A stretch of 58,688 nucleotides of DNA, taken from a virus. The notes under the pieces are model-generated. The model was not told the DNA's origin, searched no databases, and saw only the letters and a list, made by a program, of their open reading frames with translations. Numbering within the stretch: position 1 is the first letter of the stretch; each line of letters opens with the position of its first letter. The position numbers and the translations under genes are program-made. Shown here one piece after another: positions 1 to 58,688 of this stretch. The DNA is taken from positions 1 to 58,688 of IMG/VR virus record IMGVR_UViG_3300037041_002703. The stretch is one strand, 5' to 3'.

Positions 1-1666
1 CTTCAGTGGTCAAACACTCGGGGTCTTGTTGGTAAGTAATGTCCGACAATTCTGCTGGACAAGTACCAGAAAAAGTTAAATTATCTTTTAATCCTTGAGT
101 ACCACCCCCCACTGAAATATTAAAGGGCACACCTACCTGTCTTTCCTTAAAGGTATTAAGAGGTCTTGGAATTATTTCCTCAAAATCCTCACAAACCATA
201 AAGAGTTTACCATTAACAAAAATCTTTAATGTTCCTTTTCTGAATTCTTTTTGCTCCAACCATAAATCAGTAATCTTAACTTGAGTAGTTTTGGCTGGAA
301 TATATTCGGAATATCCTTCTTCATGAGTAATTGGTGGCATAACCAAACTAACACTGTTATTTGCAGGTGTTGCTGTAAAAATTAAAGCTTCGACCTGACC
401 CAAACCTCCTAGGTAATAAAGGTCACCACAATCAAAAAATGCGTTTCTTTCAAATACTGCGTCTATTTGTACCCAGTGTTCTAATTCCGGATAAAGTGTG
501 TTTACGCAACTATCGAATATTCCTTTTGTTGAACACCACTCGACAGTAGTTACCCCAGTAACATAAGTAGTTCCAGTTAGACAAGTTCCAGATGGAACAC
601 AACTTCCAGTAATAAGATATTCTTTGACACAAACTCTTGGATTTCCAGTATCCCCGCTAAATCTGATTGACATGGCATTTGAAACACCATCATACAAAGG
701 GTCTAATTCCTTTATCGAGGCTTCTGTTGAACAACTACAAGGACAACCACAACCACAATTGGATGAAGTTACACCTGATGGTTGGTACACAGGGATACAA
801 TCCGCACCCGTTCCACCACTAATAGAACAACCACAGGTGTGCATACAAGTGAGTCCTGAGGTTACTCGAGTATAACCTGTGTCTGAAGAAGGACTACCAT
901 CGGCATAGTGGTAAAACTTATTTTCAGCCCTGCTTCCCATAAAGAAGAAGGTTCCCTTATTTTCCGGATATCTGGCATTAAGTCCAATATTTGTATCACC
1001 AGTAAATTGGTATTTGAGAAGCATCTCAACAGACCAACCCTGGCTTACTCTTGTCGGAAAAACTTCATAGTCATAACCCTGTAGCTTATAAAAACCCTGG
1101 TAAAATCCGCCATTTAGTTTAGCAACGGTTCCAATATCTCCTCCAACATCAACGTAAGATAAACCATATGAATAAGAATTGTCGTTCCACAATCTATTTT
1201 CGGGTGTTGTGTTACCCGAAATAGGGTGCATTTTGAAACGTCGGTCGTAAATATATCTATTATAAGTTTGGGCGGTTGTTGTATACAAGCCAGTGTATGC
1301 TGTCATAGTTATACCAGACATTTCTTTGGTAAGACCATTGTCAATTCCTGTTAAGCCAACATCACAAATTTCTGTTGTCACCGGACAAAAATTTGGGTCT
1401 ATATCATCTGGATTATAATAGTTTTCAGAAACAATCGTATCATAAAGAAAATCATTAACTAGAGGAGAAATGGTAGTTCCTGAGGAATTAAAATCAAATT
1501 TGAATGGCATACGATTTCCATCATCTTCAGCAATAAGAAGTGGTGAAAAAATAACCTCTTGGTTGAAGTCTCGTGCGTCATCTGCCAAACAGAAATCTAA
1601 GATTTCGTTAACCGGTTTCAGACCAATTTTCCGATAATTGTATTGATTGATATTTTGATATGCCAT
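1..1666 (-). CDS. Cysteine-rich virion structural protein, partial (C-terminus off left edge)
   Basis: I read an uninterrupted minus-strand frame from an ATG at 1666 to the window edge, at least 555 residues; the C-terminus lies outside. The protein begins MAYQNINQYNYRKIG and is rich in Gly, Thr, Asn, Tyr and Phe, as in tail or fibre proteins. Around residues 260-320 is a cysteine-dense stretch with CGCSISGG and CGCGCPCSC, which could bind metal or be disulfide-linked. No transmembrane segment or enzyme motif is visible. A TATTTATC element lies just upstream (1682-1675), as for other late genes here. I do not recognise a family. A virion structural role is inferred from composition, length and the late-type upstream element. 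Confidence 0.7.
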   Translation of the reverse strand, partial: MAYQNINQYNYRKIGLKPVNEILDFCLADDARDFNQEVIFSPLLIAEDDGNRMPFKFDFNSSGTTISPLVNDFLYDTIVSENYYNPDDIDPNFCPVTTEICDVGLTGIDNGLTKEMSGITMTAYTGLYTTTAQTYNRYIYDRRFKMHPISGNTTPENRLWNDNSYSYGLSYVDVGGDIGTVAKLNGGFYQGFYKLQGYDYEVFPTRVSQGWSVEMLLKYQFTGDTNIGLNARYPENKGTFFFMGSRAENKFYHYADGSPSSDTGYTRVTSGLTCMHTCGCSISGGTGADCIPVYQPSGVTSSNCGCGCPCSCSTEASIKELDPLYDGVSNAMSIRFSGDTGNPRVCVKEYLITGSCVPSGTCLTGTTYVTGVTTVEWCSTKGIFDSCVNTLYPELEHWVQIDAVFERNAFFDCGDLYYLGGLGQVEALIFTATPANNSVSLVMPPITHEEGYSEYIPAKTTQVKITDLWLEQKEFRKGTLKIFVNGKLFMVCEDFEEIIPRPLNTFKERQVGVPFNISVGGGTQGLKDNLTFSGTCPAELSDITYQQDPECLTTE

Positions 1667-1674
1667 AAACTACA

Positions 1675-1682
1675 GATAAATA
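1675..1682 (-). promoter_or_regulatory. TATTTATC late-promoter-like element
   Basis: TATTTATC read on the minus strand, 8 bases before the ATG at 1666. It is one of a recurring set upstream of late genes in this window. Confidence 0.4.
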
Positions 1683-1695
1683 CCTTTCTTTTGAG

Positions 1696-1703
1696 TATTT
1701 ATA
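1696..1703 (+). promoter_or_regulatory. TATTTATA late-promoter-like element
   Basis: TATTTATA, 11 bases before the ATG at 1715. With the minus-strand copy at 1682-1675 it forms a divergent pair between two outward-reading genes. Confidence 0.45.
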
Positions 1704-1714
1704 GTAAAAAAAGT

Positions 1715-2515
1715 ATGCTGAAATTAAACGAGGAATATTTTGGTTCAAACTATTACTTCCTCCTTCGTGAAAAGAAGGATGGTGGACACTTATGGTTTTC
1801 TGTCGCTAATACTATAGTAGAAGCCAGAAAAAAGGATGAGTATGTGAAAGTTCCCAAGGAAAAAATTGAAGCTTTGAGAAAACATTTGGAAAAAATTATT
1901 AGTGGAAAAAAGAAAAAATCTACAAAAGAAATAAAAGGAGAGGTGGACGAAATCGTGAACTCGGACGGTACCTTATCAACCTCTAACGTACCAATACTAG
2001 ACCCCAAGGTCACTCCGCGTAAAACTATGGACCAAACAGTTCAAGCCACCACCCAACCAGGAAATTATTTGGCCTGGTCGTACAGGGGGGGGAGAACATA
2101 TTATTCAGAATCAGAAATGAAAGAAGAAGATATGTCATCTGCTTTTGGTTATGAAGAAACAAAAGATTTGCCACCAGAGGAAACTATAGAAAAACTTGAA
2201 GATATGGGTGTTGACAATCCTGTTGAAAGAGCAATTGAATTTGGTAAAGACCCAAGTATTTCCCAGAAAAAAAAGGAAAAAGGAAGTATCATGAGAATTC
2301 GTCTCCAGGAAAAAGAAGTTATAAAAAAAAATCAAAAGGACCAATTAAAAAAAATTATTGAAGATATACTTGTAGGAAAAAAGAAAAAAAAAGATTTTGT
2401 AAGTAATCAAAATAAAAAAGAACTTTTAACCAAAGGAGAAATTATTGATTTAATAACTAAAAAAAACTTACCAATTGGTGATAACAAAGTAATCAACTCT
2501 TCAAGTGAACAGTAA
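1715..2515 (+). CDS. Lys/Glu-rich phage protein of unknown function
   Basis: 266 residues starting MLKLNEEYFGSNYYF. An in-frame start at 1643 exists but would overlap the divergent gene and the late-type element, so I chose 1715. The N-terminal ~35 residues look globular (FLLREKKDGGHLWFSVANT). The rest is highly charged, with poly-Lys runs (GKKKKSTK, GKKKKKDF) and probable helices or coiled coil. There is a short aromatic segment near residue 115 (NYLAWSYRGGRTYY). No catalytic motif is evident. It overlaps the next gene (GTG at 2505) by 11 bases, suggesting coupled translation. A virion or internal-head role is possible from position and basic tail, but unproven. Confidence 0.7.
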   Translation: MLKLNEEYFGSNYYFLLREKKDGGHLWFSVANTIVEARKKDEYVKVPKEKIEALRKHLEKIISGKKKKSTKEIKGEVDEIVNSDGTLSTSNVPILDPKVTPRKTMDQTVQATTQPGNYLAWSYRGGRTYYSESEMKEEDMSSAFGYEETKDLPPEETIEKLEDMGVDNPVERAIEFGKDPSISQKKKEKGSIMRIRLQEKEVIKKNQKDQLKKIIEDILVGKKKKKDFVSNQNKKELLTKGEIIDLITKKNLPIGDNKVINSSSEQ

Positions 2516-2993
2516 TTTATACAATACAACAACAGGAGAAGTGTTAATTCCAAAAGAAATTAAACAACACTTAAAAAATTCTTTTGCGCAAGCTAGAGGT
2601 GCTGACCAAAATACTGAGGGATTTAGACGAAATCAAGAACTACAAGGGCAGGAGAAAATAACTTATAAACAACTCAAAAGGATTAAAAATTTTTTTGACA
2701 ATTTTAAAGGTCAACAAAACGAATTGTCATTTTTATTAAACGGTGGTGTTCTTATGAAGAATTGGGTCAACAACACTCTTAATCAAATGAGAAATAACAC
2801 TCAAAATAATCAACAAAACACACAACCAGAAGACCCAACAATTAATTCAAACGAACTGAAAACAGATGTTAGAAACTTGGGAAGACCTTCTCAAGAACAC
2901 AAAAAAACAAGCCAAAAACATCCCACAGCAACCTACGAGCATACTGTGGTGGAAAGTTTAAAAAGAATAAACCAATTAATTTCAAAAATTTAA
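2505..2993 (+). CDS. Gln/Asn-rich hypothetical phage protein
   Basis: 162 residues from a GTG start inside the end of the preceding gene. The N-terminus (NSNLYNTTTGEVLIPKEIK) is followed by charged helices, then a low-complexity Asn/Gln stretch near residues 90-115 (MRNNTQNNQQNTQPEDP). The C-terminus is helical (VVESLKRINQLISKI). I see no known domain. It is tightly packed between genes at 1715 and 2995, so it is probably co-transcribed with them. Confidence 0.65.
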   Translation: MNSNLYNTTTGEVLIPKEIKQHLKNSFAQARGADQNTEGFRRNQELQGQEKITYKQLKRIKNFFDNFKGQQNELSFLLNGGVLMKNWVNNTLNQMRNNTQNNQQNTQPEDPTINSNELKTDVRNLGRPSQEHKKTSQKHPTATYEHTVVESLKRINQLISKI

Positions 2994-2994
2994 A

Positions 2995-3300
2995 ATGGCA
3001 AACAACCCAAAAGTATATGAACCATTGGATTTAGCGCAGACGGAATCCAATAATTTGACAGTTATTGCAGATGCGGAAAGAAAAAGACTTATCACAAGAA
3101 ACGACTTCCAACAAGGAGCCGATGAATATGGTGTAACAAATTCACAAGCTATCGCAGATGGTGATGACATGGGACGAGGTACAGGTGTTTATCTAGATGT
3201 TTACAACACAAGTGCCGGTACGAATCTGGACATTGCAGAAAGACAAGATGATATCAAAATTAACAAATATAATAGATTTAAAACTTACCCAAATTTTTAA
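2995..3300 (+). CDS. Small conserved-looking phage protein, unknown function
   Basis: 101 residues, MANNPKVYEPLDLAQ. Acidic and Asp-rich (AIADGDDMGRGTGVYLDVY), with no signal peptide, membrane segment or cysteine. Its stop overlaps the start of the next gene by one base (TAATG). Not recognised. It lies in the small block of probable virion genes at the left end. Confidence 0.65.
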   Translation: MANNPKVYEPLDLAQTESNNLTVIADAERKRLITRNDFQQGADEYGVTNSQAIADGDDMGRGTGVYLDVYNTSAGTNLDIAERQDDIKINKYNRFKTYPNF

Positions 3301-3680
3301 TGAAACTTACATCTGTTTTTAAATCTTTGATTTTAGAAATTGCGTCAGTTGACTCAGTGAGAAAATCTATTGAAGATAAACAGAAGATTATCATGTACTA
3401 TGATGGTGACGAACCTGGAGGTAAGGGTCTAAGATTAATCGAACCTGTTGCTTTGGGAAGAAGTAAAAGGGGGAATTTGGTGGTTAGAGCTTGGGACGAG
3501 GAAGGAGCGTCACACAGAGGTTATCTTGGTACAAGACCAATGCCTGGTTGGCGTTTATTTAAACTTGATAAAATTGTTTCTTACAAACCTTCTGGACAAA
3601 ATTTTGATACACCAAGACCAAATTTTAATTCAAATGGTGACAAAGACATGACAAGCATTATTATTATAGCAAAATTCTAA
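3300..3680 (+). CDS. WYL-like domain protein
   Basis: 126 residues. Residues ~25-100 resemble a WYL domain, the Sm-like beta-barrel ligand sensor of bacterial transcription factors and CRISPR/defence regulators. The visible features are KIIMYYDGD, then RLIEPVALGRSKRGN, LVVRAW, and GWRLFKLDKIVSY; these match the family pattern of R-x-I-x-P near the start and W-R-x-F-x-L-x-R/K-I at the end. There is no helix-turn-helix, so this is a stand-alone WYL module. Family members bind nucleic acid or nucleotides, and the role here is unknown. The start overlaps the preceding stop by one base. Confidence 0.6.
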   Translation: MKLTSVFKSLILEIASVDSVRKSIEDKQKIIMYYDGDEPGGKGLRLIEPVALGRSKRGNLVVRAWDEEGASHRGYLGTRPMPGWRLFKLDKIVSYKPSGQNFDTPRPNFNSNGDKDMTSIIIIAKF

Positions 3681-3683
3681 GTT

Positions 3684-4268
3684 ATGGACTTACAAAAAAT
3701 TATGATGTCAAAAGCCATTATGGATAGACATAATCAAATGGATAAAGGAGCGGCGCCAAAAGCTAAGAATAATCCAGTCATGGAAAATTTTGATTTGCCG
3801 AATGTAAAATATAATATTCCCCAAGATTTATTGGGTGAAAGTACAACTTCGCCACAATTTACACAGCAACCTGTTGCACAATCTAGTCAGTTTATGAACA
3901 AACCTTACCCTGTTGCATCTAATGAAGCAATTAAAAATTCAAAACTCCCAGACGCAATTAAAAAATTGATGATGGAACATCCGATTGAACAACCAACTTC
4001 GATGGGAGGTTCTGTTACACTTTCTGATGAGTTAATTGAAAAAGCTTCCCGATTAATGGGACAAAACAAAAAACAAGTTGTAGAACAACAAACAGTTACA
4101 AATTCACAAGAAAATCTTAAAAGTGTTGTGAAAGAAATGTTAAAAGAAGTTTTGGCAGAAAATGGTTTGATTGTTGAGAGTGTGGAAAAATCTAACGACA
4201 ATTTCAGATTTCAAGTTGGCAAACACGTTTTTGAAGGAAAACTGACCAAAATCAAAAAGTTGTCCTAG
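3684..4268 (+). CDS. Hypothetical phage protein with C-terminal helix and basic tail
   Basis: 194 residues, MDLQKIMMSKAIMDRHNQM. The middle (~30-110) is Pro/Gln/Asn-rich and probably disordered. A helix at ~140-165 (LKSVVKEMLKEVLAENG) precedes a short beta-rich C-terminus (NFRFQVGKHVFEGKLTKIKKL). The helix resembles the amphipathic helices ending in x-x-E found in other small proteins here. No known domain. It is the last gene before the glycan block, separated from it by a hairpin. Confidence 0.6.
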   Translation: MDLQKIMMSKAIMDRHNQMDKGAAPKAKNNPVMENFDLPNVKYNIPQDLLGESTTSPQFTQQPVAQSSQFMNKPYPVASNEAIKNSKLPDAIKKLMMEHPIEQPTSMGGSVTLSDELIEKASRLMGQNKKQVVEQQTVTNSQENLKSVVKEMLKEVLAENGLIVESVEKSNDNFRFQVGKHVFEGKLTKIKKLS

Positions 4269-4281
4269 ACCTTTTTTTTTA

Positions 4282-4319
4282 CCCTATAAGTTCTTATATT
4301 TTATAGAACTAAAATAGGG
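4282..4319 (+). other. Stem-loop between the left genes and the glycan block
   Basis: Nested inverted repeat: outer arms CCCTAT (4282-4287) and ATAGGG (4314-4319), inner arms AGTTCT (4289-4294) and AGAACT (4305-4310). A T-run lies upstream rather than downstream, so it is not a standard intrinsic terminator for plus-strand reading. It ends three bases before the ATG at 4323 and could affect translation or mRNA stability. Confidence 0.5.
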
Positions 4320-4322
4320 CTC

Positions 4323-5537
4323 ATGTCAAAAATACAAATATTAGTTGTCCCTTCGGACAGATTCGGTGTAGGAAAATTTCGTTCAATAGAACCACATATA
4401 TTTTTACAAAATAAATTTCCTGAAGATTTTCACGTGGAAATTGATTTAAATCCCCCAATGGAGGATTTGAATTTTTATAAAAAATTTCAAATTGTAGTAT
4501 ACCATCGAAGTATTACCAATGATTTTGAAAAATCGTATGCATTAGTTGAGCTGCTAAAGAAAGAAGGGATTATTTGTGTCTGTGACATGGATGACTACTG
4601 GAATCCCACAAAAGACCATCCAATTCATGATATTATTATGTTTAATAAAATTAACGAAAAAATTGTTAACAGTATTAAACAAGCTAGTTATGTTACAACA
4701 ACAACAACACTTTTTGCTGACGAAATAAGAAAGTACAACAAAAATGTTTTTGTACTTCCTAATTCTATTAATCCAGACGAAGCACAGTTCAAAGAAGTTA
4801 CGCAACAATCAGATAAACTAAGAATTGGTTGGTTAGGTGGTTCATCTCACTTATCAGACATAAAAATCTTAGACAACTCATTTGCAAAACTTGGAATGGA
4901 CTATAAAGATTTACAATTTGTTCTTTGTGGTTTTGATACTAGAGGTAGTATCACAGAAATTAATTCCCAAACTGGTGAACATAAAAAAAGAAATATCAAA
5001 CCTGAAGAAACAGTTTGGGCAATGTATGAGAAAGTATTCACGCAAAATTACAAGTACGTTTCACCAGAATATGAGAAAACTCTTAAAAAGTATGCACAGG
5101 AAGAGTATCCAGAATACTCGAATGAATCCTATAGAAGAGTTTGGACACTACCTGTTACTTCGTATGCTAGGAATTATGCTAAGTTTGACGTATCTTTGGC
5201 ACCGATTAAGAACCATATGTTTAACAAAATGAAATCACAACTTAAGGTTATTGAAGCTGGCTTTTATAAAAAAGCACTGATTGCTAGCGATTTGGGTCCA
5301 TATACTCTGGATTTAAAACATTGTTTGAAAAATGGTGAGTTTGTTGACGGAAACGCTTTATTAGTTGATGAAAGTAGAAACCACGGAGATTGGGCCAAAT
5401 ACATTCTGAAACTTTTGAAAAACCCGAACTTAGTTACTGACATGGGAGAACGACTCTATGAAACTGTTAGTAAAAAATATGATTTGAATATCGTAACAAT
5501 TGACAGAGCTGAAATTTACAAAAGTTTAATTAAATAA
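4323..5537 (+). CDS. Glycosyltransferase, GT4-like (GT-B fold)
   Basis: 404 residues. GT-B type organisation: an N-terminal Rossmann half (QILVVPSDRFGVGKFRS), a linker strand FVLPNSINPDEAQF typical of GT4 enzymes, then a second half starting RIGWLGGSSHLSDI and a C-terminal acceptor/donor region with VIEAGFYKKALIASDLGPY. These enzymes move a sugar from a nucleotide donor to a glycan or protein acceptor in the cytosol. Donor and acceptor cannot be told from sequence. It is the first gene of a ~24 kb plus-strand block rich in sugar genes. No Shine-Dalgarno sequence is seen. Confidence 0.8.
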   Translation: MSKIQILVVPSDRFGVGKFRSIEPHIFLQNKFPEDFHVEIDLNPPMEDLNFYKKFQIVVYHRSITNDFEKSYALVELLKKEGIICVCDMDDYWNPTKDHPIHDIIMFNKINEKIVNSIKQASYVTTTTTLFADEIRKYNKNVFVLPNSINPDEAQFKEVTQQSDKLRIGWLGGSSHLSDIKILDNSFAKLGMDYKDLQFVLCGFDTRGSITEINSQTGEHKKRNIKPEETVWAMYEKVFTQNYKYVSPEYEKTLKKYAQEEYPEYSNESYRRVWTLPVTSYARNYAKFDVSLAPIKNHMFNKMKSQLKVIEAGFYKKALIASDLGPYTLDLKHCLKNGEFVDGNALLVDESRNHGDWAKYILKLLKNPNLVTDMGERLYETVSKKYDLNIVTIDRAEIYKSLIK

Positions 5538-5546
5538 CAAAAAAAA

Positions 5547-6257
5547 ATGATTACAATACCAACAAATAAGATTTTATTCTTAGACATAGAAACAGTTGGA
5601 TTAGAAAAAAATTATGATGATTTAGTTAAAAATCATCCTAGAATTTCTGACCAGTTTGATAAATACTTTGATTGGTTTCTCAAACGTTTTCCGGAAGATA
5701 AGGAAATTCAGGAAGACCAAAAAAATATTGTTTTTGCAACTAGAGCTGCCTTGGTCCCTGAATTTGCAAAAATTGTTTGTGTAAGTGTTGCTTTTGTCAC
5801 TGACAACGGAAATATCAAACGGCAAACTTTTGCTGATGATGACGAACATAAGTTATTGCGTGAAGTTCAAGTTTTGCTTGATAGGACGGGTAAGCTAGAT
5901 TTTTGGTTGTGTGGACATAACTTAAAAAATTTCGATATACCAATGCTAGCCAAGCGAATGTTAATACAAAATATTTTACCACCCTCAATTCTACCGGCTT
6001 TTAATACAAAACCCTGGGAAATTCGTGCAATTGATACTAAAGAAGTTTGGCAATTTGGGGCGTATACTGCTATTGGGTCTTTAGATTTGCTTTGTGCTTG
6101 TATGGATGTCCCTTCTCCAAAAGAAGGCGAAGTTGTAGGTTCAAAAGTACATGATTCTTATTGGAATAAAGGTATGTTAAAAGAAATTGCGGAATATTGC
6201 GAGCGAGATGTGCAGGTACTTGTAGACGTAATTTTAAAATTAAAATCATTGAAATGA
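5547..6257 (+). CDS. 3'-5' exonuclease, DnaQ/PolB-exo-like (DEDDy)
   Basis: 236 residues. All three exonuclease motifs are visible: ExoI FLDIET (D13, E15), ExoII GHNLKNFDIP (D130) and ExoIII Y217-CER-D221, the DEDDy arrangement of predicted PolB-type proofreading exonucleases. The protein is stand-alone, with no polymerase domain. It probably degrades or edits 3' ends of DNA, needing two divalent metals. Its stop overlaps the dut start (ATGA at 6254). In the phage it may serve replication, recombination or host DNA turnover. The family is firm; the exact substrate is inferred. Confidence 0.85.
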   Translation: MITIPTNKILFLDIETVGLEKNYDDLVKNHPRISDQFDKYFDWFLKRFPEDKEIQEDQKNIVFATRAALVPEFAKIVCVSVAFVTDNGNIKRQTFADDDEHKLLREVQVLLDRTGKLDFWLCGHNLKNFDIPMLAKRMLIQNILPPSILPAFNTKPWEIRAIDTKEVWQFGAYTAIGSLDLLCACMDVPSPKEGEVVGSKVHDSYWNKGMLKEIAEYCERDVQVLVDVILKLKSLK

Positions 6258-6877
6258 GTAATCAAATAGAAAACGAAGAAGAGTTCAACAAACAGTTTGA
6301 TGTTGAATTGAATAAATTATTGGAAGAAATTGAAAAATTAACTTTTTCGCCTGATGATTTAGATGAAGATGCTGATACAAATGAAATCGAAAAAAATTTA
6401 ACAGAGCTTGATGAATATATGAATCAAGAATTGTTAAAGGTAGAACTCCCATTCAAAAAATTACACGCGGATGCACTAATTCCAAATTATGCGTATGAAT
6501 TGGATTCTGGATTCGATTTTTACAGCATTGAAGAAATTCAAATACCGGCATTCGGCAGAGCATTAGTTCCGACAGGTTTAGCGTTTGAAGTTCCAGACGG
6601 CACTGAGTTACAAGTCCGCAGTAAAAGTGGGCTTGCCATCAACCAAGGTTTAATGGTTCTGAATAGTCCTGGGACTGTTGATTGTGGTTATTTAGGTGAA
6701 ATTAAGGTGATTGTAATGAACATGAACAATCATCCTATTAGGATAGAAAAATTTCAGAAAGTAGCACAAGGAGTATTATGTCCTGTATTTAACGGTAAGA
6801 AAGTTAAGTTGTCCGAAAAAAATAATCTAGGAAAATCAGATAGAGGTGAAAATGGATTTGGGTCAACAGGAATATAA
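6254..6877 (+). CDS. dut: dUTP diphosphatase (dUTPase), trimeric type, with N-terminal extension
   Basis: 207 residues. Five dUTPase motifs occur in order: DSGFDF (84-89), RSKSGLA (122-128), GTVDCGYLGEI (140-150), KVAQGVLCPV (169-178) and RGENGFGSTG (197-206). The enzyme hydrolyses dUTP to dUMP and pyrophosphate, keeping uracil out of phage DNA and feeding dTMP synthesis. The first ~62 residues are an unusual acidic, helical extension absent from ordinary ~150-residue dUTPases. The ATG at 6254 overlaps the upstream stop; a longer in-frame start at 6197 lies inside the exonuclease gene and is unlikely. Confidence 0.93.
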   Translation: MSNQIENEEEFNKQFDVELNKLLEEIEKLTFSPDDLDEDADTNEIEKNLTELDEYMNQELLKVELPFKKLHADALIPNYAYELDSGFDFYSIEEIQIPAFGRALVPTGLAFEVPDGTELQVRSKSGLAINQGLMVLNSPGTVDCGYLGEIKVIVMNMNNHPIRIEKFQKVAQGVLCPVFNGKKVKLSEKNNLGKSDRGENGFGSTGI

Positions 6878-7265
6878 TGGTAATGCAATCAGTCCAGTTT
6901 TACCGGATGGTCTAAAAAACTATCTAATTGATATTGATGGTACAATAACTGACGATGTGCCAAATGAAGAACCTTGGAGGATGAGCACCTGTCTACCTTA
7001 TGAGGGCTCTATAGAGCTTATAAATGCTTGGTACAATGAAGGGCACATAATCACTTTTTTTACTTCGAGAACAGAAGCTCATAGAGAAGTAACAGAAACA
7101 TGGTTAAATAAATATGGATACAAGTATCACGGGATACTAATGAATAAACCCCGAGGAGGGCAATATCATATTATTGATAATCATGTAATAAAAGCAACCA
7201 GGTTTAATGGAACTTGGAGTAAATTGATAAAAAAAAATCATACAATAGAAGTTTTTGAAAAATGA
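6852..7265 (+). CDS. HAD-family phosphatase, small
   Basis: 137 residues from ATG 6852, overlapping dut by 26 bases; a GTG two codons upstream is the alternative. HAD motifs: I, LIDIDGTITDD; II, FFTSRTE; a lysine region LMNKPRGGQ; III, IIDNH. Small HAD enzymes of this pattern dephosphorylate sugar phosphates or nucleotides, and placement between dut and glycosyltransferases fits either substrate. The stop overlaps the next start (ATGATAAC). Substrate is unknown. Confidence 0.75.
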   Translation: MDLGQQEYNGNAISPVLPDGLKNYLIDIDGTITDDVPNEEPWRMSTCLPYEGSIELINAWYNEGHIITFFTSRTEAHREVTETWLNKYGYKYHGILMNKPRGGQYHIIDNHVIKATRFNGTWSKLIKKNHTIEVFEK

Positions 7266-8896
7266 TAACAATCGGATACTCTACAAGAAAACACGACCCA
7301 GAATTTATTGAATATCTCAAAAAGTCATCTGGTAATTATAAGTACGTTGAAGTTATTGAGAAGATAAACAATGGTGAAAAATCCCTCTCAGAAGTTTATA
7401 ACGAAATTCTTTCAGAATCTAAAAGTGAAATTGTAATCCTGTGTCACGACGACATTTATTTTGATACCAATGCCTGGTATTCAAAAGTTTTGAAAAACTT
7501 TGAAAAAAACAATTTTGGTATCATTGGAGTTGCTGGGACAACCAGTCTTCCAAAATCAGGAATGTGGTGGGAGGACAGACGAAAAATGATTGGAATTGTA
7601 AATCATGAAAGTAATGGAAAAAAGTGGGAGTCAAAATATTCGGGTCCCCAAGGAAATGAAATTCGAGAAGTCGCTTTAGTAGATGGTCTTTTCATTTGTA
7701 TTCACAAAAAAAGAATTAAGAAAAATTTTGTAGAAGAATTTGAAGGGTTTCATTTTTATGATTTACCATTCTGTGTAGAAAATTATTTAAACGGTGTTAA
7801 AATAGGTGTCTGCACTAATATAAGAATAACACACAAGTCAATTGGACAAACAAACCAACAATGGGAAGATAACAAAAAATTATTTGTTGAAAGGTATGCA
7901 AATAATTTACCGATAAAAGTCCCATTTGACCAAAAACGTCAAATGAAAGTTTTATTGGCTTGCATGTTTTTTAGAACTTTTACAGGGTCTGAAGTTTATG
8001 TTTATGAACTTGCAAAAGAACTACAGAAATTAAACTGCCAAGTAACAGTACTTTCTCAAATTGGCGGACCTCTTACTGATTTAGCAAAAAAAGAAGGTAT
8101 AAAATGCCTATCATTCGAAGAAGCTCCCGGATTCAAAATGGGTGATGGTAAATGGTTGGTGATGGGTCCAGATAACAAACCTCAAGTTTCAAACCCAACA
8201 ACATTATACAAAGTCGCTGAAGTTGATTTTGACATTATTCATATTCAACACAAACCAGTTGCTGAAAGAATAGTTAATCTTTACCCGAATATTGATAAGA
8301 TTGCTTCAATACATTCAGAAGTTATAGAACTTGAAGACCCAGTAATCCACGATTCGATTAAGCATTACATTGCAATACGTCCTGAAATCAAAGACCATAT
8401 TGTTGAAAAGTTTGGTATTTTGGAAGAGAATATTTCTGTGATTTATAATCCTATTAACAAAAACAGATTCCCTACGTTACCAAAAAATGAAAAAGGATAT
8501 ATTTTGTTTGTTGGAACTGTAGACTATCTAAGAGAGCTAGCAATTAAAGATGCTGGAGAATATGCAATATCCTTAGGAAAGGAACTATGGTTAATTGGTG
8601 AAGATAAATCAATTTATTTGAAAAGTTATTTGAATAACCCAAGCATTAAACATTTCCCATCTACTTGGAATCTCAAACCATTTATTGAAGGTGCTTATGA
8701 AACCGCAGGTATTCAATTAGGTAGAACAACTATTGAAAGCTGGATGAGTGGAAAAGATAGTTGGATTTATAAAGTAAATGAAAATGGTGATATTCTTTCT
8801 AAAGAAAAAACTTCACCCCCAGAGGATATCGAAAAGTTTTACGCTGATAATGTTGCAAAACAAATAAAAGAACAATATATCAAGATTTTGTCATGA
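7262..8896 (+). CDS. Two-domain glycosyltransferase (GT-A-like N-terminus fused to GT4-like GT-B)
   Basis: 544 residues. Residues 1-~220 are GT-A-like: IVILCHDDIYFD supplies an Asp pair, VALVDGLFICIHKKR the acceptor-loop strand and GFHFYDLPFCVEN the GT2-like tail. From ~228 a GT-B domain begins (MKVLLACMFFRTFTGSEVYVYELAKE), with IIHIQHKP and VIYNPINKNRFP as in GT4 enzymes. The fusion could add two sugars in sequence. Start and stop both overlap neighbours through ATGA. Donors are not predictable. Confidence 0.8.
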   Translation: MITIGYSTRKHDPEFIEYLKKSSGNYKYVEVIEKINNGEKSLSEVYNEILSESKSEIVILCHDDIYFDTNAWYSKVLKNFEKNNFGIIGVAGTTSLPKSGMWWEDRRKMIGIVNHESNGKKWESKYSGPQGNEIREVALVDGLFICIHKKRIKKNFVEEFEGFHFYDLPFCVENYLNGVKIGVCTNIRITHKSIGQTNQQWEDNKKLFVERYANNLPIKVPFDQKRQMKVLLACMFFRTFTGSEVYVYELAKELQKLNCQVTVLSQIGGPLTDLAKKEGIKCLSFEEAPGFKMGDGKWLVMGPDNKPQVSNPTTLYKVAEVDFDIIHIQHKPVAERIVNLYPNIDKIASIHSEVIELEDPVIHDSIKHYIAIRPEIKDHIVEKFGILEENISVIYNPINKNRFPTLPKNEKGYILFVGTVDYLRELAIKDAGEYAISLGKELWLIGEDKSIYLKSYLNNPSIKHFPSTWNLKPFIEGAYETAGIQLGRTTIESWMSGKDSWIYKVNENGDILSKEKTSPPEDIEKFYADNVAKQIKEQYIKILS

Positions 8897-9621
8897 TTAA
8901 GGTTGTAAGCTGTTTTTGGAATGCTGAAAAATATATTGGAAAATGTATTGAATCGTTGCAAATGCAAAAGTTTAAGGACTTTAAAGTTTACCTTATAGAT
9001 GATATGTCTACGGACAATTCAGTTTCCAAAATAGAAAAACTGATAGAGGAGGATATGAGATTTGAGTTGATTATAAATAAAGAAAAAAAATTTAAACTAA
9101 GAAACTTAGATGAACTCATACGGACTTTTGATGACGATGATGTTGTTGTCGAACTCGATGGAGACGATTGGTTATATTTACCAACAGTACTTGAGGAGAT
9201 TAACAAAACGTATCAAGACTCATCAGTTTGGATTACTAATGGTTCTTTTATGTATTCAAATGGTTCCAGAGGATTTTCTGCAAAATGTAACGCTTTAACC
9301 ATAAGAAAAGACGCTTTTCAATTTTCACACTTGAGAACTTGGAAAGCATTCCTGTGGAAAAGTATTCCTATTGAAAATTTCAAAGAAACCAACGGAGAAT
9401 ATTTCAAATCAGGTGCTGACGTTGCATATACCTTTCCTTTATTAGAGTTGGCTGGTGAAAAACACTACAAATTTATTTCTAGTATACTATATGTTTATAA
9501 TGCAAACTCCCCTTACAATGACCATAAAGAAGGTAGCGCAAGTGGTGGTTTAAATGAACAGTCCAGAGTAGCCAATATTATAAGAAAAAAAACACCCTTA
9601 AAACAACTTTTTATAGAATGA
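8893..9621 (+). CDS. Glycosyltransferase family 2
   Basis: 242 residues. A classical GT-A start, MIKVVSCFWNAEKYIGKCIESL, then FKVYLIDDMSTDNS (first Asp pair) and VVELDGDDWLY, a DxD-like metal/nucleotide-binding motif. It is a cytosolic inverting transferase with no membrane segment. ATGA overlaps on both sides couple it to the fused transferase before it and to nadE after it. Sugar specificity is unknown. Confidence 0.85.
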   Translation: MIKVVSCFWNAEKYIGKCIESLQMQKFKDFKVYLIDDMSTDNSVSKIEKLIEEDMRFELIINKEKKFKLRNLDELIRTFDDDDVVVELDGDDWLYLPTVLEEINKTYQDSSVWITNGSFMYSNGSRGFSAKCNALTIRKDAFQFSHLRTWKAFLWKSIPIENFKETNGEYFKSGADVAYTFPLLELAGEKHYKFISSILYVYNANSPYNDHKEGSASGGLNEQSRVANIIRKKTPLKQLFIE

Positions 9622-10367
9622 AAATGAAACAACACGAAAGAATATCTGAATGGGTAAAATCTTATGCTGAAAAAAATAAAATAAAATCATTGGTTGTTGG
9701 AGTTTCGGGGGGTATAGATTCTGCTGTTGTTTCCACCTTATGCGCTATGACAGGTTTACCCACGCATTGCGTTCTAATGCCAATTCATCAAAATCCTGAA
9801 CACACCAAAAGGGGTTCGAACCATATTAATTGGTTACAAACTAAATTTGAAAGGGTTGATTCACATGAGTTCAATTTATCGGAAGTTTATGATATCTTTG
9901 TTGATACTATGTCTTACGCAAAAAGTGAATTAGGGTTTGCAAATTCTCGTTCAAGATTAAGAATGACTGCATTATATCAACTAGCTTCGAGTACTAATGG
10001 TATTGTTGTGGGTACCGGAAATAAAATCGAGGATTTTGGTGTTGGTTTTTTTACCAAGTATGGAGATGGTGGTGTAGATATTTCACCAATAGCAGATTTC
10101 ACAAAAACTGAAGTATACGAAATCGCTAAACATTTAGGTATAAATCAAGAAATTATTGATGCAACACCAACAGATGGTTTATGGGGCGATGATAGAAATG
10201 ACGAAAGCCAAATTGGGGCGACTTACCCTGAGTTAGAATGGGCTATGGAATTTAAAAACAATAGAAATATTACGGAAAGAGAACAAGAAGTTTTATCAAT
10301 TTACAAAAAATTAAATTCTCAAAATAAACATAAAATGTTACCAATACCCATTTATAAAAAATCATGA
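9618..10367 (+). CDS. nadE: NAD+ synthetase, ammonia-dependent NadE type
   Basis: 249 residues. The N-type ATP pyrophosphatase loop SGGIDSA is at 30-36, and the NadE signature GTGNKIED plus FFTKYGDGGVDISP is at ~132-157. It converts deamido-NAD, ATP and an ammonia source to NAD+. No glutaminase domain is present, so it should use free ammonia. The typical length is kept, so it is probably active. It sits inside the sugar block with ATGA overlaps, directly before an NAD-dependent sugar-nucleotide dehydrogenase. It may top up NAD+ for such enzymes or counter host NAD-depleting defences; both ideas are inference. Confidence 0.9.
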   Translation: MKMKQHERISEWVKSYAEKNKIKSLVVGVSGGIDSAVVSTLCAMTGLPTHCVLMPIHQNPEHTKRGSNHINWLQTKFERVDSHEFNLSEVYDIFVDTMSYAKSELGFANSRSRLRMTALYQLASSTNGIVVGTGNKIEDFGVGFFTKYGDGGVDISPIADFTKTEVYEIAKHLGINQEIIDATPTDGLWGDDRNDESQIGATYPELEWAMEFKNNRNITEREQEVLSIYKKLNSQNKHKMLPIPIYKKS

Positions 10368-11533
10368 AAATAGGTGTAATAGGCGCTGGAAGACTAGGAA
10401 TTACGTTTGCATTATTGTGTGAAAAAGCGGGTTATGATGTTATTGTTTCAGATATTAGACAGGAATACATAGAAAAACTCAATAATAAGACTATTGATAC
10501 AGCTGAGCCAGAAGTCTTATTGATGCTACAAAAATCCAAAAATTTAAAAGCAACTCAAAAAAACAGTGAAGTAATTTCAGAGTCAGATGTGATTTATACT
10601 TTTGTACAAACACCATCTCTCCCATCTGGAGAATATGACATTACTTATCTAATGGAAGTAGTCGAAGATTTTGAAAAATTTGAAAACCATCAACAAGAAA
10701 TTCAAAACAAACTTTTTGTGATTGGTTGTACAACAAATCCAGGAGATACAAAAACAATTGAAGAAAAATTAGAACCTCTTAGTGTGATTGTTGCCTACAA
10801 CCCAGAATTTATTGCTCAGGGAGAAATAGTTAAAGGTCTTGAATATGCAGATTTAGTTCTTGTTGGAACTGAAAACTTAGAAACAATAAATATTTTAAAA
10901 CAAATATACGAAAAAATTCAAAAAACAGATGTTAAAATGTGTCCAATGTCTCCCACAGCTGCTGAAATTACAAAAATAGGTATTAATTGTTTTTTGACAA
11001 CAAAAATAAGTTATGCCAATATGATTGGTGAAATTTTAGTATCCTCAAAATTACATAATGAAGTTGATAAAGTTTTGGACACAATTGGTAAAGATAGTAG
11101 AATTGGACATAAATATTTGAACTATGGTTTCGGTTTTGGAGGACCCTGCTTACCAAGAGATAATCGAGCTTTGGGCAATTATGCAAAAAAAGTGGGTCTT
11201 GAAACAAATCTTCCTTATACAATCGATAATTTCAATTTAGAACATTCAAATTTTTTAAAAAGTTATTTCATAGGTCAAAACCCAAACAAAGAAATACCTT
11301 TTGTTTTCAACTACATTTCTTACAAAAAAGGGACAGATATGTTAGTAGAGTCCCAACAACTAAAATTAGCAAAAGATTTACTAGATGAGGGATATTCTGT
11401 CAACATTATTGAAGAAGATTCCATTTTAAACAATTCACAATTTATTAATGAAATTGAATCTGACTATCCTAATCAAGTTAAATTTTATAAATTAGGTTCA
11501 AATCCGAAGGGATTTAAAATAAATATGAATTAA
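10364..11533 (+). CDS. UDP-glucose/GDP-mannose-type 6-dehydrogenase
   Basis: 389 residues. An NAD-binding Rossmann motif GAGRLG (7-12), the family segment TAAEITKIGIN (~198-208, with K204) and the catalytic cysteine motif FGGPCLPRD (C262) are present; the C-terminal domain has SYKKGTDMLVES. These enzymes oxidise the sugar C6-OH of a nucleotide sugar twice with 2 NAD+, giving a uronic acid donor such as UDP-GlcA. It is somewhat shorter than the usual ~430 residues, trimmed at the C-terminus. It follows nadE with an ATGA overlap. Whether UDP-Glc, UDP-HexNAc or GDP-Man is used is uncertain. Confidence 0.88.
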   Translation: MKIGVIGAGRLGITFALLCEKAGYDVIVSDIRQEYIEKLNNKTIDTAEPEVLLMLQKSKNLKATQKNSEVISESDVIYTFVQTPSLPSGEYDITYLMEVVEDFEKFENHQQEIQNKLFVIGCTTNPGDTKTIEEKLEPLSVIVAYNPEFIAQGEIVKGLEYADLVLVGTENLETINILKQIYEKIQKTDVKMCPMSPTAAEITKIGINCFLTTKISYANMIGEILVSSKLHNEVDKVLDTIGKDSRIGHKYLNYGFGFGGPCLPRDNRALGNYAKKVGLETNLPYTIDNFNLEHSNFLKSYFIGQNPNKEIPFVFNYISYKKGTDMLVESQQLKLAKDLLDEGYSVNIIEEDSILNNSQFINEIESDYPNQVKFYKLGSNPKGFKINMN

Positions 11534-11538
11534 AAATT

Positions 11539-12363
11539 ATGAATACAAACAATATTTTTGGAACTTGTTATTTCATGGGCGGTCTAGGTAATCAAATGTT
11601 TCAAGCCGCACACGCATTATCGCAAGGATGGAAAAAAGGGGTTGAAACAAAATTTAAAGCAGTATCTTGGACACCAATGCAAGGTAGACAAACTGACAAC
11701 TATCGTAACAATATTTTTAGAAATTTAAATTTTGTTGAAGATTTTGGTCATGTTGGAAGAGTAAGCGAAGGTCCGTGGGAATACACTGAGTTAAATCCTC
11801 AGTGGGACCAACCCCAAGAATTTTATGGTTATTTTCAAAGTAGTAAAAATTTTTTAGGTTACGATAAAGAAATACAAAAAACATTCGAACCTACTGAGGA
11901 GTTTACTGACCGAATGATAAACAGGTATCCAGAACTTACTCAAGAAAACACATTATCTGTTCATATAAGACGTGGAGATTGTTTTATGAATCCGGACATA
12001 CACCCAATGGTCACGAAAGAATATGTTGAAAGAGCCCTTGAGTTGATACCAGAATATTCAAACATTTTTATTTTTTCCGATGACAAAATTTGGATAAAAG
12101 AAAATTTTAATTTACCAAACATTATAATTGTTGATGAGTTGGAGGATTACGAAGAAATGTGGTTGATGTCTCTTTGTAAAAATCACATAATATCAAACTC
12201 AACATTTTCTTGGTGGGGAACTTTCTTAAACAAAAAAGAAAATAAAAAAATTATTGCTCCTTCAATATGGTTTGGGCCAAGAGGTCCTCAAAATTTTAAA
12301 GATATTTACGAACCTTACTGGACCGTATTAGAGGTTACATATAAAGATGGTTGGTTATATTAA
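11539..12363 (+). CDS. Alpha-1,2-fucosyltransferase-like, GT11
   Basis: 274 residues. GT11 landmarks: GGLGNQMFQAA (14-24) near the N-terminus, the GDP-sugar-binding HIRRGD (~142) and SNSTFSWWG near 225. GT11 enzymes transfer L-fucose (or L-galactose) from the GDP donor in alpha-1,2 linkage. No membrane anchor is seen. The neighbouring gene is a second fucosyltransferase family (GT10), which strengthens the assignment. No GDP-fucose synthesis genes are in the window, but a GDP-mannose 3,5-epimerase-like gene is (21091). Confidence 0.92.
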   Translation: MNTNNIFGTCYFMGGLGNQMFQAAHALSQGWKKGVETKFKAVSWTPMQGRQTDNYRNNIFRNLNFVEDFGHVGRVSEGPWEYTELNPQWDQPQEFYGYFQSSKNFLGYDKEIQKTFEPTEEFTDRMINRYPELTQENTLSVHIRRGDCFMNPDIHPMVTKEYVERALELIPEYSNIFIFSDDKIWIKENFNLPNIIIVDELEDYEEMWLMSLCKNHIISNSTFSWWGTFLNKKENKKIIAPSIWFGPRGPQNFKDIYEPYWTVLEVTYKDGWLY

Positions 12364-12367
12364 AGAT

Positions 12368-13177
12368 ATGGTTAAAATTAACATGTTATCAAGAAATTTT
12401 GCTCATGACAAAGGGTCAACAGCAAACAAAGCCCCCAAAAATATTGAGTGGGCATTCAATTCTTATGAAAATCCAATATCAGTATATTTGGATAATGACG
12501 CTATGCAAGGGGTACAAGATAAATCAAATGGCAAACTAAGTTTTTTGTGGCTAATAGAATCAAAAAAATTTGATGGAGGTGCAAGTGAGACGATAAAAAA
12601 TAATTTAGAAACTATCTTGGACACTTATGAACAAATTTGGACGCACAATGATGAGTTGTTAGCTTTAAACTCAAAATTTAAATGGGCACCAGCATATGGT
12701 AGTTACATTACCGATTTTGGTGTTCACCCAAAAAACAAACTTGCATCGATGATTGTGTCTAACAAACGTTGGACACGTCAACATGAAATTCGTCATGATT
12801 TTGCTATGGCAAACAAAACCAAGATTGATGTTTATGGTAGAGGCACTCATGAGATTGCAAAGAAAGAAGAGGGACTTAAAGATTATATGTTTTCATTTGC
12901 GGCAGAAAACGACACCTATGATACCTATTTTACTGAAAAGATTTTAGATTGTTTTGCTACTGGAACGATTCCTATCTACATGGGAACAAAAAAAATTGTT
13001 GAATATTTCAATCCAGAAGGTATTTTATTTTTTGATGGTACTTATGATTTGGACACTTTGACGCCTGACCTATATTACTCCAAAATGGATGCAATAAAAG
13101 ACAATTATGAAAGAGTTCAAAAATATAGTATTTTGGATGATTGGTTATATGAAAATTATTTGATTCATTATGTCTAA
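12368..13177 (+). CDS. Alpha-1,3-fucosyltransferase-like, GT10
   Basis: 269 residues from ATG 12368, just after the previous stop; an in-frame ATG at 12347 would add seven residues. The GT10 signature is clear: FSFAAENDTYDTYFTEKIL followed by DCFATGTIPIYMG, which binds GDP-fucose. An SNKRWTRQHEIR segment sits where the family has its conserved S-N-x-x basic stretch. No transmembrane anchor. It probably adds L-fucose or a related GDP-L-sugar in alpha-1,3/4 linkage. It overlaps the next gene by 8 bases. Confidence 0.9.
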   Translation: MVKINMLSRNFAHDKGSTANKAPKNIEWAFNSYENPISVYLDNDAMQGVQDKSNGKLSFLWLIESKKFDGGASETIKNNLETILDTYEQIWTHNDELLALNSKFKWAPAYGSYITDFGVHPKNKLASMIVSNKRWTRQHEIRHDFAMANKTKIDVYGRGTHEIAKKEEGLKDYMFSFAAENDTYDTYFTEKILDCFATGTIPIYMGTKKIVEYFNPEGILFFDGTYDLDTLTPDLYYSKMDAIKDNYERVQKYSILDDWLYENYLIHYV

Positions 13178-13877
13178 AATTTGTTTGATACAACAGCCAG
13201 CTGGGATAGGAGATATTTTTTTTATACAAAAGATTGCTAACCACTTCATAAACAAAGATTATGATGTGTGGATTCCAGTAATACCGCAATTTGAATATAT
13301 CAAAGATTATATTAAAATACCGAGGCTTCATTTAATTTCAGAACTTGAAGATTTCCCCTATAAAAATCTATATGGCACTGGAAGTTCAGTCCCAGTGAAA
13401 TTTGATAATGAAGATGTTTTTCTTCCAATTCAAAATTTTGATAGAAATTTCCCTGGAATGTCAGTCATGATTGCAAAATACAAAATGTTAGGTATAGACC
13501 ATTCTGATTGGGTAAACTTTTTTGATTTTGAAAGAGATTTGGAAAGAGAAGAAAAATTGTTCCAATTTAAAAATCCCGAAAACAAAGAATACATTTTTGT
13601 AAATCGAAATTTTGGCTCCCCTCCAGATTCAAAATCATGTCCTCACATGGGTGATTATAACAACTCTATTGAAATGGAATATTTAGGTTGGGATAACTTA
13701 TTCGATTGGATTGGATTGGCCCTTAAAGCTAAAGAAATTCATACTGTTGAGACTTCTCTTTTGTATATTCTATACAAATTAGGTGTTGAAAATGTTACCG
13801 TCTATTCAAGACATAATCCACCTTCTTTTGCCCAAGTAGAAGGATTTTTTAACAAAAATTGGGTATACAAATTATGA
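13170..13877 (+). CDS. GT9/heptosyltransferase-like protein
   Basis: 235 residues. The N-terminus LIQQPAGIGDIFFIQKIANHF resembles the G-x-x-G-D loop of heptosyltransferase-like GT-B enzymes. The C-terminal LALKAKEIHTVETSLLYILYKLG resembles the donor-binding end (T/S-x-x-x-H-x-A). The length is short for a full GT-B protein (~320-350), so it may be reduced or divergent. It overlaps both neighbours. A transferase role is likely from context, and the exact family is tentative. Confidence 0.55.
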   Translation: MSKICLIQQPAGIGDIFFIQKIANHFINKDYDVWIPVIPQFEYIKDYIKIPRLHLISELEDFPYKNLYGTGSSVPVKFDNEDVFLPIQNFDRNFPGMSVMIAKYKMLGIDHSDWVNFFDFERDLEREEKLFQFKNPENKEYIFVNRNFGSPPDSKSCPHMGDYNNSIEMEYLGWDNLFDWIGLALKAKEIHTVETSLLYILYKLGVENVTVYSRHNPPSFAQVEGFFNKNWVYKL

Positions 13878-14524
13878 ATACAAATTTAAAAAACCAACTG
13901 AAAAATTATTTTGAAAATGAAAGCCTGAGTTATGAAACTGGATATCCTGAAAGGGACGTTAATTGGATGCAATCAAATTTAATTCCAAAAATTGAGAATA
14001 TTATTAATACAAGCGTGCATAAAAATTGTTTGGACGTCGGTTGTGCTTTTGGATATTTTACAAAAATATTAAATAACACTTTTGAAAATTGCTATGGAAT
14101 AGACTTGTCCGAAAACAGAATTAATTATGCAAAGCAATATGAAACAAACACTTTGAAGTTTGTGCAAGCAGATTTAACTGAAAGTTTCAAAGATAAATTT
14201 GACATCAAATTTGATTTCATGTTTACTAACGCGGTATTACCACACATACCATTAGAATTCAAAGCATCTGTTTTCAAAAACTTAGCGGAAATCGCAAAAC
14301 CGGGATGCTTACTTGTTATGTATGACGGAATGTTGAATGATGATAATACTCATAAACATGATAACAAACAACAAGCGAATTTTGATGGTTGGAATAATTC
14401 AGAACTTATCAGAGTTGTTTTTATAAGTGAAAAATGGTTAAAAGAAAATGCTGAGGATTGGGAAATAATTAGCATTACAAATGTTGGTTTTGCAACGGAA
14501 GAAATAATATTAAAAAGAAAATAA
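13874..14524 (+). CDS. Class I SAM-dependent methyltransferase
   Basis: 216 residues from ATG 13874, overlapping the previous stop (ATGA). SAM-binding motif I is LDVGCAFGYFTKIL (~52-65); motif II follows as YGIDLSENRINYAKQ, then FVQADL and FDFMFTNAVLPHIP (post-motif I and IV). In this context it probably methylates a sugar or glycan hydroxyl or carboxyl. The substrate is not deducible. Confidence 0.85.
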   Translation: MNTNLKNQLKNYFENESLSYETGYPERDVNWMQSNLIPKIENIINTSVHKNCLDVGCAFGYFTKILNNTFENCYGIDLSENRINYAKQYETNTLKFVQADLTESFKDKFDIKFDFMFTNAVLPHIPLEFKASVFKNLAEIAKPGCLLVMYDGMLNDDNTHKHDNKQQANFDGWNNSELIRVVFISEKWLKENAEDWEIISITNVGFATEEIILKRK

Positions 14525-14526
14525 TT

Positions 14527-15183
14527 ATGAGTCTATTTGGTGCATTTTGGGACAAAGACCCAAATCCTGTTGGCGAAGAACAATTTGGTAATAATAAAGG
14601 ATTATTTTACAATTTAAATTGGTACCCAAAAGGGGTTTTGCACATTGGGGCTTGGGATGCTTGGGAAGCAAAGCAATATGCTAATTATTGCGGAAATAAT
14701 TCTGTGTTTATAGAAGCAAATCCACAATCGTTCGAAAGATTTAGAAATGAAATCGAGCAATTTGGACAAAAGATTTATAATTTTGCTGCTTGGAATATTG
14801 ATGATATAGAAATGAATTTATATTGTCCTAGTGGTAATGAAGATTCAAGTTCTTTGCTAGAACAAAAAGGGTATGTTCTTAAAACAAAAACAATTACTAT
14901 CAAAACTCTTTTTGAAAGAGAAGCTCTACAATTCGAAAATTTTGATTTACTTAACATTGACACTGAAGGTGCTGAATTACAAGTACTCGAAGGAATCGGT
15001 GATAACATTAAAAATTTTACATACATAATCATCGAAGTCAGTGATATTGGAAGTGAATTCGATAAAAACGTGAACCAATATATTATTGAAAAAGGTTTTG
15101 AATTTATTCGTGATAGTACACATCACAGAAGTAGCATAAACGAAAAAATATTTTGCGACAAACTTTATAAAAAAATTGCATGA
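14527..15183 (+). CDS. FkbM-family methyltransferase
   Basis: 218 residues. GVLHIGAWDAWEAKQYANY supplies the SAM loop, VFIEANPQSF the acidic residue that binds the SAM ribose, and LNIDTEGAELQVLEG the FkbM signature. FkbM enzymes O-methylate sugars and polyketides; in phage glycan clusters they usually cap glycans. ATGA overlap with the next gene. A second FkbM gene lies at 20434. Confidence 0.87.
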   Translation: MSLFGAFWDKDPNPVGEEQFGNNKGLFYNLNWYPKGVLHIGAWDAWEAKQYANYCGNNSVFIEANPQSFERFRNEIEQFGQKIYNFAAWNIDDIEMNLYCPSGNEDSSSLLEQKGYVLKTKTITIKTLFEREALQFENFDLLNIDTEGAELQVLEGIGDNIKNFTYIIIEVSDIGSEFDKNVNQYIIEKGFEFIRDSTHHRSSINEKIFCDKLYKKIA

Positions 15184-16010
15184 AAAGTTCTATTGTTGTT
15201 TTAGCAAAAAATGATAATTACGGAAATAATTTAACCCATCGGGCAAAGATGTCTATCAACTCTATGGTTGAAAACTTTGATGAGGTTATTGTTGTAGATT
15301 GGAAAACAAGAAACAGAAACACCTTGTTATCAACGATAATTGACGATGTACCTCACCTGGGTAAAATAAAAAGTATTGAGGTAAGTAACAAACTTCTCAG
15401 AGAAAAATACCCCAACTTGTATCAATGGAATATTTTAGAGGCTATTGGACGGAACATTGGTATCAGAAGAGCAACAGGAGATTGGGTAGCATCCTCAAAT
15501 ATTGATATTGTAACAACCCCATTAGATATATCGCAGCTTAATATTTCAGAATTTTACACAACATCAAGAAAAGATATTGAAGAAAATTTCCATTTAGGGC
15601 AAATGGATTATGAGGTTTTAAAAAATCACCTTTGGGAAAATCAAAATAATTACTCGGGTAAACCACAAATTGATAGTCCAACCGACAAATGGTCTTTGGT
15701 TGTTTGCTGTGGAGATTTTCAAATAGGATACAGAGACATTTGGCACAAAATCAAAGGATTTGAAGAATCTGTTTTGTATGGATGTGGTATTGACACTAAT
15801 ATAATGAAGAAAGCATCCAGTTATGCGCAACTTAAAATTCTACCCTACAATGTTTTTCATTTAAATCATGGAAAAGTGGGAGAAAGATTCGATGGGGAAG
15901 TTACACCCCCCATGTCAAATCAACATACTATAATCCAAGATTTTGACCAGACAACAAACAGTGAAAACTGGGGCTTGGCTGACGAAGAATTAATAATTGA
16001 AACTATATGA
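15180..16010 (+). CDS. GT2-like glycosyltransferase with C-terminal galactosyltransferase-like half
   Basis: 276 residues. The N-terminus SSIVVLAKNDNYGNN and DEVIVVDWKTRN suggest a GT-A fold. WNILEAIGRNIGIRRATGDWV matches the N-x-G-x-x-x-A-x-G-D segment before the metal site, and ASSNIDIV replaces a typical DxD. The C-terminal part has CCGDFQIGYRDIWHKIKGFEE, as in galactosyltransferase C-terminal domains. ATGA overlaps on both sides. Activity is likely; the donor is unknown. Confidence 0.7.
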   Translation: MKSSIVVLAKNDNYGNNLTHRAKMSINSMVENFDEVIVVDWKTRNRNTLLSTIIDDVPHLGKIKSIEVSNKLLREKYPNLYQWNILEAIGRNIGIRRATGDWVASSNIDIVTTPLDISQLNISEFYTTSRKDIEENFHLGQMDYEVLKNHLWENQNNYSGKPQIDSPTDKWSLVVCCGDFQIGYRDIWHKIKGFEESVLYGCGIDTNIMKKASSYAQLKILPYNVFHLNHGKVGERFDGEVTPPMSNQHTIIQDFDQTTNSENWGLADEELIIETI

Positions 16011-16642
16011 AAATAATAATTGTCGGTGGAAATGCCGGAGCTAAAATTGCTGCAGAAATCTTTGCGATGAATTTTCCTCATTGTGAGATTTTTTATGCGG
16101 AAACTTACTTAGAACAAGAAAAAGTAAATCAACTGGTTGATGATTATAAAAAAGTCCCGGAACTCCTTAGAGAGGGTAGTTACGAATATTTCATCGCAAC
16201 TGGTGATAATTTCCAAAGAGCAGAGATTTACAAATACATCTGGACTAATACGGTGATAGAACCTTTGAATTGCATTCATGCATCAGCAATAATCTCTTCT
16301 TCTGCTAAAATAGGTTATGGCAATTTGGTTTGCCCAACAGCTGTAATTCACACCGATGCCGAGATTGAGAACTGCACCATTATCAACACTGGGGCGATAA
16401 TCGAACACGATTGTAAGGTTAAAAACTTTGCTCAGGTTTCACCCAATGCAACCCTATGTGGTAGGGTAGGCATCGGGGAATATTGTTTTATAGGTGCTGG
16501 CTCAACTATAATCCCCAACAAGCAAGTAAGTAATAAATCTGTTGTCGCTGCTGGAAGTGTAGTCATTGAGTACATCCCACAGAATGTAATGGTTGCAGGT
16601 ACCCCCGCAAAAATCAAAAAGAAAGATTATTATGCAATTTAA
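16007..16642 (+). CDS. Sugar O/N-acyltransferase, NeuD/PglD type (left-handed beta-helix)
   Basis: 211 residues. A Rossmann-like N-terminal part (MKIIIVGGNAGAKIAAEI) is followed by hexapeptide repeats from ~90 (SAIISSSAKIGYGNLVCPTA). The family catalytic-histidine region is IIEHDCKV, and the C-terminal helix-capping VVAAGSVV and VMVAGTPAKIKK are present. PglD/NeuD-type enzymes acetylate amino sugars from acetyl-CoA as a trimer. The next gene encodes a sugar aminotransferase overlapping by 11 bases, so the pair likely makes an N-acylated amino sugar. Confidence 0.88.
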   Translation: MKIIIVGGNAGAKIAAEIFAMNFPHCEIFYAETYLEQEKVNQLVDDYKKVPELLREGSYEYFIATGDNFQRAEIYKYIWTNTVIEPLNCIHASAIISSSAKIGYGNLVCPTAVIHTDAEIENCTIINTGAIIEHDCKVKNFAQVSPNATLCGRVGIGEYCFIGAGSTIIPNKQVSNKSVVAAGSVVIEYIPQNVMVAGTPAKIKKKDYYAI

Positions 16643-17762
16643 TATACCCATTTTCCGATTAAAGTTTTCTCTTGGGTTCAAATTAAAGTTCCTTCGTGGA
16701 GCTTGGGACATCCTTTCCTCTGATAGACCTCTTGGTGAATCCAAATACGTAAAAGAGTTTGAAACAAAGTTTGCGAATCTTGTCGGAAGCAAATATGCTG
16801 TTGCCTGCAGCAACGGAACCACGGCAATTGAGCTGGCCCTTAAAACAATAGATGTTGCAGGAAAAAAAGTCCTATGTCCCAGCAATACATTTTTCGCAAC
16901 AACTGTTGCAATAAATAATGCAGGTGCCGAGGTAGTATTAGCTGATTGCGAAAAAGAAACTTTTTCCATTTCTTATAACCACCTTAAAAAAATTATCTCT
17001 GAGGACAAAATCGCAGCAGTGGTGATTGTTCATATTGGTGGTATAATCTCTAAAGACATCGCCAAGATTGTTAGCCTTTGCAAGAAACACAACATCCCCC
17101 TTATTGAAGATGCGGCTCACGCACAAGGTTCACAAACCTTGAATTTTACAGCCGGAACAATAGGTGATATTGCATGTTTCTCATTTTTCCCCACAAAAGT
17201 TATGACAACTGGAGAGGGTGGAATGGTTACCACAAATAACAAAGAATACTTCGAAAAAATCAAATCCCTAAAAAACTTTGGTAGAGATAATCAAAACGCT
17301 GGGATTATTATAAATTCCCAGGGTAACAACTTCAAAGTTCATGAGTTTACCGGACTAATGGGTTCCTTGGAATGCGATAGAGTTCTAGGTAGGGTAGCTA
17401 AAAGAACCTCTTTGCTGGATAGATATATGCAAAACCTGGAAGGGACAAGTTTCAAAGTAATTAACCAAAAAGAGGGTAGATGTTCCTACTACAAATGTAT
17501 TCTACTTTCTCCCTATAATACTGATGACCTTAAACAATACTGCAAGGACCATTCAATTTCTTTAACTGGGGAAGTGTACAAAATACCCGTGCACAAACAA
17601 CCCCTATATGCAGATAGTTTTGATGCTACACAACTAAAAAACACTAACTATATTGCAAATAAACACATTTGCCCCCCACTTTATCCGGAGCTATCCCTTA
17701 AAGAGGTGGATTACATCTGTGAGGTTTTGAAAAAATTTGATGATGAAAAACAGAGTCGCTAA
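16632..17762 (+). CDS. DegT/DnrJ/EryC1/StrS-family sugar aminotransferase
   Basis: 376 residues from ATG 16632; an upstream in-frame start at 16593 is inside the acyltransferase gene. Signature blocks: CSNGTTAIELAL (PLP phosphate), PLIEDAAHAQGS (PLP ring Asp and stacking region) and SFFPTKVMTTGEGG with the Schiff-base Lys. The enzyme aminates a keto-sugar nucleotide using glutamate and PLP. Together with the upstream acyltransferase it suggests an acylamino-deoxy sugar. No 4,6-dehydratase is in the window, so the keto precursor may come from the host or from elsewhere in the genome. Confidence 0.92.
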   Translation: MQFNIPIFRLKFSLGFKLKFLRGAWDILSSDRPLGESKYVKEFETKFANLVGSKYAVACSNGTTAIELALKTIDVAGKKVLCPSNTFFATTVAINNAGAEVVLADCEKETFSISYNHLKKIISEDKIAAVVIVHIGGIISKDIAKIVSLCKKHNIPLIEDAAHAQGSQTLNFTAGTIGDIACFSFFPTKVMTTGEGGMVTTNNKEYFEKIKSLKNFGRDNQNAGIIINSQGNNFKVHEFTGLMGSLECDRVLGRVAKRTSLLDRYMQNLEGTSFKVINQKEGRCSYYKCILLSPYNTDDLKQYCKDHSISLTGEVYKIPVHKQPLYADSFDATQLKNTNYIANKHICPPLYPELSLKEVDYICEVLKKFDDEKQSR

Positions 17763-18774
17763 GCTGGTAGAAATTCAAAAAATAGAAATATTTGAGGAAG
17801 ACCTACCCAAATTACAACCGGGACAAATTTTAGTTGCAATGAAATCGGTGGGTATCTGTGGTTCAGATATGCACTACTTTAAAGAGGGGGGTCTTGGTTC
17901 ATTTAAGAACCCACTGCCCATGTACATGGGTCATGAACCAGCAGGACAGGTTATTGATGCAAACGGCTCAGTCAAATTCAAGGATGGTGACCGAGTAGCA
18001 GTAGAACCAGGTATGCCTTGTATTACGAGTTACTGGTCACTTAAAGGTAAACACAACCTATGTGATAAAGGAACTTTTATGGGTGCAAATGCTCAAGGAG
18101 CGTTTGCTGATTATGTAATTGTTGATGAATTACAACTTGTAAAAATTCCGGAATCAATGTCTTATGATTTGGCATCTCTTATGGAACCTTTAGGCGTTTG
18201 TCTTCATACAGCAAATTTAATTGAACCAAAATTTACTGAAAGTGCCACAATATTTGGTGCCGGACCAATCGGTTTATCTATGTTTTCGATACTAAAAAAG
18301 ATGGGTTTGAAAAACATATTTATGGTGGATAAACTCAAATATCGAGTTGAGTTTGCCAAAAGTTTCGGTGCAACAGATGCTTTTTTGCTTAGTGATGATT
18401 GGATAAAAAAAATTAAGAATCAAACAGAAAACTTGGGAACAACTCTAGCAATTGACACTGGTGGAACAACAGATTCAATCGATGGTTGTATTAACGTTGC
18501 TGCTGTAAATGGTCGGGTTGCTTTAATTGGTATTCCAGAAGCTGATTGGGTCAGTTATAATCCGCATCGTATGAGAACTAAAGAACTAACAATTAAAAAT
18601 GTTAGAAGGTCAAATCAAACTTTAGACGATTGTATTATGAATTACACAAACGACCAGGATATGGAAAAGATAATCACGCACAGATATGAGTTTGAAAATA
18701 TCCAAAAAGCATTTGAACTCGTAGCTCAATATGGAGATAATGTTTTAAAAGCAATCATAACCAATCATGAGTAA
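17740..18774 (+). CDS. Medium-chain zinc-dependent dehydrogenase (sorbitol/threonine DH-like)
   Basis: 344 residues; ATG 17740 or 17743. Catalytic zinc site: GICGSDMHYF (Cys) and GHEPAG (His-Glu). NAD(P)-binding motif: FGAGPIGLSMFS. The structural-zinc loop is altered: after EPGMPC the two middle cysteines are missing (ITSYWSLKGKHNLC), so structural zinc is probably absent, as in some sorbitol dehydrogenases. It likely interconverts a sugar alcohol or hydroxyl and a ketone, perhaps making the keto sugar used by the preceding aminotransferase. That link is inference. Confidence 0.85.
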   Translation: MMKNRVAKLVEIQKIEIFEEDLPKLQPGQILVAMKSVGICGSDMHYFKEGGLGSFKNPLPMYMGHEPAGQVIDANGSVKFKDGDRVAVEPGMPCITSYWSLKGKHNLCDKGTFMGANAQGAFADYVIVDELQLVKIPESMSYDLASLMEPLGVCLHTANLIEPKFTESATIFGAGPIGLSMFSILKKMGLKNIFMVDKLKYRVEFAKSFGATDAFLLSDDWIKKIKNQTENLGTTLAIDTGGTTDSIDGCINVAAVNGRVALIGIPEADWVSYNPHRMRTKELTIKNVRRSNQTLDDCIMNYTNDQDMEKIITHRYEFENIQKAFELVAQYGDNVLKAIITNHE

Positions 18775-19501
18775 GATTCAAATCATCGATGGTTACAAAT
18801 ACCGGACACTAGAGAGAAGTCAGGAAATCTTCAACACCATAAAATGGAATTCAAAAATCTTTGATAAGATTTTTATAATTTGTGAAAACCAAGAGTATTA
18901 CGAACACTATAGCTTTTTGCAAGATGACGTTGTTAGGGTTATTAATACGGGTAAGAATGAGTTTTTGTCCATGCAAGAAATGTTTGATTTCGTCAACAAA
19001 AATTCACTTCCAGAGGATATAAAGTTTCTAACAAACCTCGACTCAATTTTTACTGACCAGTTTCATTCGTTGGAGGTGGAGGAAGATTACGTTTATTCCT
19101 TCACAAATCGTTCTATGCGCAATCCGAACGTAAATGAAGGTCGTGACCACCACTCTTATGTAAGAGCTGAAAATGATGGATTAGTTCTTTTCAATAGAGA
19201 CGGTATCGTAGACCCAAATTGGTTTATGCGAGATGAAGAAATATCTTATAGATACTGGCAAAATGCCGTTTGTGGATGGGCTTGGAAAACAGTTAAATCC
19301 TTAAGCTTTGAAAAAAGTTGTTTCCAATGTTATCCACAAGCAGAACAATGTATGATGCATACATTTCGAAATAGCGGCTACAAACTAAAATCCGCAGCAA
19401 TAAAATTTCCAACGTACCATAACCACGGGTCAAATGAAAAAACCGCAAATAATATCCATGGAGGTATGGGTTTTGGGGGTCAAATAGAAGAATTATTATG
19501 A
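18767..19501 (+). CDS. Putative glycosyltransferase-like protein of unknown family
   Basis: 244 residues. The start MSKIQIIDGYKYRTLERS is followed by a GT-A-like core: FDKIFIICENQEYY and DIKFLTNLDSIFTDQF, which could be a divergent donor site. The C-terminal half has NAVCGWAWKTVKS and many aromatic residues. It overlaps both neighbours, between a dehydrogenase and a STELLO-like transferase, so a glycan role is likely. I cannot assign a CAZy family. Confidence 0.5.
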   Translation: MSKIQIIDGYKYRTLERSQEIFNTIKWNSKIFDKIFIICENQEYYEHYSFLQDDVVRVINTGKNEFLSMQEMFDFVNKNSLPEDIKFLTNLDSIFTDQFHSLEVEEDYVYSFTNRSMRNPNVNEGRDHHSYVRAENDGLVLFNRDGIVDPNWFMRDEEISYRYWQNAVCGWAWKTVKSLSFEKSCFQCYPQAEQCMMHTFRNSGYKLKSAAIKFPTYHNHGSNEKTANNIHGGMGFGGQIEELL

Positions 19502-20433
19502 AAAAATTTATTATTACAACAACAATCAATAGCCCAACAGAAGCTACAATCAAATTTTGTGAAATAGCTGATAAAAAAGATTTTACATTTGTGATTATTG
19601 GTGACACCAAAACACCACACGAAGAATATAGATTACTCGAAAAAAAATATAATAATGTAATTTATCTTGCTCCGGAAAATCAAGAATTTCTTTATCCAGA
19701 CCTTTCAGAAATAATCGGATGGAAAACAATTCAAAGAAGGAACATTGGATTTGTTTATGCATATCAGCGAGGAGCAGACGTTGTAGCCACGGTAGATGAC
19801 GACAATATTCCATACGATACTTGGGGTGATAATATCATGGTTGGTAAAGAAATGGTTGTTGACCTATACGAAAATATTTCATGCCCGTATTTTGACGCAA
19901 TTTCAACAACTGAACACAATGATTTGTGGCATAGAGGATTTCCTATCGAATATCTGCAAGTAAAAAATGATATTGAATACAAAGGTCAAATAACAATCAC
20001 ACCTTTAGTTCAGGCAGAGTTTTGGGATGGTGACCCAGATATTGATGCAATTTGTAGGTTGAGTAAAAAACCTATCGTGAAATTCAATAAATTTACACCG
20101 TTTACCACAACTCAACTCACCCCGTTCAATTCACAAAACACATTTCTTCATCGAAATGTTTTGAAAAATTATTCCGTATTCCCATACACAGGAAGAATGG
20201 ATGATATATGGGGAGCATACGTAATGCAACACTACCACCCTAATTCAGTTGTTTTCACTAGTGCTTCTGTTTACCAAGCAAGAAACCCACAAGATTTGGT
20301 TAAGAATTTGGAGAACGAAGTGATTGGCTACAGAAATACTTTAAAATTGCTTGAAAACATAAACGAATATGAAACTATCTTACCGGAACAAACCGTGAAG
20401 TATTTCGAAATATACCAAAAACATTTTGACTAA
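19498..20433 (+). CDS. STELLO/DUF288-like glycosyltransferase
   Basis: 311 residues. KKFIITTTINSPTEAT and FVIIGDTKTPHEEY open the fold; the diagnostic segment is RRNIGFVYAYQRGADVVATVDDDNIP with three aspartates (split here only by reading), matching the N-I-G-Y-x-x-A-x-x-x-G-A...D-D-D-N pattern of STELLO/DUF288 proteins and reminiscent of GT75 mutase-type DDD motifs. No membrane helices, unlike plant STELLO. It probably binds a nucleotide sugar. It ends one base before the FkbM gene. Confidence 0.7.
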   Translation: MKKFIITTTINSPTEATIKFCEIADKKDFTFVIIGDTKTPHEEYRLLEKKYNNVIYLAPENQEFLYPDLSEIIGWKTIQRRNIGFVYAYQRGADVVATVDDDNIPYDTWGDNIMVGKEMVVDLYENISCPYFDAISTTEHNDLWHRGFPIEYLQVKNDIEYKGQITITPLVQAEFWDGDPDIDAICRLSKKPIVKFNKFTPFTTTQLTPFNSQNTFLHRNVLKNYSVFPYTGRMDDIWGAYVMQHYHPNSVVFTSASVYQARNPQDLVKNLENEVIGYRNTLKLLENINEYETILPEQTVKYFEIYQKHFD

Positions 20434-21060
20434 ATGAAACTTATCTTTGACATTGGTGCAAATAGAGGACGTACCGCAGAAATTTTTCTAAACCACGCAG
20501 AAAAAGTTATTAGCTTTGAACCAAATCCTGGGTTGGTAAATTACCTTAAGAGTCGTTTTCCTAAACCTAAACTTCATGTGGATAATCGAGCAATTTCCCA
20601 CGAGAAAGGAACTCAAGAATTTAAACTAGCTAATGTTGATACAATATCTACCTTATCAACCGACTGGGTAGAAAACTCAAGATTCACTGGCGAATACCGC
20701 TGGGACAATTCAATTATGGTTGAAACACTTACTTTGTCGGATGCAATTGCTGAATATGGGATTCCTGATTACATTAAAATCGATACCGAGGGTTATGAAT
20801 ATGAAATTTTAACAAATTTCCACGAGTTGTTACCCGATACTTTGATTGCCTTCGAATGGGCTGAAGAGCAAAAAGAAAAAATTTCTTTAATCTTGAAACA
20901 TTTAAACAATCTAGGTTATGACAACTTTGCATATACTGAAGGTGACCCAGTGTTATTTGAAAATCAAATCAGTTGGTCAGCATTTGATGATTTCAAATTA
21001 ATTGACATTTTGGATTCAAGTAGAAAGGCCTTATGGGGGATGATTTACTTCAAAAAATAA
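20434..21060 (+). CDS. FkbM-family methyltransferase (second copy)
   Basis: 208 residues. FDIGANRGRTAEIFL is SAM motif I, VISFEPNPGLVNYL the ribose-binding acidic strand, and IKIDTEGYEYEIL the FkbM signature. It differs strongly from the FkbM protein at 14527, so this is a paralogue rather than a recent duplicate. It likely O-methylates a sugar. It directly abuts the previous stop; a 30-base gap follows. Confidence 0.88.
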   Translation: MKLIFDIGANRGRTAEIFLNHAEKVISFEPNPGLVNYLKSRFPKPKLHVDNRAISHEKGTQEFKLANVDTISTLSTDWVENSRFTGEYRWDNSIMVETLTLSDAIAEYGIPDYIKIDTEGYEYEILTNFHELLPDTLIAFEWAEEQKEKISLILKHLNNLGYDNFAYTEGDPVLFENQISWSAFDDFKLIDILDSSRKALWGMIYFKK

Positions 21061-21090
21061 AAACTTATGATTTTTGTAAAATAGATTAAA

Positions 21091-22218
21091 ATGAAAAAAA
21101 TTGTTGTTCTTGGTGGTGGTGGTTTTATTGGAGGTCACCTCGCTCACAGACTGAAAAATGAAGGACATTGGGTTCGTATTTGTGACATTGAACGACATGA
21201 ATATTGGAACCATGAAGACATTTGTCATGAATTCATTGTTGGTGACCTGCGTAATCCTGAGGTAGTTTCATTAGTAATTGACGACACTATTGATGAAGTG
21301 TATCAACTTGCTGCTGACATGGGTGGCGCTGGTTACATTTTTACCGGTGATAATGATGCAAATGTGATGCACAATTCTGCTTTGATTAACTTGAACGTTG
21401 TTCACGAATGTGCGAAGAAAAAAGTTGGCAAGGTGTTTTACTCATCTTCAGCTTGCATGTATCCCGAACACAATCAACTTGACCCTAACAATCCTAACTG
21501 TGAGGAGTCTTCGGCATATCCTGCTAATCCGGACTCAGAATATGGTTGGGAAAAACTTTTCTCTGAAAGATTGTTTTTGGCTTTCAATAGAAACTACGGA
21601 CTGAATGTAAGAGTTGCTCGCTTCCATAATATTTTTGGTCCTATGGGAACTTGGACTGGTGGTAAAGAAAAAGCTCCAGCTGCTATGTGTAGAAAAGCCG
21701 CAGAAATCGATGATACCTCTAAAGTTCCAGGAGAGGCAATACGCAATCATGAATTAGAAGTATGGGGTGACGGACAGCAAACCCGTTCCTTCCTCTATGT
21801 TGATGAATGTGTAGAAGCTGTTTTGAGAATGATGGAATCTGATTTTATTGGTCCGGTGAATATTGGTTCAGAAGAAATGGTGACTATCAACCAATTAGCT
21901 GAAATGGCTATCAACATTTCTAGAAAAGAAATTACCGTAAAAAACATCGCAGGTGAAGAATTCAAAGGTAAATATGGATTTAATTGCCCGGTTGGTGTTC
22001 GTGGTAGAAACTCAGACAACAAATTGTTTAGAGAAAAGATTGGTTGGGAAGTTTCACAACCATTACGTGAGGGAATGGAAAAAACTTATGCTTGGATTAA
22101 CCAGCAAGTTGAAAAGAAAAAATCTGAGCAGGTTTACATTTATGAATCTCCCGATGGTGGTAAAACAGTTTATCGCAGAGAATTCGGAGAGCCACATTCT
22201 AAAAGAGAAATTGTGTGA
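21091..22218 (+). CDS. GDP-mannose 3,5-epimerase-like enzyme (SDR family)
   Basis: 375 residues. NAD-binding GGGGFIGG (8-15). The sequence strongly recalls plant GDP-mannose 3,5-epimerase: AADMGGAGYIF, SSSACMYPEHNQL, YGWEK, RFHNIFGPMGTW, GGKEKAPAAMCRKA, GDGQQTRSFLYVDECV and GVRGRNSDN. Residues S120, C122, Y151, K155 and K194 keep the spacing of the plant catalytic S143, C145, Y174, K178 and K217, a constant offset of 23. The plant enzyme turns GDP-D-mannose into GDP-L-galactose and GDP-L-gulose. A ~15-residue insert near 205 and a ~25-residue C-terminal tail are extra. The product could feed the GT10/GT11 enzymes. Confidence 0.88.
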   Translation: MKKIVVLGGGGFIGGHLAHRLKNEGHWVRICDIERHEYWNHEDICHEFIVGDLRNPEVVSLVIDDTIDEVYQLAADMGGAGYIFTGDNDANVMHNSALINLNVVHECAKKKVGKVFYSSSACMYPEHNQLDPNNPNCEESSAYPANPDSEYGWEKLFSERLFLAFNRNYGLNVRVARFHNIFGPMGTWTGGKEKAPAAMCRKAAEIDDTSKVPGEAIRNHELEVWGDGQQTRSFLYVDECVEAVLRMMESDFIGPVNIGSEEMVTINQLAEMAINISRKEITVKNIAGEEFKGKYGFNCPVGVRGRNSDNKLFREKIGWEVSQPLREGMEKTYAWINQQVEKKKSEQVYIYESPDGGKTVYRREFGEPHSKREIV

Positions 22219-22655
22219 TAAAACATTACATTTCACATCGAGGAAACGTCGATGGTAAAATTAAAAACATAGAGAACTCTCCAGATTATGTCCAAAGAGC
22301 TTTGTCTTTGGGATACGAAGTTGAAATAGACGTGTGGTTCGTTGATGACTCATTTTATTTGGGTCACGACGAACCGCTTTATTTGGTACAAGAATCGTTT
22401 CTGGAAAACGAAAATTTTTGGTGTCATGCAAAGAACGAAGAGGCTTTTAATAAAATGATGATAAACTCTAATATTCATTGTTTCTGGCATCAGACGGATG
22501 ATTATACTTTGACATCCAAAGGCATCCCCTGGGTCTTCCCCGGCAAAAAAGTTTATAATAATGGTATTTGGGTTTTACCTGAAAACACAATTTATAAAAA
22601 CATTATGTTGGATTGTTTGGGAATATGTTCTGATTATATTTCGAATTACAAATGA
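22215..22655 (+). CDS. GDPD/PI-PLC-like phosphodiesterase fold protein, short
   Basis: 146 residues from a GTG start overlapping the preceding stop. The N-terminal YISHRGN, then YEVEIDVWFVDDSFYLGHDEPLY, matches the catalytic layout of glycerophosphodiester phosphodiesterases (H-R-G, E-x-D, G-H-D). The protein is about half the usual length and lacks the later TIM-barrel strands, so it may be a reduced enzyme. In glycan clusters such proteins often sit beside nucleotidyltransferases, as here. Activity is unproven. Confidence 0.65.
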   Translation: MIKHYISHRGNVDGKIKNIENSPDYVQRALSLGYEVEIDVWFVDDSFYLGHDEPLYLVQESFLENENFWCHAKNEEAFNKMMINSNIHCFWHQTDDYTLTSKGIPWVFPGKKVYNNGIWVLPENTIYKNIMLDCLGICSDYISNYK

Positions 22656-24016
22656 TTAAATTAGTGGTTTTTGATTTAGATGGTGTTTTAGTTGAAGCAA
22701 AACAACTACACTATGAAGCTTTAAATGAAGCATTAACCAAACATGCACCCGAGTGTGTTATTACCTGGACTGAACACCTATCAAAATACGATGGTTTAAA
22801 AACAAAACAAAAACTCGAACTACTGTCCCTTGAAAAAGGTTTAAACAATAATATGTACTCCGAAATTTGGGAAGAAAAACAAAAGATTACAAATGAAAAA
22901 TTAAGAACAATAACCCCCCATTCTAATCTAATTACTCTATTAAAAAAACTATCTGAGGATGGATTTAAGATAGCTTGCTGCAGCAATTCAATAAGAAAGA
23001 CTGTTTTGACAGTATTATCAAAACTAAACATTATTGAATATTTCGACCAAATTCTTTCAAACGAGGATGTAAAAAATAGCAAACCACACCCGGAGATTTA
23101 TTGGAAGGTAATTTCAGAGATGGGCGTTATTGCAGAAGAAACATTAATAATTGAGGATTCACCTTATGGACTTTTGGCGGCATCAAGAACTCATGCTCCT
23201 ATACTAAGAGTTTCGTCACCAAAGGAAGTTACCATAGAAAATCTCTATGGAAAATTAAAAGAATTAAATGCAAAGTTTAAAATGAAGAAACCTAAATGGA
23301 CTGATGAAAAACTTAACGTTTTGATTCCAATGGCGGGAGCTGGTTCGAGATTTGAAAAAGCTGGTTATACATTTCCTAAACCACTTATTGATATTGAAGG
23401 GGACCCTATGATTAAATTGGTTACTGAGAACTTAAATCTACGGGCAAACTTTATTTACATAGTTCAAAAATCCCACCGGGAAAAATATAACCTAGACACA
23501 TTGCTTAATTTAATATCGCCCAACTGTAAAATTGTTGAGGTTGATGGTCTTACAGAAGGTGCTGCTTGCACAACCCTATTGGCTAAAGAATTTATTGATA
23601 ACGAAAATCCGCTAATAATGGCAAACTCAGACCAGTATATTGAATGGGACTCCAATGAGTTTATGTATAAGATGACAGAAACCAATTGTGATGGAGGAAT
23701 AGTCACTTTCAAATCTACGCACCCTAAATGGTCTTTTGCTAAGGTTAATGAAAATGGTCTAGTAAGTGAAGTAGCTGAAAAAAAACCCATCTCTGATATT
23801 GCCACAGTCGGGATATACTATTGGAAGAAAGGTGCGGAATATGTAAAATATGCTGAGCAAATGATTGAAAAAAATATAAGGGTAAATAATGAGTTTTATG
23901 TGTGTCCAGTTTTTAACGAAGCTATAGAGGACGGAAAAGAAATTAGGACCTTTGAAATAAAAAAAATGATGGGTTTGGGAACACCAGAGGATTTATCTAC
24001 CTATTTGAGACGATAA
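22652..24016 (+). CDS. Bifunctional HAD phosphatase-sugar nucleotidyltransferase fusion
   Basis: 454 residues. Residues 1-~205: HAD hydrolase of beta-phosphoglucomutase/phosphatase type (VVFDLDGVLVEA, CCSNSIRKTV, K in NSKPHPEIY, IIEDSPYGLLAA). Residues ~215-454: NTP-transferase domain (LIPMAGAGSRFEKAGY, then PKPLIDIEGDPM, ANSDQYIEW with a metal Asp, EFYVCPVFNEAI). One chain could remove a phosphate from a sugar bisphosphate and then make the nucleotide sugar, as in heptose pathways, but the substrate is not known. It ends the core of the sugar-nucleotide genes; a 46-base AT-rich gap follows. Confidence 0.85.
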   Translation: MIKLVVFDLDGVLVEAKQLHYEALNEALTKHAPECVITWTEHLSKYDGLKTKQKLELLSLEKGLNNNMYSEIWEEKQKITNEKLRTITPHSNLITLLKKLSEDGFKIACCSNSIRKTVLTVLSKLNIIEYFDQILSNEDVKNSKPHPEIYWKVISEMGVIAEETLIIEDSPYGLLAASRTHAPILRVSSPKEVTIENLYGKLKELNAKFKMKKPKWTDEKLNVLIPMAGAGSRFEKAGYTFPKPLIDIEGDPMIKLVTENLNLRANFIYIVQKSHREKYNLDTLLNLISPNCKIVEVDGLTEGAACTTLLAKEFIDNENPLIMANSDQYIEWDSNEFMYKMTETNCDGGIVTFKSTHPKWSFAKVNENGLVSEVAEKKPISDIATVGIYYWKKGAEYVKYAEQMIEKNIRVNNEFYVCPVFNEAIEDGKEIRTFEIKKMMGLGTPEDLSTYLRR

Positions 24017-24062
24017 TTGTTTTTTTTCTAAATAAAATACCTATTTTCTTAAAAAAACATCA

Positions 24063-24449
24063 ATGATATCAATTCCAGTAAGTGTAGGCGAACTTCTAGA
24101 CAAATTGTCAATTTTACACATTAAAAAGTTAAAAATACAAAACCCAAATAAATTAGAAAAAGTAGCAATCGAATACAAGTTGTTGTACGAAATTTCGGAG
24201 AATTATTTAGGAATCAAAGAATATTTTAATCTTTATGATGATTTAATTCAAACTAATTCTATACTTTGGGAAGTTGAAGACAGGTTAAGAATTTTAGAAA
24301 AAAATAAAACTTTCAATGAAGAGTTTGTCGAATTAGCCCGAAAAGTTTATTACACCAATGATGAACGGTTCGAATTGAAAAACAAAATTAATCTTATTTC
24401 TAATTCAGAAATACAAGAACAAAAAAGCTACGAAGATTATAAAAATTAA
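24063..24449 (+). CDS. DUF6165-like small helical protein
   Basis: 128 residues. The start ISIPVSVGELLDKLSILHIK followed by Lys-rich helices and Glu/Tyr residues (EYKLLYEI) matches my recollection of DUF6165 proteins, which often sit in surface-polysaccharide clusters. The rest is alpha-helical with no cysteine or membrane segment. Function unknown. Placement after the nucleotidyltransferase fusion agrees with a glycan-associated role. The upstream gap (24017-24062) is AT-rich, with no clear promoter. Confidence 0.6.
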   Translation: MISIPVSVGELLDKLSILHIKKLKIQNPNKLEKVAIEYKLLYEISENYLGIKEYFNLYDDLIQTNSILWEVEDRLRILEKNKTFNEEFVELARKVYYTNDERFELKNKINLISNSEIQEQKSYEDYKN

Positions 24450-24452
24450 AAT

Positions 24453-25178
24453 ATGAGAAAAAAACCGTCTCCAACACCTTCTTACCTGGTGCAGGAAAGT
24501 CCAAGAAACAAAAAGGAAATTATTCAATCTATATTGAAGAAAAAAACTAAGGAAAAGTTCTTGTCTGAAAGTCAAAAAGAATATTACAACAAACTTCAGG
24601 AAGCTCAAATCACCATATGTTCCGGACCTGCGGGTGTTGGGAAAAGTTATATTGCGATGAAAGCTGCAATCGATTTGTTGGTTGACCCCGACACTCCTTA
24701 TGAAAAAATTATCATTGTAAGACCGGCAGTAGAAGCTGAAGAAAAATTGGGCTCTCTTCCAGGCAACGTCGAAGAAAAGTTAGACCCTTATATTTTCCCA
24801 ACCTATTATCTGTTGAACAAAATTATTGGTAAGGACGCTAGAGAAAAACTAAAAGAAATGGAAGTTATTGAAGTGTTTGCTTTAGCATATATGCGAGGAA
24901 TGAACATTGATAATTCAATTCTAATATTTGAAGAAGCTCAAAACTCTACACCAAACCAAATGAAATTGTTGTTAACAAGAATTGGTTTTAATTCTAAATT
25001 CTTTATATCTGGAGATTTGGAACAAACCGATAGATACAAAGATAAAACCCACTCAGGGCTTTATGATGCGATTAATAGATTCAACAACGTAAAACAAATT
25101 ATGTGTCATGAATTTTCTCAAGGTGACGTTGTACGTAATCCCTTAATCACAAAAATTCTAGAGAAATACGACGAATGA
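24453..25178 (+). CDS. phoH: PhoH-like ATPase
   Basis: 241 residues. Walker A GPAGVGKS (58-65), the PhoH segment IIIVRPAVEAEEKLGSLPG, then DPYIFPTYYLL, Walker B as LIFEEAQN (Glu for the usual Asp), and the sensor FISGDLEQTD. PhoH proteins are ATPases with the N-terminal-half fold of superfamily 1 helicases, common in T4-like and marine phages, with an unclear role in RNA or nucleotide metabolism. It overlaps the next gene by ATGA. Confidence 0.93.
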   Translation: MRKKPSPTPSYLVQESPRNKKEIIQSILKKKTKEKFLSESQKEYYNKLQEAQITICSGPAGVGKSYIAMKAAIDLLVDPDTPYEKIIIVRPAVEAEEKLGSLPGNVEEKLDPYIFPTYYLLNKIIGKDAREKLKEMEVIEVFALAYMRGMNIDNSILIFEEAQNSTPNQMKLLLTRIGFNSKFFISGDLEQTDRYKDKTHSGLYDAINRFNNVKQIMCHEFSQGDVVRNPLITKILEKYDE

Positions 25179-25774
25179 AAATTGCTATAGAAATAAACGG
25201 AGTGCTTCGAGATACAGTAAAGAAAATTGAACAGGTATACGAGAAGTTTTATGTTGAAAATATTCTTAATGAAGAAAGAGATTTTGTTTATGAAAAAATT
25301 TCTGATATTACAACTTTAAAGTTACAAGACCATTTAAAGTTTAAAGATGACGATGAACTATATGATTTTTTATACACAGAGCACTGTATGGAAGTTTTTG
25401 GTCACGCACCATCTGCTGAATATAATAGCTTTATTGATTTAAATGATTTTTATGTTGACCACAGAGACAATCATGAAATTTTATTAATTTCTGACGAAAT
25501 TGGTAAGTCCAAACCCGCAACTTTATTTTTCTTATCTAAGTTTGGGTGTCAAATAGAAAAAATAGTTTTTTACAACCAAATTACACTAAATTCTGTTTGG
25601 AATGAAATTGACCTTTTACTTACTGCTAATCCTGATTTATTATTAAATCATCCGGAGGGAAAAAAAGTTATAAAATATAATACGTCGTATAATAGTGAAA
25701 TAACACAAATAACAAGTATAGAAAAAATAAAAGAACTTAAAAACTTAATTAAAAATGATACCAATTTGGGATGA
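25175..25774 (+). CDS. Degenerate HAD-like phage protein
   Basis: 199 residues. The fold appears HAD-like: an N-terminal beta strand IAIEINGVLRDT sits where HAD motif I (D-x-D-G) belongs, LLISDEIGKSKPATLFFL resembles motif II and the following helix, and IEKIVFYN the next strand. The nucleophile Asp pair is replaced (E-I-N), so ordinary phosphatase activity is unlikely. It overlaps both phoH and the next gene. Possible roles are structural, binding or regulatory; none is shown. Confidence 0.55.
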   Translation: MKIAIEINGVLRDTVKKIEQVYEKFYVENILNEERDFVYEKISDITTLKLQDHLKFKDDDELYDFLYTEHCMEVFGHAPSAEYNSFIDLNDFYVDHRDNHEILLISDEIGKSKPATLFFLSKFGCQIEKIVFYNQITLNSVWNEIDLLLTANPDLLLNHPEGKKVIKYNTSYNSEITQITSIEKIKELKNLIKNDTNLG

Positions 25775-26033
25775 GAATTATTTTATTGACCTAGACAAAG
25801 TTGAAGAATTTATTGACTTAACTTCGGTTGTAAATGAAGAACTTAGTGGAAATACTAGTGAACAAAAAATTAATCTAGTAAAATTTGAAATGGTAAAATT
25901 GATGCTAGATGTTATTATGAGTGAACAATCAGAATCGGATGAAAAACTTGGTCTGAAAAATTCTGAGTTGTCAATCCCATTTAGATTGGCATTTAATTCA
26001 TTACTTTATAAAAAAATTATAACAAGTTATTAA
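25755..26033 (+). CDS. Small acidic phage protein, unknown
   Basis: 92 residues, overlapping the previous gene by 20 bases. Start MIPIWDENYFIDLDKVEEF. Helical and acidic, with no cysteine. The overlap and reading direction support expression with the phoH group. Not recognised. Confidence 0.6.
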   Translation: MIPIWDENYFIDLDKVEEFIDLTSVVNEELSGNTSEQKINLVKFEMVKLMLDVIMSEQSESDEKLGLKNSELSIPFRLAFNSLLYKKIITSY

Positions 26034-26036
26034 AAA

Positions 26037-27092
26037 ATGGAACAACAACAAATAGATAAAGTTAAAAGTTCAATCCAAAATCTTAAGGAAAGAAACTCGA
26101 AGGTGTATTTTTTTGTGCACGATACAAAGGGAAATGCAAAAGCTTCAATAAAATACATTTATGATATTGCATTATCATTAAAAAAGTCTGGATTCAACTC
26201 AATAATCCTACATGAAAAAACGGATTATACTGGAGTTGCAAGTTGGCTAGGGGAAAATTACATGACGGAATTACCTCACCAAGCTATTGAAGGTCAGAAT
26301 CTTGAGATTGCCCCCGAAGATTTCTTGGTAGTACCTGAAATTTTTGGTTTTATGATGGAACAACTCAAAAATTTGCCTTGTGGAAAAATTGTCTTAGCAC
26401 AATCTTATGCCTACATGCTCGAAACCTTACAACCCGGTCAAACATGGAATCAATTTGGTTTTTTGAAAACTATCACAACATCAGAAGCTCAAAAAGAACA
26501 AATTGCTAAAGTAATGCGAGGCCAAAGCTATGATGTTTTGGAACCAGCTATTTCTGACGTTTTTGAAAAAAGAGAACTACCTCCACTACCAATTATTGGA
26601 GTTCACACTAAAGAACAATCAGATACTATAAATTTGATTAAAACTTTTTATTTAAGATTTCCCCAATACCGATGGTTTACTTTCAGAGACCTCAGAGGGT
26701 TATCTCAAGAAGAATTTGCTGATGCAATATCTCAATGTTTTGTTTCAGTTTGGATGGACCGAGAAAGTGGTTATGGAACATATCCGCTAGAATCAATGAA
26801 AGTGGGTGTTCCGGTAATTGGTTTAACGCCAAACTTAATTCCAGAGTGGATGAACGAAACCAATGGAATTTGGATTAAAGACCAATTGCTTTTACCTGAT
26901 GTCATTGCAGATTGGACACAAAATTGGCTTGAAGATAATATTTCACCCGAAATATACAAAAGCATGGAAGAAACTTTGAGTAAACTACCAAGTCAAGAAA
27001 CATTTAATAAAAAAGTGGTTGAGTTGTTTTCAGAATATTTGGATATGAGAGCACAAGCCATGGAAGAACAAATTTCAAAAATTTCAGAGTAA
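26037..27092 (+). CDS. Glycosyltransferase, GT4-like
   Basis: 351 residues. N-terminal half: VYFFVHDTKGNAKASIKYIYDIA (glycan-acceptor Rossmann domain). C-terminal half: IIGVHTKEQSDT and CFVSVWMDRESGYGTYPLESMKVGVPVIG, which is the E-x(7)-E-like nucleotide-sugar site of GT4 enzymes. A C-terminal helical region follows. It lies next to a GT2 gene three bases downstream, and both are distal to phoH. Donor unknown. Confidence 0.8.
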   Translation: MEQQQIDKVKSSIQNLKERNSKVYFFVHDTKGNAKASIKYIYDIALSLKKSGFNSIILHEKTDYTGVASWLGENYMTELPHQAIEGQNLEIAPEDFLVVPEIFGFMMEQLKNLPCGKIVLAQSYAYMLETLQPGQTWNQFGFLKTITTSEAQKEQIAKVMRGQSYDVLEPAISDVFEKRELPPLPIIGVHTKEQSDTINLIKTFYLRFPQYRWFTFRDLRGLSQEEFADAISQCFVSVWMDRESGYGTYPLESMKVGVPVIGLTPNLIPEWMNETNGIWIKDQLLLPDVIADWTQNWLEDNISPEIYKSMEETLSKLPSQETFNKKVVELFSEYLDMRAQAMEEQISKISE

Positions 27093-27094
27093 TT

Positions 27095-27901
27095 ATGGAA
27101 AACATTTTAGATATAACAATTATTTTACCAATTAAATCAGCGGTAGCTAAAGATTTCGAAGAGTTATTCGATAAAGCTGTTCAATCAGTAAAAAATCAAA
27201 AAGTAAAAGTTAAGGAACTTCTTATTGTAACCACAGCAGAAGAAAAACTTAATGCACACGTTGATTCATACGATTTTGGGGACTTGTCACACAGAAAAAT
27301 TGTATGGGATAAAGAACCTACTTTTTCCGCACAAATAAATTTTGGTGTTGAAAACTCAAATTCTAAATGGGTTTCTTTTTTTGAGTTTGATGATGAATAT
27401 GCAAATATTTGGTTCGATAATGTCAAAAAGTACATGGAATACTATCCGATGGTTCAAGCATTTTTACCAGTAGTTGTTGATACTGATGAAAAGGGGGCTT
27501 TTGCCGGATTTACTAATGAAGCGGTTTTTGCCGCAAATTTTGCTCAAGAAGTTGGCTATTTAACAAACGATATTTTGCAAGACTATCAAAACTTTCAAAC
27601 ATCAGGTATGGTTATTCGTAAGGATGTCATCGAAGATTTTGGTGGATTTAAACCATCACTTAAATTGACGTTTGTATATGAATTTTTGTTACGACTTACT
27701 TACAATTCAACATCAATTATGACAATTCCTAGAATTGGCTACAAGCATACAAATATGAGAGAAGGTTCAATTTTTTGGAACTATAAATTTGGAACAGACA
27801 AGATGGTAGATGATGAAGTAAAGTTCTGGGTTCAAACAGCAAAAAAGGAATATTTCTTCAAAGAAGACCGAACCATAAATTATCAATTACAAAATGATTA
27901 A
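27095..27901 (+). CDS. Glycosyltransferase family 2-like
   Basis: 268 residues. Start ILDITIILPIKSAVAKDFEEL, then VKELLIVTTAEEK and KWVSFFEFDDEYAN, with the D-D-E acidic cluster in the DxD position; FQTSGMVIRKDVIEDFGGF is the usual acceptor loop. No membrane segment. Its stop overlaps the sigma-factor start by one base, so late sigma expression may be linked to this block. Confidence 0.75.
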   Translation: MENILDITIILPIKSAVAKDFEELFDKAVQSVKNQKVKVKELLIVTTAEEKLNAHVDSYDFGDLSHRKIVWDKEPTFSAQINFGVENSNSKWVSFFEFDDEYANIWFDNVKKYMEYYPMVQAFLPVVVDTDEKGAFAGFTNEAVFAANFAQEVGYLTNDILQDYQNFQTSGMVIRKDVIEDFGGFKPSLKLTFVYEFLLRLTYNSTSIMTIPRIGYKHTNMREGSIFWNYKFGTDKMVDDEVKFWVQTAKKEYFFKEDRTINYQLQND

Positions 27902-28647
27902 TGTTAGAAACATTAACGGCGACTACCGAGGATGTTTCGTCAAAAAAAAGGGGCCGTAAGGCAACCACAACAAACTATTTTGACGTCCGCGAGGAGGAAG
28001 CTGTAAGAGCATTCCTCCTTGCAGAATCATATGAGGAAAAAAACAAAATTTATAATGAATATCTAAGGGCTCCTTTAGATAAAATGATTTCGTCAATTAT
28101 CCGAAGGTATAAATTGTATCGTAAAGACATGGATTTCAGAGAAACTCATGTTGATACTCATTCATTTTTAATGACCAAAGTAGATAAGTTTAAGCCTGCA
28201 AAGAATAAAAAAGCTTACTCTTATTTTGGAACGATTTGTAAAAACTATTTGATGGGTCAAATAATCAAGGACCAAAAAGATTTAAATAGAAAAGTATCTT
28301 ACGAAGACATATCGATGTCTTTAGAACAACGTCCTGATATGATTTACACCATAGAAAATGATAACATAGAAATGGAAGTTGTTATACAAAAATATTTGGA
28401 GGAATTAAAAGAATACATAAACACAGAAAATCTCTCGGACAATGAAACTAAACTAGGATTTGCGTTAGTAGATTTATTTGAAAATTATGATACAATATTC
28501 AGCGGAGCGGATAATAATAAGTTCAATAAAAACATAATTTTGTTGTCTCTTCGGGAGATGACAAATCTTTCAACAAAAGAAATAAGAAATTCAATGAAAA
28601 AATTTAAAAAATTATATTCTGTTGTTCAGGCAACAATGAAATATTAA
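27901..28647 (+). CDS. T4 gp55-like late-transcription sigma factor
   Basis: 248 residues. After a basic N-terminus, residues ~45-150 resemble sigma region 2: IYNEYLRAPLDKMISSIIRRY, then a short linker and AYSYFGTICKNYLMGQIIKDQ, the hallmark of gp55-type small sigma factors. A C-terminal helical part (LSTKEIRNSMKKFKKLYSVV) may bind the sliding clamp or RNA polymerase flap through an associated protein. gp55 directs RNA polymerase to simple late promoters with only a -10 element. TATTTATN elements before late genes here are candidate targets. Confidence 0.8.
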   Translation: MLETLTATTEDVSSKKRGRKATTTNYFDVREEEAVRAFLLAESYEEKNKIYNEYLRAPLDKMISSIIRRYKLYRKDMDFRETHVDTHSFLMTKVDKFKPAKNKKAYSYFGTICKNYLMGQIIKDQKDLNRKVSYEDISMSLEQRPDMIYTIENDNIEMEVVIQKYLEELKEYINTENLSDNETKLGFALVDLFENYDTIFSGADNNKFNKNIILLSLREMTNLSTKEIRNSMKKFKKLYSVVQATMKY

Positions 28648-28682
28648 CTTTTGAATAATTCAACTGATATTTCATTTATAGG

Positions 28683-28690
28683 TATTTATA
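28683..28690 (+). promoter_or_regulatory. TATTTATA late-promoter-like element
   Basis: TATTTATA three bases before the ATG at 28694; a partial ATTTATAG copy lies ten bases further upstream. The short gap means the upstream copy may be the working one. Confidence 0.35.
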
Positions 28691-28693
28691 ATT

Positions 28694-29059
28694 ATGCCAC
28701 GTCCACAACGAAAAGAAATTAATTTCAGTAAAGAATCAATCTTATCATTGATGCAAGAAATCTACAATGAAATTGTAGAACAAAGGAATACTGCTCTCAG
28801 AATTCAAAATAAATTGATTGCCATGATGAGAGAACCAGAAGATATGAGTAAAATAAGCTCAGTTCTTGAAAAACAACAAAAAATTATAAATGATTGTGTT
28901 GAGAAAAAATTGAGCTTATCTAGACTACAAAGTTCCATCTGGGAAAAAACAACAAACAACCAGGAAAGTTTTACTTTGTCAGATATGGATGAAGATTTAA
29001 TGGAAAAATTACTTGATAAAGATTCTGAAATTGAGGACAATTCAAATTACAGAATGTAA
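28694..29059 (+). CDS. Small coiled-coil-like phage protein
   Basis: 121 residues, MPRPQRKEINFSKES. Mostly long helices (LMQEIYNEIVEQRNTALRIQ; SSVLEKQQKIINDCVEKK) with an acidic C-terminus. It starts the tail/baseplate group and has a late-type element upstream. Possible chaperone or wedge component; not recognised. Confidence 0.6.
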   Translation: MPRPQRKEINFSKESILSLMQEIYNEIVEQRNTALRIQNKLIAMMREPEDMSKISSVLEKQQKIINDCVEKKLSLSRLQSSIWEKTTNNQESFTLSDMDEDLMEKLLDKDSEIEDNSNYRM

Positions 29060-29064
29060 GTCAA

Positions 29065-31218
29065 ATGCCAATTTTTAATTCCCAATCACTAGATGCCGCC
29101 GGAGGTTTTGAAGCAATTTCAAATAGAATTGCTGCTTTACAGGCATATAATGACTCCAGAGAATTAACTCAAGAAAGCGACAAAAAAAGGGGTGATAGTC
29201 TTGCACAATCTTTAAGATTATTAGCGGGACAAAAATCCTCAGTAGAAACAAATCAAAGCAGAGACAAAAGAAATCAACCTACCAGTTTTGACAGACTGAT
29301 ACAGCTAATTGGACAATCAAATCCAAATTCTAGATTTCCGAACACTGAAAAAGAGATTAGAAAAAATCTACTTCAGTTAGTTTTCCAAATGAAGGGTGAA
29401 ATAAAACAAATTGTCCAAGAAGAAGCATTCAGAGTTTTAAACTGCGCCCAACAGCAAACATATAAAGGACTTTCTGCAAACGCAATCCAGACTATTGGAA
29501 ATTTATCTTTACTTGATGACCAACAAGGGATATATGTCCGAGTTAGTGACATAGATTTTAATAAAAATTTGACGATAAGTGCTCAAACACAAATTGGTAG
29601 ACTTTATTACGAAACAACTGGCATAACATCATTGGCAGTTTATAACAACTATTCGGGTCGTAGACCTTTCCCAATGAACTTTGAATTAAATGAGCGTATA
29701 AATCAAGAAGGTAGAACTTTTAAAGATGAATATAACGTAAGTTATAATGGAAGGAGTAGACAAGGAATTTTTGATTTTGAATACAAAACAGTAAACGGAC
29801 TTGGTGTTTCTGGCAATTTTCTTAGAGTATTTTTGCTTGACAGAGAAGGTTCTCCATCGTCAACAAACCCTAACCAATCTACTTTACAGTTTTCCGCAAA
29901 CACCATTCAAAACGCTTTGGGAGATTATTATGATTCCATTGACATATATGAACCAAAAGTATTTTTAGCCAATTTATTAAAGCTTGCCACTGGTTTGCTA
30001 GCAAATAGTGTTTCAATACAACAATTAGAATCGCAAAACAAATTCACAACAATACTATACAGAATTATGGGTATTTGTGAATCTGGGTCTTCTGAAATTG
30101 ATGTTTCCGGGAATGCTAAAGTTTCTGAATTGGATAATCTTGACGAAAGCTTTTTCACCTTTACAGAGACAGAATTAAATGATATAAATTTAGAATCAAA
30201 TAATCAAAAAAGAGGCGTAGTTCAATTTATTGACTGTGATAATATTGATTTACCGGTCAATAATGAACTCTTATTACAAGAGTTAGATACTCTATCAAAT
30301 ACAATAGATTCATTGCCAATTGAAGCCCAGGTTGCTGAAATAGAAAGAATATTAGATTCAATTCCTCAAGCATGGAGTCAACAAGGGTTTGGTGGTATAG
30401 GTTTTGATTTGCAAAGCCCATTTAATCAAGGTATTTACAGAAAAATAATTCTCGCGTTACTTTCTTCAGTTTTTACACCCAAGGTATTATTTCCTCTTTT
30501 TATATTCAAAGAGTATCTACAAAATCAACTTGTTGGGTTTACTAATAATTTATTGGAAGCTCCGCAAACATTAATCACACAAGCGAACGCTCTTATAAAT
30601 TCAGCAAATACAATTAATGCTCTAACTACAACATTTATAAATGATGGTGTAGATTTTACCAAAAAATACAAAAAATTTGTATTCAGAGTTGTTGGAAGAA
30701 TTATGAATAGATTTTTAGAATTGCTATTCACAATGCTCAAAAAAAATATTTTGAAACTTATTAAAACCATTCTCAAAGACATTGCCAGAACCAGTAAAAA
30801 TGCAAAATTGAGAGCAATAAATGCAATTTTAGATTATGCCGAACCTTTGATACAAGGATTCCTAAACTATAGGGAATGTAAAAGTTTAATTAAACAAATA
30901 CAAAGAATTTTGGATTTGATTCGTGGAGAACCACGAACACCACCTAATCCGTTATCTAACGCACTTCTTGTTTTATCAGAATTTTTGCCCGGAATGTCAC
31001 CGGAAAGGGGTGTTCTAAACAGTATCGAATACATGCAAAGATATGGATTAAAAACAGGTCCTAATCCAGATGGTAGTCCGAATAGAATGGTAGCTTTCAC
31101 CACAGCCCTTCAAAAGGGAGGTTATGATGAATTTATACAGAATGGTAAAGTAGAAGGTACAGTATTTGTTCCTCCTCTTACAGGGGGGGTATTAAAAGTA
31201 TGGGCTAAAGGAAAATAA
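29065..31218 (+). CDS. Large tail/baseplate structural protein
   Basis: 717 residues. The N-terminal third has Ser/Gln-rich helices, the middle is beta-rich (GIYVRVSDIDFNKNLTIS; GNFLRVFLLDREGSPSS), and the C-terminal third is strongly helical with hydrophobic segments at ~475-590 (ILALLSSVFTPKVLFPLFIF; FLELLFTMLKKNILKLI). This resembles large baseplate or hub-associated proteins. It lies two genes before a gp5-like spike gene, supporting a baseplate or tape-associated role. The helical segments could also reach membrane during infection. The family is not identified. Confidence 0.65.
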   Translation: MPIFNSQSLDAAGGFEAISNRIAALQAYNDSRELTQESDKKRGDSLAQSLRLLAGQKSSVETNQSRDKRNQPTSFDRLIQLIGQSNPNSRFPNTEKEIRKNLLQLVFQMKGEIKQIVQEEAFRVLNCAQQQTYKGLSANAIQTIGNLSLLDDQQGIYVRVSDIDFNKNLTISAQTQIGRLYYETTGITSLAVYNNYSGRRPFPMNFELNERINQEGRTFKDEYNVSYNGRSRQGIFDFEYKTVNGLGVSGNFLRVFLLDREGSPSSTNPNQSTLQFSANTIQNALGDYYDSIDIYEPKVFLANLLKLATGLLANSVSIQQLESQNKFTTILYRIMGICESGSSEIDVSGNAKVSELDNLDESFFTFTETELNDINLESNNQKRGVVQFIDCDNIDLPVNNELLLQELDTLSNTIDSLPIEAQVAEIERILDSIPQAWSQQGFGGIGFDLQSPFNQGIYRKIILALLSSVFTPKVLFPLFIFKEYLQNQLVGFTNNLLEAPQTLITQANALINSANTINALTTTFINDGVDFTKKYKKFVFRVVGRIMNRFLELLFTMLKKNILKLIKTILKDIARTSKNAKLRAINAILDYAEPLIQGFLNYRECKSLIKQIQRILDLIRGEPRTPPNPLSNALLVLSEFLPGMSPERGVLNSIEYMQRYGLKTGPNPDGSPNRMVAFTTALQKGGYDEFIQNGKVEGTVFVPPLTGGVLKVWAKGK

Positions 31219-31219
31219 T

Positions 31220-31429
31220 ATGACACAAGAAGAATTTAAAGTATTCATAGAAGTAGCCAAAGATGCTAAAAATGTCCCAAATGTTCGTCTTGAGCAAACT
31301 ATGGATAAACTAGCGCAAGAATTTGAAGTTACAAAACAAAGTGTTCTAGGTTTGAGTGTTTACTTAGATAAAATTGAAGAATTGTACAATACAATCTTAA
31401 AAGAATATCAAAATAGAAATGCCGGGTAG
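31220..31429 (+). CDS. Small helical phage protein
   Basis: 69 residues, MTQEEFKVFIEVAKDAKNV. Helical, charged, with no motif. It overlaps the start of the gp5-like gene by 11 bases, which points to coupled expression and perhaps a chaperone or small baseplate part. Confidence 0.55.
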   Translation: MTQEEFKVFIEVAKDAKNVPNVRLEQTMDKLAQEFEVTKQSVLGLSVYLDKIEELYNTILKEYQNRNAG

Positions 31430-32918
31430 GATTTGGTTTTACGCTGTTGTCGTCGACAATCAAGACCCACTCAACCTTGGTAGGGTGAGGGCACAGTTAT
31501 TAACAGACGATAATACTGCGATTAAAAAAAGTTATGAAGGTTTTGGTCCTGCAGATTATTGGACTGAAAAAGACCCCTTTGTATTTAATTCTTTGTTACC
31601 TCTTTATGTCTGGGCAGTCCCAAAGATAGATGAATTAATACAAATATATTATCACGAACCTGACACGGCGCAGTTCTTAAATGCCTACTATATTCAAGGG
31701 CCATTCAATAGAATTCAGAATATTGTTCAAGAAAATTATAATGAGTCCCAGAAATTTACGGACATTTCAGGTGTGCAAATTGTTGGTTCCAAAAATTTAC
31801 GTAATCCGAACGGAACTTACAAAAACCCAGACCCCGATGGTGTTTTTCCGGACCCTGGTGACGTAGCATTGTTAGGGAGAGGGAGTACAGATATTGTACT
31901 AAAAGAAAATACGACGCTTCTAAGAGCTGGTAAATATAATGGAGAACTTGTATCCGATAGAGACCCAGTTGGCAATAAAAACCGAGCTTTTATTCAATTA
32001 AGTAAATTTACAAACAAGACAACTATTGGGGCACAGGTAAAACAAGCCGATATTAAAGTTCAAAACTTACAGGTAAATTATTTGGTTGAGTATGATATAA
32101 CAAATCCTGAAAACAATTTCAATTTGTACAATGGTTCTGTTAGATTGTTTAAATTGTTACCAGCGCTTGCTACAACCTCCGAAAATCTAAAAGTAGATTC
32201 CAATGTTGAACAATATAAATTTATTAAGGCTTCTCAATCGTTCAATGTACTGACTCTACAACAAGTTATTGATTACATTAACACGTTTATTCAGGAATGT
32301 AACTCAGCCCAAAAAACCGCCACAGGTACAGCTTTATTTAGTGTTTTAGATGAAAGATTTCCAATATACTTTAGACCTGCCAATAGTTTCTATGACTTGA
32401 TGAAAACCTCAACAAACAATAATGTGAGGTTATCATTAACAACGGTTTTTTCTAAAATTAAATTAAACTTTAATGATAAAATTGGTGGTTATGGTTTAAT
32501 CTACCAGCAAAATCTAGTGGGTGACCCTATTAAAATTACCCCAAAAAGTTTCAGAAAAATTGAGACAAATGCTCTTCCTGAAACTTATGGTGCATTAGGA
32601 GCACAACACATTTACTTACTTTCACAACTTTCTCAAATACCAGGTAAAAAGAAAATTAATTTTGCAAATTCTTTATATGGTATTGATGAACAAACCTTTG
32701 CTCTTCAGATTCAACCAAACACCTCAAGTGCTGTAAGAGGTGAGGAGCTGTTAGAATTGCTTAACGTTATTGTTAGATTTCTTGTTTCACACACGCATGG
32801 ATTCCCTGGAGAACCCCCCATTCCAATAACTGAAGACGGTTCAAGCGTTAATAATCTTATCCAACAGCTAAATGAGGCTTATACTAAGGTGTTGAATCAA
32901 TATATTCGATTGAATTGA
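31419..32918 (+). CDS. Baseplate central spike/hub protein, T4 gp5-like (OB-fold)
   Basis: 499 residues. The N-terminus GRIWFYAVVVDNQDPLNLGRVRAQLL is the typical gp5/VgrG OB-fold opening (V-x-x-N-x-D-P-L-x-x-G-R-V), and PLYVWAVPKIDELIQIYY continues the barrel. Near the C-terminus SHTHGFPGEPPIP matches the H-x-H-G segment of gp5-like spikes, although a long repetitive beta-helix is not evident. There is no lysozyme domain motif. The protein should sit at the tail tip and pierce the outer membrane. Co-transcribed with 29065 and 31220. Confidence 0.8.
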   Translation: MPGRIWFYAVVVDNQDPLNLGRVRAQLLTDDNTAIKKSYEGFGPADYWTEKDPFVFNSLLPLYVWAVPKIDELIQIYYHEPDTAQFLNAYYIQGPFNRIQNIVQENYNESQKFTDISGVQIVGSKNLRNPNGTYKNPDPDGVFPDPGDVALLGRGSTDIVLKENTTLLRAGKYNGELVSDRDPVGNKNRAFIQLSKFTNKTTIGAQVKQADIKVQNLQVNYLVEYDITNPENNFNLYNGSVRLFKLLPALATTSENLKVDSNVEQYKFIKASQSFNVLTLQQVIDYINTFIQECNSAQKTATGTALFSVLDERFPIYFRPANSFYDLMKTSTNNNVRLSLTTVFSKIKLNFNDKIGGYGLIYQQNLVGDPIKITPKSFRKIETNALPETYGALGAQHIYLLSQLSQIPGKKKINFANSLYGIDEQTFALQIQPNTSSAVRGEELLELLNVIVRFLVSHTHGFPGEPPIPITEDGSSVNNLIQQLNEAYTKVLNQYIRLN

Positions 32919-32926
32919 TATTTATT
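32919..32926 (+). promoter_or_regulatory. TATTTATT late-promoter-like element
   Basis: TATTTATT 13 bases before the ATG at 32940, immediately after the gp5-like stop. Confidence 0.45.
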
Positions 32927-32939
32927 AAGAAAAAGTATA

Positions 32940-34454
32940 ATGTCAATTTACAGGTCGTATTTTAGTAGAAACAATACACTTATTTCCAATTTATTTACAA
33001 ACACAGCCAGAAACCCAGTGGTTGAGCTTAATTTTGGTAGCTCAGACCTAATCACCCCCAATTTCGGATTCACTCGTTTTATTTTTGACTTAGACCTTGA
33101 TGGTCTTAGACAAATGTATCTAGACAAATACATCTCAACAGGATGTACCACAGCCATCACCCATACCCTTTTGATGACAAACACATCATCATTTGACGAC
33201 GACCTTATCAATACCAATATGAATAATGGGAGAAAGAGAGCAACATCTTTTGACCTTATACTTTTTAGAATACCAAAATTCTCAGGCACAACCGGAATCC
33301 CCCAAGCTTGGGATGAAGGTGTTGGATACGATTACAATGATTTTGGGACCACCGTCAATGGAGTCTCAGGTTCACAAACAGCAATTGAGCAATACAACAA
33401 CAAAAGCTTCTCTCTAAGGCCTTCAAACTGGTATCAGACAACAACTGTTGCAAACTGGTCTCAACCTGGCATATACGACAACAAAAACACCTTAACGGGG
33501 CTAACTGGATTGAACTACTCATCCATAACAATTGTCGATGAACAACATTTTGAACTTGGGAACGAAGATATTCAGTTTGACATGACAAATGAAATTACTG
33601 GAATCCTAAACGGAACAATCACAGGTGTAACAGGATGGGGTGTTGCTTACAAACCAGACATTGAAAACCTAAGTGGTTTAACCGATGCCTACTCTGTTGG
33701 TTTCTTTGGAAAATATACCCAAACATTCTACCAGCCATATCTTCTTACCGATTATAATGACTTAATCCAAGATGACAGAAACGTATTCCTAAAAAACCAA
33801 ACTAACAAACTGTACCTTTACGTTTACCAGAATGGAGACTTTGTCAATCTAGATAATCTACCTGGGGTAAACATCGAAGACCAAAATGGTGATGTTGTTC
33901 CTGGTGGTTCAGGATTAACAACCTGTCTGGCTACAAGGGGGGTTTATGAAGTTACCGTGCCAAATATTTTTACAAATCAGCCCGTACCTTGTTTATTCTA
34001 CGACGTGTGGACAGGACTGACAGTCAATGGACAGTCCCTACCAAATGTTACAAACCAATTTGTTCTGCAGAACTACTCTGCCGGAATACAAATCGGTAGC
34101 TTATCTAAAGAGCCAAGTAAATATGGATTTAGTTTCTACGGCATCTTACAGAATGAAAAGATACTTAACACGGAAGTTCGTAAAGTAGGTGTTGTTGTAA
34201 AAAAAGAGTGGACTTCGCAACATCAGTTAGAAAATGTTGATGTTTATTATAGAATATATGTGACCGAGGGGACAACTGAAGTTCAAGTTCAGGATTGGAC
34301 ATCAGTAAATCGAACTCCAAATGAATATTATTTTATGTTTGATATGAGAGACAAAATCCCCAATGAATACTATGTTGATATTAGGGTAAACACAAGTGGT
34401 GAGAAAGATATTTATAAAGATACCCTAAGATTTCAAATCGTTAACAAAAAATGA
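32940..34454 (+). CDS. Tail or fibre structural protein
   Basis: 504 residues, MSIYRSYFSRNNTLISN. Rich in Thr, Asn, Gly, Tyr and Phe, predicted mainly beta, with segments such as FGFTRFIFDLDLDG and SAGIQIGSLSKEPSKYGFSFY. The C-terminal ~100 residues look like an immunoglobulin-type domain (VYYRIYVTEGTTEVQVQDW; YYVDIRVNTSG). Its codon third positions use more C than neighbours. No enzyme motif. It likely has a virion role, possibly host binding. It overlaps the next gene by four bases (ATGA). Confidence 0.7.
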   Translation: MSIYRSYFSRNNTLISNLFTNTARNPVVELNFGSSDLITPNFGFTRFIFDLDLDGLRQMYLDKYISTGCTTAITHTLLMTNTSSFDDDLINTNMNNGRKRATSFDLILFRIPKFSGTTGIPQAWDEGVGYDYNDFGTTVNGVSGSQTAIEQYNNKSFSLRPSNWYQTTTVANWSQPGIYDNKNTLTGLTGLNYSSITIVDEQHFELGNEDIQFDMTNEITGILNGTITGVTGWGVAYKPDIENLSGLTDAYSVGFFGKYTQTFYQPYLLTDYNDLIQDDRNVFLKNQTNKLYLYVYQNGDFVNLDNLPGVNIEDQNGDVVPGGSGLTTCLATRGVYEVTVPNIFTNQPVPCLFYDVWTGLTVNGQSLPNVTNQFVLQNYSAGIQIGSLSKEPSKYGFSFYGILQNEKILNTEVRKVGVVVKKEWTSQHQLENVDVYYRIYVTEGTTEVQVQDWTSVNRTPNEYYFMFDMRDKIPNEYYVDIRVNTSGEKDIYKDTLRFQIVNKK

Positions 34455-34930
34455 AAAAAGTAATCAAAATGTCGGAAACAAATTTAAAAAACATCATTCG
34501 TAGAGCTTTACATGAAGCTGAACACGAACATAATCGTTATATGTTTTTTAGTAATCTTGAACAAATCAAAAGACAAGCAGAGTTACTTTTAAATTTAGAC
34601 CATGACCAAATCCATTCTATTTTAGAGGATGGACATGATTGGGCTGATGACCATATTACCGTTGCTAAAGAAAATTTAGACCAGGTATTTGATTTCATGA
34701 TGAATGAAATTAATCAAGAAAGTGATGAGGGTATGATGATGGGTGATATCACTGTAGTGGAGGGTAAAAAGAAAACAGGCACAGAACTTTGCGCTAGAGG
34801 CAAAGCGGCTGCAAAAGCTAAGTATAAAGTTTACCCTTCTGCTTTTGCAAATGGTTATGCCGTGCAAGTTTGTCAAGGAACCCAACCTGGTCTTGATGGT
34901 CAGAAAAAATGTTCAGGAGCATATTGCTAG
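34451..34930 (+). CDS. Probable capsid-targeted internal protein with basic Cys-containing C-terminal domain
   Basis: 159 residues. The N-terminus MKKVIKMSETNLKNIIRRAL then HEAE is an amphipathic helix ending in L-H-E, the (I/L)-x-E rule of T4-type prohead proteases; similar starts occur at 55877, 56220 and 56769. The acidic His/Asp-rich middle is followed by a basic C-terminal domain with TELCARGKAAAKAKYKVYPS and AFANGYAVQVCQG plus a final CSGAYC. I recall this C-terminal pattern from many large-phage and giant-virus proteins of unknown role. I infer an internal head protein cleaved during maturation. Confidence 0.6.
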   Translation: MKKVIKMSETNLKNIIRRALHEAEHEHNRYMFFSNLEQIKRQAELLLNLDHDQIHSILEDGHDWADDHITVAKENLDQVFDFMMNEINQESDEGMMMGDITVVEGKKKTGTELCARGKAAAKAKYKVYPSAFANGYAVQVCQGTQPGLDGQKKCSGAYC

Positions 34931-34954
34931 ATTGAAAAATTTGTTTTACCTTTG
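34924..34954 (+). promoter_or_regulatory. Host-type (Bacteroidota-like) promoter
   Basis: TTG (34924-34926), 20-base spacer, then TACCTTTG (34947-34954), matching the TAnnTTTG -7 box. The ATG at 34964 is ten bases downstream, so the mRNA would be almost leaderless. Confidence 0.55.
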
Positions 34955-34963
34955 TAGTCAAAG

Positions 34964-35377
34964 ATGAAGGTAATGAAAAATCTAAACCACACTTTTCGTC
35001 GTTTCGTTCAGAAACAGATGATTTACGTTTTTCGGTATGTCAGTACCGAACAGGAAAAGTCCATATATGAGCGCGACTGTATTGCCGTATGTAAGAAGTT
35101 TATTAATCAGCCAGATTCAATTATGCTTCTTACACCAATTAGTGGTAAACGCTATATTAGAAGTGAAAAAAATGAAATTTTTATTATTTTGGACTCACAT
35201 AGAGTAAAAATCATTAATCATGTTTACGCTTATGATGTGCACATTAACGATAAATCATGGAATCAAATTATTTCACTATTTGACAATGAAGTTGAAAAAC
35301 GTAGAGAGGAATTTGAATTTCAAATAACATCTAATATTAAATCGTCACTTCAAAAAATTGCTAGGGAAAATTTATGA
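34964..35377 (+). CDS. Hypothetical phage protein behind a host-type promoter
   Basis: 137 residues, MKVMKNLNHTFRRFVQKQM. Mixed alpha/beta: basic N-terminal helix, VSTEQEKSIYERDCIAVCKKF, then a beta-rich central region (KRYIRSEKNEIFIILDSHRVK) and a C-terminal charged helix. The host-type promoter suggests early expression, unlike its neighbours. It overlaps the next gene by ATGA. Not recognised. Confidence 0.6.
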   Translation: MKVMKNLNHTFRRFVQKQMIYVFRYVSTEQEKSIYERDCIAVCKKFINQPDSIMLLTPISGKRYIRSEKNEIFIILDSHRVKIINHVYAYDVHINDKSWNQIISLFDNEVEKRREEFEFQITSNIKSSLQKIARENL

Positions 35378-35715
35378 AAAACATTTTTAATATTCTTTTT
35401 TATGCCGGAATGGGCGTAATAGTTTCAATTTTAATGATAATTGGTTTGTTCGCAATAAATTTGCAAAATATTTTAAACACGTTCAGTAAAAATCAACCCG
35501 AAGTTAGTTCATTTGTAAAGGACAGTTCGGCTTATGTGATAAAAGATGACAATCACAACAATCAGGTAACTATAGAAAAATTACAACCTAAAGTTGAAGT
35601 TACAAAAAAAGTTGTCGCAAAACCCGTAGAATTAAAAAGCCAACCAATAATTGATTCTCAATCTGTAGCTATTATCAAAGACACTACAACTATTTCACCG
35701 GATTCTGCCCGGTAG
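35374..35715 (+). CDS. Small single-pass membrane protein
   Basis: 113 residues. One strong membrane segment at ~8-30 (ILFYAGMGVIVSILMIIGLF), then a Ser/Lys/Val-rich, probably disordered tail. The orientation is likely N-in with the tail periplasmic; spanin, holin-associated or envelope-modifying roles are possible. There is no lipobox. It shares the host-type promoter at 34924 with the preceding gene, and its end overlaps the convergent DUF5872-like gene by 26 bases. Confidence 0.6.
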   Translation: MKNIFNILFYAGMGVIVSILMIIGLFAINLQNILNTFSKNQPEVSSFVKDSSAYVIKDDNHNNQVTIEKLQPKVEVTKKVVAKPVELKSQPIIDSQSVAIIKDTTTISPDSAR

Positions 35716-36328
35716 ATTCTCTCAGAACTTTCGAGATTAAATCTCGTAAACTCTCATTTTTCTTTTTGGGCTTGTAAGATACCATGGTAGGTTTGTTACC
35801 CTTACCTACCTTGGGATTCTTTTTTTCGGCAGCTCTTTTTTGAGCACAAGCTGATTTTTTTTGAGCGTCAGTCATTTTAGCGGCAACACCTGCGGCTCTA
35901 CATTTCGGGTATCCTTTAGAATCTGCTTCAGGTCTACCACAAGGTGGGTGACCTCCACCTTCTTTTTTACGGCAAATATTTACCCAAGGACCTTTAGGTT
36001 GCTTACTTCCTTTAGGTTTTTTTTTGGTTCCAAACCAAACGGCCAAATCTTCTTTCAATATATCTTCTTTGAAAATTTTTTTTCTCATCTTTTCAACTTT
36101 ATTAATGTTTAACTTAACTTTTTTTTCATCATTTGAAATTTGGTCCTTATTTTTTTTTATTTCACCATCATAAGAATCAAAGGCTGTTTCATTATTTAAA
36201 TATTTTGAAACTTTTTCAGTAAAAGGGCGAAGTTGTTCTGTAGTCCAAATTCTAGGAGTAATATTTAATTTTCCCTTATATGCACCATCACTTGAAGATG
36301 TTGTTCCTTCGTTGATTTTTTTGTTCAT
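35690..36328 (-). CDS. DUF5872-like basic protein, possible internal head protein
   Basis: 212 residues. The central part contains GPWVNICRKKEGGGHPPCG then RPEADSKGYPKCRAAG, a cysteine-containing basic motif that I associate with DUF5872-type proteins of phages and giant viruses. It is followed by KMTDAQKKSACAQKRAAEKK. The C-terminus SLRDLISKVLRE ends in L-R-E, like the amphipathic helix at the N-terminus of other small proteins here. High Lys content suits DNA binding or packaging inside the head. TATTTATA lies 13 bases upstream. Function is inferred. Confidence 0.65.
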   Translation of the reverse strand: MNKKINEGTTSSSDGAYKGKLNITPRIWTTEQLRPFTEKVSKYLNNETAFDSYDGEIKKNKDQISNDEKKVKLNINKVEKMRKKIFKEDILKEDLAVWFGTKKKPKGSKQPKGPWVNICRKKEGGGHPPCGRPEADSKGYPKCRAAGVAAKMTDAQKKSACAQKRAAEKKNPKVGKGNKPTMVSYKPKKKNESLRDLISKVLRESTGQNPVK

Positions 36329-36341
36329 AATATTATTATTC

Positions 36342-36349
36342 TATAAATA
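36342..36349 (-). promoter_or_regulatory. TATTTATA late-promoter-like element
   Basis: TATTTATA on the minus strand, 13 bases before the ATG at 36328. The same bases read TATAAATA on the plus strand, 10 bases before the ATG at 36360, so one site may serve both directions. Confidence 0.45.
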
Positions 36350-36359
36350 TTATTTTTTT

Positions 36360-36581
36360 ATGCAAGAGTTTGTACCATTCCCATTGTTTGACAGAATTAA
36401 CATTCAAAATTCAGAAGATTTCGAAAAACTTATTGAGGACCTCAATAATGAACAATCAACTTTCATAATTCAGATTGCATTGGAAAAAGCTTACAATTCT
36501 GGGATATTTAGTTTAAGTGAATCTGAGATTTTATCAAAAGCTTTACGTTTGAATAATAAAAAGGAAAATAATCAAATCTAA
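36360..36581 (+). CDS. Small phage protein, possibly the first half of a frameshifted gene
   Basis: 73 residues from ATG 36360 (a TTG at 36312 is upstream and inside the divergent gene's promoter). MQEFVPFPLFDRINIQNSE; helical and acidic. Just after its stop, the -1 frame stays open with coding-like sequence to 36769. This may be one gene with a frameshift, a programmed slip, or two genes. Confidence 0.55.
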   Translation: MQEFVPFPLFDRINIQNSEDFEKLIEDLNNEQSTFIIQIALEKAYNSGIFSLSESEILSKALRLNNKKENNQI

Positions 36582-36628
36582 GCGTAGATTTATCCGAAAT
36601 AAGTAAAAGTATTGTTGAAGGTGAATTA

Positions 36629-36769
36629 ATGTTAACACAAGCCGTGAGAAAAGGCCACAAGCCCTATTATGGAGACGAACTAGAAAATGTAAGAACTGAA
36701 GTTGGTGTTTTACGGTGTTTATACTTTGGTAATGAATCAAAGTTTTGTAATCCAAGATATAATAAATAA
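36629..36769 (+). CDS. Short reading frame following 36360, possibly its continuation
   Basis: 46 residues from ATG 36629: MLTQAVRKGHKPYYGDELEN to a TAA at 36769. The frame is open back to 36572 with plausible coding sequence (SNLSVDLSEISKSIVEGEL) but no start there, in the -1 frame relative to 36360-36581. Too short to identify. It ends next to the bidirectional terminator at 36771. Confidence 0.4.
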   Translation: MLTQAVRKGHKPYYGDELENVRTEVGVLRCLYFGNESKFCNPRYNK

Positions 36770-36770
36770 A

Positions 36771-36799
36771 AAAAGGGGACCGAAGTCCCCTTTCTTTTT
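36771..36799 (-). terminator. Intrinsic terminator of the major capsid gene (bidirectional)
   Basis: Stem GGGGAC/GTCCCC at 36775-36790. In minus-strand reading the loop is TTCG, a very stable tetraloop, followed by a T-run. On the plus strand it can also end the 36360 unit. Confidence 0.9.
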
Positions 36800-36812
36800 G
36801 TAGTTTGAGATA

Positions 36813-38609
36813 TTATCTCAATTCTCTCAAGTCGAACGTTCTAACACCATCAACTGTGATTCTACCATAGAACCTGTTATTTACAACCTTCTTAGCGTAT
36901 CTAGTCATGATACCCTTGATAGGTGTAAAGTTGAATGGGTTATACATCGTAGGAGTGAGTTGTAAAGGTACGTATGGAGCGTAGATGTATCCAGTGTCAA
37001 GTAACGAAGTACCTTTGTGTCCTAACAACACCTGGTTTGCAGGGAAGTAAGGGTCACGGTAAACTTGATATCTACCAGCCAAAGTACCAACTCTCTCGAT
37101 ACCCATGTTGTATTGGTCTTGCTCAGGAGCTGCGTTTGATACGTGGAAGTACTCCAAGTCATCAAAGATTGCAGAAACCTCAGAAGATACAACAATCCAG
37201 TTTGCGCCACCTCTTAGAGTTGATTTGTGGATTTGTGCAGAGATTTGGTTGATTGCAGTGATAAGCGTCTGGTTCCAGTCCTTCTGAGTGTAAGGAGTAG
37301 TTCCAGCTGAGAATCTCTTCCATCCGTTGTAGTCCCAACGAAGGTTCCAAGATGCAGCTTTTCTCAAGTCTCTCAAAATCTCACGGTCAATTTCAGCAGC
37401 TACTTGCTCAGACAACAACGCAGTCAATTCTGCTTCAGCGTCGATGTTGTGGAATGCAGCTACGTCTTGAGCCATTTCAGGAGACCATTGTGCTCTAAGT
37501 TTTCTTTCAGTAACCGAAACAGTCACAGACTGAAGGTCGAAAGAAACTTCACCAATTTTATCTTCGAATTCAAGATTCTTGTAGATTCTGTAAGTTGCAG
37601 TGAATGCCTGGTTTACTGTGGTAATTTCTGATGCAAATGTAGAACCAGTGTAACCGTCAAGTGATGAATCACCACATGAAAGACAAACAGGAACTTGCAA
37701 GTCAACTTCAAGGTAGATTTTACCCTCTTGGTCACAAACGTCGTAGTATGTACCACCATCAGTTTTAGAGTTAGGGAACACAAGAGTGTCATTTTGTCCG
37801 TATTGTACAATACCCTTACCGTATTTTTGAGTTACAACTCTGAATAGGTAGTTATTTTGAGTATTTGCAGAAGTATACAAGTTTCCAGCAGCACCACGGA
37901 TTTGAAGGTCAGTCAAGAATTCTTCTGTGTCCATAGGTTGACCGTTAGGTCCGATAAGTTGTCCAGCACCAGCTGTAGCAAATCCAGACATCACAATCAG
38001 AACCTTTCTGTAGTTACCCACAGTGTAAGCCGAAGGAATAAGTTGGTCAGCTAACCAAGCAACAGTAGTTACATCAGCTGAAATAGCTGAGAAAGAACCT
38101 TTAGAGTAGTCGTAAAGTCCTGGTGGGTCCAAAGCTGGTTCGTTACCTTCGTAGAATCTATCGTAAAGGTCTTTTTGAGTGTTATAGTCATAACCACTGT
38201 TAGGAGTTTGACCCGCAGCTGCATTAGGTGCTCCGTAAGGTGCCCAGTGCTCGTTTAAACCAGCTCCAGTGTAAGACTGAATGTTTGGTACGAAGTAGAA
38301 CAACTTACCGATAGGAAGGTTCATCGCTTGTACAGAAACGATATCGTTAGCCAAAAGCTTAGAGAATACTCTACGTACAATTGGGAAAACAACGGTTTCG
38401 AATGAACCTGAGTCTGCTGTAGACGATGCTTCGTTTATCAAATGTGACGCTTGGTTTTCATACAACTGCGCGATATTTTCTTTAAGGTGACCGTTAAGTC
38501 CTTCGAGGAAACCTAACTTGTCCCATTTGTTGATTGTATCTTCTTTGATAACTTTAAGGTGCTTAAGACCGATGTTACCAACAAGACCACTTTCTAATAA
38601 TGCTCCCAT
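36813..38609 (-). CDS. g23: Major capsid protein, T4 gp23-like
   Basis: 598 residues, right after the scaffold gene in T4 order and followed by a strong terminator. Start MGALLESGLVGNIGLKHL. A maturation site is visible as ASHLINE|ASSTADSG (after E60), followed by FPIVRRVFSKLLANDIVSVQ, which aligns with the T4 segment just after its cleavage point at residue 65. The HK97-type fold is expected. The remaining landmarks (GIMTRYAKKVVNNRFYGRI near the C-terminus) match gp23-like proteins. Codon use is more regular and C-ending than neighbours, as expected for a highly expressed gene. No TATTTAT element is seen in the 35-base gap to the scaffold gene. Confidence 0.93.
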   Translation of the reverse strand: MGALLESGLVGNIGLKHLKVIKEDTINKWDKLGFLEGLNGHLKENIAQLYENQASHLINEASSTADSGSFETVVFPIVRRVFSKLLANDIVSVQAMNLPIGKLFYFVPNIQSYTGAGLNEHWAPYGAPNAAAGQTPNSGYDYNTQKDLYDRFYEGNEPALDPPGLYDYSKGSFSAISADVTTVAWLADQLIPSAYTVGNYRKVLIVMSGFATAGAGQLIGPNGQPMDTEEFLTDLQIRGAAGNLYTSANTQNNYLFRVVTQKYGKGIVQYGQNDTLVFPNSKTDGGTYYDVCDQEGKIYLEVDLQVPVCLSCGDSSLDGYTGSTFASEITTVNQAFTATYRIYKNLEFEDKIGEVSFDLQSVTVSVTERKLRAQWSPEMAQDVAAFHNIDAEAELTALLSEQVAAEIDREILRDLRKAASWNLRWDYNGWKRFSAGTTPYTQKDWNQTLITAINQISAQIHKSTLRGGANWIVVSSEVSAIFDDLEYFHVSNAAPEQDQYNMGIERVGTLAGRYQVYRDPYFPANQVLLGHKGTSLLDTGYIYAPYVPLQLTPTMYNPFNFTPIKGIMTRYAKKVVNNRFYGRITVDGVRTFDLRELR

Positions 38610-38643
38610 TTTTTTTGTTTTTTTTTAGTATTTTATTTGTTTT

Positions 38644-40215
38644 TTACAATTTAGACATCAAATCTTTAATTCTTAAGAATTGTGGATTTTCATATGTCTT
38701 TGACTCGATAAGATTAGCAGCTGAACCAGAAGTTTTTGTTGTGTTCAACTGTCTCTCAACACTTTCAGAAATATTTCTAGTATCCACTGTTGAGAGTTCG
38801 TCCTTAACGGTCTTGTAGAGTTGTTTTGATTCTTTTAAATTTTCTACAGAATCAAATCTTCTCAAAATATTTATTTTTTCTTTTTTGGTAGTGGAGTGTT
38901 CTGTGAACAATCTTGTAGCATATGCTAAATTTGAATTGAATACAGCAACTTCATTAAGTTTTTCTCTGAAAACATTTAATGCTTTTCTATATTCTTCGTT
39001 TTTCTCTCTAAGCATTTTCAACTCAGATTCAACGGATTCAACTTTAACACCATTATTACTATAAACATAATTTCTATTGTTAGTAATACCTTTTCTTAAT
39101 CCTCTACCTTCTTTAGAACCCATACCATACGTTCTAGCAGCTTCTTTTGTTTCTTCCTTGGTTTCATAGTCTTTTTTACCAGGATGGGTCTTAGATTTAT
39201 CACCTTTGTTACCACCAACTTTTCCTTCGTAGTCTTTAAAGTGTCCATCTTTACCCTCACCAGCTTTCTTTTCAACACCATCTACTTTCTTACGTCTGTA
39301 TTCGCGTTTCTTAGAATCTTCTTCTATTTCACCCTCTTTGAATTCAAATTTTGCTTTACCAGTTCCCATAGTTTTAGGTCCAGCCTTTTTGTGGTCATCA
39401 AACCCTTTCTTAGGTAAAGTACTATCGTACTTAAACTTAGGGTTACCCATTCCAACGCCTTTTGGTTTTACAGTCATTTTAGCTTCGGTAAGGTCGTAAT
39501 CCTCTGAGTAGTCACTATAATCCATCATTTCATCTAGTTCCTCATCCATGTCTTCCTCATCCATTTCGATTTCATACATAATTTCATCCGCATCAGATTC
39601 TTTTTTCTTTCCAGAATACAAAGCTTCTATCATTGCGTCTAAATCTGTATCTTCTTGCATGTCTAATTCAGAAAAATCCATTTCATCTTCCATACCTTCA
39701 GTATCGTAATCCATCATATCACTTTCTTCATCCATTTCGGACTCATCAAGTTTTACAATATACTCAACGTCTTCATTTTCATCGGATAGATGAATTTCAT
39801 CATTATCTTTCACAACAATAATTCCATCTTCTGAGCCCATTGCTTTAAAAACTTTGACAATTTTATCAAAATCTTTTTCACCGGTCATATCGATAGTTTC
39901 TTCTGAATCTTCGAAGTCCATAGTATCCATATCGTCCATATCGTCCATGTCACCCATATCCAATACAGACATATCCAATTCCTCAGAATCTTCCATACCC
40001 TCAGCATCGTCATCCATGTCTAATTCCATTCCGACTTCTGCATCGAGCTCAACCTCATCATCATCAGCTTGTTCAGATAGAGATTCCTTTACTAATTGAC
40101 TGATTTCTTCCTTCATAGTAGAAGCAAGTATTCCTTTTGCGTTTTCGGCAATTACCTCCTCAACATTTTTCATTTGAATGAGTGCCTCTTCAACTAAATT
40201 TTTAGTTTCTTGCAT
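38644..40215 (-). CDS. Prohead core/scaffold protein, gp22-like (acidic)
   Basis: 523 residues. The first ~230 residues are extremely acidic (LDMSVLDMGDMDDMDDMD), the middle (~240-380) basic and Gly/Lys-rich, and the C-terminal ~140 residues coiled-coil-like (ELKMLREKNEEYRKALNVF). The position between prohead protease and major capsid gene is that of T4 gene 22, whose product forms the internal scaffold degraded at maturation. Several (I/L)-x-E sites are present. Longer and more modular than T4 gp22. Assignment rests on gene order and composition. Confidence 0.75.
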   Translation of the reverse strand: MQETKNLVEEALIQMKNVEEVIAENAKGILASTMKEEISQLVKESLSEQADDDEVELDAEVGMELDMDDDAEGMEDSEELDMSVLDMGDMDDMDDMDTMDFEDSEETIDMTGEKDFDKIVKVFKAMGSEDGIIVVKDNDEIHLSDENEDVEYIVKLDESEMDEESDMMDYDTEGMEDEMDFSELDMQEDTDLDAMIEALYSGKKKESDADEIMYEIEMDEEDMDEELDEMMDYSDYSEDYDLTEAKMTVKPKGVGMGNPKFKYDSTLPKKGFDDHKKAGPKTMGTGKAKFEFKEGEIEEDSKKREYRRKKVDGVEKKAGEGKDGHFKDYEGKVGGNKGDKSKTHPGKKDYETKEETKEAARTYGMGSKEGRGLRKGITNNRNYVYSNNGVKVESVESELKMLREKNEEYRKALNVFREKLNEVAVFNSNLAYATRLFTEHSTTKKEKINILRRFDSVENLKESKQLYKTVKDELSTVDTRNISESVERQLNTTKTSGSAANLIESKTYENPQFLRIKDLMSKL

Positions 40216-40230
40216 GTAAATTGTTTTCCT

Positions 40231-40238
40231 AATAAATA
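40231..40238 (-). promoter_or_regulatory. TATTTATT late-promoter-like element
   Basis: TATTTATT on the minus strand, 15 bases before the scaffold ATG at 40215, directly after two tandem terminators. Confidence 0.5.
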
Positions 40239-40256
40239 GTTAATAAAATAAAAAAA

Positions 40257-40296
40257 TCCGTTTGTACCCCTTTTTATTAAAAAAGGTACGAACGGA
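40257..40296 (-). terminator. Second tandem terminator before the scaffold gene
   Basis: Twelve-base-pair stem, TCCGTTTGTACC (40257-40268) with GGTACGAACGGA (40285-40296), one G-T pair, and a T-run on the minus strand. It lies just beyond the terminator at 40303-40324. Confidence 0.7.
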
Positions 40297-40302
40297 AATA
40301 AA

Positions 40303-40324
40303 AAAGGTGGGTCACCCCACCTTT
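40303..40324 (-). terminator. Intrinsic terminator of the DUF4494-like gene
   Basis: Perfect stem AAAGGTGGG (40303-40311) and CCCACCTTT (40316-40324) with a four-base loop, T-rich on both sides. It ends the minus-strand unit finishing at 40330 and may work in both directions. Confidence 0.8.
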
Positions 40325-40329
40325 AAAAA

Positions 40330-40539
40330 TCAATCAATCACTTCATCAATTTTACTTTCCACTACCGAGATAATTCGCCAATCGTGCTGGAAGCCAGTGT
40401 ATTTTTTAGTTACTTTAGCTTCGACATCAGTCACCGAAAACCCATTAACGAGTTTTTCTTCTCTGATTTTTTTAACACGTCCAGAGTTTTCATCCGGCAA
40501 ATCATAAACGATTTTTGCAATAAAGAATTTTTCTTCCAT
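40330..40539 (-). CDS. DUF4494-like small protein
   Basis: 69 residues, MEEKFFIAKIVYDLPDENSG. The pattern of a short beta-rich start, then VKKIREEKLVNGFSVTDVEAKV and a C-terminal beta strand (WRIISVVESKI), resembles DUF4494 proteins common in Bacteroidota and their phages (their hallmark being a 'valdA-SfteAEarI'-like helix). Function unknown. It sits between protease and scaffold genes, replacing nothing known in T4. TATTTATT abuts its start codon. Confidence 0.6.
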   Translation of the reverse strand: MEEKFFIAKIVYDLPDENSGRVKKIREEKLVNGFSVTDVEAKVTKKYTGFQHDWRIISVVESKIDEVID

Positions 40540-40547
40540 AATAAATA
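40540..40547 (-). promoter_or_regulatory. TATTTATT element abutting a start codon
   Basis: TATTTATT on the minus strand immediately before the ATG at 40539. With no gap it is a poor fit for a -10 box, so it may be chance or have a translational role. Confidence 0.2.
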
Positions 40548-40549
40548 AA

Positions 40550-41266
40550 TTAACGATTCAAATAATCGGTTAATTTTTTCATTAAATCAACTGACTTACC
40601 CATTCCAGAGTCAGAAATTTTTTGTTTTTTTTCTTCTTCTAGATTTTCTTCATACGTACTTCTTTCCTCAGGACTACCAAAAAGGTATGCACCTGGAGTT
40701 GATGGTGAGGAAACTAAGTCAAAGCAAATCAACTCAAAATCTTCTTGAACTTCATTTTGGTCACCTTTTTTTGCTAGCGAACCAACACCTCTCGACGACA
40801 CACCCATAGTCACTCCCTGACGCATTAAATTAGCCGCGATATCACCCTTAGTAGAAACTATTCCACTTTCATGAAATCCTGGTGATGTTAACAATTTTAA
40901 TTTACCCATTAAAATATTTCCATCCCACCAAACGTCGGTAATTATATGTGAAACTCGGTCCAAATCAATTAAAGAAGATTCTGGATGGTTCAACTCTGAA
41001 GTTGATAATCCTTTTTTAATAGCTGTTTTATACCTTTCAGCTTCTCTTTTTAAAATTTTTTCCGGATACACTCTGCCGTTTCTGTTTGGAACACCGTATT
41101 TCTGTAGTACAGCAAAAAATTCAAATGGATTTCTATAGTCAATTTCTTTGGTTTCCCTGAGAATGGCTTCATTTAAAGGGTCTCTTGGTGATACATATCC
41201 AGCATCCATTTCTACTAGAATGCCTCTGCCACTATCTTTAGGACCCAAAACTGGTAAATCTTTCAT
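40550..41266 (-). CDS. g21: Prohead core protease, T4 gp21-like serine protease
   Basis: 238 residues. Catalytic His in TSELNHPESS (H94) and catalytic Ser in GVTMGVSSRGVG (around S157/S158), with the family segment FELICFDLVSSPSTPGAY downstream. The fold is the herpesvirus-assemblin-like protease that digests the scaffold and trims capsid proteins after (I/L)-x-E. It lies in T4 order upstream of scaffold and capsid genes. TATTTATC sits 13 bases upstream. Probable cleavage targets visible in this window are MCP at E60 and small proteins ending their N-terminal helix in x-x-E. Confidence 0.92.
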   Translation of the reverse strand: MKDLPVLGPKDSGRGILVEMDAGYVSPRDPLNEAILRETKEIDYRNPFEFFAVLQKYGVPNRNGRVYPEKILKREAERYKTAIKKGLSTSELNHPESSLIDLDRVSHIITDVWWDGNILMGKLKLLTSPGFHESGIVSTKGDIAANLMRQGVTMGVSSRGVGSLAKKGDQNEVQEDFELICFDLVSSPSTPGAYLFGSPEERSTYEENLEEEKKQKISDSGMGKSVDLMKKLTDYLNR

Positions 41267-41279
41267 TATATCTTTTAAA

Positions 41280-41287
41280 GATAAATA
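41280..41287 (-). promoter_or_regulatory. TATTTATC late-promoter-like element
   Basis: TATTTATC on the minus strand, 13 bases before the prohead protease ATG at 41266. Confidence 0.5.
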
Positions 41288-41292
41288 TTCTA

Positions 41293-41745
41293 TTATAGCG
41301 TAGTTTTTATTTTTAGTTTTTCTTTACTTGAACTAAACGTAAAATATTCATTTCTTATAATGCAATCCTTGTAAATTTCTTTGATAATTTTACGAATTAG
41401 CTCTTTTAGTTGCGACCCTTTAAAATCCAATTCTATTTTAGTATAAAGATTAATTTCAAGATTCATAAATGATTTTTTATTAAGTTGAATACCACTAGTT
41501 CTCAGGTCTAAGTCAACTATAAATTTTTCTGAAAATATTTCTCGATTAATACTGTGATAAACTGAATGTTTTATGTCTCGAGACAAATTTGCAACAACTC
41601 GTTGCCAATTTTCGCTTTCTTTCTTTGGACAAACCCACGTTTGGATGTTTATGTACATCGACTTTAGGTTTTTAGAATCCACGGTACCAAATGATGTTTT
41701 TAAAGATTCATATTGATTTAATTTTACCGTCTTACCTTTCTTCAT
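41293..41745 (-). CDS. Hypothetical protein between portal and prohead protease
   Basis: 150 residues from ATG 41745; an in-frame ATG at 41781 would cover the bS21 upstream region. MKKGKTVKLNQYESLKTS; mixed alpha/beta with WVCPKKESENWQRVV and a basic C-terminus. It lies where T4 carries genes 67/68 (small core proteins) but I see no resemblance. Co-oriented with the head genes. Confidence 0.55.
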   Translation of the reverse strand: MKKGKTVKLNQYESLKTSFGTVDSKNLKSMYINIQTWVCPKKESENWQRVVANLSRDIKHSVYHSINREIFSEKFIVDLDLRTSGIQLNKKSFMNLEINLYTKIELDFKGSQLKELIRKIIKEIYKDCIIRNEYFTFSSSKEKLKIKTTL

Positions 41746-41768
41746 TAATATTAAAGTTGAAAATAGAT

Positions 41769-41776
41769 TATTTATA
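41769..41776 (+). promoter_or_regulatory. TATTTATA/TATAAATA element between bS21 and a head gene
   Basis: TATTTATA on the plus strand, 46 bases before the bS21 ATG; on the minus strand it reads TATAAATA, 23 bases before the ATG at 41745. Either or both genes could use it. Confidence 0.3.
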
Positions 41777-41822
41777 TTCAAAGAATAAGAAACTTTTTAA
41801 CAATTCCAAATATTTCTAGAAT

Positions 41823-42008
41823 ATGTTAATAGTTGAAGTAGATAAGAATATCGAAAAAGCGCTTAAGATACTGAAGTCAAAAGTTATTAAAACTAGACAA
41901 AATCAGTTGTTAAACGCCAAAAAAGAATTTGTAAAAAAATCTGTATTAAAAAGAAACAAGATAACCAAAGCGGTCTATGTTCAACAAATTAGGAATCAAG
42001 TAGAATAG
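41823..42008 (+). CDS. rpsU: Ribosomal protein bS21, phage-encoded
   Basis: 61 residues, MLIVEVDKNIEKALKILKSK. The pattern is that of Bacteroidota bS21: a short N-terminal strand, a Lys-rich first helix (NIEKALKILKSKVIKTRQNQ), then KKEFVKKSVLKRNKITKAVYVQQ matching the family F-x-K-P-S-V-x-K-R...A-x-Y-x-Q block, except that the usual Pro is Lys. bS21 sits on the 30S platform near the mRNA exit, beside the anti-Shine-Dalgarno. It is the only plus-strand gene in this part of the head region, and its 3' end overlaps the convergent gene at 41989 by 20 bases. The identification is strong by pattern; the effect on host ribosomes is inferred. Confidence 0.85.
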   Translation: MLIVEVDKNIEKALKILKSKVIKTRQNQLLNAKKEFVKKSVLKRNKITKAVYVQQIRNQVE

Positions 42009-42696
42009 ATTTTTCCAAATTCTTTAGTTTGACATAACTAATTTGACTGTACTTTTCATTACCAATTTTTCCGATTGTTTCGGAAATTTTTCCTTTAAGT
42101 TCTTCATCACCTTCTTTTTCTGAAAGAAGTTGTAATTTGTTCATAGCAGACTCCTTAAGGGTGTTAAATTCTGTTTCCAAATCAACATTATTGGATGCAA
42201 TGACATGGAAAATTTCTTTTCTAGAATTTTCATCCAAATTTTCTATGTATTTTGATAATGTTTGATTAGCAATCGAAACCATGGACTTTAAAGGAATTTT
42301 AGGAGAATCAATAGGTTTTTTTATTGATTCCATTAACTTACTAATAATCTCTTTTTTTGAAATCAATCGTTCTCTAATATCTACTTTATTAAAGTAAACT
42401 AAGTTATCAATATTTTCATATAAATTATGAACCTTTTCACCATTTTTAGGTAACTGAGTTATTTCCAATAAGTGTCTTACAACATTTAGCGCTTCTTCAA
42501 AAAACTCTTTTGCTTCATTTTCAGACAACCCTTGTGGTTTGGATAAGTCATCGTAAATTGAATATATTTTTGAAAAAGATTTGTTTGATAAAACATTATG
42601 TCTAAATTCTCTCAATGTTTGCTTGAAAGTTGAGGTGTCCTTGTAGGACTCTACTAGGTTTTTTTCTATAATAGATTTAATTTGTCCGAAAGTCAT
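41989..42696 (-). CDS. Hypothetical helical protein downstream of portal gene
   Basis: 235 residues, MTFGQIKSIIEKNLVESYKD. Almost wholly alpha-helical and charged, with SFSKIYSIYDDLSKPQGLSE and KEIFHVIASNNVDLETEF. No cysteines, no membrane segment. Position between portal and protease suggests a prohead core or assembly factor (the slot of T4 gp67/gp68), but sequence alone does not show it. The ATG has TATTTATA 19 bases upstream. Confidence 0.6.
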   Translation of the reverse strand: MTFGQIKSIIEKNLVESYKDTSTFKQTLREFRHNVLSNKSFSKIYSIYDDLSKPQGLSENEAKEFFEEALNVVRHLLEITQLPKNGEKVHNLYENIDNLVYFNKVDIRERLISKKEIISKLMESIKKPIDSPKIPLKSMVSIANQTLSKYIENLDENSRKEIFHVIASNNVDLETEFNTLKESAMNKLQLLSEKEGDEELKGKISETIGKIGNEKYSQISYVKLKNLEKSILLDS

Positions 42697-42715
42697 GAGG
42701 TCGTAATTAATCTCT

Positions 42716-42723
42716 TATAAATA
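42716..42723 (-). promoter_or_regulatory. TATTTATA late-promoter-like element
   Basis: TATTTATA on the minus strand, 19 bases before the ATG at 42696, just after the portal stop. Confidence 0.45.
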
Positions 42724-45570
42724 TTACGAATTTAATAACTTATCTAGTTCATCATTTAATTTACCTAAACTTTGCTGACCAACACCTAAATTTAAATATT
42801 TTTTACCATATAAATTAGATTCAATCAATAAATTCAAATCTTTACCCCTTATTGATTCTGGGGTTATTTCAGCTTCTTCGGGAGCTGGTGTTTCAGGTGT
42901 TTCGGGAACTCCAGGTATACCACCAGTATCCCCACCACCAAAATCTTCTCCGCCTAAAGCACCACCTAAGTCAGGAATACTTCCTCCACCCCCACCTAAT
43001 GAAGCGGCTGCAGGTTCAGAAGTTTCTCCTGGAGGAGCAGCTGGAGCTCCCTCTCCAGGTTTGTTGCCGTATAAAGCATCAATCTGGTCAAATATACCAG
43101 TTTTAGAAATTACTGTTGGGGTATTTTTAAGTTCTTCACCAATTGCCCTTTCCATTCTTTGCTGTAGCAGGTCAGTCTTAATTTCGTCATCAGACCAATT
43201 AAAAATGTGTTTTTTAGCCCATGTAGAAGATGCTGGTTGAATGCCATTTCCTGGGTCAGAAACCAAATCACGATAAAGTAATACTTTTTCCTTCCATATA
43301 TCAACTTTAAGCAAATCTGCCTGTGTTGAGGGGTTTGTGAGCCCCAAAGTAAAATTAGAAATTTCTTCTTCGAATCCTAAAATAAATAAATGCACTATGG
43401 CAATTTTATTTAATTCTTGAATCATCGATTTTTGAATTCGATTAATAGTACGGGCAAAACGAATATCCTGTAAAGCTAAACTTTTACCATCACCAACAAC
43501 TTCTTCAAATCCAAGAAACGCCTTCGGAATACGTAGAGCGGTTACCAGTTTTTTCTGGATATATTCAATGTCCGCAATTTCAGAAAGATTTTGGGCACCG
43601 GGCAAAGTATCAATAGGACTAGGTTGCGCTGGGTCTCTTACAGGTATAAAATAATCCTGGTCAACAGCCATCTGATTGAATCGCATATCAACATTACCTG
43701 TTTTCGAATCGACAATTTGTTCTCTTTTGAATTTGTTGGCAACACGTTGTACATAAGCTTCAACATCATCATCATTCATGTTTCCAACATAAACCTTAAA
43801 AATTCTTCTTTCTGGCGCACGAGATGTACGATAAATTAACATGGCATCCTCAGATAGCAACAATTGTTTCCAAATTCTTCTTGATTTTTCAAGCATAGAA
43901 GTACCATAAGGAAGTTTTCTATCGTCCCCAAGCAATCTAAAATGTGCGATTTCCCATGGTTGGAATTCCATGTTTTGGGGTTTCCAAGTAAATCTCAATC
44001 CTTTGTCATCCGTATTTTGAGGGACACCGATTGATGAATTTCTAGTTGCAAGCCCTTGTTCAAATCTTTCGATTTCTATATTGGGCAACTGCTGGCAACC
44101 TATAACCCCTTTTTCAGGGTCTAATCTCATGTAAACAAAATTATCACCATACTTACAGGTGTTTCTTGTCCACATTGCAAGGTTAGTATTAATGTCTAGT
44201 GCGTTATTGAATAAATCAACTAGTACTGACTTAATTCTTTTTGACTCTGAATAAACCTGAAGAATTAGACCATCCTCATTGGGTGTAGTAGATTCCTCGG
44301 CATAAATGTCCAACGCAGCAGAAATTTCTGGAGTGTTGTGTGAAAAAATAGTGTCTGTGGCAAAATTCTTATAGCCAGGAACTGTTAAGTCGTACACAGG
44401 AATAATGCCAAAAGGTTCAATAGATTCAATTTTGTGATTTAAATTGATTACATCACCTTTTGATTTTGCTGTGGAATATTTTGACTTTTCAATACCATAA
44501 GCTTCTAAAAATGTTTGCCAATCAGAATATCCTGAATTAACAACCTCTCTTTGTATTTTCCTATATGAAACATTTAATTTTGTTGCTGTTTTTTTGAGAG
44601 TTTTTTCACCTCTAGCTGCTTCAATAATATTGTCAAAACCAATTGTGAAATACGATGGATTGTTTACACCAGAACGCTTACCATCCCAAGACATTTTACC
44701 CTTTCTTTTTGCAACCTCAGACATTTTTTCCCTAAACTTAGGATTGGACCATAATTTTTCGTTGTTCAATTTTGCGTGATAAGCCCTATGTTCAGAAATT
44801 TTCATTATTTGAAGATTTTCTGGTTGATTATTCTTACCATTAAAATCAATATGATGAACTTCTTCGTCTTTTTCTATCGAGATGTTGTAAAACCACTGTG
44901 CAATTAAATTATGTTCGGAAATCCAGCCATTATGGCCTTCACTAGAATTACAAGTATAAATCCAATTATACTTTTCATTATTGAAAAAAGATTTACGATA
45001 AAAGGGCATCATAGAATCTCCTTTTTGTAAATTCATTACTCTTTCAAAAGAACCATCCCGTTTCATTAATTGATGTTCCCATGTTGCAATTATAAATGAA
45101 CCATCATCAAAGGTGACTTTATATGTCATTTCATCCCTTGTGTAGTGAGCATTTCTTGCTTTTGCTGGCACAACCTTTTTTAAATTGTGGTCATAAGAGT
45201 ATGTTATAAATTCGTAGTTTGGCCCTTTATCTGCGAGCTCTTTAATGGTAATAAATCCATCAGGTGTTGCTATTTTAGTATCACCATGAATACAATACTC
45301 CATAGATTCGTAATCGTAGTAGGACGCTAATCTGTTTGGCTCATAATAGACTGCTTGGGTATAAAGATTATTCTCAACCTTAGCAAACTGATTAGCTAAA
45401 TAAAACGATTGTTTGGCTTGAAGTTTTTCTCTTTCATATTCTGCCTTGTCAGTTGTTCTAAGAAGTTCTTTCTTATCTAACTTATAGACAGGAAAATCCT
45501 GATTTAACAAAGCGTCAGGGCCCAAAGCTCTACTTAATCTTTGCCAAACCGTAAAATTTCTATTTTCCAT
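42724..45570 (-). CDS. g20: Portal protein (T4 gp20-like) interrupted in frame by an HNH intein
   Basis: 948 residues as translated; 628 after removing the 320-residue intein (residues 93-412). Extein landmarks: the N-terminal FTVWQRLSRALGPDALLNQ, then YYDYESMEY joined after splicing to TPEISAALDIYAEES, the gp20 pattern. Later blocks include IEIERFEQGLATRNSSIG, IAHFRLLGDDRKLPYGTSML, RAPERRIFKVYVGN, KTGNVDMRFNQM and DTLPGAQNLSEIADIEY. A Gly/Pro-rich C-terminal tail follows. The dodecamer forms the DNA entry/exit vertex. Gene order (terminase, portal, protease, capsid) supports the call. Confidence 0.93.
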   Translation of the reverse strand: MENRNFTVWQRLSRALGPDALLNQDFPVYKLDKKELLRTTDKAEYEREKLQAKQSFYLANQFAKVENNLYTQAVYYEPNRLASYYDYESMEYCIHGDTKIATPDGFITIKELADKGPNYEFITYSYDHNLKKVVPAKARNAHYTRDEMTYKVTFDDGSFIIATWEHQLMKRDGSFERVMNLQKGDSMMPFYRKSFFNNEKYNWIYTCNSSEGHNGWISEHNLIAQWFYNISIEKDEEVHHIDFNGKNNQPENLQIMKISEHRAYHAKLNNEKLWSNPKFREKMSEVAKRKGKMSWDGKRSGVNNPSYFTIGFDNIIEAARGEKTLKKTATKLNVSYRKIQREVVNSGYSDWQTFLEAYGIEKSKYSTAKSKGDVINLNHKIESIEPFGIIPVYDLTVPGYKNFATDTIFSHNTPEISAALDIYAEESTTPNEDGLILQVYSESKRIKSVLVDLFNNALDINTNLAMWTRNTCKYGDNFVYMRLDPEKGVIGCQQLPNIEIERFEQGLATRNSSIGVPQNTDDKGLRFTWKPQNMEFQPWEIAHFRLLGDDRKLPYGTSMLEKSRRIWKQLLLSEDAMLIYRTSRAPERRIFKVYVGNMNDDDVEAYVQRVANKFKREQIVDSKTGNVDMRFNQMAVDQDYFIPVRDPAQPSPIDTLPGAQNLSEIADIEYIQKKLVTALRIPKAFLGFEEVVGDGKSLALQDIRFARTINRIQKSMIQELNKIAIVHLFILGFEEEISNFTLGLTNPSTQADLLKVDIWKEKVLLYRDLVSDPGNGIQPASSTWAKKHIFNWSDDEIKTDLLQQRMERAIGEELKNTPTVISKTGIFDQIDALYGNKPGEGAPAAPPGETSEPAAASLGGGGGSIPDLGGALGGEDFGGGDTGGIPGVPETPETPAPEEAEITPESIRGKDLNLLIESNLYGKKYLNLGVGQQSLGKLNDELDKLLNS
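44335..45294 (-). other. Intein with HNH endonuclease domain inside the portal gene
   Basis: 320 residues, Cys1 to Asn320, with Thr as the first C-extein residue. Block A is CIHGDTKIATPDG, block B GSFIIATWEHQLMKRDG (the T-x-x-H pair), block F PVYDLTVPGYKNFATD and block G IFSHN. A central homing endonuclease has an HNH motif at intein residues ~145-175 (EVHHIDFNGKNNQPENL). All splicing residues are present, so self-removal is expected. The insertion point is in a conserved portal segment, typical of inteins targeting essential sites. Confidence 0.93.
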
Positions 45571-45599
45571 TGTCCTAAACTTAAACTATCTGAGTTTAA

Positions 45600-45607
45600 T
45601 ATAAATA
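45600..45607 (-). promoter_or_regulatory. TATTTATA late-promoter-like element
   Basis: TATTTATA on the minus strand, 29 bases before the portal ATG at 45570, overlapping the short gap after the terminase gene. Confidence 0.4.
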
Positions 45608-45610
45608 GTT

Positions 45611-47371
45611 TTACCTACCAAATAACCAACCATATTTTTCATAGTCAGCCCTTGACGCTGAGTAATTTTTTTGGTTGGGCATACCTTGCTGAGAAAATTG
45701 AGGTAAAGCCGGATTAAAATATTCGGATTTATCTTTGTTTTCAGTTATTACTGTGTTCCATGAATTTAACATCGCTTTAGTATGGTTGACTACCTTAACT
45801 AATGAAGGGAAAGCAGCTTCTGCAACATATAAAGCCATGGAAATCGCCATGATACAGTCATCGTGATGACCTCTTTGGTGGTCAGGTCTACCATTCATGT
45901 AAATAAAAGTTCCCATTTCGTTAATCAATCTATTAGACTTTATTTTAAATTCATGTCTGATAGCTTCTTCAAATGAAGCGATAATTTGAACTCTTTTATT
46001 ATTAAAATTTATCCCGGGAATTTTTTCTTTTATTTTTGGGTCATACTTCCATTTATTATTCATATCAACACCGTCGTAATAAAAATTTTCGTACCCTAGC
46101 TCTTGTAATTTCCTGGCTGTAGCAACCCCCATGCCACCAGTCAAATCAATAACACACAAAGCACTATACATTATTCCCCATTTATAAGCAATTTCTGCGA
46201 GAGTGTCTGGAGGTAGTTTACCAACAAACTCTAATACTTGTTCGCGAGAATCGAAATCAATAATTTCAATACAAGAAAAATCTTCCGAATCACCTCTGGA
46301 AACGTCAATTCCCATTACATATTTATGTTCATTTTCTGGCTCTTTCCAAATCCAGAGTTGGCCCCCAACTAATTTGGCTTCGGGTTCTCTAACATCGTTC
46401 TTAACAATTGTCTGCAACATTTGAGCGTCAAACACATTGTCTCCAGAACCCAGAAAATTACATTCCAATTCCTGTGCTACCTTCCTTCGGTCGTATTTTA
46501 ATTTTTTAACCATGCTCTCGAACCAGGATGAGCATGGTTTGTAACCATCATTGATGTATTGATGTAAGATTGAAAGTTGCCTTTCTCTTCTGTTTTCAGC
46601 AGATAAATCTAGAATAACATCCTTTGGGTATTCTTCTTTGTTAAGCAAATAATGTACAAGGTCGTTAGTTTTGACCATGTATAAATCTTTTGTGTATCTA
46701 GGGTCTCTGTACCAATACATTTCCGTAATCTTGAAATCATTCATATTACGTAATGCTTGGTCATAAATTTCATAATAAATGGGGTCAAAACCATTAGGTG
46801 TAGAAATCACAATAACTTTACCCCCAGTTGAGAGCGAAGCCATACATGCTGCCCAGAAGTCACTATCAGCTTCGATAAAGGCTGCTTCGTCAAAAATAAG
46901 TGTTGTTGGCGTGTATCCTCTAAGGGCGTCTTTTGAAGTTGCTACAGCTTTTACTTCACAACCATTTGAAAGTTTAAAATGTCTAGCAGAATTTTTTTCC
47001 GGTGCAAAACTTATGCCTACCCAAGGGGGCCATTGTTCTGTAAAACCCCGAATTTTGTTAGCAAATTCAACTGAAGTGTCAAGTTTATTTGCAATAATCA
47101 AAACTTTTTCGGGTTTTTCTTTTCTCGCAAAAGCTAATCTTTTACTCGCCCAAGCAGCTGTTACAGTGGAAACACCTGCTTGACGATACTTCAAAGCAAT
47201 ATTTTCATTGAAATTTTCATAATCCTCAACCAATTGAACTTGGTCTTGGAAAAGCTCCAAAGGGACATACCTTGAAACGGTATTGTCGTAAGTTTGAAGA
47301 TAAGCTTTAAGAGCATAAGGAGTGCTTTTCATACACTTCTTATACTCAATGATTACTTGTTCTTTTGTCAT
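45611..47371 (-). CDS. g17: Terminase large subunit, T4 gp17-like
   Basis: 586 residues. ATPase: Walker A variant RQAGVST (63-69), Walker B TLIFDEAAF (D161, E162), and motif III VISTPNG (~188). RNase H-like nuclease: GIDVSRGDSED (D356), VIDLTGGMG (D409) and GHHDDCIMA near the C-terminus (third acidic site). The motor pumps DNA through the portal and cuts concatemers. Its start follows the upstream stop by six bases, so it is translated with the 47378-48667 gene. No TATTTAT element directly upstream. Confidence 0.95.
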   Translation of the reverse strand: MTKEQVIIEYKKCMKSTPYALKAYLQTYDNTVSRYVPLELFQDQVQLVEDYENFNENIALKYRQAGVSTVTAAWASKRLAFARKEKPEKVLIIANKLDTSVEFANKIRGFTEQWPPWVGISFAPEKNSARHFKLSNGCEVKAVATSKDALRGYTPTTLIFDEAAFIEADSDFWAACMASLSTGGKVIVISTPNGFDPIYYEIYDQALRNMNDFKITEMYWYRDPRYTKDLYMVKTNDLVHYLLNKEEYPKDVILDLSAENRRERQLSILHQYINDGYKPCSSWFESMVKKLKYDRRKVAQELECNFLGSGDNVFDAQMLQTIVKNDVREPEAKLVGGQLWIWKEPENEHKYVMGIDVSRGDSEDFSCIEIIDFDSREQVLEFVGKLPPDTLAEIAYKWGIMYSALCVIDLTGGMGVATARKLQELGYENFYYDGVDMNNKWKYDPKIKEKIPGINFNNKRVQIIASFEEAIRHEFKIKSNRLINEMGTFIYMNGRPDHQRGHHDDCIMAISMALYVAEAAFPSLVKVVNHTKAMLNSWNTVITENKDKSEYFNPALPQFSQQGMPNQKNYSASRADYEKYGWLFGR

Positions 47372-47377
47372 AAATTC

Positions 47378-48667
47378 TTAGTCAGGACGGGAAATCCCCA
47401 AACCTGCCAAGAAATCCAATCCATCATCTTCCATGTCTTCACTGGAGTCAAAACTTTCATACTCTTCCTTATTCTTTTTGGCAATTTTAATAAGTTCTTT
47501 AAACTTATTAGTTGCTTTTGAATTTTTGTTTGTATCATCGGAAATTGCATTCCCTATGATTTTAAGGAATTCCTCGGCAGGAAGTTTATAAAGTTCCATT
47601 TGAAACCAGTTAATAAGCCCCTTATTTTCTTCATCAAATATTTCATTAGGTAAAGCAAAACGAATTTTTTCAACTACTTGAGGACCAATTCTAAGTGACC
47701 ATGCTTCCATTGGTAATGTATCTGTCTGACCCATAACTTTTGCTCTAGTTTCCGGGTCTTCAGGTAAACCATATCTACCTTTGGCTTCTTCAATACCTTT
47801 AAGAATTTCGTGGCACAACATAGGGAAAATTAAACCATAAGCTTTGATTACAGTGTCTGCAGATTCCTCACCACCACCTTCTTCTCCACCATCTTCACCG
47901 TCGGCGTCGCCCAATTCCACCATGGCGGCAACACCTTGGCCAGTAGAACTCATCTGGTCAATTAAATCCTCCATAGTAAAATACATAAAATCATTTATAG
48001 CCATAAGCGTAGCATACATTCTATACAATCTAGGGTCTATGGCATCAAGTTTGGCTTTTATCTCAGGTTTTTGAAAGAAAAAATGACCTTTTTTTGCAGT
48101 ACCTTGTATAATTGCATTGATTATATTACGTTTGTGGGTTTCAAGTTCTATAATTTCTTTAGAAGTAAGGTCTTCAATGTCAAATCCAGAATCAATCATT
48201 AATTTTTTAATTTCTTCCTCGTTCTCATCATCAAGTTCTTCAGCTGCCAATCTAAAATTACTAGTATCAATAGGCTGACGATTTAAATAAGCCTCAATTA
48301 AAAACCAATCTTTAGGAACTTGAGCCTCGTCCAATGACGATTCGATTGCAAGATTTTCTAATTCATCTTTGTGACGTGATTCGATATTGACAATTTGAGG
48401 TACTAATCCCATCATCTCAGAAACCAGCGTTCTAGCAAGCATTGGGCTATTAATTGTTTGATTACCCGTAACCTCTCTAACCTTATCAACAACTTCTTTG
48501 AAACGTCTAGTTGCAAGTTTTTGAACTTGTTCAGAACCCTCCTTAAAAGCAGGATTTTTAGCAAAAGGGCTCTCTGGGTCCCTTAACTTACGCTCCAAAC
48601 TTGGGTCCATCCGTTCTGGATAATCCCCATAATCAATATCCTCACTAATTTTCTTACTTTTTGCCAT
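47378..48667 (-). CDS. Hypothetical structural/assembly protein upstream of terminase
   Basis: 429 residues from ATG 48667 (TTG at 48673 is the alternative), overlapping the preceding stop by 14 bases. MAKSKKISEDIDYGDYPERM. Mostly helical, with an acidic Gly/Glu linker at ~258-272 (GDADGEDGGEEGGGEE) and a Lys/Glu/Asp C-terminus. It has no ATPase or DNA-binding motif that would identify it as a small terminase. It could be a neck, packaging or head-assembly protein by position. Confidence 0.6.
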   Translation of the reverse strand: MAKSKKISEDIDYGDYPERMDPSLERKLRDPESPFAKNPAFKEGSEQVQKLATRRFKEVVDKVREVTGNQTINSPMLARTLVSEMMGLVPQIVNIESRHKDELENLAIESSLDEAQVPKDWFLIEAYLNRQPIDTSNFRLAAEELDDENEEEIKKLMIDSGFDIEDLTSKEIIELETHKRNIINAIIQGTAKKGHFFFQKPEIKAKLDAIDPRLYRMYATLMAINDFMYFTMEDLIDQMSSTGQGVAAMVELGDADGEDGGEEGGGEESADTVIKAYGLIFPMLCHEILKGIEEAKGRYGLPEDPETRAKVMGQTDTLPMEAWSLRIGPQVVEKIRFALPNEIFDEENKGLINWFQMELYKLPAEEFLKIIGNAISDDTNKNSKATNKFKELIKIAKKNKEEYESFDSSEDMEDDGLDFLAGLGISRPD

Positions 48668-49529
48668 CACCAAGAATACTTTGAATTAATTTTAAAACGT
48701 CATTTTTAGCCCTTTCGATTTCCTTTTTTGATGCTTTAGGAGCTGGGTTAGGTCCTTCAAAAGGTTTTCTTCCTGGATGAGAAGGTCTGGTAGTAGGTTT
48801 GGTATTCGGTTTTGTTGTAGGTTTGACCGGCGCTGTTTCAGTATCAGCCTCACTCATGGACTTTAACATACTTATATTACCAATAGGTTTACTCATTTTG
48901 ATTGACTTACCCTTTTTTGACTTAGGTTTGTATATCGAACGACGAACCACACCTTGTTCGGCAATAGTTTCAAGAAATTCTGCTTTTGTCATTTTTGGTT
49001 GTAAATAATTTTCCACCAAAGATACAATTTTTTCTTCAACAAAAAAATCCATCGGAGATTTACCCTCCTTTAAACTTTTCTTAACCGCCCTAACACATCT
49101 TTCAAATTTAGGGGTTTTTTTAGGTCCGAGTTGTGCGTGACATATTGCATAAGGGTTGTTTTCCTCATTTTCAGCTTCAGACATGTCTACTTTTTTGTCA
49201 ATTTCGGTGTCACCCAAATCGTCCATACCGTCTGGAGCTTGTACTTGGTGGGGTGCTTGAGTAGTTGCACCACCTTGAGCACTACCCATGTAATCTACGT
49301 TGTCTTCAGCTACCTCACCCTCAATTTTAACATCAATACCTCTCGAAGTTAAATCTTTAAGTTTCTGCGGGTCTCCAGTCGCTTTGTCAGCAGAAATCAT
49401 TACAGAACCTTGTTCAGTTAAAGAAATTTTTCTGAACAAAACATTAATTTGATTTTCGTTTAATTTAGAAATAGTTTCGGGTGATAAGCCCATTTCAACT
49501 AGTTGAATAATTTTATCTTTAGTTTTCAT
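48654..49529 (-). CDS. Hypothetical phage protein with Cys pair and Pro/Lys-rich C-terminus
   Basis: 291 residues from ATG 49529, which overlaps the preceding stop; other in-frame starts are 49538 and 49547. After an acidic disordered part, residues ~135-165 contain NPYAICHAQLGPKKTPKFER followed by CVRAVKKSLKEG, a small Cys-x16-Cys module that I have seen in many large-phage proteins. The C-terminal ~80 residues are Pro/Thr/Lys-rich (PTTKPNTKPTTRPSH) with a final helix DVLKLIQSILGDGKK. A DNA- or capsid-interacting role is possible. Not identified. Confidence 0.6.
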   Translation of the reverse strand: MKTKDKIIQLVEMGLSPETISKLNENQINVLFRKISLTEQGSVMISADKATGDPQKLKDLTSRGIDVKIEGEVAEDNVDYMGSAQGGATTQAPHQVQAPDGMDDLGDTEIDKKVDMSEAENEENNPYAICHAQLGPKKTPKFERCVRAVKKSLKEGKSPMDFFVEEKIVSLVENYLQPKMTKAEFLETIAEQGVVRRSIYKPKSKKGKSIKMSKPIGNISMLKSMSEADTETAPVKPTTKPNTKPTTRPSHPGRKPFEGPNPAPKASKKEIERAKNDVLKLIQSILGDGKK

Positions 49530-49914
49530 AAACCACATTTTTTTCAAATTCGAGAATTAAATCTTTCTCGTATAATTTATCTTTTACCGAATCTTCTTCT
49601 TGTCCAAAACGAAAAACTAATCTATTATCCTCGTCATATTCACCAACTTCCCAACCTAAAGCGATAACTCCGTCCATGGCATCGGACAAGCTAAAGTAAT
49701 CAGAATTTTGTATTAATTCGAGTTTAATATTTGATTTTCTTAATACTCCTACTTTACTGATATGCTCTAGTTCTGGAGGGGAAGGATATCCATTAGCCGG
49801 AGACGAATCCCAAGAATCACCCCATACTTCCAGATTATCAGAAAAAATAAATTCATAGAGATTATCTCCCTTATAGTCAGGACCTAGTCCGTTAATATAA
49901 GTTAGATATTTCAT
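49519..49914 (-). CDS. Hypothetical phage protein, acidic
   Basis: 131 residues, MKYLTYINGLGPDYKGDNLY. Aromatic and acidic with a W-G-D-S-W motif, looking like a small alpha/beta domain (YEFIFSDNLEVWGDSWDS). It overlaps both neighbours (ATGA with 49911). Function unknown; the position in the head gene block suggests assembly. Confidence 0.6.
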   Translation of the reverse strand: MKYLTYINGLGPDYKGDNLYEFIFSDNLEVWGDSWDSSPANGYPSPPELEHISKVGVLRKSNIKLELIQNSDYFSLSDAMDGVIALGWEVGEYDEDNRLVFRFGQEEDSVKDKLYEKDLILEFEKNVVYEN

Positions 49915-51095
49915 AGAACAATTCCTTCAGCAGAAATTTTTACTTGTTTATTTTTACTTTCAAAAACCAAATTCTTCTTGTTGGTTCTCCCAACAAAATC
50001 AAAATTTTTGTTTTCCTCTAAAAATTTCTTACCAGCCAATTCTTGTTCAATTGTTTCAGACAAATTTTCAATTTTATCAATCATAAAACCTAGTTTGGAT
50101 TTAGACGAACTTTGTCTTTCTTCAAACAATTTTTTTGCATGCTCAACCTCTGAGGAGCTTACCTCGAAATACTTGCTTAGAACTTTATCTATTTTGCTTT
50201 CATTCATCGACATGTTGAAATTGTAATCTTCAGAACCCATACCTTCCATAGGTTCCTCTGGTGAGATTTCAGCATCAAAGTCCAAATCCATTTCAGTGTC
50301 GGGTTCATCCATGCCAAAATCAGAATCCATCTCAGCGTCAGCTTCAACATCTTCAAACTTAGCCATAATATCCTCCATGTCTTCTGGTTCCAGTTTGGTC
50401 AAGTCAACCGCTGAAAGAACCATATTAACTACATATTTGATATCTTCAGAGGTCATCCCTTCCTGTGTTTCCAAGGCTCGCACTTTTTGAGTGAGTTTAC
50501 CTGTCAATTTTTGAATTAATTTAAAAGAAACTTTCTCTTCCACATCTTGTCCCATATCAGCAGGTTCTTCCATAGAAGTATCCGCATCCATATCAACATC
50601 CATATCTAAATTCATATCCATTTCATCTGCGGCACCACCCTCAGCAGAAGGTAATTCTGGTTCAGGTAATGGAGCTGGTTCAGCTGGAACCGGTGGAATT
50701 TCTGCAACTGGTGCAGGTGGGGTTGGAGTTCTTAAAACAAATTTCTTTTGTTCCCCAAATAATTTTACTTCCTCATTTTGACCATTAAGTTCATTACTTT
50801 CCTTAATAACCAAATTAAGTTTTCTTAATGCTTGAGCATATGAAGAAAAGTATTTTCTATTTTTCATTGGCTCCATGTAATCTAGCGAAGATTCATTAAT
50901 ACCTTTTTTAATAATGTATCCCTGCTTTTCTTTTACAATGTGATAATCCATTCCATCAGCCAAGTTGATGGAATACTCAGAGTTACCCTCATTAATGCTT
51001 GTTGAAGGCATTCTGTAGGTAGCAATCTCCATAATTCTTTTTAGTTTATCGGCTCCTTCGAGTTTTTCGCTGCCAATTGCTTTTAATTTTGCCAT
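49911..51095 (-). CDS. Acidic, modular hypothetical virion protein
   Basis: 394 residues. The N-terminal ~110 residues are folded (MDYHIVKEKQGYIIKKG, with INE sites). Then comes a Pro-rich linker (PPAPVAEIPPVPAEPAP) and a strongly acidic Met/Asp stretch (MDMNLDMDVDMDADTSM), ending in helices. The acidic middle resembles that of the scaffold-like protein at 38644. It may be a second prohead core component or a virion protein. Overlaps 49519-49914 by four bases. Confidence 0.6.
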   Translation of the reverse strand: MAKLKAIGSEKLEGADKLKRIMEIATYRMPSTSINEGNSEYSINLADGMDYHIVKEKQGYIIKKGINESSLDYMEPMKNRKYFSSYAQALRKLNLVIKESNELNGQNEEVKLFGEQKKFVLRTPTPPAPVAEIPPVPAEPAPLPEPELPSAEGGAADEMDMNLDMDVDMDADTSMEEPADMGQDVEEKVSFKLIQKLTGKLTQKVRALETQEGMTSEDIKYVVNMVLSAVDLTKLEPEDMEDIMAKFEDVEADAEMDSDFGMDEPDTEMDLDFDAEISPEEPMEGMGSEDYNFNMSMNESKIDKVLSKYFEVSSSEVEHAKKLFEERQSSSKSKLGFMIDKIENLSETIEQELAGKKFLEENKNFDFVGRTNKKNLVFESKNKQVKISAEGIVL

Positions 51096-51115
51096 GGTTT
51101 TTTTTTGATTAATTT

Positions 51116-51994
51116 TTAATTGTTAAGGCCGTTTACTCCCCCGAGAAGCACCGCACTTAAGTCGATTACAGTTCCTTGTTTTTGTCCGTCAGGACCGACA
51201 GGTACCCAGTCAGCTGGGTGAGGATATTCTGCGGTGTAGGTTACACCACTACAAGTTATGCAAGCTTCGGCTTCATACTGAACATTCACATCGAACACTC
51301 CAAATGGAGTTGCTGACGGAGTAGGGGTCATTGTTTGCGTTTGAGTCTGCGTAGGGGTAGCAGTATTTGTTGCGGTTTGTGTTGGCGTTGCAGTTTTTGT
51401 TGGTGTTTGTGTGGGGGTTGCTGTATTAGTTGTTGTTTGTGTTGGTGTTTGTGTTTGAGTATTAGTTGGTGTTACGGTAGGTGATGGTGTATTAGTTGGT
51501 GTTGACGTATTTGTTGCGGTAATACTTGGTGTTGGTGTGTTTGTTGCGGTATTAGTTGGTGTTTGAGTTTGAGTTGCTGTGTTTGTTGGTGTTTGTGTCT
51601 GAGTTTGGGTTGTAGTGTTTGTAGGCGTTTGTGTTTGTGTTGGGGTTTGGGTTTGTGTAACTGTTGGTGTTGGTGTTGGAGTTGCAGTATTTGTTGGGGT
51701 TTGAGTTTGGGTTGCCGTGTTTGAAGGTGTGTTGGTGGGTGTTGAAGTTGGCGATTCGGTAGGAGTTGGTGTCAAGTCTCCAAGGCACTCAACACAAGAA
51801 AGCCATGGTCCGTTAAATACTGTTACAACTTGTGCTAATGGAGTTTCCTCAAAAAAATTAAGGGTCCAACAACCAATGTTTGTTGACCCGTCTAGTAATT
51901 CGTAAATTCTACCAGAAACTATGGTAGCTTCAGTAGCAAAAAATCTTGAAGGTTGCCCAACACAAGAAGTTCCAATAAAATAATTCAATGCCAT
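51116..51994 (-). CDS. Thr/Pro-repeat (mucin-like) virion protein
   Basis: 292 residues. A folded N-terminal domain of ~72 residues ([35 protein letters not shown]), then ~155 residues of degenerate [13 protein letters not shown]-type repeats, then a ~60-residue C-terminal domain ([18 protein letters not shown]). Thr makes up a large share of the repeat. Such extended Thr/Pro tracts are typical of heavily O-glycosylated or stalk-like surface proteins; with eleven glycosyltransferases in the same window it is an obvious candidate acceptor, though this is inference. TATTTATA lies 13 bases upstream. Confidence 0.75.
51310..51775 (-). repeat. Degenerate tandem repeat encoding Thr-Pro-rich tract
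   Basis: Short direct repeats (plus-strand units such as GTTGGTGTTTGTGTT) vary in copy and order across ~465 bases and encode the Thr/Pro/Gln tract. The strand is strikingly G/T-rich. Slippage could change its length between strains. Confidence 0.8.
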
Positions 51995-52007
51995 GGACTT
52001 TTTTTTC

Positions 52008-52015
52008 TATAAATA
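52008..52015 (-). promoter_or_regulatory. TATTTATA late-promoter-like element
   Basis: TATTTATA on the minus strand, 13 bases before the ATG at 51994. Confidence 0.5.
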
Positions 52016-52061
52016 TTGCTCGTTTAATAATAAACTTAATTAATAAATATCAAACAAATGT

Positions 52062-52814
52062 TTAATCCAACATTTTTACTTCAACTGATAGCTCCTTATC
52101 CGTTTGTCGATTAACTGTATCATAAAGTTTTTCTAATAGACCTGCTCGTCTAAGGTATTTAAAAACCAAATTTTCATAGGAAAATTCCCCTGTTTTTTCT
52201 AAACCTGACTTCCGATAATCCTTCAATCTTTCTTTAAGTTTTTCAATGTTTTTTTCGTTGGCTATTAACCCTTCTTTTTTAACACTTGTAATGAGGGTTT
52301 CGATTTTTTCTACCCAAGTATCAATTTTTTTATTCAGTACTGAATATTCTATTTGTGGTTTTTCTTTTGATGGCTTAGTTAACCATTCATCATTTTCAAC
52401 AGAATAAACCCCAGAAGCAAAGTGGGTTTCTTCTGCATCCTGAGGATAAAGCTCAACTTCATAGCCATAAATCTTTATATTCCTTTTTTGGTTGTAAACT
52501 TGTTTTTTCAAACCAAATAAATCTCTATAGAGTTGGGCTTGTTTACCAAACTGCTCGTAATCAATTATTAAGTGTAAATCAAAATCTGAAAATTGCGACC
52601 AATTATAGTTCGAAAGACTGCCCGTAAGAACAACATCTTCTACTTTAACTTCTTCACCTAAACTCTCACCAAAATCTTCAGCAATTTTCAATAAAGCTTC
52701 TCTAACCTTTGGTTTTAAAAAGGATTCTTTAACATTGTTAGGATTTTCCCAAATTTTTGGATTCAAAGAATCTTTTACAGAAAAACTTTTTAAAATTGTG
52801 GATTGTTGAGCCAT
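52062..52814 (-). CDS. Nucleotidyltransferase-fold (MNT/Pol beta-like) protein
   Basis: 250 residues. The key motif is LTGSLSNYNWSQFSDFDLHL, giving the G-S-x(11)-D-x-D pattern of the Pol beta nucleotidyltransferase superfamily, with a hydrophobic strand after it (IIDYEQFG). A charged helical C-terminus follows. Relatives add nucleotides to proteins, RNA or small molecules, or act as antitoxin-like AMPylators; the target here is unknown. TATTTATT lies four bases upstream. Confidence 0.7.
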   Translation of the reverse strand: MAQQSTILKSFSVKDSLNPKIWENPNNVKESFLKPKVREALLKIAEDFGESLGEEVKVEDVVLTGSLSNYNWSQFSDFDLHLIIDYEQFGKQAQLYRDLFGLKKQVYNQKRNIKIYGYEVELYPQDAEETHFASGVYSVENDEWLTKPSKEKPQIEYSVLNKKIDTWVEKIETLITSVKKEGLIANEKNIEKLKERLKDYRKSGLEKTGEFSYENLVFKYLRRAGLLEKLYDTVNRQTDKELSVEVKMLD

Positions 52815-52818
52815 ACCG

Positions 52819-52826
52819 AATAAATA
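52819..52826 (-). promoter_or_regulatory. TATTTATT element close to a start codon
   Basis: TATTTATT on the minus strand, only four bases before the ATG at 52814. The short distance makes promoter use less certain. Confidence 0.3.
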
Positions 52827-52834
52827 CCCTTATA

Positions 52835-53077
52835 TTATAGTTTAGTGTACTTAAACTTTTTTGCAATCTCGTTTGAAAAGTACTTACCTTGCGATTCAGC
52901 CATTCTGAATTTAGTGTAAGTTGCGTGAGGAACCTCATTGTATTGGTAACGTGTTCCGTTTTTAAATTCGACAATCATGTCCTTGTTTTCGGTGTCGTAC
53001 TGTGAGCGCACAATTGTTCCAGATTCAATTTCGTTAAGGATAACCGTCCCTTTTATTTCTTCTCTTTTTACTCCCAT
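52835..53077 (-). CDS. KTSC-domain protein
   Basis: 80 residues from ATG 53077; a longer upstream start would run through the terminator. IVRSQYDTENKDMIVEFKNG then TRYQYNEVPHATYTKF and MAESQGKYFSNEIAKKFKY match the KTSC domain (S-x-I-x-x-I-x-Y-D...F-x-x-G-x-x-Y-x-Y...V-P...A-x-S-x-G-x-Y-F-x-x-x-I). The domain is found in phage and bacterial proteins, including lysyl-tRNA synthetases; the molecular role is unclear. TATTTATC lies 30 bases upstream. Confidence 0.8.
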   Translation of the reverse strand: MGVKREEIKGTVILNEIESGTIVRSQYDTENKDMIVEFKNGTRYQYNEVPHATYTKFRMAESQGKYFSNEIAKKFKYTKL

Positions 53078-53107
53078 AATAATAAAGTTTAAATTAAGCT
53101 TATAATA

Positions 53108-53115
53108 GATAAATA
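53108..53115 (-). promoter_or_regulatory. TATTTATC late-promoter-like element
   Basis: TATTTATC on the minus strand, 30 bases before the KTSC gene start and immediately downstream of a terminator. Confidence 0.4.
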
Positions 53116-53116
53116 C

Positions 53117-53142
53117 AAAAAACCCCCAACTTTCGCCAGGGG
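53117..53142 (-). terminator. Intrinsic terminator of the UVR-domain gene
   Basis: On the minus strand: CCCCTGGC, GAAA loop, GTTGGGGG, then TTTTTT. A GNRA-type tetraloop with several G-T pairs. It ends the unit finishing at 53166. A wider AAAAAACCC/GGGTTTTTT pairing (53117-53163) also exists. Confidence 0.85.
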
Positions 53143-53165
53143 TCAAAAAATCATGGGTTTTTTAA

Positions 53166-53591
53166 CTATTTTAATTTTTTTATTTCATCCCTAATTTCAA
53201 TAGCTTTTTCAAAATCTTGTTTATTGATTGCTTCCTTAAGGTCATTTTCCAAACCGTTAATTTTTTCCTTATTTGCCTCAAGTTTTTTAATGCGGTCACG
53301 CAATTCCACTGCCATTTCAAATTCTTGTTCCTCAATAGCCTTTTGCAAAAGATTTTGAAGTTTGTTAATATCGGAATTGTTTTCCGATGGTTGTGGATTA
53401 CTCGAGTTTCTATAAATGGTTGTAAATTGTATCATACCATCTTCTGATGTGAAAGTTTCCTTGGACCAATTACCAAGGTCGTCTTTACCTGTTTCAGTTT
53501 TAGTTGACCGTATTACAAACGGGTCGAATTGATTTCTTAAGAAAGAGTTTAGAATGGAATCTAAATCTTCGAAAATTCTTTTTTTTGCCAT
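53166..53591 (-). CDS. Protein with two UVR motifs, candidate Clp adaptor
   Basis: 141 residues. The first ~70 residues are unique (DGMIQFTTIYRN). Two UVR motifs follow: residues ~77-105 (LLQKAIEEQEFEMAVELRDR) and ~112-141 (LKEAINKQDFEKAIEIRDE). UVR motifs occur in UvrB/UvrC and in McsA, where they contact ClpC-type unfoldases. It is divergent from the ClpC-like gene at 53789 across a 197-base regulatory gap, so an adaptor role is a reasonable inference. There are no zinc-finger cysteines, unlike McsA. Confidence 0.8.
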   Translation of the reverse strand: MAKKRIFEDLDSILNSFLRNQFDPFVIRSTKTETGKDDLGNWSKETFTSEDGMIQFTTIYRNSSNPQPSENNSDINKLQNLLQKAIEEQEFEMAVELRDRIKKLEANKEKINGLENDLKEAINKQDFEKAIEIRDEIKKLK

Positions 53592-53655
53592 TTTTGTGTT
53601 TGTTAATTTTTATTTGCCATTACAATACGCAATGCAAATGCCAAAACAAGAGTTA

Positions 53656-53668
53656 TGACACTTTGTCA
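53656..53668. promoter_or_regulatory. Operator-like palindrome 1
   Basis: TGACACTTTGTCA, an inverted repeat of TGACA with a three-base centre. It is paired with a second copy at 53698. Confidence 0.65.
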
Positions 53669-53680
53669 GGTAATTTTAGT

Positions 53681-53693
53681 TTAGGTAACCTAA
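53681..53693. promoter_or_regulatory. Perfect palindrome between the two TGACA repeats
   Basis: TTAGGTAACCTAA reads the same on both strands except for the central base. It may be a separate binding site. Confidence 0.5.
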
Positions 53694-53697
53694 TACA

Positions 53698-53710
53698 TGA
53701 CAAACTGTCA
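53698..53710. promoter_or_regulatory. Operator-like palindrome 2
   Basis: TGACAAACTGTCA, the same arms as 53656-53668. Centres are 42 bp apart, about four helical turns, so dimers could bind the same DNA face. Confidence 0.65.
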
Positions 53711-53736
53711 ATTAATAAATATTTTTTACAGTGCGT

Positions 53737-53767
53737 TTGGAAATGTCCGTTTTTTGTTTAACCTTTG
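53737..53767 (+). promoter_or_regulatory. Host-type promoter of the ClpC-like gene
   Basis: TTG (53737-53739), 19-base spacer, then TAACCTTTG (53759-53767), one base longer than the TAnnTTTG consensus. The ATG at 53789 is 21 bases beyond. Confidence 0.45.
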
Positions 53768-53788
53768 TACAAATCAAATTATAAAACC

Positions 53789-55792
53789 ATGAGCGAAACT
53801 ATGGACGACGACGACGATAAGGCCCTCGGTAGGAAGAAACCCTCTTCTGATTCTAGAACTCCTGTTCTGGATAATTTTTCCCGTGACCTTAATAAACTTG
53901 CTGAGCAAGGAAAGCTCGACCCAGTAATTGGTCGAGAAAAAGAAATCGTGCGCATTGCACAGATTCTCTCTCGTAGAAAAAAGAACAACCCTATCATCCT
54001 AGGTGAACCCGGTTGTGGTAAGACCGCAATTGTGGAGGGTCTTGCGAGCTTGATTGTAAATGGAAGCTGTCCCAAGAACCTTCTTGATAAGCGCATCGTC
54101 ACCCTTGACCTTACAGCAGTTGTTGCTGGTACAAAATACCGTGGTCAGTTTGAGGAGCGTCTTAAGGTTATCTTGGAGGAACTTTCCCAAAACCCCAACA
54201 TCATCATCTTCATTGATGAAATTCATACCTTAATTGGTTCGGGTAACTCTTCCGGTAGCCTGGATGGTTCCAACATCTTTAAACCTGCTTTGGCTAGAGG
54301 GGAAATCCAGTGCATCGGTGCTACCACGTTGGATGAATACCGCAAATCATTTGAAAAGGACGGAGCTTTGGAGCGTCGCTTCCAAAAGGTAATGGTGGAC
54401 CCATCCACCGTTGCTGAGACCATTCAAATTCTCACCAACATCCGAGACCGCTACGAGGCATTTCACAAGGTATCGTACTCTGATGAAGTCATCGAGTTGT
54501 GTGTAAAGCTCGCTGACCGCTACATCACCGACCGAGAATTCCCTGACAAAGCATTTGATATCCTTGATGAAGTGGGGGCTCGCAGTCAGACCGAGCAGAA
54601 GATTCCAGAGATAATTGAGGAGCTTAAACATAAAGCTGCTGATATTAAGCTTCAGAAGATGGAAGTTGTCAAAAAGCAGAACTACGAAGAAGCTGCGGCC
54701 CTTCGTGATAAAGAACGGAATATTCTTGTAAAACTTCAAAATGAGAAGAAGAAGTTCGAACAAGAGTCCGCAACCCATCGTGTTCCAATTACCGTGGAAC
54801 AGGTATACGATGTCGTATCTAATATGACCAAAATTCCGGTGAGCAAAATGTCAATTGATGACACCAACGCTCTTATCAATATGGACAAGGTTCTTATGAG
54901 CAAGGTCATTGGTCAAGATGAAGCGGTCTCCAAGATTGTTAAATCAATTCGTAGAAACCGCATCGGCATTAAAGACCCCAACCGTCCGATTGGTTCGTTT
55001 ATATTCCTTGGTTCAACGGGTGTTGGTAAGACTCACCTAGCAAAGCAAATTGCAAAGGAGATGTTTGGTTCAGAAAGCGCTCTTATCCGCGTTGACATGA
55101 GCGAATACCAGGAGAAGCACACAATTTCCCGATTGGTTGGAGCGCCTCCGGGATATGTGGGTTACGAAGAAGGTGGACAGCTGACCGAGCAAGTCAAAAA
55201 CAAACCTTATGCTGTAATCCTATTCGATGAAGTTGAAAAGGCACACAAGGACATCTTTTCGATTTTGCTCCAGATTCTAGATGATGGTCACGCAACCGAT
55301 TCATTGGGACGCAAAATTAACTTCAAGAACACCTTGATTATCATGACCACAAACCTTGGGGTTAAGAAACTACAGGATTTTGGTTCCGGAATCGGTTTTT
55401 CTTCCAACAAGTATTCAAACGAGGAGGCAAAAAAACAAATTTTGATGAAGGAAATGAAGAACTTCTTCTCACCTGAATTCATCAACCGTATCGACGATAC
55501 GATTGTCTTTGAGACCCTGTCTCAGGATAACATCGAAAAAATCGTTGGTTTGGAACTTGAGAAGCTCTCCAAGCGATTGGGTGAGATGAAGTACAAGATT
55601 GTTATGGACAAAACCGTGACCGAATACATTGCTAAAATAGGATTCGACCAGGTTTATGGTGCACGCCCAATAAAGCGAGCCATCCAGGACAAAATCGAAG
55701 ATTTTCTTTCGGAGCTTATCTTGATTGGCAAACTCAAAGAGAACCGCAAATACACCATCAAGGTGGTGGATGAAGAGGTGAAAATCTCCTAG
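53789..55792 (+). CDS. ClpC-like AAA+ unfoldase with ClpP-docking tripeptide
   Basis: 667 residues; ATG 53789 chosen over a TTG at 53765. D1: Walker A GEPGCGKT (72-79), Walker B FIDEIH (D143, E144). A UVR-like middle segment (KKQNYEEAAALRDKERN, ~295-311) is typical of ClpC. D2: Walker A GSTGVGKT (408-415), Walker B ILFDEVEKAH (D480, E481). The segment GSGIGFSSN contains I-G-F at 535-537, where ClpA/ClpC dock ClpP; ClpB lacks it. The usual N-terminal Clp-N repeat domain is missing, so substrate or adaptor recognition must differ. Base composition is more GC-rich than neighbours, suggesting later acquisition. Followed by a strong terminator. Confidence 0.93.
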   Translation: MSETMDDDDDKALGRKKPSSDSRTPVLDNFSRDLNKLAEQGKLDPVIGREKEIVRIAQILSRRKKNNPIILGEPGCGKTAIVEGLASLIVNGSCPKNLLDKRIVTLDLTAVVAGTKYRGQFEERLKVILEELSQNPNIIIFIDEIHTLIGSGNSSGSLDGSNIFKPALARGEIQCIGATTLDEYRKSFEKDGALERRFQKVMVDPSTVAETIQILTNIRDRYEAFHKVSYSDEVIELCVKLADRYITDREFPDKAFDILDEVGARSQTEQKIPEIIEELKHKAADIKLQKMEVVKKQNYEEAAALRDKERNILVKLQNEKKKFEQESATHRVPITVEQVYDVVSNMTKIPVSKMSIDDTNALINMDKVLMSKVIGQDEAVSKIVKSIRRNRIGIKDPNRPIGSFIFLGSTGVGKTHLAKQIAKEMFGSESALIRVDMSEYQEKHTISRLVGAPPGYVGYEEGGQLTEQVKNKPYAVILFDEVEKAHKDIFSILLQILDDGHATDSLGRKINFKNTLIIMTTNLGVKKLQDFGSGIGFSSNKYSNEEAKKQILMKEMKNFFSPEFINRIDDTIVFETLSQDNIEKIVGLELEKLSKRLGEMKYKIVMDKTVTEYIAKIGFDQVYGARPIKRAIQDKIEDFLSELILIGKLKENRKYTIKVVDEEVKIS

Positions 55793-55815
55793 AGTGGTTT
55801 TTGAATTGGTTTTTG

Positions 55816-55841
55816 AAAAGGGGGCTAATGCCCCCTTTTTT
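55816..55841 (+). terminator. Intrinsic terminator of the ClpC-like gene
   Basis: GGGGGC (55820-55825), TAAT loop, GCCCCC (55830-55835), then a T-run, 23 bases after the stop codon at 55792. Confidence 0.92.
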
Positions 55842-55854
55842 ATTAACAACCTTA

Positions 55855-55862
55855 TATTTATC
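55855..55862 (+). promoter_or_regulatory. TATTTATC late-promoter-like element
   Basis: TATTTATC 14 bases before the ATG at 55877, just after the ClpC-like gene's terminator, so it starts a new unit. Confidence 0.55.
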
Positions 55863-55876
55863 ATAAAAAAACCCCA

Positions 55877-56218
55877 ATGACCAAAACTGTTAGATTAAAA
55901 GAATCTGATTTGGAAAAAATCATTCAAAAAGTTATTCAAGAACAGGAGCAACCTATTTCATTGCCATCAAAAGGACTCAAAACTGTTTTTGATTCTTCAA
56001 AAGTCGCACAAATAAAATCACAGGCAGATGTTTTATCAAAAGACACCGAGCTTATTAAACAAACTTTGGAAACATTGAAAAAATGGGACCCAGAAGCTTA
56101 TTATATGCTTACACGTGGTGATGACCCCATAAAAAAAACAGTACTAGGTGACCTTATCACCTATGGAACTATAATTGGTATGATTTACGGAATTGTGCAA
56201 GAACTAAGAGGAAGATAA
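55877..56218 (+). CDS. Small protein with capsid-targeting-like N-terminal motif and C-terminal hydrophobic helix
   Basis: 113 residues. The N-terminus MTKTVRLKESDLEKIIQKVI then QEQE shares the pattern of 34451 and 56220: basic start, S/T-E/D-x-x-L, amphipathic helix, ending I-Q-E. The body is helical, and the C-terminus (GDLITYGTIIGMIYGIVQEL) is hydrophobic and may insert in membrane or contact the capsid. The (I/L)-x-E end suits the prohead protease. An internal head protein is inferred; no known domain. Confidence 0.6.
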   Translation: MTKTVRLKESDLEKIIQKVIQEQEQPISLPSKGLKTVFDSSKVAQIKSQADVLSKDTELIKQTLETLKKWDPEAYYMLTRGDDPIKKTVLGDLITYGTIIGMIYGIVQELRGR

Positions 56219-56219
56219 A

Positions 56220-56699
56220 ATGAAAAAAGTTATTAGATTATCAGAAAATGATTTGGTTAGATTAATTGAAAGAGTTATCAATGAACAACCAACACCAACT
56301 AAAAGCCCTGAAGAGTGTACAAGGTTACGCAAAAAGATAGATATTGCAAAATCTCGCGCACAAAGCGTTATTGCAATGGCGCCAAGACAACTCCAGGATA
56401 TCCTGAAGAAAGCATTTGAAACCGGAGTAAACCAGGGTCCTGAGGCATTTAAGAATGCATTACCAAGAGAAGCAAGAGAAACCCTGGACAAAAAGATTAG
56501 AACAACCAGAATGCCAAAAACCAACTCTGAAATTGAATCTATGATGTCCCAAGCTCAGCAGGAAGTGGAGAACATTCAAGAACAAGTGAAATCTTGGCTA
56601 GGTTTATTTATTAACATCGGAATGATATTGATGGTACTTTGGGTTTTATTAATCATTATTGGAAATACTGGTGGTGATATAGCCGGTTACTGCGGTTAA
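56220..56699 (+). CDS. Protein with capsid-targeting-like N-terminus and one transmembrane helix
   Basis: 159 residues. MKKVIRLSENDLVRLIERVI then NEQP repeats the shared N-terminal motif and ends I-N-E. A helical middle (ECTRLRKKIDIAKSRAQSVI) follows, then a strong membrane segment at ~128-148 (LGLFINIGMILMVLWVLLII) and a Gly-rich end. If the N-terminus is cleaved in the prohead, the remainder could be ejected into the host envelope with the DNA. That is inference. Starts one base after the preceding stop. Confidence 0.6.
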   Translation: MKKVIRLSENDLVRLIERVINEQPTPTKSPEECTRLRKKIDIAKSRAQSVIAMAPRQLQDILKKAFETGVNQGPEAFKNALPREARETLDKKIRTTRMPKTNSEIESMMSQAQQEVENIQEQVKSWLGLFINIGMILMVLWVLLIIIGNTGGDIAGYCG

Positions 56700-56717
56700 A
56701 ATACCAACTAAAGCAAT

Positions 56718-56750
56718 AAACCCCCACACTAAATGGGGGTTTATTTTTTC
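56718..56750 (+). terminator. Intrinsic terminator
   Basis: AAACCCCCA (56718-56726) pairs with TGGGGGTTT (56734-56742), followed by ATTTTTTC. It ends the 55877-56699 unit. Confidence 0.9.
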
Positions 56751-56755
56751 AAGCA

Positions 56756-56763
56756 TATTTATA
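56756..56763 (+). promoter_or_regulatory. TATTTATA late-promoter-like element
   Basis: TATTTATA five bases before the ATG at 56769, right after a terminator. Confidence 0.4.
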
Positions 56764-56768
56764 AACAG

Positions 56769-57494
56769 ATGAAAAATCTTATTTTAAAGATATTACACGA
56801 AGAAGTAAAAAACGGTAATGTTATCTGCAATAACTGTGGTTGGTCTTGGAGTTTAAAAGAGGGGGGTCACGACCCTTATATCTGCCATCAATGCAATCAT
56901 AATAATGAGCCGAAGAAAACCAAAACTATCAAAGAAAATACAGAAGAGTCTTCTAATTCTACTGAATCTAATCCTCCAGATTTCAAACAACAGTTATACA
57001 ATTTTTTGAAGAAAAAATGGGATGAAAATGGATTTAATCTTAAAGATGTAGTTAAACTTAAAAAAGTTTTAGGTAATTTCAACGAACATATCTATATTAC
57101 AAAATACTTTGGTGGTATTAAAAATATAATGAACAAATACGTAAAAAAACTACAGAGTTGTTTGGATTGTAGTTTTGGTAATTTATCTTTTGAGTTTGTT
57201 ATAGACTATTATGAACTAAATTCTAATTATAATTATACAGGTGTTATTGACTTATACGTTGACGTTTCCGAAGATGTGTTTGGTACGTTTTATAGTTATA
57301 ATGACAAAACAATTTCCGCCAGGAAAGTTATGCAAGACGATGATTATTCGGAATATTCAGATGACCTTGAAAGAGCAATAATCGACGCAATTGAAATCAA
57401 AATGAATAAATCACTAAATTCATATGGAGTTAGTGTTGAAGTTGTTGACCTAGTATTTGTTCCATCCAGACTTTTATCAAAAGACAAGATTTGA
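56769..57494 (+). CDS. Zinc-ribbon protein with capsid-targeting-like N-terminus
   Basis: 241 residues from ATG 56769 (an upstream in-frame start at 56733 lies in the terminator). The N-terminus MKNLILKILHE is a short form of the shared helix, ending L-H-E. Residues 18-45 form a zinc ribbon: CNNCGWSWSLKEGG then HDPYICHQCNHNN (Cys-x2-Cys...Cys-x2-Cys), a pattern I recall from marine phages and giant viruses. The rest (~75-241) is an alpha/beta domain ending in VEVVDLVFVPSRLLSKD. The role is unknown; nucleic-acid binding is plausible. The 3' end overlaps the convergent peptidase gene by 18 bases. Confidence 0.65.
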   Translation: MKNLILKILHEEVKNGNVICNNCGWSWSLKEGGHDPYICHQCNHNNEPKKTKTIKENTEESSNSTESNPPDFKQQLYNFLKKKWDENGFNLKDVVKLKKVLGNFNEHIYITKYFGGIKNIMNKYVKKLQSCLDCSFGNLSFEFVIDYYELNSNYNYTGVIDLYVDVSEDVFGTFYSYNDKTISARKVMQDDDYSEYSDDLERAIIDAIEIKMNKSLNSYGVSVEVVDLVFVPSRLLSKDKI

Positions 57495-58307
57495 GGAAAA
57501 ACGTGTACCACGCTTTTTGTAGTGCAGTTTATAACCCAACTCAGCAATCATTTTCTTCCCAATTTCAATTCCGTTAAAGACATCTTCAAGAACAACATAT
57601 TCGTTACGAGTGTGGTAATTATAATATCCGATGGATATGTTAATACAAGAAAAGTCAAACTTTCCGCGCAAAGAATAAACATCAGTATAAGGATGAACAA
57701 GATATTCCAAGCTTTCCCCAACATTTTCAACAAGAATTTTATCACAAGTTTCAAAAAACTCGGATTCCCGGTCAAATAGTTGTTGACCAAAACAATATTC
57801 TGTCACCATCCAATTTTCCGGACCATCGAATTGGATACCGTACCCGACGTTTTGAAAAAACTCAACATCAGCTTTAGCGGAACCATGGCATCCGGTTTCT
57901 TCAGCAACAAAAAATGCTGCTTTTACATTTGGAAGTTCTTCCAATACTTGCAAACAAGCAAAAACACCAGCCTTATCATCACCACCTATGCCAGTTGGGT
58001 TTCCGTGATTATCATAAGCTTTAAATGATGGTTTAAGTTCACCCTGGGCATTTTCATGCATTTCCTCACGGACATTAATTTCGTTCAATCCATGAACAGT
58101 ATCAGTATGAGCAATAACACAAGGAAAATATTCCACGTCCGCATCAGTTTGCTTTGTGGCATAGACATTTAGCATGTCATCAATATAATATTCAATATTG
58201 TTTTCTTTGAGCCAATCGCAAATAAATTCGACAAGCAAGCCCTCTCTATGAGTTGCTGTGGGAACCGATAGGACCTCTTTTAAAAGTTGAATTTTTTCGT
58301 GAAGCAT
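57477..58307 (-). CDS. M20/PepT-like zinc peptidase
   Basis: 276 residues from ATG 58307; an upstream in-frame start at 58352 would lie in the promoter. Metal and catalytic residues of M20-type enzymes are visible: AHTDTVHG (H67, D69), GIGGDDKAG (D110/D111), AEETGCHGS (E136/E137), QFDGPEN (D161) and YHTRNEY (H232). The lid/dimerisation domain is short compared with ~400-residue family members. It probably hydrolyses small peptides in the cytosol, feeding amino acids to phage synthesis. A host-type promoter lies just upstream. The identification is firm at superfamily level. Confidence 0.85.
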   Translation of the reverse strand: MLHEKIQLLKEVLSVPTATHREGLLVEFICDWLKENNIEYYIDDMLNVYATKQTDADVEYFPCVIAHTDTVHGLNEINVREEMHENAQGELKPSFKAYDNHGNPTGIGGDDKAGVFACLQVLEELPNVKAAFFVAEETGCHGSAKADVEFFQNVGYGIQFDGPENWMVTEYCFGQQLFDRESEFFETCDKILVENVGESLEYLVHPYTDVYSLRGKFDFSCINISIGYYNYHTRNEYVVLEDVFNGIEIGKKMIAELGYKLHYKKRGTRFSSNLVF

Positions 58308-58688
58308 CTTCAAGTATTTGTTGCAAAGATAATAAAATATTTTTACTTTCAAAATTAAATCTTGGGTGGTTATACCAATTTAAAAAATCTTCTCGCGACA
58401 TTTTGACTATCTTTCCCCAATTAGGCCCATTTGTTATCCTAAATTCAACAATATCGTCATCTATATCATAACCCAAAACAGAGAAAGCTTCTCCAGTGTG
58501 GGGATTTTCAGGCCAACGAAAGGTAGTTTTTAAGGATGCCAAAAAGTTTAAAAATGATTTTCTATCAGAAAAGTTAGAACTTTGCAATTTTTCCAAAATG
58601 TAATTTAAATCATCCTCGGTTTCGACACCCAAAGAATCATTATCCAAAAATTTTTCATCGAAAAAATTATACTTATTTTCTTCCCAGC
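58246..58688 (-). CDS. Hypothetical phage protein, partial (N-terminus off right edge)
   Basis: At least 147 residues; the frame is open to the window edge (reading WEENKYNFFDEKFLDNDS before a possible TTG at 58647), so the true start is outside. It contains TEDDLNYILEKLQSSNFSD, WPENPHTGEAFSVLGYD and GPNWGKIVKMSREDFLNWY, a mixed alpha/beta domain I do not recognise. Its 3' end overlaps the start of the peptidase gene by 62 bases, and the peptidase promoter lies within it. Confidence 0.55.
   Translation of the reverse strand, partial: WEENKYNFFDEKFLDNDSLGVETEDDLNYILEKLQSSNFSDRKSFLNFLASLKTTFRWPENPHTGEAFSVLGYDIDDDIVEFRITNGPNWGKIVKMSREDFLNWYNHPRFNFESKNILLSLQQILEDASRKNSTFKRGPIGSHSNS
58324..58352 (-). 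promoter_or_regulatory. Host-type promoter for the M20 peptidase gene
   Basis: On the minus strand: TTG (58352-58350), 18-base spacer, TATCTTTG (58331-58324), an exact TAnnTTTG box. The ATG is 16 bases further. It is located inside the upstream coding region. Confidence 0.65.

Follow-up and report, generated by a model that had tools for sequence, protein, structure and literature searches.

Why should a phage keep a gene for ribosomal protein bS21 amid its head genes, on the strand opposite to them, and what would the product do to the ribosomes of the host? Among ribosomal proteins encoded by phages, bS21 is the most frequent. The stretch of DNA analysed here (the window; a 58.7-kb virus record of 58,688 nucleotides whose capsid, protease, portal and terminase genes are of the T4 type) contains at 41823-42008 (+) a 61-residue frame with an ATG start, which a preliminary description had taken for a Bacteroidota-type bS21. 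This identification is borne out by a Pfam match, a match to a protein of solved structure, individual residues and a tree. The frame passes the PF01165 (Ribosomal_S21) model with 30.3 bits against a gathering cut-off of 27 (E 3.4e-7), and the same model is matched by 20 of 20 members of the phage clade described below. Its best solved relative is the 64-residue bS21 of F. johnsoniae (7jil, E 6e-8), a host protein of the same family whose R46, K51 and Y54 are kept; an alignment with host bS21, proposed earlier as a check, thus does show similarity. A far weaker match (E 1.4) was to 7qv1, a bS21 of the B. subtilis type. The window copy misses the NCBIfam S21p equivalog TIGR00030 (15.4 versus a cut-off of 28.95), for which the F. 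johnsoniae-type host bS21 scores 54.7. Scores in the phage clade range from 15.4 to 30.0; L042 (30.0) and L061 (29.2) pass, and L008, L016 and L068 fall below the cut-off. Being above the Pfam cut-off and below the equivalog cut-off, the window copy is to be seen as a diverged bS21 member. PHROGs held no bS21 family matching the window protein. The AlphaFold model of this protein is one long helix (residues 10-60, pTM 0.47), for which Foldseek found no PDB match, and it was uninformative.

A scan of IMG/VR yielded 79 viral loci encoding 33 distinct bS21 proteins. Where dS was unsaturated and could be estimated, pairwise dN/dS values among these relatives were 0.06-0.17, and this synonymous-biased divergence indicates that the protein is under purifying selection. 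A chance reading frame was rejected in view of the 79 homologous viral loci and the low dN/dS. Judged from its sequence, the gene is a diverged bS21 homologue under purifying selection. In a maximum-likelihood tree limited by its small number of columns (64), the rows of which were Bacteroidota and viral only and the bootstrap of which was not settled, the phage clade forms one group (support 98/98). Its sister is a set of phages that share its gene order (L169-L171; support 98/96), and both nest in a 90-row branch, drawn open, together with Flavobacteriaceae (F. johnsoniae-type) bS21 (support 90/100). Among the Bacteroidota and viral rows of this tree, the window protein is therefore nested with Bacteroidota bS21.

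The surroundings of the gene are conserved. On one side lie, all on the opposite strand, a divergent gene of no assigned function (41293-41745 (-)), the prohead protease of the T4 gp21 type (40550-41266 (-); PF03420, E 2.7e-23), the scaffold gene and the major capsid protein of the T4 gp23 type (36813-38609 (-); PF07068, E 5.1e-74). The frame of the divergent gene as listed (41293-41781) opens at a TTG, and the ATG start at 41745 was our choice. On the other side, again on the opposite strand, are a convergent gene of no assigned function (41989-42696 (-); a weak phrog_31701 match, E 3.2e-5), the portal protein of the T4 gp20 type, whose gene includes, in frame, an intein that carries an HNH endonuclease motif (42724-45570 (-); PF07230, E 1.6e-72, and PF14890, E 4.6e-12) and the terminase large subunit (45611-47371 (-); PF03237, E 2e-13, and phrog_2, E 8e-37). 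The 3' end of the convergent gene overlaps that of the window bS21 gene by 20 bp, and an overlap of 4-31 bp was present in every relative checked. By tblastn, these neighbours, the divergent gene included, are identical in order and strand in 32 of the 33 bS21 types as far as the contigs extend, the exception being L036. The antisense placement amid head genes was thus described correctly, since the cluster at about 36.8-48.7 kb is otherwise minus-stranded. Within this cluster proper, bS21 is also the lone plus-strand gene, as had been claimed; the claim fails just past the capsid gene, where a small plus-strand frame (36360-36581 (+)) that adjoins this gene is conserved in relatives. Other window genes, likewise on the plus strand, encode a UDP-glucose/GDP-mannose dehydrogenase, a DegT-type aminotransferase, a HAD/nucleotidyl transferase and a ClpA/B-type ATPase (10364-11533, 16593-17762, 22652-24016 and 53765-55792). 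The sugar, aminotransferase and Clp gene kinds are those reported for published bS21 phages.

For the comparison of residues, 33 distinct phage proteins were set against 68 distinct Flavobacteriaceae-type sequences; each set was found from a seed (one phage query and one flavobacterial query), and 'fixed' is meant within these sets. The phage clade shows fixed or near-fixed changes from the Flavobacteriaceae type, the F. johnsoniae host protein included: F/Y19L, R21S/G, F23V, D24I, G27K/R, T28Q and P41K. Residues L16, K17, K20, K22, T26, L32, K40 and R46 are kept, and K51, A52 and the aromatic residue at position 54 (once His) are nearly or wholly so. All 33 distinct phage proteins have an aromatic residue or His at position 54 (Y in 27, F in 5, H in 1), and Tyr52 of the window protein aligns with Y54 in F. 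johnsoniae numbering. This aromatic residue of bS21 stacks on A1534 of the 16S tail (PMC9976891). The retention of Tyr54 suggests that the phage copy more likely preserves than abolishes the occlusion of the anti-Shine-Dalgarno (anti-SD). In view of the equivalog miss and the clade-wide changes at positions 19, 21, 23, 24, 27, 28 and 41, its ribosomal role may nevertheless differ from that of the host protein, and positions 19-28 and 41 are named host/phage differences that can be probed for function. The preliminary description had noted that the proline of the K-P-S-V block is replaced by lysine. Lysine is indeed found at position 41, but it is not an oddity of the window copy, as P41K occurs in 32 of the 33 distinct phage proteins. 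Pro41 is retained in the sister lineage L169-L171, which has the same neighbours, and P41K therefore probably arose inside the phage lineage.

The leaders of the phage genes differ strikingly from those of Flavobacteriaceae rpsU. SD strength was scored as the most stable pairing that the 25 nt directly upstream of the start codon can form with AUCACCUCCUUUCU, which we take to be the 16S tail. The leader of the window gene (41773-41822 (+)) reaches -1.3 kcal/mol, and all 26 distinct leaders of the phage clade score between -3.3 and +2.0 kcal/mol. In contrast, all 79 sampled Flavobacteriaceae rpsU leaders, a few of them from bins labelled otherwise, score between -17.5 and -23.3 kcal/mol (Mann-Whitney p-value of 1.4e-12, computed on distinct leaders that are non-independent owing to their relatedness). 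These values agree with the SD near -20 given by McNutt et al. 2023 for rpsU of F. johnsoniae (PMC9976891). A wrongly placed start codon does not account for the missing SD, because a scan from -120 to +12 revealed no site better than -8.0 in the phage clade. The window leader and the 26 phage leaders also all stay short of the extended SD (below -13 kcal/mol) of autoregulated Bacteroidota rpsU. Similarly, no SD was found in the last 25 nt of the leaders on 10 more viral contigs with a more host-like bS21, which represent about four lineages. Two viral loci were set aside from this comparison. L173 encodes a distant bS21 and has an SD of moderate strength. L162 was rejected as an independent case of SD loss because its protein and leader are near-identical to those of the bacterial loci L237 and L239, which likewise have no SD; this contig may be a bacterial stretch.

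A strong SD is not a property of every Bacteroidota rpsU gene. Of 89 bacterial rpsU leaders sampled across the phylum, at least 54 were at or below -13, a lower bound because the mechanical choice of starts went wrong in some cases. The argument thus hangs on the host of the window phage; among the leaders compared, the contrast between phage and host is strongest for Flavobacteriaceae-like hosts.

The other genes of the window resemble its bS21 gene in this respect. In none of the 54 ATG-started genes does the duplex within the 20 nt before the start reach -9 or lower, and scores at gene starts did not differ from those at mock positions (Wilcoxon p-value of 0.25). When a 25-nt stretch was used, one window gene reached -9.6, as compared to -10.7 at mock positions. 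Without SDs, the mRNAs of this phage would offer no SD-based signal for selecting them. A different motif, TATTTAT, occurs up to 60 nt upstream of gene starts in 14 of 67 cases in sense orientation versus 4 in antisense; a location around -21 is frequent. Examples lie upstream of structural genes (41288, 42724, 36350 and 52016 on the minus strand; 32918 and 55854 on the plus strand), and the motif is perhaps a late promoter element. The variant TATTT[ACG][TA] is present in 24 of 27 bS21 leaders, where shuffled sequences would give 4.5, and usually lies at -12. In the window leader it reads TATTTCT, and its position, -12, is shared by most relatives. Should this variant be a -10 element, the bS21 mRNA would be nearly leaderless.

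What, then, might the phage protein do? In F. johnsoniae, bS21 represses its own gene rpsU through the strong SD; ribosomes lacking bS21 initiate faster on this mRNA, whereas replete ribosomes do better on SD-less mRNAs, and Y54 matters in that system (PMC9976891). In such a system, a phage bS21 with position 54 kept and an SD-less mRNA would be produced regardless of the loop, with feedback falling on the host gene alone. The reading that we prefer, at about even chances, is that a working, diverged bS21 enters host 30S subunits late, outside the feedback loop, thereby repressing host rpsU and favouring SD-less mRNAs. The phage protein would be made late in infection, a timing taken for the window phage from its relatives, from an mRNA without SD. 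Since bS21-replete ribosomes would translate this mRNA, its synthesis would escape the loop and the protein could accumulate. It would then enter the 30S pool of its Bacteroidota host and keep the anti-SD covered in all subunits, which would support initiation on mRNAs without SD, whether of phage or of host origin. Repression of the SD-dependent host rpsU would cause new 30S subunits to carry the phage version. A changed choice of the mRNAs on which host ribosomes start, as the preliminary description had proposed, is possible. Against the preferred reading, it should be noted that SD-lessness is the default state in Bacteroidota and may therefore reflect a lack of selection rather than a device.

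A more far-reaching version, which seems to us possible though doubtful, is that the phage turns the autoregulatory circuit against its host: the SD-less mRNA would go unsensed, host rpsU would be switched off, and the takeover of the 30S pool would reinforce itself. McNutt et al. 2023 considered phage bS21 and proposed that the loop may serve as a counter-defence (PMC9976891); a takeover of this kind, if true, would defeat it.

Chen et al. 2022 proposed that phage bS21 replaces that of the host and that, owing to changes in its N-terminal part, ribosomes come to favour the mRNAs of the phage. The clade-wide fixed changes at 19-28 and 41 are in line with this idea, as are the reported divergence of the helix that faces the mRNA and the late co-expression (PMC9723584). 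However, as far as SD usage, the one feature compared, is concerned, the window genes carry no label that would set them apart from host mRNAs, and we regard this explanation as rather unlikely. Less probable still is that the gene merely maintains bS21 stocks as host transcription fails late, with neither specificity nor host rpsU meaningfully affected. The retained core residues and Y54, the late expression of relatives (PMC9723584) and the fact that genes of Bacteroidota ordinarily have no SD all accord with such a supply function, but the fixed clade-specific substitutions exceed what neutral upkeep would suggest, and a single long-lived lineage at one locus suggests a specific role. Lastly, the protein might be a factor that descends from bS21 and binds RNA or protein but has lost its function in the 30S subunit, for instance in favour of a capsid or regulatory role. 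This would suit the sub-threshold equivalog score of the window copy and the fixed place within the head cluster, but is highly improbable given that the conserved R46, K51, A52 and aromatic 54 accord with a persisting contact to the 16S tail and that close relatives pass the equivalog cut-off. The missing SD provides a handle for telling whether the host loop is taken over, phage mRNAs are selected or bS21 is simply supplied.

Much of the biology of this locus is already published. For Bacteroidota jumbo phages (bS21 clades a-e), Chen et al. 2022 reported the gene, its antisense place in the head cluster, its late expression and the aromatic position 54, together with the Bacteroidota link and the mRNA-choice hypothesis (PMC9723584). 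The window phage matches these phages as they are described, with no difference of kind found: its Bacteroidota-type bS21 has the aromatic Y54, lies antisense to its surroundings, with a hypothetical gene on either side and the genes for TerL, portal, prohead protease and major capsid protein around these, and is accompanied by sugar, Clp and aminotransferase genes. The main text of that study contains no SD analysis of bS21 leaders (PMC9723584), and none for phage bS21 genes was found among the openly accessible papers searched; the missing SD is apparently an unreported feature. Mizuno et al. 2019 studied another phage-encoded bS21 of a myovirus, that of the Pelagibacter phage HTVC008M, which enters E. 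coli ribosomes and left them nearly inactive, at about 5% of wild type (PMC6375957). The ribosome entry speaks for the reading preferred here, the loss of activity against it. HTVC008M differs from the window phage in having a Proteobacterial host and a demonstrated ribosome entry.

In two Bacteroidota genomes, a sigma-70 gene has as its immediate neighbour an additional bS21 gene that lacks a strong SD (L274 in G110 and L271 in G095), and the other rpsU gene of these genomes has a strong SD (L269, -17.6, and L240, -19.4). L274 and L271 possibly represent a chromosomal alternative bS21 that is paired with a sigma factor.

Follow-up and report, generated by a model that had tools for sequence, protein, structure and literature searches.

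The portal locus

The portal is a ring in the phage head that DNA passes on its way in and out. In the window, as we call the whole 58.7-kb stretch of viral DNA analysed here, a T4-type portal (gp20) gene lies within a head-gene cluster on the minus strand and is interrupted by an in-frame intein. The precursor reading frame (42724..45570, minus strand; PF07230, phrog_213) is open throughout and encodes 948 aa, with the Portal_T4 profile PF07230 matching from precursor residue 413 onward (E=1.6e-72). Directly upstream lies the terminase large subunit, itself without an intein (45611..47371, minus strand); downstream, in the same cluster, follow a gp21-type head maturation protease (40550..41266, minus strand; phrog_207, 2.9e-45) and the major capsid protein Gp23 (36813..38609, minus strand; PF07068, 5e-74). 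Homology to PF07230 together with the terminase, protease and Gp23 neighbours identifies the host protein as a T4-type portal, in line with the sequence-only reading of this DNA. A modest AlphaFold2 model of the intein-free portal of a relative (L036) superposes on T4 gp20 structures; at a pLDDT of 57 it is good for fold matching only and too weak for structural detail. Since some intein-bearing relative contigs exceed 250 kb (L012, L013, and L014), the window probably represents part of a large phage genome.

Several other genes of the window deserve mention in their own right. On the plus strand these are an NAD synthase (9618-10367), a HAD-like hydrolase fused to a nucleotidyl-transferase domain (22652-24016), which lies within a long series of sugar/glycan-like genes at roughly 4.3-24 kb, and a double-AAA, Clp-type ATPase of 675 aa (53765-55792). 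On the minus strand, a protein at 51116-51994 holds a long low-complexity stretch rich in Thr, Pro, and Gln (TPTQTQTPT...), with ordinary-looking ends on both sides.

Anatomy of the intein

The intein (44335..45294, minus strand) measures 960 nt, or 320 aa, and runs from a Cys at portal aa 93 to an Asn at aa 412. Upstream of it, the 92-aa N-extein (45295..45570, minus strand) ends in ...YYDYESMEY; downstream, the C-extein (42724..44334, minus strand) begins TPEISAALDIYAEEST..., reads TPEISAALDIY... on its side of the insert, and has as its first residue Thr+1 (44332-44334). These borders, which the sequence-only reading had placed after E-S-M-E-Y, proved correct to the base, both from the reading frame and from the uninterrupted junctions of relatives described below. 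The N-terminal Hint splicing region (intein aa 1-100; 44995..45294, minus strand) is matched by TIGR01445 (intein_Nterm) over precursor aa 93-169 with 41.9 bits (cut-off 24.5). It opens with Cys1 (codon 45292-45294, minus strand) in block A (CIHGDTKIATPDGF) and includes block B, T71-W-E-H74 (45073-45084, minus strand), whose T71 and H74 are invariant in 25 relatives. The C-terminal Hint region (intein aa 285-320; 44335..44442, minus strand), likewise invariant at its end in 25 relatives, is matched by TIGR01443 (intein_Cterm; 28.3 bits, cut-off 15.6) and closes with ...TDTIFSHN (His319-Asn320), after which comes Thr+1, an ending that is unchanged across the relatives compared. In some relatives Cys1 is replaced by Ser1. 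Pfam Intein_splicing (PF14890) scores 46.4 bits on the precursor, above its cut-off of 35.8, and the best PDB structures that Foldseek matches to an intein model belong to inteins or Hint relatives, with NpuDnaE first (E=1.4e-5), although the AlphaFold2 model itself is poor (mean pLDDT 59) and serves fold matching only.

Between the two Hint regions lies an HNH homing-endonuclease region (intein aa 120-200; 44695..44937, minus strand), VHHIDFNGKNNQPENLQIM...EHRAYH. Many HNH endonuclease families in PHROGs match it, with E down to 9e-12, whereas Pfam HNH_3 (PF13392) scores 22.5 bits, slightly below its cut-off of 24.8; the HH/N residues are invariant in the 25 relatives aligned. It is followed by a helix-turn-helix-like segment (intein aa 215-270; 44485..44652, minus strand; FDNIIEAARGEKTLKKTATKLNVSYRKIQREVVNSGYSDWQTFLEAYGI), absent from the sequence-only reading and recognized from alignments and from AlphaFold2 helices with a pLDDT of about 80. 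This segment is probably DNA-binding, and longer relatives, at about 387 aa (such as L025 and L163), seem to have it in duplicate. In-frame insertion with uninterrupted homologues, Cys/Ser1, the TxxH motif, His-Asn followed by Thr+1, and a Hint fold are the hallmarks of class 1 inteins, and all are found here. The insert is thus, by its motifs, a complete class 1 HNH intein with predicted splicing activity, and the splicing blocks and HNH domain attributed to it from the sequence at the outset are borne out.

Distribution, mobility, and selection

Empty sites in relatives, which the sequence-only reading had proposed to look for, are abundant: among the portals fetched from a scan for portal relatives, which returned 80 loci, 74 read through the site without interruption (ESMEY|TPEI(S/A)). 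The two closest portals (L036 and L037), at about 84-89% DNA identity to that of the window, both lack the insert. A profile scan for relatives of the intein also returned 80 loci, a few of them cut by contig ends, and 80 of 80 lie in T4-type portals at the same junction as in the window, sharing FSHN|TPE at the 3' side. Bacterial and archaeal genome contigs, when scanned, yielded no relative of this intein. In annotated phage records it matches only distant inteins or HNH genes, and its portal matches there are two unannotated huge-phage records.

The history of the element departs from that of its host gene. Compared with its counterpart in L006, the intein of the window shows 94.8% DNA identity and a dS of 0.25, against about 82% identity and a near-saturated dS of about 2.1 in the C-extein, and the step in identity falls at the borders of the insert. 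In a tree built from 75 portals after dereplication, 39 of them occupied and 36 empty, with annotated phage records left out, well-supported branches force at least six gains or losses of the intein, and the sister of the window is the empty L036. A further comparison sets an occupied portal (L007; also L008, from another sample, and L092) against an empty one (L097): from the first base 3' of the intein onward the two agree over 1,163 bases without a mismatch, while on the upstream side they differ from base -4 and are about 12% diverged, which makes a recombination boundary coincide with the point of insertion. The dS discordance with L006, the empty nearest portal relative, and this run of identity at the 3' edge show that the intein has moved recently and horizontally. 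Occupancy of one site in 80 of 80 loci, scattered presence, discordant dS, and a breakpoint at the site are together the signature of site-specific spread. Co-conversion of the flanks was sought between the window and L006; it spans about 20 bases at most, less than textbook homing would leave, and an endonuclease-driven route of transfer is thus a proposal. Within the intein, dN/dS is low in every domain (0.045 in Hint-N, 0.089 in HNH, 0.069 in the HTH-like segment, and 0.032 in Hint-C), and splicing and endonuclease therefore both appear to be maintained under strong purifying selection.

Inteins across T4-type portals

The insertion in the window is one of several. Long portal reading frames among the fetched loci, with junctions chosen as those best restoring the portal profile, revealed ten distinct insertion sites in T4-type portals. 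Numbered by the last residue of the window extein before the insert, with the aligned T4 gp20 number in brackets, site a, that of the window, follows residue 92 (84), site i 107 (99), site b 151 (150), site c 237 (251), site d 250 (264), site e 262 (276), site f 314 (328), site j about 327 (341), site g 339 (353), and site h about 376 (394). Inteins at each of the ten sites pass Pfam Intein_splicing. LAGLIDADG endonucleases occur in some at sites c and e, HNH in some at sites a, h, and j, and mini-inteins of 138-150 aa at sites c and d have no endonuclease match. Three portals (L156, L182, and L112, the last being LR756508.1) carry three inteins each in precursors of 1,387-1,544 aa, mixing HNH-bearing, other large, and endonuclease-free mini-inteins. 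T4 gp20 is divided into wing (70-254), stem (255-278), clip (279-358), channel loop (350-359), and tunnel loop (374-398) (PMC4493910). On this numbering the ten sites are spread over all five parts, with site a in the wing domain, close to where the ordered part of the protein begins. Inteins commonly occupy conserved functional regions, and the placement of the portal inteins in functional parts of gp20 fits this preference.

At sites b and f, inteins begin with Pro instead of Cys or Ser (L128:5138-6409, L191:5348-6622, and L182:6275-7450), as does the terminase intein of phiCbK (PMC3556154), and splicing by a mechanism other than that of class 1 is possible for them. At site i, an intein of 228-232 aa is present at VF(A/S)DEA|CQ(K/R) in 38 of 38 portals with coverage in a clade resembling LR756511.1 (37 portals plus LR756511.1 itself; L113, which is LR756511.1, and L198-L236; for example L113:2007-2702). 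No empty allele was seen among these 38 portals with N-terminal coverage, a count with a mild bias given that one of the six search patterns held an intein residue stretch; the single intein inspected, in L113, has no HNH or LAGLIDADG match. On this evidence the site-i intein is a candidate domesticated portal intein.

Proposed mechanism and alternatives

A homing element must splice efficiently so that its host gene is unharmed. We consider it very probable that the insert is an ordinary, intact, homing-capable HNH intein, predicted both to splice, as a functional portal demands, and to cleave DNA. The Hint domain would excise itself after translation, by an N-S acyl shift at Cys1 and transfer to Thr+1, and cyclization of Asn320, helped by His319, would release the intein. 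Joining ...ESMEY to TPEI..., with a junction spanning ESMEYTPEISAAL, would then yield a ring-competent, intein-free portal of 628 aa. In a co-infected cell, the HNH domain would cut the intein-free portal gene of a relative across ...GAATCTATGGAGTAT^ACTCCAGAAATT..., with the HTH-like tail reading the target, and repair of the cut would copy the intein in. We infer the DNA cleavage and the absence of regulation as well as the splice chemistry, the last from motifs and known intein chemistry.

The most serious competitor, which we nevertheless regard as unlikely, keeps splicing but supposes an inactive endonuclease, the distribution being due to ordinary phage recombination carrying the insert along. 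The HNH_3 score under the Pfam cut-off and the very short co-conversion tract with L006 would suit it, as would L196, in which HNH is truncated and the splice ends are intact; such a copy is predicted by the homing cycle. Against inactivity speak the HNH residues, invariant in nearly all relatives, the low dN/dS of the HNH region (0.09), the repeated gain and loss, and a breakpoint that coincides with the insertion site. Chance cannot reasonably account for the insert. That it is not an intein at all, but an insertion that is fused or inactive, or an artefact of assembly, has a negligible probability, as dozens of further contigs share it strictly in frame with conserved splice residues. A chimeric assembly or assembly accident was ruled out separately by the same insertion, at about 99% identity, in four other contigs (L002-L005).

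A conditional intein, whose slow or triggered splicing would time portal and hence head assembly, is a further alternative, one that the sequence-only reading had raised. Its attraction lies in the position of site a, near the start of ordered gp20 (T4 residue 84), where an unspliced insert would probably block assembly, and in the different, endonuclease-free intein fixed in another portal clade, which indicates that long-term retention in portals does occur. Yet the close relatives do without the element, the catalytic residues are all canonical, and there is no sensor sign or other sequence sign of regulation. Because the intein is scattered on the tree, absent from the closest portal relative and thus dispensable by phylogeny, the proposed delay of head assembly finds no support, and we hold conditional splicing in the window to be highly improbable. 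Only slightly less doubtful is a broader proposal, that in large uncultured phages T4-type portals are a recurrent intein refuge in which some inteins (notably that of site i, perhaps at times that of the window) became post-translational gates on head assembly. The ordinary homing intein remains our preferred reading.

Significance and comparison with known systems

With this locus the intein catalogue gains a new extein and a new insertion site. Enzymes are shown not to be the only repeated targets of inteins: gp20, an oligomeric structural protein of the virion, is interrupted at ten sites, several of them in its stem, clip, channel loop, and tunnel loop. The natural pairs of occupied and empty portals with near-identical flanks offer a ready test system for the homing of HNH inteins among phages, and the fixed, endonuclease-free intein of site i is a concrete candidate with which to ask whether a phage intein can be domesticated. 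There are practical consequences too: according to work cited in PMC5259590, T4-like phage phylogeny and diversity have been studied with the portal gene as marker, and portal inteins, at 138-458 aa, would disrupt amplicons and lead annotation astray.

The initial view, in which inteins are uncommon in portals, is correct only in part. Mycobacteriophages of cluster C1 are reported to have them, with six inteins listed for one portal group, PORT (PMC5050341), and the ten sites in T4-type portals, an unusually frequent target, add to these. Portal inteins as such are therefore already known, and what stands out more is how many sites occur within a single structural protein. For T4-type gp20 we found no report of inteins in the literature searched, an open library with few subscription journals, which is not proof of absence. 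The C1 inteins resemble that of the window in residing in a phage portal protein; the window differs in its T4-type gp20 and HNH domain, the C1 phages infect mycobacteria, and this comparison is one of hosts and domains. The closest curated intein-bearing model is the intein-containing RtcB family protein (NF052663), with 84 bits over aa 93-415, far below its whole-protein cut-off of 1050 and confined to the intein part, its host protein being RtcB; it is also the closest such model for several other portal inteins. Inteins in phage terminases are a familiar case. Those of the large subunit, TerL, occur at seven sites in mycobacteriophages (PMC5050341), in crAss-like Delta phages (PMC7886860), and as two inteins in cyanophage Mic1 (PMC7156551). 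Like the portal inteins, they interrupt a packaging protein at several positions within conserved functional regions, and a single protein may hold more than one of them, but their host is the terminase, and the terminase next to the window portal is intein-free. T4-type portals also hold inteins in two huge uncultured phages, LR756508.1 (484 kb; three inteins) and LR756511.1 (595 kb; one), in whose unannotated records they were recognized here; these inteins differ from that of the window in lying at sites c, d, h, and i, some of them with no endonuclease match.
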